From: Nitrosomonas communis | GTDB taxonomy: Bacteria > Pseudomonadota > Gammaproteobacteria > Burkholderiales > Nitrosomonadaceae | Reading direction: 5' to 3' | Assembly: GCF_001007935.1 (NCBI RefSeq) | Contig: NZ_CP011451.1 | Coordinates: forward strand, 248,001 to 312,000 | Length of the DNA stretch: 64,000 nucleotides | Program-made: the position numbers and the translations under genes | Shown: positions 1 through 64,000 of the stretch, piece by piece | Numbering within the stretch: the first letter of the stretch is position 1 | Layout of the letters: each line of letters opens with the position of its first letter | Notes under the pieces: model-generated | The model's input: the letters and a program-made list of their open reading frames with translations, nothing else | What the model was told of the DNA's origin: nothing | The model's database searches: none

Positions 1-338
1 GTCTCAGGCGTAATTTGAAAATCTCCCTTCGCTTTCATTATATTTGCATAAACTGGCTCCAATACAACGGATTGTCTTTTCTCTTCCTTACCTACTTGGA
101 TATTTGCTTTTCCTTGCCCCCCACTCGTGGGGATGGGACTATCTCCATGATCAGTTATATACAGCGTTAATTCGCCATCCTTCGCTACCAACTCTAAATG
201 GAACGGACCAGATGCGCGAAGTTGACCACCGTTGGGTGGAGTTAATGTGGCTAAATGCCCTTCTGTATGGGCCAGAGCAAAATGTGACACCATCAACATC
301 ATACTCAATAAAACAGATGTAACAACCAGTCTTCTCAT
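1..338 (-). CDS. Periplasmic protein of unknown function (3' end outside window)
   Basis: The gene starts at ATG 338, preceded by AGGAGAAACTG, and runs off the left edge after about 112 codons. The first 23 or so residues form a signal peptide (MRRLVVTSVLL...FALA) followed by the mature start HTEGHL. The mature part contains GGQLRASGPFHLELV, GELTLYITDHG and a final KGDFQITPE, a pattern seen in small periplasmic proteins linked to metal handling; that family link is from memory and is not certain. It lies 65 bases after copD in the same direction, so it may be the last gene of the amo/cop cluster and share its copper role. A frame on the opposite strand here is only a shadow. Confidence 0.65.
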   Translation of the reverse strand, partial: MRRLVVTSVLLSMMLMVSHFALAHTEGHLATLTPPNGGQLRASGPFHLELVAKDGELTLYITDHGDSPIPTSGGQGKANIQVGKEEKRQSVVLEPVYANIMKAKGDFQITPE

Positions 339-403
339 TCAGTTTCTCCTGGAGTATTAATTAAGACACAGATAATACTTTAAAAATTTTAATAATTTAC
401 ACA

Positions 404-2425
404 TTAGTGCACATGATCACGTGGTGGCGGAAGGATTTCCTTTTCACTATTAAGCTGAACCAATTGTTGTTTTAGAAAATCCATATTATCCCACCCACTA
501 TCATCTCTATCTGGTATCCATCTTGCACGTAAGTAGCCAAAGCGATCTACCAAAAACTCCAAATGTTCTGGAATAACTCCCTCACCAAGGATATCTGGAT
601 GAGTTAATGTCCTTCGGTATAGAACATAACTATTTTTGATCTCCTCAGCTCCTTCTGTAGCTACAGGGAAAGGCATATCTGCTGCAATCTGCATTATTTC
701 CTGTTGATCGAGCTTATTCATTGGAACAGCCAGGATGACTGTATTGAGTTCACGTAGCTTGTCATAAGACGCGATCAATTCCTGTAAACGAGCTTGTGAT
801 TGTGGCCATGTAAATAACACGAGCATCACATTCCTTTTCTGGCGGAAATCCTTCAAATAGCCGCTGGAGCCATCATGTGCAAAATAGGAAAAAATAGGCG
901 GCCCAATCGATGGTTTCTCAGGAACAACCATCGGACTTAGTAAACGCGCCTGATAGCCGCGTGACATACAATGCATATAATTGACCACATCCCAGCGATC
1001 TTCTTCCGACATATTATTGGAAAAACCAGGCATACCTGTTTCCGCTATGCCATAGGTTAACCAATGGAAAAAATCCCCGGCTGTATGCCTAGCTGTGTGA
1101 GGCTCGGTCAGTAAATCTGCGGGTGGTGGATTAAATGTTTTGGCAAGCATTCCATTCCCTTTACCTTGCGGGCCATGACAGGAAGTACAATTTTGCGAGA
1201 AAAGGATTGATCCATTAGAAATGGAAATAGCATCAAAAGGTACTGGCGTATTTTGATAAGTTTCCGGATAAGCGTCTACTGCTAAAGGAGGCAAGGCTAT
1301 GGCTAAAGAAGCAATTGTTAAGCTAGCTGGTATTCCAACTCTCTTTTTAATTTCCCATTTATTTTTAATGCCTAACCACACCGAACCAGCTGCAAGTATC
1401 AATAACACCACACCACTCCAGACGAGAAGAGGGGTATTGGGTTCATTCCAAGTGGCATCAATTGAAAACCTAAAGGAATAAGGCCAATTTTCTACGATGG
1501 CATGCTTTGCCGGTATGGTATTAGACAAAATGGTCGCACATAACACCATGATAATGGCAAGTATGAATTCAATACTGACCCATTTCTTCAGTTGCTGCCC
1601 GCCTCTTTGGATTTGCTCAACGTAATCTACTTGCGTGAGTGAAGGTAACCATTTAGCACGTGCTCGATATGCGATGACGAGAATTATTGCTAGTAGCATA
1701 AGTTTCATGTTTATTAACCAGCCATACGCACTAGCTACTAACGCATGATAATCATCCTCTACCATTCGATCCGCAATAATAAAACCTGTCAGCATTAACA
1801 CGACCATTACCGGTAAGGCGATCGTAGAAAATTTCTTCAAACTTTCAGTGCTTAATAAATCCAAGGGTTTGTCAGACTCCTTCTTATTGAATATGATCAA
1901 TAGAAATGCTGGTAAAGCGCCGAACCAGGCACCTGCCAGAAGAATATGCAGGGCATAAGGAAATATTGATATAACAGATATTTCCTCTGCCGCCGAATGA
2001 CTGACCAGTGAACCTGCAATCAGCGGAAGGGAAGCTGTCACCGCACCTAGGATATAGTGCCACCTCACTCTGTAAGTATGCCGAATGTATAAAATGGCCC
2101 CTAGCAAAACTAGCGCAAATAATGCACGAGCTGCCCACATTTGTCCCATGCGAGTCTGTTGCACTACTTCTAACCAAGCATCAGGTCGCCAAGCATTCGC
2201 AGCAACACCCGTCGCTTCACCGGCCGTTGTCGCTAAAATGCCGAGCAACCCAATTAGAATAATACCAGCTAACCATGGAAATCCACGTTCCAAGCGGGTT
2301 GCCCAGGGGGTCCCAAATACAGCTTTTTCTTGTCCAGCTATAGCAAGAAAAATACAACTACCAAAAATAATCAGATTAGCTACCAGCTGTGACCAACGAG
2401 CAAATGCAGCAACGATCTCAATCAT
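404..2425 (-). CDS. copD: CopD-like copper membrane protein fused to cytochrome c and thioredoxin-like domains
   Basis: Start chosen at ATG 2425, which overlaps the end of copC by 8 bases and follows a purine-rich AAAGAAAAAAGAG; a longer frame from 2482 lies wholly inside copC. The product is about 673 residues. Residues 1-390 are a multi-helix CopD-type membrane domain. A class I cytochrome c domain follows, with the heme site CTSCH at about 413-417 and a likely Met ligand in GMPGF. The C-terminal 160 residues look like a thioredoxin/peroxiredoxin fold (FSYFAHDGSSG, RNVMLVLFTWP, LVDRFGYLRARW) but lack a CxxC pair. CopD proteins are associated with copper uptake. The fusion suggests a link between copper delivery and periplasmic redox chemistry, which is inference. 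Position after copC in the amo cluster matches other betaproteobacterial ammonia oxidisers. Confidence 0.85.
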   Translation of the reverse strand: MIEIVAAFARWSQLVANLIIFGSCIFLAIAGQEKAVFGTPWATRLERGFPWLAGIILIGLLGILATTAGEATGVAANAWRPDAWLEVVQQTRMGQMWAARALFALVLLGAILYIRHTYRVRWHYILGAVTASLPLIAGSLVSHSAAEEISVISIFPYALHILLAGAWFGALPAFLLIIFNKKESDKPLDLLSTESLKKFSTIALPVMVVLMLTGFIIADRMVEDDYHALVASAYGWLINMKLMLLAIILVIAYRARAKWLPSLTQVDYVEQIQRGGQQLKKWVSIEFILAIIMVLCATILSNTIPAKHAIVENWPYSFRFSIDATWNEPNTPLLVWSGVVLLILAAGSVWLGIKNKWEIKKRVGIPASLTIASLAIALPPLAVDAYPETYQNTPVPFDAISISNGSILFSQNCTSCHGPQGKGNGMLAKTFNPPPADLLTEPHTARHTAGDFFHWLTYGIAETGMPGFSNNMSEEDRWDVVNYMHCMSRGYQARLLSPMVVPEKPSIGPPIFSYFAHDGSSGYLKDFRQKRNVMLVLFTWPQSQARLQELIASYDKLRELNTVILAVPMNKLDQQEIMQIAADMPFPVATEGAEEIKNSYVLYRRTLTHPDILGEGVIPEHLEFLVDRFGYLRARWIPDRDDSGWDNMDFLKQQLVQLNSEKEILPPPRDHVH

Positions 2426-2831
2426 CTCTTTTTTCTTTATCCGTAACTGTAAAGTTATATTCAGAATCAACCACATGACCATCTACAGAGAGTACCCGAA
2501 ATTTCACTGTATATCGTCCTGAGCTCAATTCTGGTAATTCCAGAACGATAGACTTCGGATCTTCTGGATGAATCTTTACTTTATTATCAGTAACAGATTT
2601 TTTATCTTTATCCAGTACGGAAAGCGACGCATAGGCAGGCTCAATCTCTTCATTAAACCAGAGACGAACTTGTGCTGGTGCGGTAGAAAGTACAGCACGA
2701 CGAGCAGGTTCAGCCTTGACCAGAGCAGCATGCGCAAATGCTTGGTTCGCATGCATAAGTGTCATTACCATAACGGTTATAGATAATGCTAAAAATTGTG
2801 TTAAATTTAATTTTGGCCATTTTATTTTCAT
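2418..2831 (-). CDS. copC: Periplasmic copper-binding protein CopC
   Basis: Start set at ATG 2831, because AGGAG stands seven bases upstream; the in-frame ATG at 2846 has no such site. The product is about 137 residues. A signal peptide ends in NQAFA, leaving an N-terminal His (HAALVKAEPARR), the usual first copper ligand in CopC. The core has the CopC beta-sandwich signatures VRLWFNEEIEPAYASLSV and VDGHVVDSEYNFTV, whose Asp and His complete the Cu(II) site in the family. It overlaps copD and follows amoD, so it probably supplies copper for AMO assembly. The short protein lacks the Met-rich Cu(I) site of plasmid-type CopC. Confidence 0.9.
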   Translation of the reverse strand: MKIKWPKLNLTQFLALSITVMVMTLMHANQAFAHAALVKAEPARRAVLSTAPAQVRLWFNEEIEPAYASLSVLDKDKKSVTDNKVKIHPEDPKSIVLELPELSSGRYTVKFRVLSVDGHVVDSEYNFTVTDKEKRDD

Positions 2832-2927
2832 TCGAGTACTCCTCATTTTAAAACTGATAATTTAATAAACTATTATTATTTAGATTATCAAGTATGAGCA
2901 TGGTTCTAATGTGCTTTCGCTAACTTA

Positions 2928-3500
2928 TTATGCAACTTCTGCTTTATTCTTTTTGCCGCGCATCAAGAAGAAGGCAGCAGCCACTGCCAGCAGGATGACA
3001 CCGATGATATAAGGCAGGTTCGATTTTCCACCTGTTCCCACAGCAAACGGAAAGCGTGAAACATATTCTTCCTTGTCACCTCTTACTGTGACCAGTCCTA
3101 CAAATTTGCCTGGCTCCGGAAAGGTATGCTCAAAGGTCACCGATCCATTCGAATAGACTTTCGGTGGTATATGAAAGATGGTTGCGGCATCCGGATTCTC
3201 TTCTGACCCGGTATCCCGTATGATGCGCACTTCGGTGGTCATAGGCCGCAGCTCCTCATTGATGTAATCCAGTGCCACCACGGTGCGGCCTGTCATGGGA
3301 ATATCTTCACAAAACTCCTGCTCTTGCGTGCTCTCAGGCTGGTAACCCGTAAAATGCATGGTGTAAGGCCCGATCGTAAGCTTGCACATATCCTCAGCCA
3401 GTGACAGTCCACCATGCGCAGACAGCTGCATGGAATACATCATGCCTAATGCAACCAGTAACATTGATTTATAGATAGATTTCATTACGTTTACAAACAC
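2928..3500 (-). CDS. amoD: AMO accessory membrane protein AmoD
   Basis: The chosen start is GTG 3500, six bases after GGGGAG; the next ATG at 3485 is too far from that site. The 190-residue protein has a signal peptide ending LSAHGG, a periplasmic domain with two Cys (DMCKL, EFCEDIP) and the MHFTGYQPE motif, and one C-terminal membrane helix (YIIGVILLAVAAAFFLMRG) followed by a basic tail. It is clearly paralogous to the preceding gene amoE: both share AHG..SL.ED.C, .YQP and C.(D/E)IP. AmoD/AmoE are found only near AMO/pMMO genes; their exact role, assembly or copper loading, is not established. It precedes copC in the same direction. Confidence 0.88.
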   Translation of the reverse strand: MFVNVMKSIYKSMLLVALGMMYSMQLSAHGGLSLAEDMCKLTIGPYTMHFTGYQPESTQEQEFCEDIPMTGRTVVALDYINEELRPMTTEVRIIRDTGSEENPDAATIFHIPPKVYSNGSVTFEHTFPEPGKFVGLVTVRGDKEEYVSRFPFAVGTGGKSNLPYIIGVILLAVAAAFFLMRGKKNKAEVA

Positions 3501-3566
3501 TCTTCTCTCCCCAGGGCGATAATAATATTTTTATTATAGGATCATTTCTTTGGCAGTACACTTACT

Positions 3567-4145
3567 TTAATCTTGTGAGCGTTGTGCCGTTCGCCATTTG
3601 CGCAACCGTTGCAATGGCTTGATTTTATAGATAAGCCATGCCAATAGCAGCAATACCATCACAGGCAGAATGGAAGCACGCACTATCTTCATATAATCTA
3701 CCATTTCCACCCGCAGTCGATATTGATATTTTAGCGGTGGAACGCCTTCTGCCGTCACAATCACTGAATATAACCCTTTTTCCAGGTTAGTTATGCCGTT
3801 AATGACGCCATCGGGATGCAGTTCTGCAGGCAACTGCAGCACGCTTTCTCCCTCTGTCTCACTACCACGATAAACGTTGACTTTGACAGGCATGTTACGT
3901 ATGGCAGCATCAATCAGATCGATGACTAAATAGGTATCGCCTGCTAACGGGATCTCGGTACAATAATGCGCGCTTTTGTCATGTTGCGGCTGATAAGTAC
4001 TTAGATGCACCATATTTTCATTTATTTGGCGCGTACATGGATCTTCCTCTAAAGAAACTTTTCCGTGGGCAATTACACTACCCGCGTAAAGCATCGCAAC
4101 AAGAACGAAAGCCGCAATACCCGCTTGTGTTAATTGCTTTACCAC
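3567..4145 (-). CDS. amoE: AMO accessory membrane protein AmoE
   Basis: GTG start at 4145, with AGGAG seven bases upstream. The 192-residue product has a signal peptide ending in VIAHGK, a periplasmic domain with DPCTRQ, HLSTYQPQHD and HYCTEIPLAGD, and a C-terminal membrane helix (ILPVMVLLLLAWLIYKI) followed by a basic tail. It is the paralogue of amoD downstream. It lies behind the hairpin terminator that follows amoB, so its transcription probably depends on read-through from amoCAB or on its own promoter. The naming follows the amoCABED order of betaproteobacterial ammonia oxidisers; the two names are used loosely in the literature. Confidence 0.85.
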   Translation of the reverse strand: MVKQLTQAGIAAFVLVAMLYAGSVIAHGKVSLEEDPCTRQINENMVHLSTYQPQHDKSAHYCTEIPLAGDTYLVIDLIDAAIRNMPVKVNVYRGSETEGESVLQLPAELHPDGVINGITNLEKGLYSVIVTAEGVPPLKYQYRLRVEMVDYMKIVRASILPVMVLLLLAWLIYKIKPLQRLRKWRTAQRSQD

Positions 4146-4189
4146 GACAATTCTCCTATTGATGATTAAAACTATTATGGTTTAAAAAA

Positions 4190-4233
4190 AAACCGGCACA
4201 CCTTGCTGCCTCTCGACAGGGGTGCACCGGTTT
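4190..4233 (-). terminator. Intrinsic terminator after amoB
   Basis: Read on the minus strand, AAACCGG pairs with CCGGTTT, and further bases pair inside a small internal loop. The hairpin is followed directly by nine T residues. It begins 21 bases after the amoB stop and separates amoCAB from amoE-amoD-copC-copD. This would lower expression of the accessory genes relative to the AMO subunits. Confidence 0.85.
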
Positions 4234-4253
4234 GTGTTGCTTTCTGCTATTTA

Positions 4254-5516
4254 TTAAAGCTTGGTAAAGACCGGGATAACCGCACCAGCAATACTATTAA
4301 TGTGGCGATTTCCATTTTCATCCCAAGACATCAACAAACCACCAAAACGGCTTTCCGGATCACCCAACAGCGCCATCAGACGTTGAATTTCCCATAAGGC
4401 GTCCTTAGCTTCCATTTTGATTTCTTTAGTTTCACCAGGTTGAATCGCTGATTCGTCATCAAACGTCAAGCCGATTGCGATCAATTCCCGTGGATAGGAT
4501 GGATCAAGATATTGACGGCCAGTGGAGTTGATGAAACGAATACCCGCTGTGGTGAATTCTCCAAATGTGACTGGGCTGTCACCATTGTTAGTCACTTCCA
4601 TAGTCACACGCAGTGCACGTCCCGGTACGTCATAGTTAGCGTAAGTTACGCGAATAGCGACTGGGTTGGGTGCAACCGGCAACGGCGCTACTTTGGATTC
4701 ACCTGCCTGGATGGGCACGGTATACGGATGTTTAGTTTCCGTGTAGCGATAGCCGCCCCACACCAATGCGATCGTTGCAATGGCAACACCCCAGGCCAGT
4801 TTTGTGTCCAGCGGATCCACCAGCGGGTCATCACCATAAGCCAACAACACACGGCTACGTGGCAGGAACATGGGACGTGCCACAAAGATGCCGATCCAGA
4901 AGCAGGCTAACGTCATCCAGATAATGTGCCAGGTCATCCCATTGGCAAAGTTGAAGGTTTCGGTATCAACGGTTTCGCCCGTCAATAATTTGACCGGGTT
5001 GGTAAAGTCGTCCCAGCTACCTGTGATATTCATCCATGCACCGGGTCCTGCGATCGGGCCAGCATCCTTCACATTCAACATCGCATGCATGTGATGACGA
5101 CCTGGAATACGTGCTCTCAGGTTGACTTCAACTTCATAGTCACGACCAATTTCCAATGGCCCGGCGATGAACCAGGGCTGGCCATTGATCCGGGTGCTCA
5201 TACGCACAAACACCGGGCTTGGGCTACCTACGTTGAAGAAGGATCGATCTGGCTTAGCTGCTGCACGCGGCCAATCCTCAGCCAGGTGGAATTTACCCTT
5301 GATCGTGGCAGAGTCATTGACTTTGGTGACTTCTGGTGACCATTTGATGTCATACCATTGTACCGTACGCATCCGCAAGAAAGGTTCTTGCGAACGTTCC
5401 CCGTGGGCTGCCACCGGTGTGACATCGACTACCAGGCTGACTGCTAATGCTGCTGCTGCGTAAGCGACTCCGTAAAGCCCCAGCACGCTTCGTTTGTATA
5501 TGTTTTTTAAATTCAT
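4254..5516 (-). CDS. amoB: Ammonia monooxygenase subunit B
   Basis: AmoB is the large, mostly periplasmic copper-binding subunit of the membrane AMO complex, which oxidises NH3 to NH2OH. The product has 420 residues, the usual length. The N-terminal hydrophobic segment ends in [12 protein letters not shown], which places the predicted first ligand His38 at the mature N-terminus. GRHHMHAML at 139-147 supplies the HxH pair (His142, His144) equivalent to the pMMO copper site. A membrane helix near 195-215 ([17 protein letters not shown]) and another near 240-255 frame the two cupredoxin-like domains. The ATG overlaps the amoA stop by one base (TAATG), so the two are translationally coupled. Confidence 0.98.
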
Positions 5517-6433
5517 TATTTGATCCCCTGTGCGAAACCTTCTTCACCAAACGCGGTAACGTCATCTCTTTGCACGATACGTCCTCTTTTGCCTTTAACA
5601 TAGTAGAAGGCTGTGCAATAAATTTTACCGAGATACCACCAGACGACGAACATCAGCATAGATACAAACGCCGCAAAGAAGGCAGCAATGACAGTGGTAT
5701 GGCCACCAAAGGTACGCAGTGAGCCTTGCTCAATATTACGGACATATTCTGGTGTACCGGTACGCACATACAGGTGCCCCATGAAGTCTGCCATTGAAAG
5801 TAATACACCATCAGCTACGACTGGCAGATGGGTGGGTCCAAAAATTGGCCAGTTTCCTGGATAAAACAACAAACCAAAAAATCCACCGCCGACTAACGCG
5901 GTAACCAGCCAGTTACGGGTTAGATACATAGTGATATCCAGCATCAGTGCGCCTGGGAGCATGATGCCAGGGGTCACGAAGTTAAGTGGATAGTGCGACC
6001 ACCAGTAAAAACCCCAGTAACGTGTTAGCCATTCTCCCACCAGCAGACAGACGATACACAGTGTCGCGCCAAATGGTTGACGATAGTTAACCCAAAGGTA
6101 ATACATGATGGCTGAACAGTAGGTAATGCCTACAATCGGGGTCACGACCGGCCACCATTGACGGTCTTTCCAATCCATCCAGAAATCCCAGTCACCTGCC
6201 AGCAACATAAAATGCATGTGGTATGTTCCAACCAGCAGTATGCACAGAATCGGAAAATAAATCAGATCAATTGATCGCGACATGTGGATTGCTTCCGGTG
6301 GCATCTTGGCAGCTTGCAGAATGTCCTTGGTTTTGAACATATCTGCAAAGTAGCCTTCACTTTTTGACAGCAATGGCACAAATAGAAACAAAACAGGTAT
6401 GAATATTAGTACCCATACTATACTTTCATTCAT
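5516..6433 (-). CDS. amoA: Ammonia monooxygenase subunit A, with possible N-terminal extension
   Basis: AmoA is a membrane subunit of AMO and the standard marker gene of ammonia oxidisers. The frame encodes 305 residues. From residue 32 (ATG 6340, [19 protein letters not shown]) it matches the usual AmoA of about 274-276 residues, including [36 protein letters not shown] and the C-terminal [11 protein letters not shown]. The upstream ATG 6433 has a strong AGGGAGGGAG site seven bases before it, while ATG 6340 has none at proper spacing. The extra 31 residues are a hydrophobic helix ([18 protein letters not shown]). The longer start is favoured by the ribosome binding site, the shorter by family length. 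It lies 185 bases after amoC with a terminator between them. Confidence 0.97.
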
Positions 6434-6560
6434 GATTCAACTCCCTCCCTTTTGAAGCTTTTAATATTTAAATATGACATGACGATTCCTTTCTTTTCTA
6501 AGTGTTTTTAACCGCCGACCATTCTATGTTTCCCTCACATAGGTCGACTCACTTTTATTT

Positions 6561-6594
6561 CATTCCCACTTCTGGTTTGCCAGAAGCAGGAATG
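6561..6594 (-). terminator. Hairpin between amoC and amoA
   Basis: On the minus strand CATTCCTGCTTCTGG pairs with CCAGAAGTGGGAATG around a CAAA loop, a 15-bp stem with one mismatch, followed by AAATAAAAG rather than a T run. It starts 25 bases after the amoC stop. It can act as a partial terminator or a processing and stability element that makes amoC mRNA more abundant than amoAB mRNA. A similar arrangement is known in the amo operons of Nitrosomonas. Confidence 0.7.
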
Positions 6595-6618
6595 ATAAGC
6601 AGGTATAAACCCAGAGAA

Positions 6619-8093
<1,475 letters not shown>

Positions 8094-9113
8094 ATGAGTA
8101 ATAGGGAATCATTACTTTCGCTGAATGATAAAATTACTGCGGCTGTTACTCTTCTAAAAGCGGGTAAAAACGTCGCCTTTCCTACAGAAACTGTTTATGG
8201 ACTCGGAGCTGATATCACCAATGTTTCAGCGATAAATCAAATCTTTGAAATAAAAGGTCGACCTATCGACCATCCTCTTATAGTGCATTTCGCAGAGGTG
8301 CATCTATTAGATTATTGGGCAATTGATATTCCGGATTCAGCCTGGTTATTAGCCGAGCATTTCTGGCCGGGGCCTCTTACCCTAATCCTGCCCAAAAGCT
8401 CACATGTACCGCTTAATGTAACGGGTGGCCAAAATACTGTCGGCTTACGCATTCCCGATCATCCTATTGCACTTGCTCTACTAAAAGCACTTGGGGAAAA
8501 TAAAGCGCTTGCCGCACCTTCAGCAAATCGCTTTGGTAGAATAAGCCCCACTTCGGCAAATCATGTATATGAAGAATTTGGCAGTGAAGTGAGTATGATT
8601 TTGGACGGAGGACCTTGTAAAGTTGGCCTGGAAAGCACCATCATTAGCTTTTATAATTCTGAAGCCATTCTTTTGCGACCCGGCGGTATTCCTGTAGAAT
8701 TACTTGAAGAGACACTAAAGCAAAAAATTAAATTGAAAGAAAACCTAAATACATCTTTACGGGCTCCAGGTGGTTTATCCTCCCATTACGCTCCCGTGAC
8801 AGCTCTCGAAGTTTGGCCCACCGAATACATTCAACAACGTGCACAGCAATTGAATAAAAATGGGCTAAGAACTGCTCTAATTGCATGGTCTGGTTCCGAT
8901 TATTTCTCCCAAGTCACAAATGAAAATACTCATCTTTTCTTAATGCCAGCTGATCCGATCGGATATGGCCATCAATTATATGCGACACTCCGTGAACTAG
9001 ATCAAGACGATTTTTTTTGCATGTTAGTAGAAGCTCCTCCTACAGACCCAGCATGGCTAGCAATTTCTGATCGTCTGCAACGTGCCAGCTATAAAACATC
9101 AATTCATCTATGA
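8094..9113 (+). CDS. L-threonylcarbamoyladenylate synthase (Sua5/TsaC2 type)
   Basis: The enzyme makes threonylcarbamoyl-AMP from Thr, bicarbonate and ATP, the first step of t6A37 formation in ANN-decoding tRNAs. The start is taken as ATG 8094 (MSNRESLLSL), since a TTG further up lies in a T-rich tract; no clear Shine-Dalgarno site is seen. The 339-residue product has a YrdC domain at 10-200 with FPTETVYGLGAD, KGRPxxHPLIVH, PGPLTLIL, GLRIPDHP and APSANRFGRISPT. A C-terminal Sua5 domain follows (APGGLSSHYAP near 230). It overlaps the next gene by four bases (ATGA). The partner gene tsaD lies at the other end of the window. Confidence 0.92.
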   Translation: MSNRESLLSLNDKITAAVTLLKAGKNVAFPTETVYGLGADITNVSAINQIFEIKGRPIDHPLIVHFAEVHLLDYWAIDIPDSAWLLAEHFWPGPLTLILPKSSHVPLNVTGGQNTVGLRIPDHPIALALLKALGENKALAAPSANRFGRISPTSANHVYEEFGSEVSMILDGGPCKVGLESTIISFYNSEAILLRPGGIPVELLEETLKQKIKLKENLNTSLRAPGGLSSHYAPVTALEVWPTEYIQQRAQQLNKNGLRTALIAWSGSDYFSQVTNENTHLFLMPADPIGYGHQLYATLRELDQDDFFCMLVEAPPTDPAWLAISDRLQRASYKTSIHL

Positions 9114-9907
9114 AAAAAAATAATATCCCGCTTTCTGCAGTACTATTTGATGTTGACGGCACTCTTGCCGAAACAGAACGAGACGGGCATCGCCCTGCTT
9201 TTAACGCTGCATTTAAAGAGTTTGAACTTGATTGGCATTGGGATACTGAACTATATGGTAAATTACTCAAAATTACCGGCGGCAAAGAACGTATCCGTTA
9301 TTACATTGAAAAATACGCGCCAGACATATTAAGCAAGCGTGATTTGTCCAATTGGATCGCTGAATTACATAAAACTAAAACTAAATATTTTGTTGACTTA
9401 TTAGCAAAAGGGAATATTCCCCTGCGCTCTGGTATAGCACGACTAATTCATGAATTGCGTGAAAATGAAATAAAAATAGGAATTGCTACAACCACAACAT
9501 TAGAAAATGTAACCTCCCTATTAAAATACACACTGGGGGAAGAATCTATTAGTTGGTTTGATGTTATTGGTGCTGGAGATATCGTAGCCCAAAAAAAACC
9601 TGCGCCAGACATTTATTACTGGACACTTAAAGAACTTGGGCTACCACCTCAACAATGCATCGCAATTGAAGATTCAGAAAATGGATTACAGTCCTCCTAT
9701 GCTGCAGGAATTAAAACTATCATCACGATAAGCGAATACACATATTCACAAAATTTCAATGGTGCAGCAATGGTTTTAACTGATCTGGGAGAACCGGGCA
9801 AATTGCCTTCTATTATCTCAGGTGATATTGCTAACCTCAATAACAGATGGATTGATGTCTCGACCTTGATGACTTTATTAGCACCTAATGATCGGCAAAC
9901 TTTATAG
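9110..9907 (+). CDS. HAD-family phosphatase, CbbY-like
   Basis: The 265-residue product shows HAD motif I as FDVDGTLAETERDGHRPAFN (nucleophile Asp, then the acid/base Asp), motif II in GIATTTT, motif III in KKPAPDIYYW and motif IV in AIEDSENGLQSSYAAG. A helical cap lies between motifs I and II. The ERDGHR.AFN pattern matches CbbY proteins, which remove xylulose-1,5-bisphosphate, an inhibitor of RuBisCO. That would suit an autotroph, but no RuBisCO genes lie nearby. The ATG overlaps the previous stop, so the two are co-translated. Confidence 0.88.
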   Translation: MKKNNIPLSAVLFDVDGTLAETERDGHRPAFNAAFKEFELDWHWDTELYGKLLKITGGKERIRYYIEKYAPDILSKRDLSNWIAELHKTKTKYFVDLLAKGNIPLRSGIARLIHELRENEIKIGIATTTTLENVTSLLKYTLGEESISWFDVIGAGDIVAQKKPAPDIYYWTLKELGLPPQQCIAIEDSENGLQSSYAAGIKTIITISEYTYSQNFNGAAMVLTDLGEPGKLPSIISGDIANLNNRWIDVSTLMTLLAPNDRQTL

Positions 9908-10285
9908 TTCTAGCACGATAATAATTCAACTATTAAAGTTTTTTAATTGGCTGTGGATTCAAATTCAAAGTACAGCTTTTGATATTTGTACTCGTAGGAA
10001 TGTGACAGATTGCTGATCCTTTCTATTATCTCTTTAGCATGCTTAGCTGGTAGTCGGCTCGTCAAGATATGGCGCGAGTTTCGCTCTGTCAAGATGACCA
10101 GGTGCTACTGACAACGCTTGCCGACCAAGTATCGCTTTCCTAACCACCTATACGCGCACCCTGCTTCTACATAGCGCTTGCGTCGAGGTTTCTGGCAGCG
10201 CATAGATTGCCTGCCACTAACCATCCCCTGCCAGTTTGTCTGCATAGAGGTATTGACAGGGGGAGTTCATGGTTTATAGTAATTC
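9908..10285. other. Gene-free stretch before the IS remnants
   Basis: No open frame of convincing length or family was recognised on either strand. Composition is more GC-rich from about 10030 than in the preceding genes, so this may be decayed mobile-element DNA. Confidence 0.3.
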
Positions 10286-10287
10286 AA

Positions 10288-11003
10288 CGTGAGTTCGACA
10301 TAAGGATTACGCTACCACAACTGGAAGAGCTTGAGGGGATCTGATATTAAGTGAGAATTCCTTCTCGCGAAAAGTGTAAGCCACCAATCCAGCTATCAGA
10401 TTAACAAAGAAGTTAACTGGACTGCGATCACGGGAATGCTCGATTTGCGACATATTCTTCAATGGGTCATTGACGGTTTCAATAATCGAGCGTTTACGTA
10501 ACCGAGGCTTGCCAAACAGTGGCAACAGCTTGTTTTCATATTCTTGCGTACTTTATGGTAACGAGCTGTATGCCTTGATCCCAGAGTTGCTCAAAGAGTG
10601 ACGGCAAGAGATAACCCCGGTCACCAAAGAGCTTTCTAAATAAGGAGCGCATCAACTCTGGTACTGGGTCACCGTCATCCACATTGCTCGCCGTGATTTT
10701 GACTCCCAGCAATTCCCCCTGCTCATTGATGACCAGGTGCAGCTTGAACCCATAAAACCAACCCACGCTGGTCTTTCCTTAGGCAGCAAACTCCGCCATT
10801 ACTTGATGAGACCCAATGCGATGGTTGTGGCACACACCGTTCTTGGTCGAATCAATGAAGCTGATCCCACCGCAGTGCCCAAAGCGGCTGGTCAGAAAAC
10901 AGCATAAAAGTAGCAGGCTACCTTGCAGCAAATCAACAGAGCAGTTGTAGCCTACTCACCCTAGAAAATAATCCCACTGATATTTCAATACGTAATTCAG
11001 ATA
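10288..11003 (-). mobile_element. Decayed IS982-family element (truncated 5' side)
   Basis: The transposase reads on the minus strand in pieces: 10766-10536 (GFKLHLVINEQGELLGVKIT, LFGDRGYLLPSLFEQLWDQG) and 10525-10307 ([38 protein letters not shown]). Upstream nucleotides to about 11003 still match the second copy at 24.6 kb. A TAA interrupts the frame at the position matching the AARGK region, and there is a frameshift between the two pieces. The right end CGTGAGTTCGACATAAG at 10288 matches the end of the other copy. The 5' third and left end are missing next to the intron relic. It is inactive. Confidence 0.85.
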
Positions 11004-11046
11004 TAGCTTAACCAGTTAAGAATGATTCAGAATGTATAAGATTTGA

Positions 11047-11344
11047 AAAGCATCTCAACGGATTGATTTTGTTGTTTACGCAGCGCTTTGGTAGAGTAAA
11101 GGACTGGCTTTCAATCGCCATTAGGAGTTGCTTATCTGTTTCCGCCCCTTTCGTTTGGCGGTGCCTCAATAGCCATTCCATAGTCAATTTCACCAGCCCT
11201 TCCTCATCAAACTGTGCATGCGTTATTAACGCACACGGCTTTCCGATGCTCTTCACGTCGAGGCATGCGCCATCTTCCAGCCAGCTATCGTTGATAATTT
11301 GTAGAGTCCATGCTTCTCATACAGTACGCACCTCGGAAATTGAA
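11047..11344 (-). mobile_element. Displaced 3' end of group II intron 1
   Basis: Read on the minus strand from 11344, the frame gives FPRCVLYEKHGLYKL...GWKMAHAST and a stop at 11253. This is the typical C-terminus of a group II intron reverse transcriptase, and it continues the frame broken at 17071. The following RNA contains a domain V-like hairpin. It was separated from the rest of the intron by insertion of the 1728-bp IS and by inversion of the segment 13073-17071. The exact 3' end of the intron is not clear; 11047 is approximate. Confidence 0.75.
11209..11242 (-). ncRNA. Group II intron 1 domain V-like hairpin
   Basis: On the minus strand AAGCCGTGTGCG, a TTAATAA loop and CGCATGCACAGTTT form a 34-nt hairpin right after the reverse transcriptase stop, as expected for the catalytic domain V. 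Compared with the common form it has a larger terminal loop and a mismatch, so it may be decayed. Confidence 0.5.
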
Positions 11345-13072
11345 CCTAAATTCCTCTTTTAACCCGAATTGGAAGCCAAATGAAAGGTTGGCAAATCGAG
11401 AACTGGTGGATTTTTTGGTCCGGCTGCAAAGATTTTGTCGATAATGTAGCGTACCAAGGTAGGCCAACGTTCCACTTTTGGCAACTGAGGCGCATTTGCT
11501 AGAATGAAATCAAAACCCTTACGGATACTGCTGATCATTGTTTTGATTTGATCACCCGCCTCATGAGTTAATGTAAGCAATAGTCGAGATTGACCTGCAT
11601 GTCGAGTCAGACGAGCAACCCCATTTAGTAGTAAAGGGCGACTGGTAATTGCTTCCAGATGTGTTTTGGGGTGTGCCAGGCGAACATACCCGCTCCACCA
11701 GTTATAAATGAGCGCGACTGCTCGTGCTGAGAGGTTACAGCGCTCCAGGTCATGAGTGGTATAGCCACCCCAACCCCATTGGTTTTTCAACTCATCAAAG
11801 CCATTCTCGCAATCTGCCCGATCCCGATACCATTGACCGAAGGCTTCCAATGAATAATCAGCATTGGTCACTAAAACAGCCTATTCCCATACTTTGATCT
11901 TATCTAGATGGTCAACGAAGTGCAGGGTTCCCTGTTGAGTATCAGCATTCATTTCGACTGCCAGATTGTTTTTGACTTGACGCCGCAGCACCACTATCCG
12001 CCGCGCGCGACTCCAGCCTGCCAATTGGATTTGATCCTCTACTGCGTCAAAGCCTTGCCCCACGGCTGCCACTGGTTTTGCTGCCATTTCCGCTCGATCA
12101 AACGTTTAATTCCAGCAGTCTGGCGCAGTTTGAACAGATAACGCTGATTAATCTGTTCCATTCCAGCCATCACGCCTTCATTGCCAAAAGCACTGTCGCC
12201 ACGCACCAACGCAGGACGCTTTTCAAGAGCCAAGTCTTCGATTAACTGCCGCAGACGGGGTAGGCTATGTTTGGCAGCATGAGATTTACCGCTTTGCACT
12301 TCGACATCAAGCACCAGACGAACATTGCTAATCCAATACGTATGCAAGGTGTGGCTTGGCCGTCCCGGCTTGCTAGGATTGTAGCCGATCTCAGCACCTG
12401 TTTGACGGCCATATAACAGCTTGACGCTGCTATCAGCGTCAAGAATCCAGGCAGTATTCAAGGCTTCACGAGTACTCTCGCTGAGCGCTGTATCCATCCA
12501 GCTTGTACTCTTCATCAGTTGAGCCAGGCAGACAGCACGTTGCGATTCATCGCAACGTTTGGGTAAACCTGGCGCAAGCGCACTCAGCGCGCGACGCAAG
12601 CTCTCATCGCTGACAATCTTGCCCATGCCAAGTATCTCAGGAGCCACTTCGTCTCCTGGTAGCCCGGCGATGTGGGCATAGCGTCGCTGCCCATCAAGAA
12701 TGGAGAGCAACCAGGTACCCAGTAAATCAACCACAGCAGGCGCATTAGGACTCGTGTAAGAAAGCGGGCATCCTTCTACCCAACGGGCAAATAAGCCGGT
12801 AACTTCCAGGAATTCAGCAAAAAATGCCAACTGACCCATGGCTGTGGCACTTCCGTTTTCATCCCAGCGCACGTGAAATCGACCACCAGGAGTCGACAAA
12901 CACATCTCCTCTGCAGATTGCTCCATCTCCTGCACGGCGTTACTTACCGCCTTTGCCGCTCCTTTTTCCTCAAAATCCTTTTCACCCATTGGGTGATTCC
13001 TTTATTCAGCCATAAAGCCTTGACAGTACTACGTTTTCGGTTGTTTTTATAGGTTCAACTGAGGAAAATAGG
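11345..13072 (-). mobile_element. 1728-bp insertion sequence, copy A (IS1380-like/DDE group 1)
   Basis: The ends are CCTAAATTCCTCTTTTAACC (right) and CCTATTTTCCTCAGTTGAACC-like (left), imperfect inverted repeats sharing CCTA..TTCCTC. The element is the same length and, by its reading frames, the same sequence as copy B at 17072-18799 in the opposite orientation. Flanks are TTGAA on the left and ATTAA on the right and do not match each other, which is explained by inversion of the DNA between A and B. It is inserted in the reverse transcriptase of group II intron 1. Confidence 0.92.
11359..12989 (-). pseudogene. Transposase of IS copy A, frameshifted and interrupted
   Basis: The frame opens at ATG 12989 (MGEKDFEEKGAAKAVSN) with GGAAT...ACCCA upstream and runs 316 residues to a stop at 12039. 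A one-base shift near the GGGG tract at about 12060 moves the frame to the next part (GQGFDAVEDQIQLAGWSRAR). That part ends in an in-frame TAG at 11881, where the family has a codon before AVLVTN, and the rest (VTNADYSLEAFGQWYRDRAD...) runs to 11359. DDE-type signatures are WILDADSSVKLLYGRQ, YNPSKPGRPSH, LVRGDSAFGNEG and YRDRADCENGFDELKNQWGW. This family pattern fits DDE group 1 (IS1380-like). The same two lesions occur in copy B. Confidence 0.85.
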
Positions 13073-13161
13073 ATTAACTTATCAGTTCACGATGATGGTA
13101 CAAGCGTCTTCATAAAATAGTTGAACAACTTCTAGGCGCCTATAAAATTCAGAGTTGTAAA

Positions 13162-13439
13162 GTAAGCGCTCAACGACACCACCTGTCATTCTCTCTGGCT
13201 TAGTGATTTAATGAACTCCGGTGTTAGGGGTAACAATTCATCGATACGGCTATTAGGCCAGGCGGGAAGTTTAATGAGCGTATCTTTGAGCCATGCAGAT
13301 GGGTCCAGTCCATTGAGTTGAGCGGTACCGAACAGGGTTTGGATAGCGGCTGCGCGTTGGCCGGCACGCTCTGAGCCGGTAAATCGCCAATTTTTTTACC
13401 CAGTGCAATGGGACGGATAGCATTTTCCACCGGCTTGTT
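13162..13439 (-). mobile_element. IS66-family relic (3' end)
   Basis: The end GTAAGCGCTCAACGACACCA at 13162 has the GTAAGCG...ACACCAC form of IS66 terminal repeats. On the minus strand the frame from 13439 reads NKPVENAIRPIALGKK, then a frameshift, then the SERAGQRAAA, AQLNGLDPSAWLKDT and LPAWPNSRIDELLP signatures of TnpC in shifted frames. Only the last 90 or so codons remain, because group II intron 1 begins at 13440 and no upstream part was found on its far side. Confidence 0.8.
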
Positions 13440-13873
13440 GTGTGTGCCTTGCTAAGGCGCATCTGATTCGTCGGTGCAAATCCGACCTGGCTAACTATCG
13501 CTCCAGCCGGAAGTACTTGTAGCGGTCCAGGAGGTAACAAATGGGCTGAAGCACTACAAGAAAAGGTCTCCCCGGGAGATCAACGGGCCATGCGGGCCGT
13601 AACGAGAGTGAACACTGAGCAGGCCTCGAAATGTCGTCGTGGGAGCCGACCCGCCACAATAACGGGGAAGGCCGTTGTTCTTGTGGAAGCTGAGCGACTT
13701 AGCCTCAAGAATCCCACCGGGGTAGTAGTGACAGCACGCATGGGAGAGATCAGATGCGCAACAAGGGAAGTCCTCAAGGGTGTCCGGTGGCAACGGACAA
13801 CGATGATCCTGTGAGGGATGGAGCCGGCCAATGGGGATGACGGATGGGCGTGTATTAGTGTTGAGGCCGGGTA

Positions 13874-14632
13874 ATGCCGGAAGAGCGAAGGCGCCCTGTT
13901 TCGAAACGCGATGAGGAAAGTAATAAGAGCGAGGGGATTGATGTGAGTCTACCAACCTTGATGAGTAAAGTTCAGACATTACAGACTTCATTACAGACGA
14001 AAGCCAAGGCAGAACCAGCCTTTCGTTTTTACAGTCTATGGGACAAGGTCTACCGGGCCGATGTACTGCAGGTCGCTTATCGGCGTTGCCGCGCGAATCG
14101 TGGAGCGCCGGGCTACGACGGCATCAGTTTCAAGCAGATCGAGGGCCAAGGGGTGGACGAGTGGCTGGAAAGATTGCAGCAGGAGTTGCGGGTGGGTGGC
14201 TATCAGCCCCAGCCCTTGCTGCGCGTATGGATACCCAAAGCCCAGGGGGGACAGCGCCCTTTGGGCATTCCGACGATTCGGGATCGAGTGGTGCAGATGA
14301 CAGTACTGCTGGTTTTAGGTCCGATTTTCGAAGTCGACCTATTGCCGCGGCAATATGGATTTCGCCCAGGATTGGATGCCAAGATGGCGATTAGGGCGAT
14401 TCATTTCGGCATTACTCAACGGGGGAAGCGGGAAGTGGTAGACGGAGATTTATCCGATTACTTCAACACGATTCCTCATGGCGAGCTGATGCGCTGCGTG
14501 AGCCGCCGAGTGAGCGATGGTACTGTGCTGTCAGTGATCCGGAAATGGCTGAAGGTCGCTGTCATTGAACGCGACGAGCGCGGCGAACGCCGAACCACCG
14601 AAGCCAAGGACAAACAACGAGGCACACCACAG
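13874..14632 (+). pseudogene. Group II intron 1 reverse transcriptase, N-terminal part
   Basis: ATG 13874 opens MPEERRRPVSKRDEESNK. Reverse transcriptase motifs are present: NRGAPGYDGISF (RT1/2), LRVWIPKAQGGQRPLGIPTI (RT2), FRPGLDAKMAI (RT3), VVDGDLSDYFNTIPHGEL (RT4 with catalytic Asp) and the beginning of RT5 as KQRGTPQ. The true coding sequence stops at 14632 exactly between TPQ and GG of the conserved GTPQGG motif, where intron 2 is inserted. The frame runs on artificially to 14674 inside intron 2. Confidence 0.88.
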
Positions 14633-15188
14633 GTGCGCTGTAGACGCGCAACAAACGCAAAATTATTTGCGTAAAGCTGAGCTTAAGCTCTATAGATGAT
14701 GGAGGAATCGACCCTCCGATATCGGCGTTCAGGTGCTGGTATCAAACCACTTCAAGCGGCTGCTGTAAAAGGCGGTGGTCGTGAGCGTTGAAGAAAGTCA
14801 GAGGATAAAATCTGGCGAGGTATGGACTAGAGAGACGAATGAAACTGAATCTCTGTTGAAGCATCGTAAAGCCCTTATGACATCAAAACTGCAGCTATTT
14901 GTGGGGCGGCGGGATAAATCCACAAGCAACCTGATTACTGGGTGGGTGGTGTCCGGTGTGCAGGAGGCGTGAGTCTAGTTCAGGCATTTATAGGGAACTA
15001 CAGGAAGCAGTCGCTTGGATGAAAAGGGAAAAATTCAAGGAAGTGACCTTCCAAGAATGAGCGTACCAAGGCCAAGAACTGTGGCGGGACTACTCGTAGT
15101 AGTGATGAAGTTTCTGTAATGGAAATGGAGCGAAGGGGTAGTGTTAAACAAGCTTAATTTATTATTCAACTTGCAGAAGGATGAAATA

Positions 15189-16476
15189 ATGAAGGCAGCA
15201 AAACCATTTGATATTCCCAAGGCATTAGTGTGGGAAGCGTTCAAATTAGTCAAAGCCAATCAAGGGTCTGCTGGTATAGACCAGGAGTCACTTGAGGATT
15301 TTGAACAGAACTTATCGGGAAACTTATATAAACTTTGGAATAGATTATCATCAGGTGCTTACTTTCCTCCGGCCGTTAAGGGGGTAGCGATACCCAAGAA
15401 ACAAGGAGGAGAAAGAGTGTTAGGCATTCCAACGGTCTCGGATCGAATAGCCCAAATGACAATTAAACTGGCGTTTGAGCCATGCGTTGAACCTCACTTT
15501 TTGGACGACTCCTACGGATATAGACCAAATAAGTCTGCACTAGACGCGGTGGGAGTCACGCGGCAAAGATGTTGGCAGTTCAATTGGCTATTGGAGTTTG
15601 ATATCAAAGGCCTGTTTGACCATATCGACCATAATTATTGATGAAGGCGGTGAGGAAACACACCAATAATCGGTGGATAATACTGTACATAGAACGATGG
15701 TTGAAAGCTCCTATGCAGATGCCAGATGGAAAGCTCGTCAAGCGGGCGCTAGGTACGCGCCTCAGGGCGGTGTGATAAGCCCCGTGTTGAGTAATTTATT
15801 TATGCACTATGCGTTTGATGTGTGGATGACACGTAATCATCAAGAAAAACCATGGTGTCGGTATGCCGATGATGGGATAGCCCATTGCAGAACAAAATGG
15901 TCGGCAGAAAAGTTGTTAGCTGAGCTTAATCAACGTCTTGTCGAGTGTGGTTTAGAACTGCATTCTGAAAAGACAAAAATAGTCTACTGTCAAGATGGCG
16001 CACGAAAAGGGTACCATCAAAGCACAAAGTTTAAATTCTTAGGTTATGAATTTCGCCGAAGAATGGTGAAAGGCTTCGAAGGCAGAATGTTTTTGAGCTT
16101 TACGCCGGCGATAAGTAAAGAAGCCAAGAAATCAATAAATAGAACGATAAGAAGAACGGGGGTGCGAAACAGAAGCGATTTGAGTTTAGAAGAAGTAGCT
16201 CTTTGGCTCAATCCTATGCTTAATGGATGGATCAACTATTATGGGAGGTTCAATAAATCAGCATTGAAACCTGTTATGCGTCAAATAAATTTCACACTTA
16301 TAAAATGGTGCATGCGCAAATACAAGCGGTTCAGATACAGTAAGGCCAGAGCGTGTCAATATCTGATAAAGACTTTTGAGACGCGCCTTACCTATTTGCG
16401 CACTGGAAAAGGGGAATACAAGGTTCATTTGTTTAATGGGAGCCGGATGAAGCGAGAGCTTCACGTCCGGTTCTAA
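15189..16476 (+). pseudogene. Group II intron 2 reverse transcriptase, two frameshifts
   Basis: Start at ATG 15189 (MKAAKPFDIPKALVWEAFK), seven bases after AAGGA. Motifs: NQGSAGIDQESL, AIPKKQGGERVLGIPTVSD, YGYRPNKSALDAV and FDIKGLFDHIDHN. The frame breaks at about 15640 (one base missing), continues in another frame (LMKAVRKHTNNRWIILYIER, DGKLVKRALGT), and breaks again near 15755, where an extra CG in GGTACGCGCCTCAG disrupts GTPQGG. It then runs PQGGVISPVLSNLFMHYAF, RYADDGIAHC (catalytic YADD), KFKFLGYEF and a thumb/maturase region (WLNPMLNGWINYYGRF) to the stop at 16476. No endonuclease domain is seen. As read, no full enzyme can be made. Confidence 0.85.
16440..16473 (+). ncRNA. Group II intron 2 domain V
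   Basis: GAGCCGGATGAAG, a CGAGAG turn and CTTCACGTCCGGTTC form the 34-nt hairpin typical of catalytic domain V. It overlaps the last codons of the reverse transcriptase frame. Confidence 0.85.
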
Positions 16477-16513
16477 GAGCGGCTGAGGGGAAAGTACTCT
16501 CGGCCGACTCACC

Positions 16514-17071
16514 GGAGGAGTCATATCGCCGTTGCTATCGAACATCTACCTGCACCTGATGGATCGTATCTGGCAACGCGGGGAACTGGCAAAGAACCAG
16601 CAAGCGAAGTTGGTGCGATATGCTGACGACTTTGTCGTGCTGTGCCGGAAAGACGTTGCCACGCCGCTGCGCATCGTCAGGGAAATACTGGGGAGGCTGG
16701 AACTGGAACTCAATGAAGGCAAGACAAAGATTGTTGATGCCGGCAAAGAGAAGTTTCGCTTTCTGGGATTTGAACTGAAGATGAATGTCGGCTCAAAGGG
16801 GATGGCTTACCCGCACATCAATCCGTGCGATAAGGCGGTAGAGAAGGTAAAGACCCGCATCAGTGAGATAACGGCGAGGAACCAGACATGGAGACCGTTG
16901 GACGAGGTAGTGCGTGATATGAATCGAACGCTGCGCGGTTGGTCGGAGTATTTTCATTTCAGGAATTCATCGGCGGTATTTCTCAAGGTGAAACGTTTTG
17001 CTGAAGAGCGGTTGAGAATTCATCTACGCAAGCGGTACAAGGTGACAAATTGGAAATCAGCAATGATTCAA
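16514..17071 (+). pseudogene. Group II intron 1 reverse transcriptase, middle part
   Basis: Coding resumes with GGVISPLLSNIYLHLMD directly after intron 2. It contains the catalytic RYADDFVVLC motif, the LELELNEGKTKIVDAG region, KFRFLGFELKMN, and the maturase (thumb) domain with MNRTLRGWSEYFHFRNSS and LRIHLRKRYKVTNWKSAM. At 17071 IS copy B interrupts the frame after MIQ. Joining 17071 to the minus strand at 11339 restores a normal C-terminus. The artificial frame runs on to 17089. Confidence 0.88.
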
Positions 17072-18799
17072 CCTATTTTCCTCAGTTGAACCTATAAAAA
17101 CAACCGAAAACGTAGTACTGTCAAGGCTTTATGGCTGAATAAAGGAATCACCCAATGGGTGAAAAGGATTTTGAGGAAAAAGGAGCGGCAAAGGCGGTAA
17201 GTAACGCCGTGCAGGAGATGGAGCAATCTGCAGAGGAGATGTGTTTGTCGACTCCTGGTGGTCGATTTCACGTGCGCTGGGATGAAAACGGAAGTGCCAC
17301 AGCCATGGGTCAGTTGGCATTTTTTGCTGAATTCCTGGAAGTTACCGGCTTATTTGCCCGTTGGGTAGAAGGATGCCCGCTTTCTTACACGAGTCCTAAT
17401 GCGCCTGCTGTGGTTGATTTACTGGGTACCTGGTTGCTCTCCATTCTTGATGGGCAGCGACGCTATGCCCACATCGCCGGGCTACCAGGAGACGAAGTGG
17501 CTCCTGAGATACTTGGCATGGGCAAGATTGTCAGCGATGAGAGCTTGCGTCGCGCGCTGAGTGCGCTTGCGCCAGGTTTACCCAAACGTTGCGATGAATC
17601 GCAACGTGCTGTCTGCCTGGCTCAACTGATGAAGAGTACAAGCTGGATGGATACAGCGCTCAGCGAGAGTACTCGTGAAGCCTTGAATACTGCCTGGATT
17701 CTTGACGCTGATAGCAGCGTCAAGCTGTTATATGGCCGTCAAACAGGTGCTGAGATCGGCTACAATCCTAGCAAGCCGGGACGGCCAAGCCACACCTTGC
17801 ATACGTATTGGATTAGCAATGTTCGTCTGGTGCTTGATGTCGAAGTGCAAAGCGGTAAATCTCATGCTGCCAAACATAGCCTACCCCGTCTGCGGCAGTT
17901 AATCGAAGACTTGGCTCTTGAAAAGCGTCCTGCGTTGGTGCGTGGCGACAGTGCTTTTGGCAATGAAGGCGTGATGGCTGGAATGGAACAGATTAATCAG
18001 CGTTATCTGTTCAAACTGCGCCAGACTGCTGGAATTAAACGTTTGATCGAGCGGAAATGGCAGCAAAACCAGTGGCAGCCGTGGGGCAAGGCTTTGACGC
18101 AGTAGAGGATCAAATCCAATTGGCAGGCTGGAGTCGCGCGCGGCGGATAGTGGTGCTGCGGCGTCAAGTCAAAAACAATCTGGCAGTCGAAATGAATGCT
18201 GATACTCAACAGGGAACCCTGCACTTCGTTGACCATCTAGATAAGATCAAAGTATGGGAATAGGCTGTTTTAGTGACCAATGCTGATTATTCATTGGAAG
18301 CCTTCGGTCAATGGTATCGGGATCGGGCAGATTGCGAGAATGGCTTTGATGAGTTGAAAAACCAATGGGGTTGGGGTGGCTATACCACTCATGACCTGGA
18401 GCGCTGTAACCTCTCAGCACGAGCAGTCGCGCTCATTTATAACTGGTGGAGCGGGTATGTTCGCCTGGCACACCCCAAAACACATCTGGAAGCAATTACC
18501 AGTCGCCCTTTACTACTAAATGGGGTTGCTCGTCTGACTCGACATGCAGGTCAATCTCGACTATTGCTTACATTAACTCATGAGGCGGGTGATCAAATCA
18601 AAACAATGATCAGCAGTATCCGTAAGGGTTTTGATTTCATTCTAGCAAATGCGCCTCAGTTGCCAAAAGTGGAACGTTGGCCTACCTTGGTACGCTACAT
18701 TATCGACAAAATCTTTGCAGCCGGACCAAAAAATCCACCAGTTCTCGATTTGCCAACCTTTCATTTGGCTTCCAATTCGGGTTAAAAGAGGAATTTAGG
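17072..18799 (+). mobile_element. 1728-bp insertion sequence, copy B (IS1380-like/DDE group 1)
   Basis: Identical in length and coding content to copy A (11345-13072), in inverse orientation. It starts CCTATTTTCCTC and ends GAGGAATTTAGG. Its flanks are TTCAA (17067-17071) and TTAAT (18800-18804), which do not match each other but match, after reverse complementing, the flanks of copy A. It lies 45 bases beyond the stop of the last antiporter gene. Confidence 0.92.
17155..18785 (+). pseudogene. Transposase of IS copy B, frameshifted and interrupted
   Basis: Same sequence as in copy A: 316 codons from ATG 17155 to a stop at 18105, a shift near the GGGG tract at about 18083, an in-frame TAG at 18261-18263, then the YRDRADCENGFDELKNQWGW end to 18785. 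The third acidic residue of the DDE triad is likely in this last part (RADCENGFDE), so it would be lost from the 316-residue product. Either an intact relative elsewhere moved these copies or the reading-frame changes are programmed. Confidence 0.85.
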
Positions 18800-18844
18800 T
18801 TAATAAATCAGTATTTGCTTTTTTACTAAGGAAAAAAGATGACC

Positions 18845-20347
18845 TTAAAGCAAGTATTCGCGTTTAACAATCAGTTTTACCCAGTATAAGGGACTCCAGT
18901 CGGTATCCGCAAATATACCCGCTAATAAAGTTGCAGTAGCAGAAACAAGAGGCGGTATCAGTAAGAGTCCATGAGTTTCCCATCGACCCTTGGTGTAGAT
19001 ACGTTCTTGTACCCAAGTCTGTGGCTGAGTTTTAAACCAGAATCGATACATGATTGGCAAAAAATAAGCTGCATTAAGGAGGCTCGAAACAGTCAATACC
19101 CAGCTTGCCCACATCTGATCTGCTATCTCTGCACCCTGGTTGAGATAGAGTTTACTAATATAGCCCGCCGTCAATGGCGCCCCAATCATACCAAGAGCAG
19201 CTATGCAAAAAGCTATTGACGTCCATGGCATACGCCATCCTACCCCATTCATCTCGCTTATTTTATGGATACCTAAAGTCTCAGCATAATTACCAGCGCA
19301 GAAAAAGAGGGTAATTTTCATGATGCCTTGATGAACAAGATGAACAATTCCGCCAATAGTACTTACTGGCCCAAATAAACTCATTCCAAGAATAATATAC
19401 GAGACTTGGCTAACAGTTGAATAAGCAAGTCGTCGTTTTAGATCGCCTTGCCAGAGAGCACACAGTGATCCCCAGATAATGGTAATCGAAGCTGCTATAG
19501 CAAGTGGTATAAGCAAATTCATGCTTTGCAAATATTCCACACCATAAACTTCATACACGATTCGTATGATGCCAAAAGCTCCTGCCTTCACGACTGCTAC
19601 TGCATGGAGCAAAGCTGATACTGGCGCTGGCGCCACCATTGCTTGCGGCAGCCAGCCATGTAACGGCACCAAAGCTGCTTTTACACCCAGTCCAATAATG
19701 AGTAACAGAAAAATTATCTGTAACTGAGGTGAATATTTTGAATCCAATACGGTTACTACACCACCATACATAAACTCAACTCGGCCCAGCAAACTGTACA
19801 ACCAGATTATACCTACCAGCAATACTGCCCCACCAGAAAGTGTATAGATCAGATAGATATTTCCAGCGCGAATGGCTGCTTCTGTCCCTCGGTGCACCAC
19901 CAGAGGATAGGTGGATAGCGTCAGCAGTTCATAGAAAATGAAGAAAGTAAACAGATTACCCGCCATTGCCACACCTACAGTGGCGGTAACACAAAGACTG
20001 AAGAAACCAAAAAAGCGGCTACGATGAGGCGAACGTTCTAAATAACCGACAGCATAAAAGGTCGTCAAGAGCCATAATGCTGCTGACAAGGTGACAAAGA
20101 GTGCAGCTAGTGCATCTACCTTGAGTACTAGCTCCAGATTAAGTAATAAATTGTAACGCAAAATGTAGATCTGGCCATGTTGAATGCCCCATAGCATGTA
20201 ACCTATCAGCAGCAGCTTGAGAATTGCGCCTGTCAGATTTAATAAGGTGCGCAAGCGAATGCGTGACTCTGGCAGAAAGAAAATGATCACTCCTGGCACC
20301 AGTGAACTGGCCAGAACGAGTAAAAGTAGGCTCTCGTTGATGCTCAA
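18845..20347 (-). CDS. NuoL/NuoN-type antiporter subunit (second MnhD-like)
   Basis: The 500-residue product has about 14 membrane helices of the proton-conducting antiporter family. The key residues are the Glu in FFIFYELLTLSTYPLV and the Lys in GLGVKAALVPLHGWLP and AVVKAGAFGIIRI. The start is TTG 20347, overlapping the previous stop (TTGA), after GGGGGCGGG. It is the last gene of the antiporter operon and takes the place of the large NuoL-like half of MrpA. Whether it moves H+ only or takes part in Na+/H+ exchange cannot be told from sequence. IS copy B sits 45 bases downstream, so any former downstream genes have been displaced. Confidence 0.85.
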   Translation of the reverse strand: MSINESLLLLVLASSLVPGVIIFFLPESRIRLRTLLNLTGAILKLLLIGYMLWGIQHGQIYILRYNLLLNLELVLKVDALAALFVTLSAALWLLTTFYAVGYLERSPHRSRFFGFFSLCVTATVGVAMAGNLFTFFIFYELLTLSTYPLVVHRGTEAAIRAGNIYLIYTLSGGAVLLVGIIWLYSLLGRVEFMYGGVVTVLDSKYSPQLQIIFLLLIIGLGVKAALVPLHGWLPQAMVAPAPVSALLHAVAVVKAGAFGIIRIVYEVYGVEYLQSMNLLIPLAIAASITIIWGSLCALWQGDLKRRLAYSTVSQVSYIILGMSLFGPVSTIGGIVHLVHQGIMKITLFFCAGNYAETLGIHKISEMNGVGWRMPWTSIAFCIAALGMIGAPLTAGYISKLYLNQGAEIADQMWASWVLTVSSLLNAAYFLPIMYRFWFKTQPQTWVQERIYTKGRWETHGLLLIPPLVSATATLLAGIFADTDWSPLYWVKLIVKREYLL

Positions 20348-21786
20348 CCCGCCCCCAGTATATTTAAAACATTACCAGATGCAAAACTCAACGACAAGCT
20401 AATAAAAGCAAGCAAAAAAGCAGGCCATTCCAGAGGAGGGTTTACAGGGCTGAATTTCATCTCCGCTGCTGCTGGCAAAAAAGCCTGGCGTAACACTTTA
20501 AATACATACCCTGCACTCAGCAGCCCTCCCAGAATCATCACGACTACCCAGCTCCATTGACCACTAATCACAGCACTGCTAATCAGTAACCACTTAGCTA
20601 TAAAACCCCCGGTAGGAGGTAATCCCATTAAGGTTACTCCTGCCAAAGCAAAAGTAAACAAAGTAAGTGGTAAACGTCTGGAAATTCCGCTTAGCAATGC
20701 TATGTCATCTTTGCCCACCGATAGTATCATTACACCCGCAGCGGCAAACATTGCTGCCTTGGCTAAAGCGTGCGCCACAAGCTGAATCACACCGCCTTGC
20801 ATTGCAATTCCAGCCGCTTCTGAGCCAACCTCAGTAATCAAAGGAAAAAGTAAGAAAAAATAGCCAATCTGAGCTACAGTAGAATAAGCTACCAGCATCT
20901 TCAGCCGTGTTTGGTTAAATGCCATGATTGATCCCCACAGTATGGCCACCGCACCCAGCCCTCCCAGCAGTTGAGCTGTCTGTATTGTCGCCAAAGGAGC
21001 ATACAGGCCAAGCCACATGCGCAGGATGAGATAAAAAGAAGCTTTAATGACTAATGCCGAAAGCAAGGCTGATACTGGGGTTAGCGCCCCACCATGAACT
21101 GATGGTAACCAAAAATGAAAAGGGAATAAAGCTGTCTTAAGCAATAATCCGACCAGCATCAATATAGCTGCGAGGAATACTGCAGCAGAAACTTCATTTT
21201 CAATTAATGGCTCTAGCACAGCTAACGATACACTGCCATAACTACCATAAATCAGCGCAACACCAGCCAAATATACACCTGAGCCAAGCAGAGTAACCAG
21301 CAGGTAGCGTATGGCTGCCAATATCGACTCTGTTTTACCTGCCATTCCTACCAGTCCAACTGCTGCCAAGCCTAATAACTCTAGAGTAACGTATATATTG
21401 AATAAATCAGCTGACATGAATAGCGTATTCATAGCTGCTAACAGAAAACCGAGCATTGGCCAAAAATAACCGACACTCTCGACATTATGAGAATAATAGT
21501 AGCGCGCATAGATCCCTAGCGGCAAGATCACCACATGGGTAAGCAATAGCATTACACTAGCCAGACCATCCACGTATAAATCAATTCCCAGAGGAGCGCC
21601 CCAACCACCGACGGCATAATACCGCCCCCCCTCCGCGACAGCCTGCCCTACCAATAATGCTACCAAAGCTAGGTGAATTGCCAAACATGCGACCGCTAAC
21701 CGACCTCCCCGCCTCACACCTAGCAGAAAAGATAGTGATCCCCATAGTAAAGGCAGCAAAATTAACCAAGGTATAGGATCACTCAC
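20344..21786 (-). CDS. mnhD: Cation/proton antiporter subunit MnhD/MrpD
   Basis: 480 residues, GTG start at 21786 overlapping the mnhC stop (GTGA). It is a multi-helix protein of the NuoN/MrpD family with Glu in FNIYVTLELLGLAAVGLVG and Lys in GLLLKTALFPFHFWLPSVHG and LVIKASFYLILRM, the residues that carry protons in this family. It would form one of the transport channels of the Mrp-type complex. It corresponds to MbhH in the Mbh gene order. Confidence 0.88.
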   Translation of the reverse strand: MSDPIPWLILLPLLWGSLSFLLGVRRGGRLAVACLAIHLALVALLVGQAVAEGGRYYAVGGWGAPLGIDLYVDGLASVMLLLTHVVILPLGIYARYYYSHNVESVGYFWPMLGFLLAAMNTLFMSADLFNIYVTLELLGLAAVGLVGMAGKTESILAAIRYLLVTLLGSGVYLAGVALIYGSYGSVSLAVLEPLIENEVSAAVFLAAILMLVGLLLKTALFPFHFWLPSVHGGALTPVSALLSALVIKASFYLILRMWLGLYAPLATIQTAQLLGGLGAVAILWGSIMAFNQTRLKMLVAYSTVAQIGYFFLLFPLITEVGSEAAGIAMQGGVIQLVAHALAKAAMFAAAGVMILSVGKDDIALLSGISRRLPLTLFTFALAGVTLMGLPPTGGFIAKWLLISSAVISGQWSWVVVMILGGLLSAGYVFKVLRQAFLPAAAEMKFSPVNPPLEWPAFLLAFISLSLSFASGNVLNILGAG

Positions 21787-22160
21787 GTGAAACTATCTCC
21801 CTCTCTATTTCCTTCGCTCTTCCCTTCGCCCGTTATGAGTTTTTCCTCGGTTTGAGCTAAGCTTTTCGAACTCACTACCAATTGCGCCTTGCTGGTAAGA
21901 TACAATAATCGCCGGACGAAGGCCAAAGCCAAAGCCGTAGCAGCAACAGCCACAACAATTCCAGTAAGAACCATGGCCTGTGGTATTGGATCCGGTACAT
22001 TATCGTGTTGTCCTAAACCCACCAGCATAAGAAATACACCACTACCCATGATATTGAAAGCTAATATTTTGCGTAGCAGATGTGGCAGCAGAATCAACCC
22101 TGCCACACCACAAACAAACAATACAGCGCCGACACAGGCATAAATAAGTGCACCTGTCAT
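21783..22160 (-). CDS. mnhC: Cation/proton antiporter subunit MnhC/MrpC (NuoK-like)
   Basis: 125 residues with three NuoK-type helices. Characteristic segments are LIYACVGAVLFVCGVAGLIL, NIMGSGVFLMLVGLGQ and DPIPQAMVLTGIVVAVAATALALAFVRRL. The C-terminal 30 residues (after RRLLYLTSK) are a polar, charged tail not seen in short MrpC proteins. ATG 22160 overlaps the mnhB stop by four bases. Confidence 0.9.
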   Translation of the reverse strand: MTGALIYACVGAVLFVCGVAGLILLPHLLRKILAFNIMGSGVFLMLVGLGQHDNVPDPIPQAMVLTGIVVAVAATALALAFVRRLLYLTSKAQLVVSSKSLAQTEEKLITGEGKSEGNREGDSFT

Positions 22161-22867
22161 TCATCAGCCTCCATATTATTTACTTCATCAGATAGTAATA
22201 AAAAGAATCCTGCCAGAATAAGACCAAGAGATAAGGTAAGCCCCACCTCAATTATCAATATAAACATGCCGGCCAAAGTTATTGGATATTGCAGTAGCAC
22301 GCCAGGGGATAGAAACAATGTTATTGCAGCGATTAGCAAAAACAACAGCAAACCGGAGATAAATCCTACGCGGAGACGCCATGATGGCTCTCTCCAGGAA
22401 CGTAATAAGCCAGACAAGTTAAGCAATACACCCGCTGCGGCCAGAACAGCAGCCGCTTGGAATGCGCCACCTGGTTGGTATTCCCCTACCCCTAGCAGGT
22501 AACCTGCTACTAAAATCATCATTGGCACAAGCACACGTGCTGACCACAGCAGAACTTGCAAGTAGGGCTGAGTTAATAGAATGTTTATACTTAAATTATT
22601 TGTTCTACATTTTTTTGTTTGATCCAAGACCCCTAGCAAAGCTAATAGCAATACCATTACTTCCAATAGCGTATCAAAACCACGAAAATTGAGTAGCACT
22701 GCTGTTGTTGGATGTCTTACACCCGAAGCATCAAGTTGTATCAGTACCTGCTCGGACAAATGAATGTGGTTTGAAACCGGCAATTCTAAGATAGCCCAAA
22801 TCAGCGTTGCACCCAAAATGGCAGAAAAAATTATAACCACAGCATTAAGCAAGCTCTTCATCGACAT
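22157..22867 (-). CDS. mnhB: MnhB/MrpB fused to an MbhE-like (MrpA C-terminal) segment
   Basis: 236 residues, ATG 22867. Residues 1-95 contain TTAVLLNFRGFDTLLEVMVLLLALLG, typical of the last part of MrpA (MbhE-like). Residues 105-225 are the MnhB domain (SARVLVPMMILVAGYLLGVG, YQPGGAFQAAAVLAAAGVLL). In archaeal Mbh operons these are two genes, and in classical Mrp the first part belongs to MrpA. It starts four bases after the previous gene and overlaps mnhC. Confidence 0.82.
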   Translation of the reverse strand: MSMKSLLNAVVIIFSAILGATLIWAILELPVSNHIHLSEQVLIQLDASGVRHPTTAVLLNFRGFDTLLEVMVLLLALLGVLDQTKKCRTNNLSINILLTQPYLQVLLWSARVLVPMMILVAGYLLGVGEYQPGGAFQAAAVLAAAGVLLNLSGLLRSWREPSWRLRVGFISGLLLFLLIAAITLFLSPGVLLQYPITLAGMFILIIEVGLTLSLGLILAGFFLLLSDEVNNMEADE

Positions 22868-22871
22868 AGTT

Positions 22872-23138
22872 TTAATGGTTTCTGCGTAAATATCCTATTG
22901 TATCCAGTAACAGTGCCCCAGTAAGTCCAGCACCAATTGCAGCTTCAGCTAGCGCGATATCTGGAGCATCAAGTCGAACCCAAGTCAATGCCATAAGTAA
23001 GCCAAAAATCATGAATAACACTACTGCATGAAATAAATCTGGAGTAATCAGTGTTTTTAAAGCAATCCAAAATAAAACCGTAGCCAATAACATATCCAGG
23101 ATCAAGTTGCTCAAATTGTATGCTCCCTCGCTCTCCAT
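22872..23138 (-). CDS. DUF4040/MbhD-like antiporter subunit
   Basis: 88 residues at most, with three helices: ILDMLLATVLFWIALKTLI, HAVVLFMIFGLLMALTWVRL and DIALAEAAIGAGLTGALLL. The DAPDIALAEAAIGAG motif is that of the MbhD segment of MrpA. The ATG at 23138 lacks a good ribosome binding site. A TTG at 23114, overlapping the mnhG stop (TTGA) with GAGGGAG upstream, is as likely and gives 80 residues. It is a stand-alone version of an MrpA C-terminal domain. Confidence 0.82.
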   Translation of the reverse strand: MESEGAYNLSNLILDMLLATVLFWIALKTLITPDLFHAVVLFMIFGLLMALTWVRLDAPDIALAEAAIGAGLTGALLLDTIGYLRRNH

Positions 23139-23425
23139 GGAATGACTCTTCTCTTCATCGCACGTCTGGCAATTAAAAAACTTAGAGTAGAACTTGCAAC
23201 CAAAGCTAGTAACCAGATTAGAATAATCTTCAAAGCAATGATCAGCCCTGGTGCTTGAAATAATAAGCCGATACTGGTAAAACCCAGTCCCAGATTATCC
23301 ACTTTGGCTAAGGCATGCAATCGGGTATAAACGTCAGGAAAGCGCAACACCCCTATTGTGCCCGCTAAGAAAAAAATAGCCCCTGCTACTAGAAAAAAAA
23401 TACTGCATAACTCAAGAATATTCAT
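23111..23425 (-). CDS. mnhG: Cation/proton antiporter subunit MnhG/MrpG
   Basis: Start at ATG 23425 (MNILELCSIFFLVAGAIFF), overlapping the mnhF stop and seven bases after AGGA; a frame from 23449 lies inside mnhF. The 104-residue product has three helices and the family motif GTIGVLRFPDVYTRLHALAKVD. It follows mnhF as in all Mrp and Mbh operons. Confidence 0.9.
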   Translation of the reverse strand: MNILELCSIFFLVAGAIFFLAGTIGVLRFPDVYTRLHALAKVDNLGLGFTSIGLLFQAPGLIIALKIILIWLLALVASSTLSFLIARRAMKRRVIPWRAREHTI

Positions 23426-23691
23426 TTTTTTTCCTCTTTTGTTCGCCAAGCACGCTGGGTAAAGACCACGCCAGAGATGACTGCGAGCAGAGAAAATACC
23501 AAGGCAACATCTAAAAGTATCAGTGTCTCTTCAATATAGGCTAATAATAACAATATAGCCACACCGGACGTACCAAACAGTAGAGCTGCCAGCAGACGAT
23601 CTGCAGTTGTAGGTCCACGTATTACCCGCACTAAAGCAATTGATAAATTGGCAAGTATAAATACCGCCAAGAGTTGATTAAGACTATTCAT
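23422..23691 (-). CDS. mnhF: Cation/proton antiporter subunit MnhF/MrpF
   Basis: 89 residues with three helices and the MrpF motif LVRVIRGPTTADRLLAAL, followed by DVALVFSLLAVISGVVFTQR. ATG 23691 overlaps the mnhE stop by four bases. It is part of the tightly overlapping antiporter operon. Confidence 0.9.
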   Translation of the reverse strand: MNSLNQLLAVFILANLSIALVRVIRGPTTADRLLAALLFGTSGVAILLLLAYIEETLILLDVALVFSLLAVISGVVFTQRAWRTKEEKK

Positions 23692-24176
23692 GAATTTTTC
23701 AGTTCTAAGCGCAGCATGTGTGCAATCTTTTCTTCAATACCCCGTACGTCTGTTTCTATAGATTGTCGCTCATCCAGCACATGTATATACACACTGCTTG
23801 AAGTGAGATCTACAGTCAATGAGCCTGGCATCAAATTTAAGGTATTAATTAGAATCACTCGCCCCACACCCTCTGGCAAACGTAGAGTAATAATATGTAT
23901 GTTGGGATGAAGATCAGGATTTAGGCGTATAGCCATCCAGGCTACAGCGATACCCCCTTTCAACGACAAACCAAAAAAATTGATTAAAAAAAGGGCAAAA
24001 CCTGAGAAGGAGAACTTAAATTGATTCGGCGGCAGCAAAATGAGGCTAGTCACTAGTGCCAATGAAATACTGATCAAGCCCACAAACCAACTGTCTGTCT
24101 TGCCTTGTATCAGAATCCACCAAACAACGATAAAAAACATGGATCTCCAAAGAGTAGTTCGCAAGATCAAGATCAT
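23688..24176 (-). CDS. mnhE: Cation/proton antiporter subunit MnhE/MrpE
   Basis: First gene of the operon; ATG 24176 is eight bases after GAGG. The 162 residues contain two N-terminal helices, a further helical segment (LINFFGLSLKGGIAVAWMAI), and the cytoplasmic MrpE domain with LINTLNLMPGSLTVDL and SVYIHVLDE. It is the most variable subunit of the Mrp family. The operon promoter should lie in the gene-free 24177-24620 stretch. Confidence 0.9.
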   Translation of the reverse strand: MILILRTTLWRSMFFIVVWWILIQGKTDSWFVGLISISLALVTSLILLPPNQFKFSFSGFALFLINFFGLSLKGGIAVAWMAIRLNPDLHPNIHIITLRLPEGVGRVILINTLNLMPGSLTVDLTSSSVYIHVLDERQSIETDVRGIEEKIAHMLRLELKNS

Positions 24177-24620
24177 ATTCTTACCTCAAGAGAATTGAAC
24201 AGCTTTAACAAATCAGCTGGTTACCGCCCAGTTCAACACGAGAGTATTATCGAGTGACAGGTAATATTGCTCCCCGTGACTTTTCCTGTCCTTGAATATT
24301 CTTTCTTCCAGGATGAGTACAAATAAGGAAGAGATCCTCCATACACCACTTTCCTGAGTAAAAGCAAGATAGCCAAGAATACCACAGCTTGGTCACATGC
24401 ATTGCACCATTGTCTGATCATCCTATAAAACGAAGGAATTAATTTCTGATTGTGTCTCGTGTATTGAAATTCTGCATCAATTGCTTTTATATACTTTCTA
24501 TAAATTTTGCAATATGTTGATTAACTTATACTTATGCAGCTTTTTCTTCTAACAGGCTATAGCGTTGGTAAGAATAACCCTTCTGCTATAAAAAAATAAT
24601 CATGCAAGTATTTAAAATAA
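24177..24620. other. Gene-free region upstream of mnhE
   Basis: No supported gene; a 62-codon minus-strand frame (24421-24233) shows no recognisable family and no good ribosome binding site. It should hold the antiporter operon promoter. Confidence 0.35.
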
Positions 24621-25407
24621 CGTGAGTTCGACATAAGAAAAGCTGTAAAAGGAATCTGAATTCCTTATGATGAAGTAGTTCTGGAAAGAATTTCATCATG
24701 AGGGGGGTCAGATTTCAATGGGTACTACAACGATTTTTTGTGAGAGTGACAAATTTTGTAAAGAGTTTGAACCACGATGGGAGCAGCACTTATTAGAGTC
24801 ATCGCTGAAACGGCATCGGCGGCAAGAAGCGCTGTGTCTAAGCGAAATCATGACCATTATGGTGGGGTTTCATCTGCCCGGCTACCGGACATTTAAGCAC
24901 TATTACCTGAATTACGTGTTGAGGTATCAGCGGGGTTATTTTCCAGGGTTGGTGAGCTATAACCGCTTTGTTGAGCTATTGCAAGGTAGCCTGGTACCTT
25001 TGTGCTGTTTTCTGACCAGCCGCTTTGGGCAATGCAGTGGGATCAGCTTCATTGATTCAACCAAAATCAGCGTGTGCCACAATCGCTGCATTGGATCGCA
25101 TACAGTAATGGCAGAGTTTGCTGCCCGGGGAAAGACCAGTGTGGATTGGTTTTAAGGGTTCAAGCTGCACCTGGTCATCAATGAGCAGGGGAAATTGCTG
25201 GGAGTCAAAATCACGGCGGGCAATGTGGATGACCGTGACCCGGTATCAGAGTTGACGCGTTCCTTATTTGGCAAGCTCTTTGGTGACCGGGGTTATCTCT
25301 CGCCGTCACTCTTTGAGCAATTCCGGGAGCAAGACGTGCAGTTCATTACCAAAGTACGCAAAAATATGAAAAACAAGCTGTTGCCACTTTTTGACAAGCT
25401 GCTGTTA

Positions 25408-26291
25408 TAGCAGATCCCATATAAAATGATTTAAATTTCATAAGCGGCAAAGAGCTGCTCGATGGAACAACCTTCCTTTTTTCTGATGGCTTTGGCCTGA
25501 GCCCATTTGGGTTCAATGTCATTTAAGTCAGGGGAATAAGGCGGTAGGTATTCAAGTGTATGCCCGGCATTGGCAATGGCGGTTTGGATATCCTGCCGTT
25601 TATGAAAGGTTGCGTTGTCCATGACAATCACGCAAGCGGGCAAAAGTTTAGGCAACAGGTCCTGCGTCAGCCACGCATAGAAAATGTCAGCGGTGATATT
25701 GGCGATGAACAGACTTATAGTCAGCAGCGTCTTTCCGATGAGAGCGCCAATCACATTGGTTCGACCTCGTGCATGCCAGTCTTTTACGCCATGGACGCGC
25801 TCACCCACTGGCGCATAGCCATGCGTGCGTGGCATGTCGTGCGCAAAGCCGCTTTCATCAAGGTAGACGATAACGCGGCCTGCTCGCTCATAGTCTTCAA
25901 TTTTTTTCTGGAAGATACGCCGCTCTTTTTCGCTGGCTTTGGGGTGACACAGGCTTTTTTTTATAAGTCACGCTCAGACGCTTTAAAGCATGGTTAATGC
26001 CTTGCTTGCTGACACCCAACCGTTTGGCGCGCTCGTACTGATACGCGTCCGGATAATTCTTGATGTCCTGCGCCAACATTTCCATGTTGATCTTGGTGGC
26101 AGGTTTGTTGCGGGTGGTCTTGGGATCGGGAGTTTTGATCCAACGCATCACGCTGGCGACCCCTACACCAAAACGCTTGGCCACTTGCGCGATTGAGAGG
26201 TTCTCCTTCTCACGAACGGATAATACTTTACGGCGAAATAATATCGGATAGGTCATCTGTAAATTATAATCAATTTATAGGGGACATGCTA
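25408..26291 (-). mobile_element. IS630-family element inserted in IS982
   Basis: The ends TAGCAGATCCCATATAAAAT and, inverted, TAGCATGTCCCCTATAAATT differ in only a few positions. The target TA is duplicated (25406-25407 and 26292-26293), as is standard for IS630/mariner-type elements. The length is 884 bp. Removing it and one TA restores the IS982 transposase frame across LLLPKRSII. Confidence 0.93.
25431..26256 (-). pseudogene. IS630-family transposase in two reading frames
   Basis: The first frame (26256-25897) carries the helix-turn-helix part: NLSIAQVAKRFGVGVASVMR and ERAKRLGVSKQGINHALKRL. It ends LPEKN just after an AAAAAAA tract. Moving one base there gives FQKKIEDYERAGRVIVYLDES and GFAHDMPRTHGYAPVGERVH, then VIVMDNATFHKR and LPPYSPDLNDIEPKWAQAKA, the DDE core, ending at 25431. 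The break may be programmed slippage on the A tract, known for several IS630 members, or a one-base mutation. It is marked as a pseudogene with that reservation. Confidence 0.75.
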
Positions 26292-26504
26292 TACCTAAAC
26301 GCTCGATTATTGAAACCGTTAATGATCCATTGAGGAACTTGTCGCAAGTCGAGCATTCCCGTCATCGCAGCCCAGTTAGCTTCTTTGTCAATCTGATAGC
26401 CGGACTGATGACTTACACTTTTCGCGAGAAGAAACCCTCGCTTAATATCAGACTCCTTCAAGCTCTTCCAATCGTGATGTGATGATTCTCATATCGAACT
26501 CACG

Positions 26505-26807
26505 TTAATAGCATTTCCAGAAACTGCATAGGAAAAATACATCTTTTAATTAGATTTGCCGCATTAACACAATTATTTCTCGGTTTCTTGCAAAAGATTC
26601 GCAAAATATGCCCTAACTGTTGATGAAAAATCTGTTTTTATAGAGTTTTCAAAAGAATAGGAGGTTTTATAAACATCTCACCAATTTTTATTACAAATTA
26701 AAATTACCAAGCTCATCAATCATAATGAACCACAAACTCAGGAATTATTATTACTCTTTCAGTTTCAACCGCACGAATTCTACAGCGATAACAAGGCCAT
26801 TTTCTAA
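26505..26807. other. Gene-free AT-rich stretch after IS982
   Basis: No gene, RNA or repeat was recognised. It lies downstream of nlpD and may contain its transcription end, but no clear terminator hairpin was seen. Confidence 0.3.
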
Positions 26808-27965
26808 TTAATTAGATAAAAACTTAAGAGGATCAACAGGCTTACCTCGCTCTCTAATTTCAAAATGAAGTTTCACAGTATCACTATCAGTATTTCCCAT
26901 TTCTGCTATTTTTTGACCTTTCGTCACAGTTTCACCTTCTCGAACCAGAATCTTGCTATTGTGCCCATAAGCACTAAGATAAGTATTATTATGTTTAACG
27001 ATAATTAACTTTCCATATCCGCGTAGTCCACTACCACTATAAACCACCGTTCCGTCCGCAGAGGCTAATACGGGCTGGCCAGGTTGACCAGAAATACTCA
27101 CTCCCTTGGTTTTTTCAGTATATCTGCTCAGCAGTTGCCCATTTGCTGGCCAACTCCACTTAATATTGCTGCGATTAGCTTCAACCTTTTGAGAACTATT
27201 TCTTGGAGGGCTCTCATTTTCAACAATTTTTTGTGTTGTTGGAGCCATAGCTATATTTTGTGTTGATGGAGTTACGGCTACAGTCTCTGCTTTAGGTTCT
27301 ATTTTTGGTGTTATTGAAACCGTTTCTGCTTTTTGTGTGGTTGAAGCTATTTCTGGTTTCTGTATTACTGGAGCGATTGCTACCGTCTCCGCTTTAGTAG
27401 GGAGTGAAGTAGATGTACTATTAGAACCTCTTACCTGAGCCACAGCTGTTTCGGAATAGGGCAATTTTATTCCTTTCGGTTCCGCTACAATCGAACTAGC
27501 TGATGCCTCTACGTCAGGTTGTGAAGCTGATGGCGGAAGTTGCTCAGTTTTCTCGGAAGATAATATTGGCTGAGAAACTGAATACAGTGTCGGCTGAGCC
27601 GTAGTCGCTTGCTCTGGTATTACTACTTTTTCCTGTTGAGAAACTAGCTTTTGCTTAGATGGCACGGACAAATCAATTTCCTGGCCAATCTTAAGTGCAT
27701 TAGGATTTACAATCCCATTCCACTGCGCCAGTTCCTTATAATCAATGCCATGTCTGAGCGCTACCCCATAAAGGGTATCTCCTCTTTGAATAATGTAGGT
27801 TTGCTTACCAGGTACCTTATCTATTGCCTGATTTAAGTTTCTTTGAGACTCAACTACTGGAGCTGGGTAGGGTGCGACGCAACCAGTTATTAAAAAATAG
27901 GGAAAAACAAATAATACGCCAGATAAAATAGTAAATAATTTCGCTTTTACTATTGAGATAGCCAT
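26808..27965 (-). CDS. nlpD: NlpD-like lipoprotein with LysM and degenerate M23 domain
   Basis: 385 residues; ATG 27965 eight bases after GGAG. The lipobox FLITGC at about 24-29 predicts lipidation of Cys29. A LysM domain follows (YIIQRGDTLYGVALRHG...NALKIGQEIDL, 56-100). A long low-complexity linker rich in Thr, Ala, Gln and Lys has repeats of the form AETVAIAP and AETVSITP. The C-terminal M23 domain (265-385) lacks the zinc ligands (VKLHFEIRERGKPVDPLKFL), as in NlpD, which activates amidases instead of cutting peptidoglycan. It follows surE and pcm, the usual order; rpoS does not follow here. Confidence 0.9.
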   Translation of the reverse strand: MAISIVKAKLFTILSGVLFVFPYFLITGCVAPYPAPVVESQRNLNQAIDKVPGKQTYIIQRGDTLYGVALRHGIDYKELAQWNGIVNPNALKIGQEIDLSVPSKQKLVSQQEKVVIPEQATTAQPTLYSVSQPILSSEKTEQLPPSASQPDVEASASSIVAEPKGIKLPYSETAVAQVRGSNSTSTSLPTKAETVAIAPVIQKPEIASTTQKAETVSITPKIEPKAETVAVTPSTQNIAMAPTTQKIVENESPPRNSSQKVEANRSNIKWSWPANGQLLSRYTEKTKGVSISGQPGQPVLASADGTVVYSGSGLRGYGKLIIVKHNNTYLSAYGHNSKILVREGETVTKGQKIAEMGNTDSDTVKLHFEIRERGKPVDPLKFLSN

Positions 27966-28043
27966 TGTGATAACTCCATAAATTCCTAAACAGGCTTTTT
28001 CCTGATCATAATACCCAGCATCTCTATCATGCTCTTGTTTCGC

Positions 28044-28706
28044 TTATTTGCTAATGACCCCAGATAAAATCGGAACAAACTTCACCTCATCCAGTATGGT
28101 CTCAATAAAACCCTGAGAAGTATGCTCTATCACACACAAATTCTGCTTTTGACTTCCTTTCGGATAAACTATTCTACCGCCTATCATCAATTGCTCTAGG
28201 AGTGATTCTGGTACCTGCGTGGTAACAGCTGTCATCATAATGCTGTCAAAGGGAGCTACTTCAGGAAAACCAAGTAATCCATCCGCATGTCTCAGATGAA
28301 TATTGTTAATTCTAAGCTCACGCAAACGAATACGTGTTCGAGTAAGAAGTGACCCTATACGTTCAATTGAATACACTTCCTGCGCTAGTTGAGCAAGCAC
28401 TGCGGTCTGATATCCGCTGCCAGTACCGATCTCAAGAACCTTACCAAGAGAGGAATTTGCACGAAGGAGCTCGGTCATTCTAGCTACAGTCCATGGGCTT
28501 GAAATTGTTTGGCCAAAATTGATTGGTAATGCTACATCATCATAAGCTCTAGATGACAGAGCTTCTTCCACAAAAAGATGACGAGGGATTGTGTTCATTA
28601 CAGTTAACACCCTTTCATCGGTGATGCCTTGTTCACGTAAACGCTCGACCATTCGCATCCGCGTTCGTTGTGAAGTCATGCCAATACCAGAATGACGCAT
28701 GCTCAC
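28044..28706 (-). CDS. pcm: Protein-L-isoaspartate O-methyltransferase
   Basis: 220 residues. GTG 28706 is chosen, with GGGAG eight bases upstream; an ATG two codons later is possible. SAM-binding motif I is VLEIGTGSGYQTAVLAQLA, preceded by QTISSPWTVARM, both typical of PCMT. It repairs isoaspartyl residues in damaged proteins. It lies 40 bases after surE, a common pairing in proteobacteria. Confidence 0.95.
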   Translation of the reverse strand: MSMRHSGIGMTSQRTRMRMVERLREQGITDERVLTVMNTIPRHLFVEEALSSRAYDDVALPINFGQTISSPWTVARMTELLRANSSLGKVLEIGTGSGYQTAVLAQLAQEVYSIERIGSLLTRTRIRLRELRINNIHLRHADGLLGFPEVAPFDSIMMTAVTTQVPESLLEQLMIGGRIVYPKGSQKQNLCVIEHTSQGFIETILDEVKFVPILSGVISK

Positions 28707-28746
28707 AAATCAATCTCCCATCATATTTTTTTCTACACAAACAAAG

Positions 28747-29496
28747 TTAGCATGACAACCCTAACCAATCTTTTAGATATTCTATTTGATCATATCGGGT
28801 AAGATCTATTTGCAATGGAGTAACTGATACTCGATTATTCTGAACTGAGAAAAAATCTGTTCCCTCTCCGGCATCTTGCGCTGCACCTGCGGCACCTACC
28901 CAAAAAACAATATTTCCTCGTGGGGTGTGAGATTTAATTACCCCTTCGGCCTTGTGACGGCGTCCTAAGCGTGTGACATCTAACCCTTGTAATTGCTCTT
29001 GTGGAACATCAGGCACATTGATATTTAATAGAATAGGCACATGGAATTTTTCTTTCATGAACTGTTTTACCATATTCAACGTAACATTTGCTGCCGTTGA
29101 AAAATTACCATTAGAAACACTTACGAGAGATACAGCAATTGAGGGTATACCCAGGAGAAATCCCTCAGTCGCAGCAGCAACAGTACCTGAATAAATTGTA
29201 TCATCTCCCATATTAGCTCCATCATTAATACCAGATATGATCATATCCGGCAAATCATCTAACATACCGGTTACTGCCAGATGCACACAATCTGTCGGAG
29301 TGCCATTAACATAATAAAAACCATTATGTGACTTGCGAAAACTCAATGGACGATCGAGCGTTAATGAGTTACTCGCCCCACTACGATCACGCTCCGGAGC
29401 TACCACAATTATATCAGCTATACTTGAGAGGGTTTCAGCTAGACACGCAAGACCTGGCGCAAAATACCCATCATCATTACTGAGCAATATGCGCAT
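28747..29496 (-). CDS. surE: 5'-nucleotidase SurE
   Basis: 249 residues from ATG 29496. The metal site is in [15 protein letters not shown] (the two Asp), with further ligands in the Ser of [10 protein letters not shown] and the Asn of [20 protein letters not shown]. These are family signatures of the stationary-phase survival nucleotidase. It is the first gene of surE-pcm-nlpD. Confidence 0.96.
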
Positions 29497-29641
29497 TTGA
29501 ATTAACTTTTTGGAAATTAATGAGAAGCCAAAATATTATATAAATCTCCTCAGTATACATAAGAGATTCAAATAAACTCGCCTACCAAATTCATACTTAA
29601 TTATATGAGAAGAGATTACACTACATTATTTAAATAATTAT

Positions 29642-29669
29642 TTATCATATGCTGTCCATCATATGATAA
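29642..29669 (-). terminator. Hairpin downstream of tRNA-Pro
   Basis: TTATCATATG and CATATGATAA form a perfect 10-bp stem with an 8-nt loop, 11 bases beyond the CCA end of the tRNA. The following sequence is AT-rich without a long T run, so it may be a terminator or a processing stop. Confidence 0.55.
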
Positions 29670-29679
29670 TCAATTAAAC

Positions 29680-29756
<77 letters not shown>

Positions 29757-30171
29757 ACGATTTAAATTATAGCAAATACAAACTCCAACATTAGAATTAC
29801 TTACTAGACAAATCAGGAAAGAAGCATTGATCCTGTATTCTTGATTGCTGCACTCTATCTAATAAGTAACATTCTACCTTTAAATAATATGAAATCTCAG
29901 CACATCTATCAAAATTTACTTCTATAGGCTGCAAATAGTGATGTGCCATTTATAGTAAAATCGAGATTCATAATATCATTCAGATGTCAAATAAGTGAGG
30001 CCTTCCTTGATACTGGATAACAGATAAAATCAATTTCCGCGCCACTTAATCGAGCAATGCTGTGAAAAGTCCCGCTATTGCAAAATATGAGATTTATGAG
30101 ATTTAGCTCCAAATAATTTGCTTACTCCCCAAGCTGTAAAACAATCTTTTATATGTACGGAAGAAAAAATA
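29757..30171. other. Gene-free stretch between ihfA and tRNA-Pro
   Basis: No supported coding frame or RNA was recognised in this AT-rich region. It must contain the promoter of tRNA-Pro and the end of the ihfA transcript. Confidence 0.35.
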
Positions 30172-30480
30172 CTATTTAATTTCATTTTTTCCATGATAGT
30201 TTTTCTCTACCATTAACTTAAGTTTTTGGCTCGCATGAAAAGTAACAACACGACGTGCTGAAATAGGAATTTCTTCACCTGTTTTGGGATTACGTCCAGG
30301 ACGTTGAGGTTTAGTACGTAATTGAAAATTACCAAAACCAGAAAGCTTAACCCCTTCCCCTTTTTGAAGAGCTAAGCGTAATTCCTCATAAAAAGATTCC
30401 ACTACTTCTTTAGCTTCTCGCTTATTGAGTCCTACATTTTCAAACAACAGATCAGTCAATTCTGCTTTTGTTAACGCCAT
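30172..30480 (-). CDS. ihfA: Integration host factor subunit alpha
   Basis: Start at ATG 30480 ([14 protein letters not shown]) with GGTGGG upstream; the frame from 30519 extends into the spacer. The 102-residue HU/IHF protein has [26 protein letters not shown], in which Pro inserts into the DNA minor groove at the bend, and [19 protein letters not shown]. Position after pheT is the standard place for the alpha subunit. Confidence 0.95.
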
Positions 30481-30724
30481 GTTTAACCCACCTATATGAA
30501 CAAATTTTAGCACGTACACAAAAATAAGATTCTATGAAACTCATAGATAAAATTTATTTTAAGTGCTTTATTTTTAAAATTATCGTATCAAAGACTTTTC
30601 ACACTTGAGAAATGGATATAAATATTTTGAAATCAATAAAAAATCCATGCAGGGAAGACATTAGAATGCCCTTTAATAATTAAATCAATAAGATACACAC
30701 TTCATAATCTTACTTAAGATAAGA

Positions 30725-33103
30725 TTATCTGCGTAGCTTAGCATTATATTTTGATTCTAATACGTTAAGCAATTGTGCAATTGCTTCCTCTACTTCCTTG
30801 TCAACTAAGGTTTTTTCTGTATCTTGTAATAAAATACGAAAAGCTAAACTCTTCTTGCCTGCTTCCATTCCTTTTCCACTATAAATATCAAATAAGTGGA
30901 TTTCAGAAATAATATCGACTTTCTCTGCATTCATACTATCTAACAACTCCTGAGCACTGATATGATTATCTACCACGATAGCGATATCACGTTGTACAGG
31001 GGGAAACTTGGAAAGTTTCTTAACTTTTGGCAGCGTTTTCATGGATAAAGAATCAATATGCAATTCAAATAATATTGCTGATCTGGGCAAATCATATTTT
31101 CTTTGCAAATGCGGATGCAACTCCCCTAACCATCCTGCAATTTCATTGTTTCTGTAAAGTTGAGCAGATTTTCCTGGGTGTAAAGCTGGATGGATAAATT
31201 TTTCAAATCTGACCTGTTCCGGCCAGAATAGAGACTCTACATCCATCTTGACATCAAAAAAATCTATATTTCTAGCAGGCTGTCCCCACTGCTCTGGCGC
31301 TGCATTACCATAACAAAGACCAGCAATATTCTCAGTTTGCTGATAATGACCTTGATCATTTATAAAACAGCAACCTACTTCAAATATTCGAACTCTTGTT
31401 TGTTTACGATTTAGATTAAATTGCAAATTAGCCATGAGTCCCCCGATCAAGCTACTACGCATCACACTCATCTGACTAGCAATAGGATTTTTCAATACCA
31501 CTGGTGCAGCATTATTCGCAAAATCTAATTCCCAATTGGCATCGACGAATGCGTAATTAATTACCTCCTGATAATCTCGGCATATTAAAATTTGTTTCAA
31601 TCGGCCAGGAGAAAGGTTAATTACTTCAGACTCTGGAAGCATTGACATCTCTGCACGTGGTAAACTCACAGGAATATGATCATACCCATAGATGCGCGCG
31701 ACTTCTTCAACAAAATCTTCTTCTATTGCTAAATCAAAACGATAAGATGGCGGGATAACATAAAATACATCGTCATCAACAGAAAAATTAAATCTCAAGC
31801 GTTTAAAAATTTCTGAAATTTGTCCGCTTTCCAAATCAATTCCCAGCAGCTGTTTTATACGCTCCAGACGAACTTTAACAACGTCACGTTTCGGTAATAA
31901 ATTTTTAACCTCAGTTATAGGGCCAGCTTTGCCGCCACATATACTCAGAATTAAATGAGTAGCTCGCTCCAAGGCATCTCGAGCTACAGCAAAATCTACC
32001 CCTCGTTCAAACCGATGTGCAGCATCTGTGCTGAATCCCAGGTGAAATGATTTGCCGCTTATCACTTCGGGAGAAAAAAATGCACTTTCCAAAAATAAAT
32101 CCGTTGTGCCCAGTTGGACGCTACTTTCAATCCCGCCCATAATTCCTGCTAAAGCCAAAGGTTCATTCTCATCCGCAATGACCAGCATATCTGGCTGCAG
32201 CTCAATTTTTTGTCCATTTAGCAATTCTAGATGCTCACCTTTTTTTGCATAACGCACAAAAATTTTTCCTGCTTGCCCATCCTTAATTTTTGCTAAATCA
32301 AATGCATGCATGGGCTGACCCATTTCCAGCATTATATAATTAAGAATGTCTACTACTACATTAATCGCACGTACTCCGCCTCGTTCCAAACGTTGAGTCA
32401 TCCAAAGAGGCGTAGCTACAGCAAGAGATACTTCATGCATCACTCTTCCATAATAAAGTGGGCATGTCTCAGGCTTTTCTACATACACTGGTAGAGTATT
32501 ATTGATTTCGCACTTAACTGATTCAATTTCTGGAGGAATAAAATCTGTGGCAGTAATTGCTGCCACCTCTCGCGCCACACCTAATATCCCAAGGCAATCT
32601 GCTCGATTAGGTGTAAGTTTAAGCGTAAAAATTTGATCATCCAATGCATAAAATTCCCTAAAACTCATACCTTTCGGTGCATCCTTAGGTAGCAAAAGTA
32701 AACCTTCTGCTTTTTCACTTAATCTTAGTTCTTTTGCTGAACACAACATACCAAAAGATTCCACACCACGTAATTTACTTTGCTTGATGACAATATCTGG
32801 CAAATGAGCGCCTATTAAGGCACAAGGTACTTTCACTCCAACCTCAACATTTGGCGCACCGCATACGACTTGAATGAGTTTATTGTCGGTTGTTCCAGTA
32901 TCAACTTGGCACACATTAAGTCGATCTGCATCAGGATGCTTTTGTATAGATATTACTTCAGCCACAACCACGTTATCGAAAGGTGGCGCTACTGCTTCCA
33001 CACTTTCCACCTCTAGTCCAGCCATAGTTAGAACTTGCGCTAGCTCATTACTCGAATAGGGTGGGTTTACAAGCATACGAAGCCAATTCTCTGAAAATCT
33101 CAT
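30725..33103 (-). CDS. pheT: Phenylalanyl-tRNA synthetase beta subunit
   Basis: 792 residues, usual length. The N-terminal EMAP/tRNA-binding domain ([20 protein letters not shown], 40-150), B3/B4 editing domain ([20 protein letters not shown]), B5 domain and C-terminal anticodon-binding fold ([35 protein letters not shown]) are all visible. With pheS it forms the (alpha-beta)2 enzyme. It lies 44 bases downstream of pheS in the same operon. Confidence 0.98.
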
Positions 33104-33147
33104 GACAATAGTTTACTAAAAAGGCGGGTTTTAACGAGAAAATTTAT

Positions 33148-34185
<1,038 letters not shown>

Positions 34186-34197
34186 TCATGCAAGAAA

Positions 34198-34233
34198 AAG
34201 GGAGATCAAGTTCATTAATCCTTGATCTCCCTT
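34198..34233 (-). terminator. Hairpin terminator/attenuator between rplT and pheS
   Basis: AAGGGAGATCAAG and CTTGATCTCCCTT form a perfect 13-bp stem around a 10-nt loop, followed on the minus strand by TTTCTTGC. It lies 21 bases beyond the rplT stop. No Phe-rich leader peptide was seen nearby, so it is more likely a partial terminator than a classical phe attenuator. Confidence 0.8.
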
Positions 34234-34254
34234 AACTTATTATTTTCAAATAAA

Positions 34255-34614
34255 TTATGATGCCAAGTTTATTTTAGCCCTTTCTACTATCTTCTCAAAA
34301 GCAGCTTTATCAAATACAGCAAGATCTGCCAGCACTTTTCTATCCAGCTCGATACCAGCCTTTTTTATCCCATTCATAAAATTACTATATGATAGCCCAT
34401 GCTCACGTGCTGCTGCATTAATACGAGCAATCCATAAAACACGAAATTGGCGTTTTCGTTGACGGCGATCGCGGTATGCGTATTGACCCGCTTTCATTAC
34501 CGCTTCTTTGGCTATTCTATAAACATTTTTGCGCCGGCCTCGATATCCCTTAGCCAGTTTAAGTATTTTTTTATGGCGCGCATGAGCTGTTACACCCCGT
34601 TTCACTCTTGGCAT
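34255..34614 (-). CDS. rplT: Ribosomal protein L20
   Basis: 119 residues, basic, with the family start [20 protein letters not shown] and [20 protein letters not shown]. It is an early assembly protein of the large subunit and in related bacteria represses its own operon. It lies 11 bases after rpmI. Confidence 0.98.
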
Positions 34615-34625
34615 CGCAAACCTCC

Positions 34626-34823
34626 TTACGCGTAAGGTAACATAGCACGCACAGATGCTATATCCCTTGGATGAACACCAGCAGTTCCACGCAACTGTCT
34701 TTTGTTTTTAGTCGTTTTCTTGGTTAGAATATGCCGTTTAAATGCTTGGGATCGTTTAATAGTGCCACCAGCTCGCACTTTAAAGCGCTTAGCGGCGCTT
34801 TTCTTGGTTTTCATTTTAGGCAT
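34626..34823 (-). CDS. rpmI: Ribosomal protein L35
   Basis: 65 residues, [20 protein letters not shown] to the end [13 protein letters not shown], all family signatures. It lies between infC and rplT in the usual infC-rpmI-rplT operon. Confidence 0.98.
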
Positions 34824-35016
34824 AGCTTAACTCCTCTATTTTATTTATATGATTCAAGGTGTTTCTATTCATTAGAAAACTTTGGAACCTGTAATCACTT
34901 ATTTTTATCAATACTCCAATTAATTTACTAATCCGATTACATCATTTGAATGATGAGCATGCTCACATAAATATTAATGCTGTTGAAACTTATTCTTTTA
35001 TATTAATCTCTTCGAT

Positions 35017-35556
35017 TTAGGTTTTTTCTTTTTTTACTTCTTTCTTTTTAGGTGACAATACCATTACCATTTGCCTACCCTCTAGCCTGGGAAATTGTTC
35101 TACTACTGCATGTTGCTGAAGATCATCTTTTACTCGTTCCAAAAGACGAATACCAAACTCTTGGTGTGCCATTTCCCGACCCCTAAATCTTAGAGTAACT
35201 TTGACTTTATCACCCTCATTCAGGAAATTAATCAAATTACGTAATTTGATGTTGTAATCACCCTCATCAGTATTTGGCCGAAATTTAATTTCTTTGATTT
35301 GGATCTGCTTTTGTTTGAGCTTTGCATCATGTTTCTTTTTACTTTCTTGATAGCAATATTTCCCATAATCCATCAAACGGCATACTGGTGGCTGAGCCCC
35401 TGGTGCGATTTCAACTAAATCCACGCCTTTCTCTTCTGCTAAAACATTTGCGATAGAGAGAGTAACAACACCAATTTGCTCTCCATCTAAACCGATTAAC
35501 CGTACTTCCGGGGCATTAATTTCCTCATTTATACGTACATGTTTTTCCTGGCTTAT
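35017..35556 (-). CDS. infC: Translation initiation factor IF-3
   Basis: The coding frame has no in-frame ATG at its 5' end. Homology begins with [17 protein letters not shown] and continues [20 protein letters not shown] before the C-terminal domain ([20 protein letters not shown]). GGAGG at 35568-35564 is seven bases before an ATA codon (35556) and only one base before an ATT (35562). ATA is therefore the likely start, giving 179 residues against 180 in E. coli. A rare start codon is the known basis of IF-3 autoregulation, since IF-3 rejects non-standard start codons. thrS lies just upstream. Confidence 0.93.
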
Positions 35557-35586
35557 GGCAATTCCTCCAAGCTATATAAGAAGTTA

Positions 35587-37497
35587 TTAATTTATCTTTT
35601 CTGAAATTTCTAATTTTAGACGATCAATCAATGACTGTAGAGACATCAGACCTAAATCAATATTTGATCTCCCACGTACAGAAACCATATTATCCCTTAC
35701 TTCAGTATCACCCACAATGATTTGATAAGGCAATTTCTGTAAACTATGTTCCCGAATTTTATAGTTTATTTTTTCATTTCTCAAGTCCGAATCCGCACGA
35801 ATACCATGATTTTTGAGTTCTTTTACTACACTCTGAGCATAATCTATCTGGCTCTTCGAAATATTTAGAACGATCGCCTGAACAGGAGAAAGCCAAAGCG
35901 GAAGTGCACCTGCATGATTTTCAATAAGAATACCGATAAATCGCTCTAAAGAACCTAGAATTGCACGGTGCAGCATCACTGGAGTTTTTTTCGAATTATC
36001 TTCAGAAACATAAATTGCACCCAGTCTATTTGGCATCGAAAAATCTAATTGCAAAGTGCCGCATTGCCAGACCCGCCCAATACTGTCTTTCAAGGAAAAC
36101 TCGATTTTAGGGCCATAAAAAGCGCCTTCTCCTGGTTGCAATTCCCAATCAAGCTGTTTCAGATTTAATGCAGAACTTAGCGCCATTTCTGCTTTATCCC
36201 ACTGTTCTTCTGTTCCCACCCTTTTTTGTGGGCGCGTAGAAAGTTTAACTAATATTTCATGAAAACCAAAATCTTTATAGACACACTGTAACAAATCAAT
36301 AAACTGTATCACTTCATCCTGCACATGCTCCTCTGCGCAAAAAATATGGGCATCATCTTGAGTAAAGGCCCGAACGCGCATGAGACCGTGTAAAGCCCCA
36401 GACGCTTCATTCCGGTGGCAAGAACCAAATTCCGCAAGTCGTAATGGCAAATCTCTGTAACTTCTGAGCCCCTGATTGAATATCTGCACATGTCCAGGGC
36501 AATTCATGGGCTTGATGGCAAAATATCGCTCTTCAGCTTCTGTAATAAACATATTTTCACGGAAATTTTCCCAGTGACCCGAGCGCTCCCATAACAGTCT
36601 TTCAAGAACCTGTGGGGTACGAATCTCCAAATAGCCATTTTGGTTCAGTATTTGACGCATATATTGCTCGATCTGCTGCCAGAGAGCCCAACCTTTGGGA
36701 TGCCAAAAAATCATTCCAGGCGCTTCTTCTTGCATATGAAACAGATCTAATTGTCTACCGAGTTTCCGATGATCACGCCTTTCAGCTTCTTCTAAACGCT
36801 GCAAATAAGCTTCCTGGTCATCTTTTTTTATCCATGCTGTCCCATATATCCTTTGCAGCATTTCATTATGAGAATCGCCCCTCCAATACGCGCCCGCTAC
36901 TTTCATTAATTTGAAAACTTTGAGCTTGGAGGTGGATGGCACATGCGGTCCGCGACACAAATCAGTAAAATCACCTTGCGAATAAAGTGAAATGGTTTGT
37001 TCTTCAGGAATCGATTCAATTATTTGAGCTTTATAATGCTCCCCTTGATTCTTGAAAAAATTTATGGCAGCAGAACGATCCCACTCCTTTCGTTCAATCT
37101 TTAAGTTCCGCCTGCTAATGTCCACCATTCTTTTTTCTATTTCGTTGAGATCCTCTGGTGTAAATGGGCGTTTATATGAAAAATCATAATAAAAACCATC
37201 CTCTATAACAGGACCAATGGTCACCTGCGCCTCAGGAAACAATTCCTTGACAGCTTGTGCTAACAAATGCGCACATGAATGCCTTATGATCTCTAAACCT
37301 TCAGTATTCTTCTCAGTAATAACAGCTAGATTGCTATCGGTTTCGATAAGATAAGACAAATCAACCAATTTATCATTAACTTTTCCTGCTAATGCTGAGC
37401 GAGCAAGACCTGTACCTATCGATTCTGCAACTTCTAATACAGTCACTGGACGATTAAATACCCTTTCTGAACCATCTGGCAAGCGTATAACAGTCAC
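35587..37497 (-). CDS. thrS: Threonyl-tRNA synthetase
   Basis: 636 residues with GTG start, eight bases after GAGGG. Domains in order: TGS (1-60), tRNA editing domain with zinc-binding [20 protein letters not shown] at 72-91, class II catalytic core ([29 protein letters not shown] with the zinc Cys, [40 protein letters not shown]) and the anticodon domain ([20 protein letters not shown]). It charges tRNA-Thr and edits Ser. It is the first gene of thrS-infC-rpmI-rplT. Confidence 0.98.
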
Positions 37498-37704
37498 TAA
37501 TTTTTCCCTCTAGTTAAGTAATTCAAGTAATGTATTTTTACTCTGAGTAAAGTAATAACTACTTAAACCATTCGCTCTATTTTTTTATGACTTATTCTAT
37601 TTCCAAATCAAAAATGACGCGAAAGCGAGCCGCAGACAGCATCCATAATACGGCAAGGTGAAGCCGACAAAATCAGTTTTGATTTAGCAATGGAATTAAA
37701 TAAA

Positions 37705-37739
37705 GAAACCCGCGCAGCTCTCATCTCAACGCGGGTTTC
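37705..37739 (-). terminator. Intrinsic terminator of the hao cluster
   Basis: GAAACCCGCG and CGCGGGTTTC form a perfect 10-bp stem with a 15-nt loop. On the minus strand it is followed by TTTATTTAATTCC. It is placed 50 bases after the cycB stop and so ends the hao-haoB-cycA-cycB transcript. Confidence 0.85.
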
Positions 37740-37789
37740 ACTAGAAACAAAAGGAGCTAAACTTTTAACCTCTCCGGGATCAGACTTAA

Positions 37790-38458
37790 TTAAACATCAT
37801 CATCGGAGCCTTCTTCGGAAGCATTTTCTTCAGCTTCTTCACTATTTCCCTCTTCTTCGTCATCTTCATCCTCAGCCTCCTCGTCTTCTTCCGGCTTCAA
37901 CACCATCTTGCCAGCAGCTAGGCTCGCATTTAAATCCGTCATCGGAGCTTCTTCATGGACCAGGTTCTGATGGCAATCGATACAGGTGGCTCCCTCAGTT
38001 TCCATTTTCTTGTGCTCGGCCTGAGCGCTTTCGCCAGGTGGTTGCGGATCTTTATGACAGGTTCTGCAGGTGATGCTATCCCACTTTTTGAGGTTCATAC
38101 GCGCATCATGCGCCATGATGAGTCGACGCTCATTGAATTTTTCCAATGTGGAATAATCATTAACCAGTTCAAGGTAGAGCTCACGCGCACCATCCACAAT
38201 ATGGGTGGCCACTGCCAGATGGAAGTTCTCAAAGCCTTGCGGAATATGACAATCCTTGCAGCCGGGATTAACGCCTAATGCGCCATAGTGTGAGGACTGC
38301 TTCAATTCTTTTTGCGGATAACTCATCGAGTGGCAGCTCGTACAGAATTCTTCTGTGGAAAGCGCTGCTTCCCCTCCGAATACGACGGCTACCAATACTA
38401 TTCCCAGCAACCCGCCAATCAGCAAGCTGCCAATTGATCCTTTTTGTAGTGCGGTCAT
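37790..38458 (-). CDS. cycB: Membrane tetraheme cytochrome cM552 (NapC/NrfH type)
   Basis: 222 residues. One N-terminal membrane anchor (IGSLLIGGLLGIVLVAVVFG) is followed by a periplasmic domain with four heme sites: CTSCH, CKDCH, CRTCH and CIDCH. It belongs to the NapC/NrfH quinol-cytochrome family and is thought to pass electrons from c554 to ubiquinone. The last 40 or so residues are extremely acidic (EEDEEAEDEDDEEEG and more) and are not part of the heme fold. It lies 24 bases after cycA. Confidence 0.95.
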   Translation of the reverse strand: MTALQKGSIGSLLIGGLLGIVLVAVVFGGEAALSTEEFCTSCHSMSYPQKELKQSSHYGALGVNPGCKDCHIPQGFENFHLAVATHIVDGARELYLELVNDYSTLEKFNERRLIMAHDARMNLKKWDSITCRTCHKDPQPPGESAQAEHKKMETEGATCIDCHQNLVHEEAPMTDLNASLAAGKMVLKPEEDEEAEDEDDEEEGNSEEAEENASEEGSDDDV

Positions 38459-38482
38459 TATTCTTTTCCTTTTTTTACAGTT

Positions 38483-39199
38483 TTACTCTTCTTTTCCTTT
38501 TTCACCTTCTTTAGCACTGGCCTGGAATTCATCGTGATACTTGAATTTAGGTTCACCCACAAACACACCATCGAGTTTGAAGTGCTCGTGCATGGCTTTC
38601 ACATCTTTGACCATTTTATCAAAGTCAAAGGCGTATTTCGGATCCACGTCCGGAGTAAAGGGGGTGTAAGGCGGTTTCGCATCTTTCCAGGGCGAACCTT
38701 CATAGTTCAGGTGACAGGCATTGCAGCTTTCTTCAAACGCAAAGTCTTGTCCTTTGTCTGCCAGGGTTTTACGCGGCGTGGTCTTGTTTGATTTCTCAAA
38801 AGCTTGCCCGGCCTTGCGGTGATCGCCACGGTAATTTTTGCCCGGTCCATGACAGGATTCACAGCCTACTCCTGTCAGCGGTTTTTTCGGGGCATCAATG
38901 CTATAGCCGCCTGTTTTGCCAAATCCGTCGACATGACAGCCGACGCAGTCTTTGTCCTGGGTATAGTCTTTCTCAGGATCCAGCTTGGCTTTGACTTTGG
39001 CTTCCTTTTTGGTATTGGGCTTGAGCGATTCCATCGCTTTGGCATGGGCGGTGTCTTTCCAGGATTTGGCTTGCGATTTGTGACAGTTGCTGCATTTGGT
39101 GCGACCTTCAAATGGGGCGTCTGAGGCGGCGATAGCAGCGCCTGTCATGAATGCAAACATGGCTGCGATAGCAACGGCATAGGCTGTAATGTACTTCAT
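38483..39199 (-). CDS. cycA: Tetraheme cytochrome c554
   Basis: 238 residues from ATG 39199 with GAGGAGAG upstream. A signal peptide ends in AAIAAS. Four heme sites are present: CSNCH, CVGCH, CESCH and CNACH. It is the periplasmic electron acceptor of HAO. It stands 120 bases after haoB with its own strong ribosome binding site. Confidence 0.96.
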   Translation of the reverse strand: MKYITAYAVAIAAMFAFMTGAAIAASDAPFEGRTKCSNCHKSQAKSWKDTAHAKAMESLKPNTKKEAKVKAKLDPEKDYTQDKDCVGCHVDGFGKTGGYSIDAPKKPLTGVGCESCHGPGKNYRGDHRKAGQAFEKSNKTTPRKTLADKGQDFAFEESCNACHLNYEGSPWKDAKPPYTPFTPDVDPKYAFDFDKMVKDVKAMHEHFKLDGVFVGEPKFKYHDEFQASAKEGEKGKEE

Positions 39200-39319
39200 G
39201 TTCTCTCCTCTCTTTTAATTTGGGTCTTGATTATCATCCGGCTAAGCCTCAATTGTACGCGATCATCGGATTGTGTAAATGGTTTTGATGCGATCAGGGG
39301 TATTGGTTGGCGGCTCGCT

Positions 39320-40348
39320 TCATGGCAGCTTGTATACCCAGTATCCCCCTTGTTGATAAACGAGTTGCACCGCCTGGAGGTTCAGTGGCGGCTCTTTCTC
39401 AGTAAAAGGCAGCAGACGCGCCATGAGGGTCTGCGTGCTGGGCTCGTCGGCAAGAAAGAATGCCCGGATGTCGCGATCAGACAGGGATTGCAGGGTATAG
39501 GTGTTGTAATCATGTTCTTTCATCTCGACTTTCATGTGGTTGATCAGCCCATGGATATTGCCGGTCAGCATGAAGTTTTTGTAGGCAACGCCAAATTTGT
39601 CCGGGTGCAGCAGTCCTAATTTGTATAAGTCAGAGACATGGATCACGAGGTAGGCTTCCTGGTTGGGGCCAATCAGGTCACGCAGTTTGGCTGCGCCTGC
39701 TTCGGGCGGTTGCAGCAGGGCTTCAGTAAAGCGCTGGAACTGGTCTCGTTCTTGTGCGGTGGGCACACTGTGTGAAAGGTCGCTTTCATAGGTACGGATG
39801 GTGTCGGCATGCTGCTGCCAGCGCGCCGGAATGATGAGCGGTTCATTTAAGTGTGCGTTAAACAGGGTGTTGCGTTCGGACAGCAGGTGTATTTGACGCG
39901 AGGTATCCCACCAGGCCAGGATAAGGGCGTCCGGCGAGACGTATTTGCCGATGGCGCTGGCTAATGCGCTCAGCTCCGAGGGTTTGCGCTCCAGGGCAAG
40001 CAGCGGTTCTCCCGTTTGATTTTCCCAGTTGAGCAGTACCGGCCCTTCTTTTTCCTTTTGCCCGAAATAGGCCAGCGCAATGGGCTGGTCTTTTTCTGCT
40101 ATGTGTATTTCATATTTGCTGACCTTGAGCGTCGGCCAGGCTTCCAGTTCGAGTTCCGGAAATTGGTTCGCTTCCCCTTCTGCGATCAGCTGGTAGTGAT
40201 AGGGGGCTGTCTGCGGTGTCAGCCAGAGATAAGCAAACCAGCTAAGTAAAATGAAACCTCCCGTTACGAGCGTGATGCCTAGTAACGGGAGGAGCTTGTC
40301 TTGCCAGCGCCCCCCGGGGGGGCGCTGTTTGTCATTGGCAGTACTCAA
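39320..40348 (-). CDS. haoB: HaoB, conserved protein of the hao operon
   Basis: 342 residues. A likely TTG start at 40348 overlaps the hao stop (TTGA). There is one N-terminal membrane segment ([20 protein letters not shown] at about 16-35), and the rest is periplasmic. It has no heme motifs and no recognised catalytic residues; its function is not known. It is conserved directly after hao in ammonia oxidisers and may help assemble or anchor HAO. Confidence 0.88.
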
Positions 40349-42057
40349 GCTTTGTTTTGCTTACGTTTACGCCAGCCGATCAGCGCGAGCGTGCCAGCCA
40401 GCAGCAGGCCACCGCCGAGTCCGCCCAGTGAGATTTTTTCACTGTTGCTGTTCAGGTCAAGCAGACTGGTTTTGCTTCCTTCCAGTTTGTTGACGCGTTC
40501 CTGCAGGGTGAGCATTTCGCGCAGTCGGGTGTGTTCGTCCTGAATTTCGACATAGGCGCGATTCATTGGACCCCATCCTTCCGTATAGGTCCAGCCACCG
40601 GGGTTGACGTGGGCAAAGCCTACGTGCATTTTAGCAAGGTCGTTCTCAGCCATTTCGAGTACTTTGAGTTCCATCGAGGCCGGGTTGTTGCCTTTTGACC
40701 AGAACAGCTGGGTGAATTGGCCAAAGCCCGGTTTGTCAGGAGCAGGCGGGGCCGGACGGTTGGTTTTTTGTCCGGTCAGCAGGCCTTCATCGTAGAGCTT
40801 CTTGACGATGTCATGGGCTTCCTGATATTTGGCCAGGCCTTCGAGCGTGCCTTTGTCCATGAGTTCCAGGTAGGTGCGCGCAAAACGCTCGGAGTGACAT
40901 TGACTACAGGTGGCTGCCCAGGAGTCGAGTCGTTTTTCTGACCATTCGCTGGTGATGTTTTCAGCCACACCGGGTACAAACGGATAGTTGGCCCAGCGTA
41001 CTTTTCGTACCATGTTGTGCGCGTATTCGCCTTCATATTCCATGTGGCAGCTGGCACAGGTGGGGGCGCTTTGGCCGCCTTTTTCAAAGGCGTCTTTCAA
41101 GGGCACGTCCCAGTTCCATTTGTCGCCCATCATGGCGGTGACTTTGCCGTGTTTGGACATGGAGTAGGCTTCCCAGTTGTTGTGGTCTACCCCGCTGTGG
41201 CAGGTGGCGCAGGCTTCCGGTTTACGGGATTCTGCCGCAGAAAATTCATGCCGGGTATGACAGCCGTCACATTTGTTCTGGTTGTAGTGGCACATGGAGC
41301 AGCCTTCAGCCACTTCGCGCTGCGGCATAGCAGCCCAGACGGTGGTTTCGATGTTGGCTTTCCAGTCCAGTGCATGCGAGGGGCGTCCTTCCGGCCATTG
41401 TCCATTCGGGAAAATCATGGTGTCGCGTTCCGATTCACGCTCGGCAAATTCGCGCAGGTGACAGGTGCCGCAGGCGTCAGCGGTCGGCATGCGGATGTCT
41501 TTGGTGTGATCCGCTTTCTTCTTGGTGTTTATTTCGACGTGGCAGTCGATACAGCCTACTTCCTTCAGATTCTCCTTGGCACCCAGTTTACCGAGAGAAC
41601 GCAGGTTATTTTCGACTTCCTCCAGCTTTTCCTTTTTGTAATATTTTGCATCTTCCGGTTTCAGTTTACGTACTTCGTCCAGGTTAGCATGGGTGCTGCG
41701 TTTCCAGGCTTGTACCCAGACCGGTGATTCGTCGGAGTGACATTCGACGCATTCTTGACGCGTGACGACTTCCTTGACCGATGAAGGGGATTTGTAAAAG
41801 GTGGTCGGGTCCAAATACATGCTATAGGGAATCGGCTCCCAGTATTCAGCCATCGTGCCACGTCCTGCTCCCTGAGCAGGATCCTTGTAGCGCTTGACCA
41901 GCGCGTCGTAGGTCTCCTTCGGCGTTGCCTTGCTACGATCCAGATTCAGTGCCTTGTATGTCTCATCCGGCACGGTCGACAGGTTCGCATGCACTGCTCC
42001 CGCCATCATTACTCCACAGGCTATCGCTAGCCCTTTCAGCCATTTTCTGGCATCCAT
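40345..42057 (-). CDS. hao: Hydroxylamine dehydrogenase (HAO)
   Basis: HAO oxidises hydroxylamine in the periplasm, passing electrons to c554. The start is ATG 42057 ([17 protein letters not shown]), with AGGAGAGAGGA just upstream; a frame from 42090 has no such site. The product is 570 residues, as in Nitrosomonas europaea. A signal peptide ends GAVHA. Eight heme sites are visible: CVECH, CIDCH, CGTCH, CSMCH, CDGCH (probably P460), CATCH, CASCH and CSQCH. The motif [14 protein letters not shown] holds the Tyr candidates for the cross-link to heme P460. A C-terminal hydrophobic helix ([18 protein letters not shown]) with a basic tail is also typical. Confidence 0.98.
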
Positions 42058-42801
42058 TCCTCTCTCCTTCTTTCTTATGTTGTTATCCATTCATGCCCAT
42101 CTAAAAATGCCTATCCATTTCTTCCGATAGCTTGAGCATAAAGTCAATACTAACCCATACTTCTTTTTCTTTACTTGTAACTCCCAAGCCTACTTCTTTG
42201 ACCATATCTGTGTCAAGGATTTTGAAATATGAATTATTCTTCTTACGTAATATTAAGATGAATTTTATGGTTGGAAGATATGATCAGTATTTTTTATTAA
42301 TCAAGATTTCATGGTTAAGCTATGGATTAGATTAAGCTAACGAATTAAGGGTACCTCTAAAAATTCAGAGCTTTAAACAAGACAAAGCGAAAACAAAAAT
42401 TTTAATGCAGCATACGATGGATCTATGAGGAAATATTTTTATGAACAACGCTATATTGTGACGAAATATCGATTTCTAGAGGTGTCTTTAATTGGGTAGT
42501 GTGTAATACCTAACTAAAATCGTCTGATTCCTAGCTGAATGCACATGAAAATCCATATCTCTGCTTAAACCTAAAACAGTAGCCGTCCATTTGGTTGAAA
42601 AATAACTATATGATATATAGAGGCATTCTTGAAATTTTCTTATTCACCAGAAGAGTGAAACTATTACAAAATGCCTCATATATCGCTCCAGGTACGAATA
42701 CAATGCTGCTCTTCGTTGCAAAGGATATTCTCTGCAGCTTGATAGTACTTTCCTCGTACTTGGCACCCTTTACTTACCGACCGCGATTTTTAGTTCAAAT
42801 G
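42058..42801. promoter_or_regulatory. Gene-free region upstream of hao
   Basis: About 740 bases without a supported gene between rpoC and hao. It should contain the hao promoter near its left side and the end of the rpoC transcript on the right. A short element with inverted ends lies at 42349-42487. Confidence 0.45.
42349..42487. repeat. Possible MITE or IS-derived remnant
   Basis: The segment begins GGGTACCTCTAAAAATTC and ends ATCGATTTCTAGAGGTGTCT; ACCTCTA and TAGAGGT are inverted at the two ends, with flanking similarity AAAT/ATTT. It is about 140 bp and has no coding capacity. Ends of the GG.ACCTCTA type occur in IS5-like elements, but this assignment is from memory. Confidence 0.4.
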
Positions 42802-45800
42802 CTATTTGAAAGAGACGTCATTATTAGCAGTTATAGATTCACTATCTGTTTCTTCCGCAACTTTTTGAGGTAAATGACTGTTTATATTAGCCATTGATTG
42901 CTGTCTTTGCTTTTTACGGATATTATGAAACGATAACCCTGTTCCTGCAGGAATTAATCTTCCTACAATAACATTTTCTTTTAATCCGCGCAGATCATCT
43001 CTTTTTCCCATGATTGCTGCTTCTGTAAGAACACGGGTTGTCTCTTGAAAAGAAGCAGCAGAGATAAATGAATCTGTTGAGAGCGATGCTTTAGTAATGC
43101 CTAGTAACATGTATTCATATGTTGCAGGAGTTTTATTTTCAGCAAGCAGTTTCTCATTTTCTGCTAGCACATCAGCTCGCTCAACTTGTTCGCCAGGAAT
43201 GAAAGATGAATCTGCTGCATCAATAATTTGTACACGACGCAACATTTGGCGAACAATCACTTCAATATGCTTATCATTTATCCTTACGCCCTGTAAACGG
43301 TAAACATCTTGTACCTCATCAGTAATATACCGGGCTAATGCCTCTACCCCCTGAAGACGTAATATATCTTGTGGATCAGCAGGACCATCAACAATCGTCT
43401 CACCTTTATTTACAACTTGGCCATCATGCGCCATAACATGCTTATCTTTTGGAATTAGATATTCATGTGCAATATTATCAAGATCAGTGATGACGAGGCG
43501 TTGCTTTCCTTTAGTATCTTTACCAAAAGATACTGTACCAGTAACTTCCGCTAATAAACCTGCATCTTTAGGCGATCTGGCTTCAAATAATTCAGCCACA
43601 CGCGGCAAGCCACCCGTAATATCACGGGTTTTTGAAGTTTCCTGCGGAATACGAGCTAATACCTCTCCAACACTTACTTGCTGTCCATCCCGTACAGAAA
43701 TAATGGAGCCAATTTGGAATGTGATACTAACTGGCAAATCACTACCCACAATTTTAATTTCTTTTTCTTCTTCATCCAAAAATTTAACCAATGGACGCAA
43801 TCCCTTAGTTTGTGTAGCGCTACGACGCTTGGGATCTATGACAACAAGTGTAGATAAACCTGTTATATCATCAATTTGTTTTGCTACTGTCACACCTTCT
43901 TCAACATTTTCAAAACGTACCTTGCCACTATATTCTGCGATAATAGGACGTGTATGGGGATCCCATGTTGTTAATACTTTGCCCACTTTTACTACTTCAC
44001 CATCATGCACGAGTAATGTTGCACCATAAGGTACTTTATGGCGTTCTCGCTCACGTCCATTTTCGTCATAAACAACCACTTCTCCACTGCGAGAGATGAC
44101 TATCAATTCACCGCGAGCATTTTTTACATATCGCATCGTAGGAGAATAATGAATCACGCCATTTGATTTACTCTCAACCTGACTCACCACTACTGTTCTT
44201 GAAGCAGCGCCCCCGATATGGAATGTTCGCATGGTCAATTGTGTCCCAGGTTCGCCAATAGATTGTGCAGCAATCACACCAACTGCCTCACCAACATCTA
44301 CTGCGGTCCCTCGGCCTAAATCGCGTCCATAACACTTGACACATAACCCGTACCGAGTTGCACACGTAAGCGGGGTACGTACTTTAACCTCATCAATTCC
44401 ATATAATTCAATTTTTTCAACAGTCTCTTCATCAAGTAAAATGCCTGCAGGATAAATAATCTCCTGGTTTTCTGGATTAACGATGTCTTGCGAAGTTACT
44501 CGGCCGAGTATGCGCTCACGTAACGCCTCAATAACCTCACCACCTTCAATCAGCGCTTTCACTACAACACCATTATCTGTGCCGCAATCCTCTTCAGTAA
44601 TCACTAAATCCTGAGTAACATCCACCAAACGACGAGTAAGATAGCCAGAATTAGCCGTTTTCAAAGCTGTATCAGCAAGTCCTTTACGTGCGCCATGAGT
44701 AGAAATAAAATATTGCAGTACATTCAGCCCTTCACGGAAATTTGCTGTAATAGGTGTCTCAATGATAGAACCATCAGGCTTAGCCATTAATCCACGCATG
44801 CCCGAAAGTTGCCGAATCTGAGCTGCCGAGCCGCGCGCACCTGAATCGGCCATCATGTAAATTGAATTAAATGATTCCTGCATTATCGGTTTGCCATTTT
44901 CATCTTGTTTTACCATTCCTGCTAAGGGATCATATACCGGTTCTACACTTAATTGATCCATCATCGCTTTAGCAACCTGATCACCGGCACGTCCCCAAAT
45001 ATCCACTACTTTGTTATAGCGCTCGCCCTGGGTCACTAAACCTGAAGTATATTGAGCCGCTATTTCCTGTACTTCCTTCTCCGCAATTTTTATGATGTCA
45101 TTTTTTTGAACAGGTGTAAGCAAATCATCCGCACAAATAGAGATACCACCTCGCGTTGCATAGGAAAAACCTGAATACATGAGTTTATCTGCGAAAATAA
45201 CTGTTTCACGTAAACCGCATAAACGAAAGCATGTATTGATCAGCTTTGAAATTTCCTTTTTCTTGAGTACCTTATTGATCACAGAAAAAGGAAGTCCATC
45301 TGGCAAGATTTCCGATAATAACGCGCGACCTACAGTTGTTTCATAGCGTGTAATTTTTTCTACTTGTTCTACTTGTTCTCCTTCTTCCTTCCTCTTTTCA
45401 ACTTCCTTTATTCTTACTACCACTTTGGCATTAAGCTCAACAACGTGATTTTCATACGCGCGTGATACCTCCGCAACATCCGGAAAAAACATACCCTCAC
45501 CGCGCGCATTAACCTTTTCCCGAGTCATATAATACAACCCGAGCACGATGTCTTGTGAAGGTACGATGATAGGATCGCCGTTAGCAGGAGACAAAATATT
45601 ATTAGTTGACATCATCAAGGTACGGCATTCCATTTGCGCCTCAAGAGATAATGGAACATGTACGGCCATCTGGTCTCCATCAAAGTCCGCATTAAAAGCT
45701 GCACAAACAAGAGGATGTAGCTGAATTGCTTTGCCTTCAATTAACACCGGCTCAAACGCCTGAATACCCAATCGATGAAGTGTTGGCGCTCGGTTTAACA

Positions 45801-47064
45801 TTACCGGATGCTCTCGGATAACCTCTTCCAGAATATCCCACACGACTGGACTCTCATTTTCCACTTCTCGCTTGGCTGCCTTAATAGTGCTGGCAATACC
45901 CATAGATTCTAACTTATTGAAAATAAACGGCTTAAATAGCTCAAGCGCCATTTTTTTCGGTAAGCCACATTGATGTAACTTAAGCTGAGGACCCACCACA
46001 ATGACTGATCGCCCAGAATAGTCGACGCGCTTACCCAGTAGATTCTGGCGGAAACGTCCTCCCTTGCCTTTAATCATATCGGCGAGAGACTTTAATGGCC
46101 GTTTATTGGCTCCTGTCATTGCCTTGCCACGACGCCCATTATCAAGAAGTGAATCGACTGACTCTTGTAACATACGTTTTTCATTACGCACGATAATTTC
46201 CGGCGCTCGAAGTTCGAGCAGACGTTTTAGTCGATTATTCCGGTTAATAACACGACGGTATAAGTCATTTAAATCAGAGGTTGCGAAACGCCCTCCATCT
46301 AATGGCACAAGCGGCCTCAGTTCTGGTGGCAGTACTGGCAGTACCGTTAACACCATCCATTCTGGTTTTATACCTGATCTATTAAATGCTTCCAGTACTT
46401 TTAAACGTTTAGCTATTTTTTTTAGCTTAGTTTCAGACCCTGTACTCTGCATTTCGCGACGGAGAGAATCAATTTCTGCAACAATATCCAATTTATTCAA
46501 CAGATCTCGTATACCTTCTGCACCAATCCCTGCAGAAAAATCATCTCCATATTCTTCCGTTTTATTGAGATAATCGTCTTCAGTCAGCAACTGACAGTCA
46601 ACAAGGGGGGTCATGCCTGGATCAGTTACTACATAAGCTTCAAAATAGAGCACACGCTCAATGTCTCGTAATGTCATGTCTAATACCAGTCCCAAACGGG
46701 AAGGTAATGACTTCAGAAACCAGATATGCGCTACGGGAGAGGCTAATTCAATATGCCCCATACGCTCGCGCCGAACCTTAGATAAGGTCACCTCTACGCC
46801 ACATTTTTCACAAATCACGCCACGATGTTTTAAGCGTTTATATTTTCCACACAGACATTCGTAGTCTTTTACTGGACCAAAAATCTTGGCACAGAATAAC
46901 CCATCCCTTTCTGGTTTAAAGGTACGATAGTTTATCGTTTCAGGTTTTTTTACTTCACCGTATGACCAAGAACGTATTTTTTCTGGAGAGGAAAGACCAA
47001 TTTTAATTGAATCAAACTCTTCTTTCTGAGTAACTTGTTTAAATAAATCAAGCAACGCTTTCAT
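42802..47064 (-). CDS. rpoC: RNA polymerase beta' subunit
   Basis: 1420 residues, ATG 47064. The zinc site [20 protein letters not shown] is near the N-terminus; the catalytic [12 protein letters not shown] is at about 463. A second zinc site is CGTDNG...[17 protein letters not shown]. The trigger-loop region [18 protein letters not shown] follows, and the C-terminus ends [12 protein letters not shown]. It follows rpoB by 52 bases. Confidence 0.99.
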
Positions 47065-47116
47065 TTGTCACTCCTAATAATCTATCGGTCGGCATAAAAT
47101 ATCTTCAACTAAGGTT

Positions 47117-50100
47117 TCAATGTTGTTCCAAATCAACATCCAACCCCAGCGATCGAATTTCTTTCACCAATACATTAAATGATTCCGGCATTCCCGCATC
47201 TATTTTGTGATCTCCCTTGACAATACTTTCATATACCTTGGTACGTCCATTCACATCATCTGACTTAACGGTCAACATTTCCTGCAAGGTATAGGCAGCT
47301 CCGTATGCTTCTAGCGCCCATACCTCCATTTCACCAAAACGTTGGCCGCCAAATTGAGCTTTGCCGCCAAGCGGTTGTTGCGTCACTAAGCTATAGGGAC
47401 CCGTAGAACGAGCATGCATTTTGTCATCCACTAGATGGTGAAGCTTAAGCACATGCATATAACCTACGGTAACAGGTCGATCGAAAGCAGCACCTGTTCT
47501 ACCATCATAAAGAGTTATCTGCCCTGATCGGGGCAAACCAGCTAATTCAAGCATATCCTTTATTTCAGTTTCTGTTGCACCATCAAAAACAGGCGTCGCA
47601 AAGGGTACGCCATCAACTAAATTTTTTGCGAGCTCTAATATTTCTTCGTCATTTAATGAATTAATTTCTTCTCTCTTACCGCTGCTGTTATAGATTTTAT
47701 CGAGAAGCGCTCTGAGCTCGGTAATTTCTCTCTGCTCACGCAACATCTCATTAATTTTCTTACCCATTCCTTTTGACGCCCATCCTAAATGAACTTCCAA
47801 TATCTGTCCTACATTCATACGCGATGGCACGCCTAAAGGATTCAATACGATATCAACAGGAGTACCATCGGCCATATAAGGCATATCTTCTACAGGCACA
47901 ATTCTTGAAATGACACCTTTATTTCCATGACGGCCCGCCATTTTATCTCCAGGCTGTAGACGCCTTTTAACGGCAACATAAACTTTGACCATTTTCTGGA
48001 CACCTGGTGGCAATTCATCCCCTTGTGTAAGTTTTTTTCTTTTTTCCTCAAGAGCACTATCAAACATTTTCTGCATTTGTGCCGTGCTGTCTTTTATCTG
48101 CTCTAACTGTATGCTGGTATCTTCATCAGCCAAGCGGATATCAAACCAATAGTGTGGATCAATACTTTTCAGATATTCTTTCGTGATTAACGTCCCTTTA
48201 GCAAGCTTCTTAGGACCACCGGTTGCTGTTTTGCCGATAAGTAAACGCTCTATGCGCATAAATGCATCTGTTTCCACTATGCGCATCTGGTCAGCCAGAT
48301 CTTTTTTATAGCGAGCCAATTCATCATCGATAATTTTCTTAGAACGCTTGTCGCGTTCTACCCCCTCTCGGGTAAATACTTGCACATCAATCACGGTACC
48401 GGATATCCCGGAAGGTACGCGCAAAGAAGTATCTTTAACATCAGAAGCTTTTTCACCAAAAATGGCTCGTAATAACTTCTCCTCTGGGGTTAATTGCGTT
48501 TCACCTTTCGGAGTAACTTTACCCACCAATACATCACCTGCTTCAACTTCAGCACCGATATAAACAATCCCGGATTCATCCAGGCGTGCGAGTTGACGCT
48601 CAGATAAATTGGGAATATCAGCAGTAATTTCTTCTGTACCCAGCTTAGTATCACGACTTACTATTGATAATTCCTCAATGTGAATGGAGGTAAAACGAGC
48701 ATCAGATACGACATGCTCAGAGATAAGAATGGAATCCTCAAAGTTATATCCATTCCATGGCATAAAAGCCACCAACATATTTTGCCCTAATGCAAGTTCG
48801 CCCAAGTCAGTCGATGCACCATCGGCGATGACATCGTCGCGCGCCAGAATATCACCTACTTTCACTAATGGGCGTTGATTAATATTGGTATTCTGATTTG
48901 AACGGGTATATTTAATCAAATTATAAATATCTACACCCACCTCTCCTGGACGTGTTTCAATATCATGCACGCGCACTACGATACGGCTTGCATCTACATA
49001 ATCCACGACTCCTCCACGCACTGCTCTCACAGCGGTACCAGAATGAACTGCCACAACCCGTTCTATTCCAGTCCCAACAAATGGTTTCTCCGCACGTAAA
49101 CAAGGAACAGCTTGTCGCTGCATATTAGAACCCATCAAAGCACGGTTGGCATCATCATGCTCTAAAAAAGGAATCAACGAAGCGGCAACGGAAACAATCT
49201 GAGCTGGCGCAACATCTACATACTCGATTTGATCTTTAGGCGCCAATGTGAATTCATTCTTTTGACGACATGAAACGATTTCATCTACAAACTTTCCTTC
49301 TGAATCAAGCCTTGCATTCGCTTGAGCAATCATATATTGACTTTCTTCAATAGCAGAAAGATAAACGATCTCGTCAGTTACTTTCCCATCTATTACTTTT
49401 CTATAGGGTGTTTCAATAAATCCATATTCATTAGTTTGTGCATAAAGTGCCAGCGAATTAATCAGACCGATATTGGGCCCTTCCGGCGTCTCAATAGGAC
49501 AGACACGTCCATAGTGAGTTGGATGGACATCGCGTACTTCAAAACCTGCTCGTTCACGTGTTAAACCACCTGGCCCCAATGCAGAAATACGTCTTTTATG
49601 CGTAATCTCTGATAAAGGGTTCGTTTGATCCATAAATTGGGATAATTGACTAGAGCCAAAAAATTCACGCGCTGCAGCCGATACCGGTTTAGCATTGATT
49701 AAATCATGAGGCATAAGATTCTCTGATTCTGCCTGACTAAGCCGTTCTTTAACCGCCCTTTCCACTCGCGCCAATCCAGCTCGGAACTGATTCTCAGCTA
49801 ATTCTCCAACTGAACGAACACGACGATTCCCCAAATGATCAATATCATCTATCTCTCCACGACCATTGCGTAACTCCACCAATATTTTGATCACATCGAT
49901 AATATCAGAATTAGATAAGGTAGAAGAACCTGTCAGCTCTGAGCGCCCAACACGGCGATTGAACTTCATGCGCCCCACTACTGACAAATCATAGCGCTCG
50001 GGTGAATAGAATAATCCGTTAAACAAAGCAGTAACAGCTTCCTCAGTAGGAGGTTCGCCAGGACGCATCATCCGATAAATTGCCACTTGAGCTGCAGTCT

Positions 50101-51190
50101 GATCAATGGTTTCATCTATTCTCAATGTCTGCGAAATAAAAGAACCGTAATTAAGATCATTCACATACAGCGTACTAATTTGCTCAATTCCAGCTCGTCT
50201 TATTTTCTCAAGTATAGCTTCTGTAATTTCGTCGTTAGCCAGCGCTATAATTTCACCGGTTTCCTTATCTATAATATTTAGTGCCAGGATTTTTCCAATC
50301 AAAAACTCTTCTGGAATCGCGATCTGTTTTATACCAGTTTGCAATAATTCTCGAACATGTTTTGCTGTTATACGTTTATCTTTTTGAGCAATTACTTTAC
50401 CTTTATCATCAGTAATATCAAAACTTGCTACTTCACCCCGCAAACGTTCAGGCACTAAATCAAATAAAATTTCATTTTTAGAAAAATAAAAATGATCAAA
50501 TACAAAGAAATCAGCGAGAATTTGTTCCGGCGTACAGCCCATTGCTTTTAATAAAGTTGTCACCGGCATTTTGCGGCGGCGGTCAATGCGAAAATAGACA
50601 TAATCTTTGGGATCAAACTCGAAATCAAGCCATGAGCCTCGATAAGGAATAATCCGTGCAGAAAAAAGCAGCTTACCTGACGAATGCGTTTTTCCACGAT
50701 CATGCTCGAAAAACACACCCGGAGAACGGTGCAGCTGAGAAACAATTACTCGCTCCGTTCCATTAATAATAAATGAGCCAGTGTCTGTCATGAGCGGGAT
50801 CTCTCCCATGTATACTTCTTGCTCCTTAACTTCTTTTACTGTCGGTTTAGAAATTTCTTTATCTAAAAGCGTCAAGCGTACTCTGGCGCGTAAAGGAGAT
50901 GCATAAGTCAAGCCTCGTTGCTGGCATTCCTTAACATCAAATACAGGTGTCCCAAGAGAATAGCTAATAAAATCAATGCGAGCATTTTTCGAATGACTCT
51001 CAATTGGAAAAATTGAATTAAACGCTGCCTGCAACCCTTGATTAGTACGCTTATTAGGCGCTACTTTCTCTTGCAAAAAAGCTGCGTATGATTCAAGTTG
51101 AGTGGCGAGAAGAAAAGGGATTGGTAAGACGCTGGCACGTTTAGCAAAACTTTTTCGAATGCGTTTTTTCTCAGTGAACGAATAGTTCAT
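47117..51190 (-). CDS. rpoB: RNA polymerase beta subunit
   Basis: 1357 residues from ATG 51190 ([19 protein letters not shown]), GGAG seven bases upstream; the TTG one codon earlier is not needed. The rifampicin-region signature [23 protein letters not shown] is of wild-type form. The C-terminal part includes [20 protein letters not shown] and [20 protein letters not shown]. It is separated from rplL by 166 bases containing an attenuator-like hairpin. Confidence 0.99.
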
Positions 51191-51306
51191 CAATTTTCTC
51201 CAGGCGCAGAATAATGAGGATTAAATAATTATATTTATCCAAATAGTCATTTACTGGCTGCCACAGTAAATGCTCGGCAAAACATCAAATCATCAAAGAA
51301 AGCAAA

Positions 51307-51335
51307 GGCCGGCAGTCTTTTTACTTCTGCCAGCC
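51307..51335 (-). terminator. Attenuator-like hairpin between rplL and rpoB
   Basis: On the minus strand GGCTGGCAG pairs with CTGCCGGCC (one mismatch) around an 11-nt loop, followed by TTTGCTTTCTTTG. It lies 22 bases after the rplL stop. A partial terminator at this place lowers rpoBC transcription relative to the ribosomal protein genes in other proteobacteria. Confidence 0.75.
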
Positions 51336-51356
51336 AATACTTTCATAACAGCAATA

Positions 51357-51737
51357 TTATTTAACTTCGCAAGCAGCTCCTGCTTCAATAAGTTGTTTCT
51401 GAATTCCTTCTGCATCAGCTTTGGAAATTCCTTCTTTTACTGCTTTTGGAGCGCCATCAACCAGATCTTTCGCTTCCTTTAACCCAAGACCTGTTATTGC
51501 CCGAACGACTTTAATTACATTTACTTTATTATCTCCTGCAGAGGTTAGTACGACAGAAAATTCAGTTTGCTCTTCTGCTGCCGGAGCTGCTGCTGCAGCA
51601 GCAGGTGCAGCAACGGCAACAGTAGCCGCTGCAGCGGAGACTCCAAACTTTTCTTCCATATTCTTAATTAACTCAGACAGCTCTAATACAGTCATATTAG
51701 CAATTGCGTCTAAAATTTCTTCTTTGGCCACAGCCAT
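51357..51737 (-). CDS. rplL: Ribosomal protein L7/L12
   Basis: 126 residues: an N-terminal dimerisation domain ([20 protein letters not shown]), an Ala-rich hinge ([19 protein letters not shown]) and the C-terminal factor-binding domain ([20 protein letters not shown]). It binds L10 in the ribosomal stalk. It lies 77 bases after rplJ. Confidence 0.98.
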
Positions 51738-51814
51738 TTCTTTCTCCTAACAATAAATAAAATACTGATTAATTCTAAAGATGCGCAAAAATTTGCTTTC
51801 TAAAGCTGAATAGA

Positions 51815-52330
51815 TCATTTATGATCACGTATAGCAGCTAATCCACGCACAAAACTGGTAGGCACTTCATTAAGCGTTCTCACAAATTTAGCTATAGGTG
51901 CTTGCAGCGTTCCCATCAGTCTCGATAACAGTTCTTCTCTACTCGGTAAGCTGGCTAAGGCCGCAACTTCTTTGTTAGACAAGACAGTGCCAGTTATTGC
52001 TCCAGCTTTAATAACAAATTTATCATTATTTTTTGCGAACTCATGAAGTACTTTGGCCGTAGTCACCGGATCACGACCAATACCATATACCAAAGGACCA
52101 ACCATTTGATCAGCAAGAGTAGAATAGGGCGTATTCTTCACTGCACGGCGTACAAATGAATTTTTAACTACGCGAAAATATATTCCACTCTCACGTGTTT
52201 TAGCCCGTAATTGGGTAAATTTACTCACTTCCAATCCACGGTACTCAGCCAATATAATCGCCTGCGCGTCAGCTATTTGCGCACCAACTTCTGCTATTAT
52301 TGCTTTTTTCTGTTCAAGATTAAGACTCAA
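51815..52330 (-). CDS. rplJ: Ribosomal protein L10
   Basis: 171 residues. A TTG start at 52330, with GGAG eight bases upstream, is the only good initiation codon ([19 protein letters not shown]). [20 protein letters not shown] is a family signature. It anchors L7/L12 to the ribosome and in other bacteria represses the rplJL mRNA by binding its leader. Confidence 0.96.
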
Positions 52331-52551
52331 GATACATTCTCCACGTTAAACTCTGGAGTTATATCGGAAAAATCACGATATCTTCCATACTAAAAAGCGG
52401 CGATCTATATTCAGGAGAAAAATAAATCCTGTTCTGGATACGCCATCTGCGTTGGGCACCATTCGATAAATTCATGATAATTAAGTCTCAGTTTGCAAAT
52501 TTGATCCTCTTTATTTAAAGCGAACATGAAACCCCAACGGTCTTTGATAAC

Positions 52552-52574
52552 CTATTGACTATAAAAGTCAATAG
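52552..52574 (-). promoter_or_regulatory. Stem-loop in the leader between rplA and rplJ
   Basis: CTATTGACT and AGTCAATAG form a perfect 9-bp stem around a 5-nt loop, 16 bases beyond the rplA stop. It has no T run. It may be an RNA processing site or part of the L10 leader structure. Confidence 0.45.
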
Positions 52575-52589
52575 CCCAAAGTCTGTAAA

Positions 52590-53285
52590 TCAATACTCTA
52601 CACCGGATTGATCGACTCTTACCCCCACGCCCATGGTACTGGAAAGAGTCATTCGTCTTAGATACACACCTTTAGATGTAGGTGGTTTAGATTTATTTAG
52701 CGCATCTACTAACGCCAAAATATTTTTCTTAAGCGCATCAGGCTCAAATGATGCCCTGCCGATTGTACAATGCACAATACCGGCTTTATCTGCTCGAAAC
52801 TGTACTTGTCCTGCTTTGGCATTCCGCACAGCAGCTGAAACATCCGGTGTTACCGTACCTACTTTTGGATTGGGCATGAGTCCTCGCGGCCCCAGGATTT
52901 GGCCTAATTGACCAACAATACGCATCGCATCTGGACTTGCAATAGCGACATCAAAGTTAATCTCGCCTGCCTTAACTCTTTCTGCAAGATCCTCAAAACC
53001 GACAATATCTGCACCCGCATCAAGCGCTTCTTTAGCTTTATCACCTTGGACAAAAACAGCAACACGCACCACTTTACCTGTGCCTGCCGGTAAAACTACT
53101 GATCCACGTACCGCTTGATCTGATTTTCTTGCATCTATCCCCAAATTGATGGCAACATCAACCGATTCATCAAATTTTGCAGTTGCAGTTTCTTTTATAA
53201 GTGTAATGGCTTCTGCTAGCGAGTAGGATTTATTACGATCTATCCTTTTGTTTATCAACGTATATCGTTTAGAAACATGTGCCAT
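52590..53285 (-). CDS. rplA: Ribosomal protein L1
   Basis: 231 residues from ATG 53285 ([20 protein letters not shown]), one base after the rplK stop; the longer frame to 53333 lies inside rpl[21 protein letters not shown] is the L1 signature. It binds 23S rRNA and autoregulates the rplKA operon in other bacteria. Confidence 0.98.
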
Positions 53286-53286
53286 T

Positions 53287-53718
53287 TTATAATCCCTCCA
53301 CTTCCACACCCATGCTTCTTGCACTACCAGCAATAGACTTAACTGCAGCGTCCATATTTGCTGCAGTTAAATCCGGCATTTTTAATTTAGCTATTTCTTC
53401 CGCTTGATCACGACTTAATTTCCCTACTTTATCAACGTGTGGCTTAGCACTTCCTTTACTTATCCCTGCCGCCTTTTTAATTAATACCGTGGCAGGTGTT
53501 GTTTTCATAACGAATGTAAAGCTTTTGTCCGCATAAGCCGTAATAATGACCGGGACAGGCAAACCCGGCTCCATTTTCTGTGTGGCTGCGTTAAATGCTT
53601 TACAAAATTCCATAATGTTAAGTTGACGCTGCCCAAGAGCTGGGCCAATAGGGGGGCTTGGATTAGCTTTTCCAGCCGGTATTTGTAACTTGATATAGCC
53701 GATAATCTTTTTTGCCAA
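53287..53718 (-). CDS. rplK: Ribosomal protein L11
   Basis: 143 residues, starting [20 protein letters not shown], with [20 protein letters not shown] and the C-terminal [15 protein letters not shown]. It is part of the GTPase-associated centre of the ribosome. It follows nusG by 108 bases. Confidence 0.98.
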
Positions 53719-53826
53719 AATTATTCTCCTTTTTGGGTTTTATCGAATGCTTACAACATTCTCCCCGATGTCGTACAAAACAATAACCACTTCTATTTTC
53801 TAAATTTAGCTATATTTTATGAGAAA

Positions 53827-54360
53827 TTAGGATTTTTCGACTTGATCAAAATCTAATTCAATAGGTGTAGGTCGACCAAAAATTGAAACGGACACTCTTA
53901 ACTTATTTTTGTCGTAATTAACATCCTCAACATTTCCATGGAAATCTGTAAATGGCCCTTCTTTAACACGCACAGCCTCGCCAATCTCAAACAATATCTT
54001 GGGTTTAGGCTTTTCTACGCCTTCTTGAATCTGATCAAGTATATTTCGAACTTCCTTTTCACTGATGGGTGTTGGTTTTGTTAGAGAACCACCAACGAAA
54101 CCACTGACCTTGGCTGTATGTTTAACCAAATGCCAAGTTTCATCAGTCATTTCCATTTCTATCAATACATAGCCAGGGAAAAATTTCCTTTCACTGATAT
54201 TTTTTTGGCCACCTTTGATTTCCATAACCTCTTCTACAGGAACCAATATTTGACCAAATTTATCCTCCATATCAGCACGAGCAATGCGTTCCTGCAATGC
54301 TCTCTTGACGCTATTTTCAAAGCCAGAATATGCATGAATCACATACCATTTTTTGCTCAT
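53827..54360 (-). CDS. nusG: Transcription termination/antitermination factor NusG
   Basis: 177 residues. The NGN domain ([40 protein letters not shown]) binds RNA polymerase; the KOW domain ([20 protein letters not shown]) binds Rho or S10. It follows secE by 21 bases. Confidence 0.98.
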
Positions 54361-54381
54361 TTCACCACCCGGATCATTTAG

Positions 54382-54726
54382 CTAGCCCTCTTGATCCATT
54401 ACATACCTCACGACCGTCATCAATCCGGTATCTACTAACCACAAAAAAGCCGCCATAGCCACAACAAAAGCGAAGACCACCCCCGCGGTTTGCATCGTTT
54501 CTTTTCGACTAGGCCAAATCACTTTCTTTGTTTCTTCAATTGACTCTCTGCTAAATGTATAAAATTGCTTGCCTTGATCCGTAAACCAAGCTATCGTAAT
54601 TCCCAGAATTATGCCTAGCAACAAAAGCAAAATGCGAATAACCATTGCGCTCTCACGCAAATAGTAAAAACCTACGACACCAGCTATTATCGATAATATA
54701 GCAAGCGCCAACTTAAATTTGTTCAC
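54382..54726 (-). CDS. secE: Preprotein translocase subunit SecE
   Basis: 114 residues with a GTG start. There are two extra N-terminal helices, then the conserved SecE core (FTFSRESIEETKKVIWPSRK) and a final helix (VVFAFVVAMAAFLWLVDTGL). It is part of the SecYEG channel. It lies between tRNA-Trp and nusG, the standard position. Confidence 0.96.
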   Translation of the reverse strand: MNKFKLALAILSIIAGVVGFYYLRESAMVIRILLLLLGIILGITIAWFTDQGKQFYTFSRESIEETKKVIWPSRKETMQTAGVVFAFVVAMAAFLWLVDTGLMTVVRYVMDQEG

Positions 54727-54913
54727 CCAGATACCATCCTTGACAATAGATAACCAGCCTTGCCTTCTTAATAATTTCTTAATTTCAGATTGATAATAAG
54801 ATCAATAAGTAAACTCAATAACCTCTTACTTAAATAGCATGACTTACTTTTAATCAAAAATTAAAATCCGTTATAGTTTTGACTCAATCAATTTTCTGAA
54901 ATGAATTCAATTT

Positions 54914-54989
54914 TGGCAGGCCAGGAGGGCATCGAACCCCCAGCCTTCGGTTTTGGAGACCGACGCTCTGCCAATTGAGCTACTGGCCT
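54914..54989 (-). tRNA. tRNA-Trp (CCA)
   Basis: A 76-nt cloverleaf with acceptor AGGCCAG/CTGGCCT, anticodon loop CTCCAAA (anticodon CCA), T arm GGGGGTTCGATGCCC and an encoded CCA end. It stands between tuf and secE as in many proteobacteria. Confidence 0.98.
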
Positions 54990-55072
54990 ACTTTCTACAC
55001 AACAATTTATATTTAATATATTACTTTTATAACATAATTCAAAACTTAAAAATAAATTTACATCCCATTTAT

Positions 55073-56263
55073 CTACTCAATAATTTTAGCCACCACACCC
55101 GCACCAACAGTTCTGCCACCTTCACGGATTGCAAACCGCAATCCTTCTTCCATCGCAATGGGAGCTATAAGGTTGACTGTCACCGAAATATTATCTCCAG
55201 GCATGACCATCTCAGTGCCTGCTGGAAGCTCTATCGATCCCGTAACGTCTGTTGTTCTGAAATAGAACTGAGGGCGATATCCAGCAAAAAATGGCGTGTG
55301 TCTTCCACCTTCCTCTTTGCTTAAAACATATATCTCTGCGGTAAATTTCGTATGCGGCAATATACTCCCAGGCTTGGCAAGCACCTGACCACGCTCAACC
55401 TCTTCCCGCTTAGTACCGCGCAACAATATTCCCACATTATCGCCAGCCTGCCCTTGATCAAGTAGTTTCCTGAACATCTCCACACCGGTGCACACCGTCT
55501 TCAATGTCGGCTTCAAACCCACTATTTCAATCTCATCACCCACTTTAACAATGCCCCGCTCGACACGCCCCGTTACAACCGTACCCCGTCCGGAGATGGA
55601 AAACACATCTTCCACCGGCATGATAAAAGCACCATCTACGGCTCGCTGTGGCTCAGGAATATAACTATCCAGCGCATCCGCCAATTTATATATGGAGGGC
55701 TCTCCAATATCGCTCTGATCTCCCTCCAGCGCCTTTAATGCCGAACCCACGATGATCGGTGTATCATCCCCCGGAAAATCGTATTTAGACAAGAGCTCAC
55801 GTATTTCCATTTCCACCAGCTCAAGCAATTCAGGATCATCTACCATATCTGCTTTATTCATATAGACTATGATGTACGGCACGCCCACCTGCCTTGCCAG
55901 CAAGATATGTTCGCGCGTCTGAGGCATCGGCCCATCAGCAGCTGATACGACCAATATAGCCCCATCCATCTGAGCTGCGCCGGTAATCATGTTTTTTACA
56001 TAATCTGCGTGACCAGGGCAGTCTACATGCGCATAATGACGCTTCTCAGTCTCATATTCTACGTGAGACGTGTTAATGGTAATTCCCCGCGCACGCTCTT
56101 CCGGTGCAGAGTCAATCTGAGCATACGACTTTGCCTCTCCCCCAAATTTTTTCGTCAATACCATCGTAATGGCTGCCGTCAATGTCGTCTTGCCATGATC
56201 CACATGACCTATCGTGCCAACGTTTATATGTGGCTTCAATCGCTCAAATTTACTCTTCGCCAT
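55073..56263 (-). CDS. tuf: Elongation factor Tu
   Basis: 396 residues from ATG 56263 ([20 protein letters not shown]). GTP-binding motifs: GHVDHGKTT, the switch II region [11 protein letters not shown] and MNKAD. EF-Tu domains 2 and 3 follow to [10 protein letters not shown]. It brings aminoacyl-tRNA to the ribosome. It follows the tRNA-Tyr/Gly/Thr cluster, the usual tufB arrangement. Confidence 0.99.
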
Positions 56264-56320
56264 GCTATTTCCTCATCATCAAAATTGCTTTATTTTACGA
56301 CAGCACTCTAACTATGACTA

Positions 56321-56395
<75 letters not shown>

Positions 56396-56434
56396 AAACT
56401 ACATCCACTTTACTTGCACTGCCTTTCTAATATT

Positions 56435-56508
56435 TGGAGCGGGTGAAGGGAATCGAACCCTCGTCGTAAGCTTGGAAGGCTTCTGCTCTACCATTGAGCT
56501 ACACCCGC
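56435..56508 (-). tRNA. tRNA-Gly (TCC)
   Basis: A 74-nt cloverleaf: acceptor GCGGGTG/CACCCGC, anticodon loop CTTCCAA (anticodon TCC), T arm AGGGTTCGATTCCCT and an encoded CCA. Confidence 0.97.
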
Positions 56509-56594
56509 ATACTTTAGAAAACTCACCCATCCCTATAATTTATGATTAAGCACTGAATTCACATACCTAACCGTTCTTTCAGCAACTAAAAATA

Positions 56595-56679
<85 letters not shown>

Positions 56680-56955
56680 AAATTAATCCATCATTATGGA
56701 TGCATTATAGCCCTAAGTCAATAAATACATTATTATTCCTTAGCACGATTAATATCTGCCAATGATGAGCTTAAGTCAGAATTGGGATGAATAGGTATAT
56801 TCCTGATTATTATTCCTCGGATCACTCACATCAATCTCCCCACTGAACAATGAAGCTAGCGCAGATTTCAATATTTTTATAAAAAATCAATCTAAAAATC
56901 TGCTTCAAATAATAAAAAAGAGTTGCATTATAACATTGCAACCCTTTCCTTTCAT

Positions 56956-57032
<77 letters not shown>

Positions 57033-57230
57033 ATTTGAGCTATTAATTTATTATGAATATATAGTACACACAGTCCGTTTCTATTACCCGGTATTAATTT
57101 GTGCTGGATAACGTATTTATAAAGTCATCCGCATTTCCATATCGGCCAATCTGCAAATTGATATATCAGCAGCTCAAGAATTAAGAATACGAATATTATA
57201 TCTTATGTAGCGCGATAATAAATTATGAGT

Positions 57231-59252
57231 TTATGAATTTCCTGTGTCCAAAAAGCTACGCAGGCGATCGGAACGAGCTGGATGCCGTAGTTTTCTCAAT
57301 GCCTTTGCCTCTATTTGACGAATACGCTCACGAGTAACATCGAACTGTTTTCCAACTTCCTCTAAGGTATGATCAGTATTCATTTCAATACCAAAACGCA
57401 TGCGCAAAACTTTTGCCTCTCGTGGCGTCAGAGAATCGAGCACATCCTTAGTAGCGTTGCGCAAACTAGCATAAACAGCAGCATCAGCGGGCGCCACAGT
57501 AGATGAATCTTCTATAAAATCTCCCAAGTGGGAATCTTCATCATCACCAATAGGTGTTTCCATCGAGATTGGCTCTTTAGAAATCTTGAGGATTTTTCTA
57601 ATCTTCTCTTCAGGCATCTCCATTTTTTCGGCTAACAATGCTGGTTCTGGCTCTTGCCCCGTTTCTTGCAGAATCTGACGCGAGATACGATTCATTTTAT
57701 TAATTGTTTCAATCATATGAACAGGAATTCGAATGGTACGAGCCTGATCAGCAATAGAACGTGTTATTGCCTGACGTATCCACCATGTTGCATAAGTAGA
57801 AAATTTGTAACCACGCCGATATTCAAATTTATCGACAGCCTTCATCAAACCAATATTACCTTCTTGGATGAGATCCAAAAATTGTAATCCACGATTAGTA
57901 TACTTTTTAGCAATCGAAATCACCAATCGCAAATTAGCTTCTGTCATTTCACGTTTTGCACGCCGCGCTTTAGCCTCACCAGTAGTCATTCGGCGATTAA
58001 TCTCTTTCAGTTCTTTGATAGGGATTTTGGCTTGCTCTTGCAGAGAAAGCAAACATTGCTGCTGCTCCATAATAGCGGGCATGAAATGCCTTAGTGACTG
58101 ACCGCAAGGCTTATTAGATTCAACCTCTGACTTAACCCACTCCAGATTGGTCTCATTACCAGGAAAACCCTTGATAAAATAATTTCTTGGCATGTTTGCT
58201 TTGGTGACGCACAGATCCATAATTTTACGCTCGCAATTGCGAATTTCATTAACAAGATCGCGCTGTGAATCACATAATTTTTCCACCATCTTGGCCGAGA
58301 ATCTCATAGCCATGAGTTCGGATGAAATTTTTTCCTGAAGAGCTTTATATTTTTTATCCTCCCGCGAACCATTTTTTTCGATTATTTTTTGCATTTCGTT
58401 ATAGGCTTCGCGAATCTCTAAAAAACGTTCTAACACATCATTTTTTAACTTAATCAAGCTGGCGCTCGCTACCGCAACTCCGCTCTCATCTTCCATGTCA
58501 TCAGAAACAAAATCCTGTTCAAGCGGCTCATCAGACATCTCTTCATTAAGGATTTCTTGAGCATCATCATCAAGAAATCCATCCACCAATTCATCAACAC
58601 GCAACCGATCATTTTCAACTTCGGTTGCCAAATCTAGAATATCTGCAATAATCGTTGGGCATGCAGAAATAGCCTGTATCATATGCCTCAAACCATCTTC
58701 AATACGTTTTGCTATTTCTATCTCACTTTCGCGTGTCAATAATTCTACCGACCCCATCTCACGCATATACATGCGCACTGGATCAGTAGTACGACCAAAT
58801 TCCGAATCTACACTAGAAAGCGCTGCCTCAGCCTCTTCAACCACATCCTCATCAGTTACAGCAGTTGCTGTATCAGACATTAATAATGCTTCTGCATCTG
58901 GCGCCTCATCATGAACAGAAATTCCCATATCATTGATCATGCTAATGACACCTTCAATCTGCTCTGCATCTAGCATATCATCAGGCAAGTGATCATTAAT
59001 TTCAGCATAAGTTAAATAACCCCGTTCCTTACCCTGAACAATCAATTTCTTAAGCCGCATCTTCCTTGCCTCGATATCTTGAGGCGCAGATGACAAGGTT
59101 TCCTCAACCATTTCTTCTACATTATCATTATTCGATGCTTTAATTTTTTTGGATGCTTTCATTTTCGCCGATTTTATCTTAGTTAACTCCGACTGATTAT
59201 CAATAATCGGATTCTCTGTATTTAATTCTGGTGTTAATTGTTTTGTATCCAT
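57231..59252 (-). CDS. rpoD: RNA polymerase sigma factor RpoD (sigma-70)
   Basis: 673 residues. Regions: 1.1 ([20 protein letters not shown]), 1.2 ([20 protein letters not shown]), a large acidic non-conserved region, 2.1-2.4 ([40 protein letters not shown]), 3 and 4.2 ([20 protein letters not shown]). The N-terminal 45 residues before region 1.1 are Lys- and Asn-rich. It is the main sigma factor and the last gene of the rpsU-yqeY-dnaG-rpoD group. Confidence 0.99.
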
Positions 59253-59705
59253 ATTTCAAGTGCCCGAGCACCCATCACTGCAAAAAGATCCCATCTTTAT
59301 TTTTGTTACCCAATCTATGTATACCCATTAACTTTAGTAACCAGGTCTATTTTTTGTTCAAGGGCTATCGCTTGCTCAGTTATTAACTTTTATCATTCTC
59401 TTAGTCACCGCTGACTAATCTACTAAATTTGCTAAAATTTAGATAATATAGACCAATAAATTCTAAAATCTTTGAGTATATCAAAAATTCATCATGACAC
59501 ATCTCATTCAGAGGTGGTTTTATAACTCTCTTTCATTTTTCGCAAATATATCTTGCTAACTATCAACACCACGTCACCTTGTTATTTTTTGTTCAATTAA
59601 CCAATGAAAAGTTCAAATATATAACAGCTATTTAATTAATTATTAAATAATAAATACCCAATCTGCATTTGCCCCTTCCAATAAATATTATGATAATAAA
59701 CTTGT
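59253..59705. promoter_or_regulatory. Gene-free AT-rich region between dnaG and rpoD
   Basis: About 450 bases without a supported gene. Such a gap suggests rpoD has its own promoter as well as read-through from dnaG. No specific element could be assigned with confidence. Confidence 0.4.
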
Positions 59706-61502
59706 TTAAGAAACATATAATTGCTGCAATTCTCGTTTTTCTTCTGAGGTAAGCAAATTTAGAGGTTTACTATGCAGCACAGCCATTCTTTGTTTGCGGC
59801 GCATTTCTCTCAACCGCAGCAATATTCCGGTAAACTCTGCGTCTATATCGACCCCTTCTCCCCACATACTTATTTCTTTTTCTATTGTTTCTAATAATTC
59901 ATAACATGGGTTATCACAGAAATATGCCTTAATCGATAACAATGTTGCCTCTTCTAAGTCCTGCGGTGATAAAGCATTAAAAAAATCCATCAGTTCTATC
60001 AATAATGTCTTTTCATCATTTTCTTCATCATCTCCTGTCAGCATACTTTTTTCTAGCTTCCCGACATATACTGGATCGTGTAGGATTAATTGAATTAGTT
60101 TACGATAAGGTGTGACTGGTTGCGGTCGCTTCAGATTAGGCCGAGAAAAAAGATCTTTTCGCTTAATTTGCAATAACCCCTCCAATTCGTTTTGGTTAAT
60201 AGAAGTGAGTTGTGCCAACTGTTTTATCAGCATAAGCGCAAGAACCGGAGCGCCACTTATCTGAGCCAATAACGGCCGTGCATGTTGCACCAAACCAGCA
60301 CGTCCTTCGCTAGTTTGCAGATTCACACGCCCAGATAATTCACCATAAAAAAACTTGGAGAGAGGTAGCGCCTGATCGACAAGCGCTTCAAATGATTCTT
60401 TACCATGCTTACGAACATAGCTATCGGGATCCTCATTCTCTGGTAGAAACAGAAAACTTATCTCTTTTCCATCCCGTAATTGAGATAAACTATTTTCGAG
60501 CGCACGCCAAGCTGCTTTCCTTCCCGCACTATCACCATCGAAACAAAAAATGATTTTATCTGTTTGACGCAGTAGCTTCTGGATATGAAACGGTGTAGTA
60601 GCAGTACCAAGCGTAGCAACCGCATAGTCTATATCATGTTGCGCAAGCATAACTACGTCCATATATCCTTCTACCACTAAAGCTCGCCCTGCTTTACGGA
60701 TCGCCTTGCTGGCTGCAAACAAATTATAAAGTTCACGCCCCTTTATAAATAAAGGCGTCTCAGGAGAATTTAAATACTTTGGCTCTCCAGCATCCAATAC
60801 CCTTCCACCAAAACCGATTACCCTGCCTTTCTGGTCTAAAATTGGGAACATAATGCGGTTACGGAACCGGTCATAATGTTTACCATCATTGCCACGTATG
60901 ACCAAGCCTACTTTTACCAACACATTTTCGGATTGCTTTAGCGGGTATTCAGAAAATACAGAAGCAAGATTCTGTCGGTTAGCCGGCGCATAACCAACTC
61001 CAAAACGAACCGCGATTTCTCCCGTTATACCGCGCTTTTTTAAATAAGCAATAGCCTGCTCAGCGTTCTTAAGTTGACTACGATAATATTGAGCGGCAGT
61101 TTTCATCGATTCAACCATCTGCTGCACAGACTCCTCAGCTTTATCTTGCTCACCTTCTTTTTTAGTAAGCGAGAAGTGAGATTCAAATACTCGAGAATAA
61201 GTTACAACTTGTTGAGATGGAATTTGCAATCCAGCAGAAGCAGCCAAATTCTCAACCGCATCAATAAAACTCATTCCGGTATGCTCAATCAGAAAATTAA
61301 TGGCGTTACCATGCTTTCCGCAACCGAAACAATGATAGAACTGTTTTGTTGGACTAACCACAAATGACGGGGTTTTTTCATTATGAAACGGGCAGCACGC
61401 GCTAAAATTGCCACCAGCTTTCCTCAATGGCACATAACGCCCAACTACATCCGTTATATCTATGCGATTGAGCAACTCTTGAATAAACGATTGAGGAACC
61501 AT
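59706..61502 (-). CDS. dnaG: DNA primase
   Basis: 598 residues. N-terminal CHC2 zinc domain (CPFHNEKTPSFVVSPTKQFY then HCFGCGKHG), the RNA polymerase core (YLNSPETPLFIKGRELYNLF), the TOPRIM domain (VVEGYMDVVMLAQHDIDYAV, CFDGDSAGRKAAWRA), and a C-terminal DnaB-interaction part. It makes replication primers. It lies 102 bases after yqeY. Confidence 0.98.
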   Translation of the reverse strand: MVPQSFIQELLNRIDITDVVGRYVPLRKAGGNFSACCPFHNEKTPSFVVSPTKQFYHCFGCGKHGNAINFLIEHTGMSFIDAVENLAASAGLQIPSQQVVTYSRVFESHFSLTKKEGEQDKAEESVQQMVESMKTAAQYYRSQLKNAEQAIAYLKKRGITGEIAVRFGVGYAPANRQNLASVFSEYPLKQSENVLVKVGLVIRGNDGKHYDRFRNRIMFPILDQKGRVIGFGGRVLDAGEPKYLNSPETPLFIKGRELYNLFAASKAIRKAGRALVVEGYMDVVMLAQHDIDYAVATLGTATTPFHIQKLLRQTDKIIFCFDGDSAGRKAAWRALENSLSQLRDGKEISFLFLPENEDPDSYVRKHGKESFEALVDQALPLSKFFYGELSGRVNLQTSEGRAGLVQHARPLLAQISGAPVLALMLIKQLAQLTSINQNELEGLLQIKRKDLFSRPNLKRPQPVTPYRKLIQLILHDPVYVGKLEKSMLTGDDEENDEKTLLIELMDFFNALSPQDLEEATLLSIKAYFCDNPCYELLETIEKEISMWGEGVDIDAEFTGILLRLREMRRKQRMAVLHSKPLNLLTSEEKRELQQLYVS

Positions 61503-61604
61503 TTATTAAAGTAGGCCAATAATTAACTGATTATCGATGAGGTGAATAAATACTTGACTACTACCCCAAACACATAAACTAAGATAAGTTGTCCTTTAAT
61601 AAAA

Positions 61605-62051
61605 TCAAGAGGAAATTTTTTTCTTCACTAGCGCGGCTACTTGAGTCATATCTGCACATCCAGTCAATTTAGATTTTAACAAAGCCATGATCTTACCCAT
61701 CCGCTGCTGCCCTGCATCTCCTACTAAAGCGATCACTTCGTCCACTATCCTAGTAACTTCAGCCTCACTCATCATTTGAGGCATATAAGTAAGCAGCACG
61801 TCCACTTCATATTTTTCGGCATCAGCTAAATCTTGCCGGCGCGCAGCCTCATATTGCGTGATCGAATCTCTACGCTGTTTAAGCATTTTCTCAATTACTG
61901 CAATGATCGCTGTATCATCTAGCTCAATACGCTCATCAACTTCTCGCTGTTTAATAGCTGCTTGCAATAATCGAATAGCGTCACGCTTTTTTGAGTCCCC
62001 CGCGCGCATGGCAACCTTCATGTCTTCTGTAATTTTCTGCCTCAAATTCAT
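61605..62051 (-). CDS. GatB/YqeY domain protein
   Basis: 148 residues, MNLRQKITEDMKVAMRAGDS to the end MTQVAALVKKKISS. It is related to the C-terminal tRNA-binding domain of GatB but stands alone; its role is unknown. It is commonly found between rpsU and dnaG. Confidence 0.93.
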   Translation of the reverse strand: MNLRQKITEDMKVAMRAGDSKKRDAIRLLQAAIKQREVDERIELDDTAIIAVIEKMLKQRRDSITQYEAARRQDLADAEKYEVDVLLTYMPQMMSEAEVTRIVDEVIALVGDAGQQRMGKIMALLKSKLTGCADMTQVAALVKKKISS

Positions 62052-62094
62052 AACAAAGCAGCCTAGTAAGTTTGTCTTACGAATTCATGACCAA

Positions 62095-62307
62095 CTAATA
62101 AAGTTTTTTCGGGAGTAATTGACTACGCAAACGTTTATAGGTACGCTTGACAGCTGCTGCATGTTTACGTTTACGTTCTGCAGTTGGCTTTTCATAAAAT
62201 TCGCGCGCGCGCAATTCAGTAAGTAATCCAGTTTTCTCAACCGAGCGTTTAAAACGACGCATGGCAACTTCAAATGGCTCATTTTCCTTGACTTTAACAG
62301 TGGTCAT
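62095..62307 (-). CDS. rpsU: Ribosomal protein S21
   Basis: 70 residues, [20 protein letters not shown] then [20 protein letters not shown], with a basic end. First gene of the macromolecular synthesis operon, divergent from tsaD. Confidence 0.98.
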
Positions 62308-62561
62308 AAAGTAGTAATCCCTTTCGGTCTCCTTCTATTTTTATTGAATGTTAATAATTCTGCAAAAGCTTATAAATATAACATTATTATTTTCTTAATA
62401 AAAGCATGCAATAAGAAAAGCTTTTGGATGCAATGAAGAAGATATTAAGCAAACATCAACCATATTTTCTCATACACCACTTTTTACTCTTCTCTTTCTC
62501 TCACCAAAAGGTTTAAAATTGGACACAAAGAGATTCAATATAGTTTCTATTGACATTAAAA

Positions 62562-63578
62562 ATGATTGTGCTTGGTATTGAAACGTCATGTGATGAAACA
62601 GGTATTGCCCTTTATCACACAAAATATGGTTTATTAAGTCACACGCTATATTCACAAACTGAAATACATAATGAATATGGCGGAGTTGTACCAGAACTAG
62701 CCTCACGCGACCATATTCGCCGTGTCATACCGCTTATCAAACAAGCTTTGAAAGAAGCCAATATTTGTTTGAAAGAAGTTAACGCTATTGCCTACACTCA
62801 AGGACCTGGTCTGGCAGGAGCTTTACTAGTAGGCGCATGTATTGGTTCCGCACTGTCATTCGCTCTTGAAATCCCAATACTGAATATTCATCATCTTGAA
62901 GGCCATCTTCTGTCTCCTCTATTATCGACACCTTCCCCTACGTTTCCTTTTGTAGCCCTTCTCGTTTCTGGTGGTCACACTCAGTTAATAAAGGTTAATG
63001 GAATAGGAGAATATATATTGCTTGGCGAAACGGTAGATGATGCGGCAGGTGAAGCTTTTGATAAAACAGCAAAACTTCTTGGGTTAGATTACCCCGGCGG
63101 GCGAGCACTTGCCGAACTTGCGGAACAAGGTCAATCGGGTCGTTTTAAACTTCCTCGCCCTATGCGGTATAGCGGGGACTTTAACTTTAGTTTCAGCGGA
63201 TTAAAAACTGCGGTATCAACTTTAATCAAAAATCATCATATTACACAGCAAACCGGTGCTGACATTGCACTTGCCTTTCAAGAAGCGGTCATAGACATTC
63301 TGGCAGAAAAATCTTTGTCCGCTCTCATGCAAAATGGTCTTAGTCAACTGGTCATAGCGGGTGGAGTAGGAGCAAATATCCAATTACGTAAAAGGCTCGT
63401 TCGCGAAACAACCAACATAGGCGCAACAGTATTTTTTCCAGAATTTGAATTCTGTACTGACAATGGCGCCATGATCGCTTTTGCTGGAGCAATGCGTCTA
63501 CAACAACAAGAGATTAACTACCAGCATAGTATGAGCTGCTTTACAGTAAGAGCCAGGTGGGATCTGGAAATGTTGTAA
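62562..63578 (+). CDS. tsaD: tRNA N6-adenosine threonylcarbamoyltransferase TsaD
   Basis: 338 residues. The start is ATG 62562 ([19 protein letters not shown]), which fits the family; a TTG four codons up is rejected, though no clear ribosome binding site precedes either. Metal ligands are in [12 protein letters not shown]; nucleotide-binding motifs are [33 protein letters not shown] and [13 protein letters not shown]. It transfers the threonylcarbamoyl group made by the Sua5-type enzyme to A37 of tRNA. It is divergent from rpsU, the usual position. Confidence 0.97.
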
Positions 63579-63595
63579 GCATCTTCGATTTCAAC

Positions 63596-64000
63596 TCACA
63601 ATCTGCTTTTTTCTCCAATGCGTGCTTCTTTACCTATAGCTAGATTGATGAAATTTGATTTATGCCGCCAAAGAAGTAACAATGAAATAATAGTAGTAGC
63701 CCAGACATTTATTTTGGAGTCAAATAGAATAAACGCATAAATTGGCGCTAACAGAGCAGCAACCATAGCAGATAATGAAGATATACGCCAAAGCATGGCA
63801 ACTAAAATCCACGTAAATATTACCAATAGTCCTAATAAAGGATCCAAACCGAGTAGCACACCTGCCGATGTCGCCACCCCTTTGCCACCTTTAAAACCAA
63901 GAAAGATTGGAAACAAGTGACCAAGAAAAACAGCTATTGCAACACCCGCAACCGCTTCATTTCCTAGTTGCCAAGCTTGTGAAAAATAATTAGCGAGTAT
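63596..64000 (-). CDS. plsY: Acyl-phosphate glycerol-3-phosphate acyltransferase PlsY (5' end outside window)
   Basis: The frame is open to the right edge and codes for the last 134 residues: SQAWQLGNEAVAGVAIAVFL, LGHLFPIFLGFKGGKGVATS (the conserved glycine-rich loop), SLSAMVAALLAPIYAFIL and WRHKSNFINLAIGKEARIGE (with the conserved RHKSN). It makes lysophosphatidic acid from acyl phosphate. It converges on tsaD, a common pairing. Confidence 0.95.
   Translation of the reverse strand: MLANYFSQAWQLGNEAVAGVAIAVFLGHLFPIFLGFKGGKGVATSAGVLLGLDPLLGLLVIFTWILVAMLWRISSLSAMVAALLAPIYAFILFDSKINVWATTIISLLLLWRHKSNFINLAIGKEARIGEKSRL

Follow-up and report, generated by a model that had tools for sequence, protein, structure and literature searches.

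Inversion of a 3999-bp segment between two identical, oppositely oriented IS1380-like elements in Nitrosomonas communis

The locus lies within a 64,000-nucleotide stretch of the Nitrosomonas communis genome (contig NZ_CP011451.1, positions 248,001 to 312,000; hereafter the window, whose coordinates are used throughout, with positions in the genome as a whole given as C1). Two copies of one insertion sequence (IS) of 1728 bp each, A (11345-13072) and B (17072-18799), are found there in opposite orientation at the two ends of a 3999-bp segment. The preliminary description had called them identical and inverted, and indeed A and the reverse complement of B show 0 differences over 1728 bp. The segment is situated between convergent genes, one ending at 9907 (plus strand; HAD-like, as judged by eye) and an antiporter gene ending at 18845 (minus strand), and it contains the remains of mobile elements. 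The features are as follows.

11001..11344, minus: 3' end of outer group II intron Y, with the end of the reverse transcriptase, D5-D6 and the 3' exon (from paralogue matches and Rfam)
11340..11344, no strand: outer flank of A, TTGAA (from reading the flanks)
11345..13072, transposase on minus: IS copy A, IS1380-like, with a 1-bp deletion and an amber codon interrupting the frame
13073..17071, no strand: inverted segment, 3999 bp, with the ends ATTAA (13073-13077) and TTCAA (17067-17071)
13073..13160, plus: short stretch that in the related genome G061 stands directly beside the antiporter flank (18800 onward)
13161..13441, plus: end of an element that we take to be IS66-like, 5' exon of outer intron X (shared with C1:1507611)
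13442..14632, plus: 5' part of outer group II intron X and first part of its reverse transcriptase (Rfam RF02003, RVT_1, L041)
14633..16513, plus: inner (nested) group II intron N, which encodes a reverse transcriptase of its own in two frames (Rfam RF01999, RF00029); 3' end placed within a base or so
16514..17071, plus: remaining reverse transcriptase part of outer intron Y, cut where B begins
17072..18799, transposase on plus: IS copy B, the identical inverse of A
18800..18804, no strand: outer flank of B, TTAAT (from reading the flanks)

Elements of the IS1380 family are expected to end in imperfect inverted repeats and to duplicate a short stretch of target. The ends of the element, CCTAAATTCCTC and CCTATTTTCCTC, form such imperfect repeats, and the 5-bp duplications around its other full copies fit the second expectation. 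Against the NCBIfam model NF033539, copy A matches in two pieces (86.3 and 31.6 bits) and the best copies of the lineage reach 136.7 bits (positions 6-415 of 419); because the cut-off of 180 bits is not reached, we name the element IS1380-like. Relative to the four other full copies in the genome, A and B differ at 8-11 positions, and at three of the positions (959, 1474 and 1653) A and B share a base that is absent from all four. The 1-bp deletion in the transposase frame occurs in A, B and L003, while the amber codon (TAG) is found at one and the same transposase codon in 7 of 7 genome copies, the diverged copy L007 included. In other genomes this position encodes Tyr or His in 22 of the 25 loci that could be aligned there, the other 3 being out of frame (51 loci were looked at, and one genome is possibly listed twice). 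An uninterrupted transposase frame of this lineage is found in none of the 7 genome copies, and the codon changes downstream of the stop relative to L007 reveal no clear constraint. Although every copy (L003-L007 included) has the amber codon, the lineage has spread, and its duplications look fresh. As a separate observation, three copies of another IS1380 transposase carry three in-frame TGA codons each, with the sister copy at C1:1655889 open (the loci of this set are L146-L148, at G000:C1:2348275, 3810188 and 2763267, and L145).

On the plus strand, the flanks read TTGAA-A-ATTAA and TTCAA-B-TTAAT, so that both copies have mismatched 5-bp flanks. Turning 13073-17071 back yields two perfect 5-bp duplications, exchanged between A and B; these flanks, the length of the segment and the restored duplications, all given in the preliminary description, were exactly reproduced on re-reading. 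The genome (4,067,838 bp, one contig) has four further full copies that are nearly identical to A and B, at C1:1057509, 1317083, 1721324 and 3954363, and 4 of 4 are bounded by perfect 5-bp duplications (among the four, TTGAT, TTTAT, ATCAT and ATCAA); L007 (88% identity) is excluded from this count. A second IS1380 lineage of 5 copies has apparently matching 4-bp flanks at 3 copies and flanks that are off by one base at another; one of its five alignments is incomplete, and the lineage was not used as a duplication control.

When the six copies are compared in all 30 ordered pairs, the left flank of one equals the right flank of another in only 2, A to B and B to A. Such a crosswise match might also be accidental, in which case the segment never turned and the ISs had no matching duplications from the start or no longer have them. 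From base composition alone, the double match would arise by chance with a probability of ~1e-6. All six target sites, however, fit WTNAW, and under a site model with this preference, built from only four other copies' sites, the figure is ~0.005. With a double match so much likelier under the site preference, the flank argument is right yet weaker than it appears, and by themselves the flanks are only suggestive.

More direct evidence comes from the empty sites. For A, the inner end of the segment and the left flank have their matches side by side at another place in the genome, in C1:2574912-2575256 and 2575252-2575468, two stretches with 5 bases in common. In this paralogue, a different locus that serves as the empty site, the counterpart of 16727-17071 is joined through a single TTCAA to the left flank in reverse complement, and the re-inverted A join is identical to it at 552 of 557 aligned bases. 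The last 135 bases of the join realign (126/135) beyond ~900 bases of other DNA in the paralogue. The reading frame spanning the re-inverted junction is the last part of the reverse transcriptase of a group II intron. The left flank of A, 11001-11344, which is outside the inverted segment, carries the 3' end of this intron (217-bp match to C1:2575252-2575468 and 135-bp match to C1:2576371-2576505). To the left of the intron end, 10286-11004 is a repeat remnant, presumably IS982-like; the query 10000-11344 has at least 48 matches in the genome, mostly here, with 40 of 126 candidate matches scored.

For B, we searched 85 genomes of the genus (our own included) with 13073-13160 and obtained matches in two, our own and G061. 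In G061 the antiporter flank is followed directly by the counterpart of 13078-13131, one base of the 5-mer being different. The re-inverted B join aligns to G061 with a score of 240 and the join in its present order with 150, the first 101 bases (antiporter flank) being common to both. The outer side of B is matched in 6 of 61 genomes, own included, among them G018, which is 92% identical over 18800-20400. There, similarity starts exactly at TTAAT and the DNA inward is different; 13073-13160 gives a local score of 22, below the best of 200 shuffles (31-35). G018 shares TTAAT and the outward DNA but, as an empty site of B, is uninformative and gives no evidence for or against the inversion, whereas G061 is continuous over the re-inverted B junction. 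In the G061 DNA beside the empty site we also noticed short stretches 79-85% alike to 24604-24675, 24732-24828, 26425-26507 and 10286-10367, possibly a small dispersed repeat.

As far as can be read from the DNA, these comparisons show at both junctions that 13073-17071 was flipped, and the two empty sites make the inversion firm. It is supported by the continuous sequence over both re-inverted junctions (paralogue and G061), by an intron split across the two strands (see below) and by the intact duplications on 4 of 4 other copies, and the inversion proposed in the preliminary description is upheld. A chance flank match leaves the continuous junctions and the strand-split intron unexplained and is ruled out by the empty sites of A and B; we regard its probability as practically negligible. 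Movement of the whole as a composite transposon is not favoured either: the outer flanks, TTGAA and TTAAT, differ.

The split intron is seen from the Rfam matches. On the plus strand, group II D1-D4 is found at 13468-13607 (RF02003) and 14701-14820 (RF01999) and domain V at 16438-16513 (RF00029), while a further RF00029 match lies on the minus strand at 11091-11243 (34.9 bits, under the gathering score of 40). Because of the inversion, the outer intron now has its D1-D4 end on plus and its D5-D6 end on minus. In addition, the outer intron is chimeric. Its 5' part matches the copy at C1:1507611 (99.5% identity of 13161-14633 to C1:1507611-1509082, L041) and its 3' part the paralogue at C1:2574912; after the QGG motif, the reverse transcriptases of the 1507611 copy and of the 3' part in the window share 38 of 108 aligned columns. 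The IS66-like end stands alone in relatives, up to 13441. The X and Y parts of the outer intron meet at the nested group II intron, for the greater part of which (14616-16477) a copy of 99.7% identity is present at C1:2317254. That copy follows the same motif of another reverse transcriptase, with its 3' end ~3 kb further on. The chimeric outer intron would be accounted for by a recombination event between two such nested introns. Folding the D5 region gave no better result than folding shuffled sequences (25 of 200 equally good), and the fold was not used as evidence.

The arrangement is an intron within an intron (loci L041, L042 and L040), and a literature search on N. communis and group II introns found no paper. 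Twintrons of Thermosynechococcus elongatus are described in which a group II intron is likewise situated within the reverse transcriptase coding frame of an outer intron (PMC2882425). The inner intron of T. elongatus has no ORF and lies between the first two start codons (PMC2882425), whereas the inner intron here has its own reverse transcriptase, is inserted in the QGG motif and joins two different outer-intron halves.

How did the segment turn? We propose that both ISs would have been in place first, A, between two TTGAA duplicates, in the 3' end of the reverse transcriptase of the group II intron, and B, between two TTAAT duplicates, past the 3' end of the antiporter gene. The host, and not the transposase, would then have flipped the 3999 bp between these identical inverted copies by homologous (RecA-type) recombination. 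Perfect inverted repeats of 1.7 kb lie 4 kb apart here, and recombination between them is the simplest route; we assign a probability of about 75% to the flip having occurred by homologous recombination between the two IS1380-like copies. The identity of A and B fits a copying of B from A, or the reverse, as well as it fits two insertions, and recombination can also homogenise the two.

Identical inverted repeats are a known trap for assemblers, and with A and B forming such repeats of 1.7 kb the true molecule might have the opposite orientation, the segment having been turned by the assembler. The N. communis Nm2 genome (4.07 Mb, one contig) was sequenced with PacBio at 96x from 429.2 Mb in 110,554 reads (PMC4714114), i.e. 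~3.9 kb per read by division. If the genome studied here is that of Nm2, the mean read exceeds the length of the IS, which speaks against such an error, and we hold it to be very unlikely.

A different biological route is that a single IS, A or B, underwent intramolecular replicative transposition to a target 4 kb away, in which case the second copy and the flip would have arisen in one step. Replicative intramolecular inversion is described for IS26 and other IS6-family elements and in theory gives the same flank pattern, each IS copy having one original flank and one inverted target copy, as at our locus (PMC7986276, including its Fig. 6 legend). This route would also account for A and B being mutually closest, without a single difference and with three bases that the four others lack. 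However, IS26 belongs to another family, has 8-bp repeats and is known for replicative transposition (PMC7986276), and the portions of the literature covered hold no statement that IS1380 elements transpose replicatively; a search on replicative transposition with adjacent inversion found no paper. Moreover, the frames of A and B are both broken twice, so that transposase would be needed in trans, and 0 of 7 copies of the lineage in the genome have an uninterrupted frame. We consider a replicative origin rather improbable. The earlier proposal of recombination between the ISs after both had inserted remains the best reading of the locus, with its route and order of events deduced from flanks that replicative inversion would leave as well (PMC7986276).

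For the recombination reading, inversion 2z3 of Drosophila buzzatii appears to be the nearest precedent, ascribed to ectopic recombination between two Galileo transposons (PMC2775673). Both cases have opposite copies at the breakpoints, exchanged duplications and single target copies in the non-inverted state. At 2z3 both transposon copies are chimeric, which proves recombination (PMC2775673), whereas here A equals B and chimerism is uninformative; furthermore, our segment is far smaller and the element is a bacterial IS.

A functional inversion switch is neither favoured nor to be expected, given that the segment lies between convergent genes and that A would stay inside the intron after turning back, so that the intron is interrupted whichever way the segment lies. 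That the segment flips often enough for both orientations to be present in one culture seems unlikely to us. If it did, cells would differ in whether or not the halves of the chimeric twintron share a strand, and even then a gene switch would not be obvious. The biological effect of the inversion is probably nil. Swapped duplications alone can mislead in such cases, both because a site preference can lift the chance of a double match (here ~4000-fold) and because replicative inversion leaves the same scar. The locus is a new example of a known, ordinary kind of rearrangement, IS-mediated inversion, and an unusually well documented one, with swapped duplications, matching flanks at 4 of 4 further full copies and, for either junction, a sequence that runs through without interruption.
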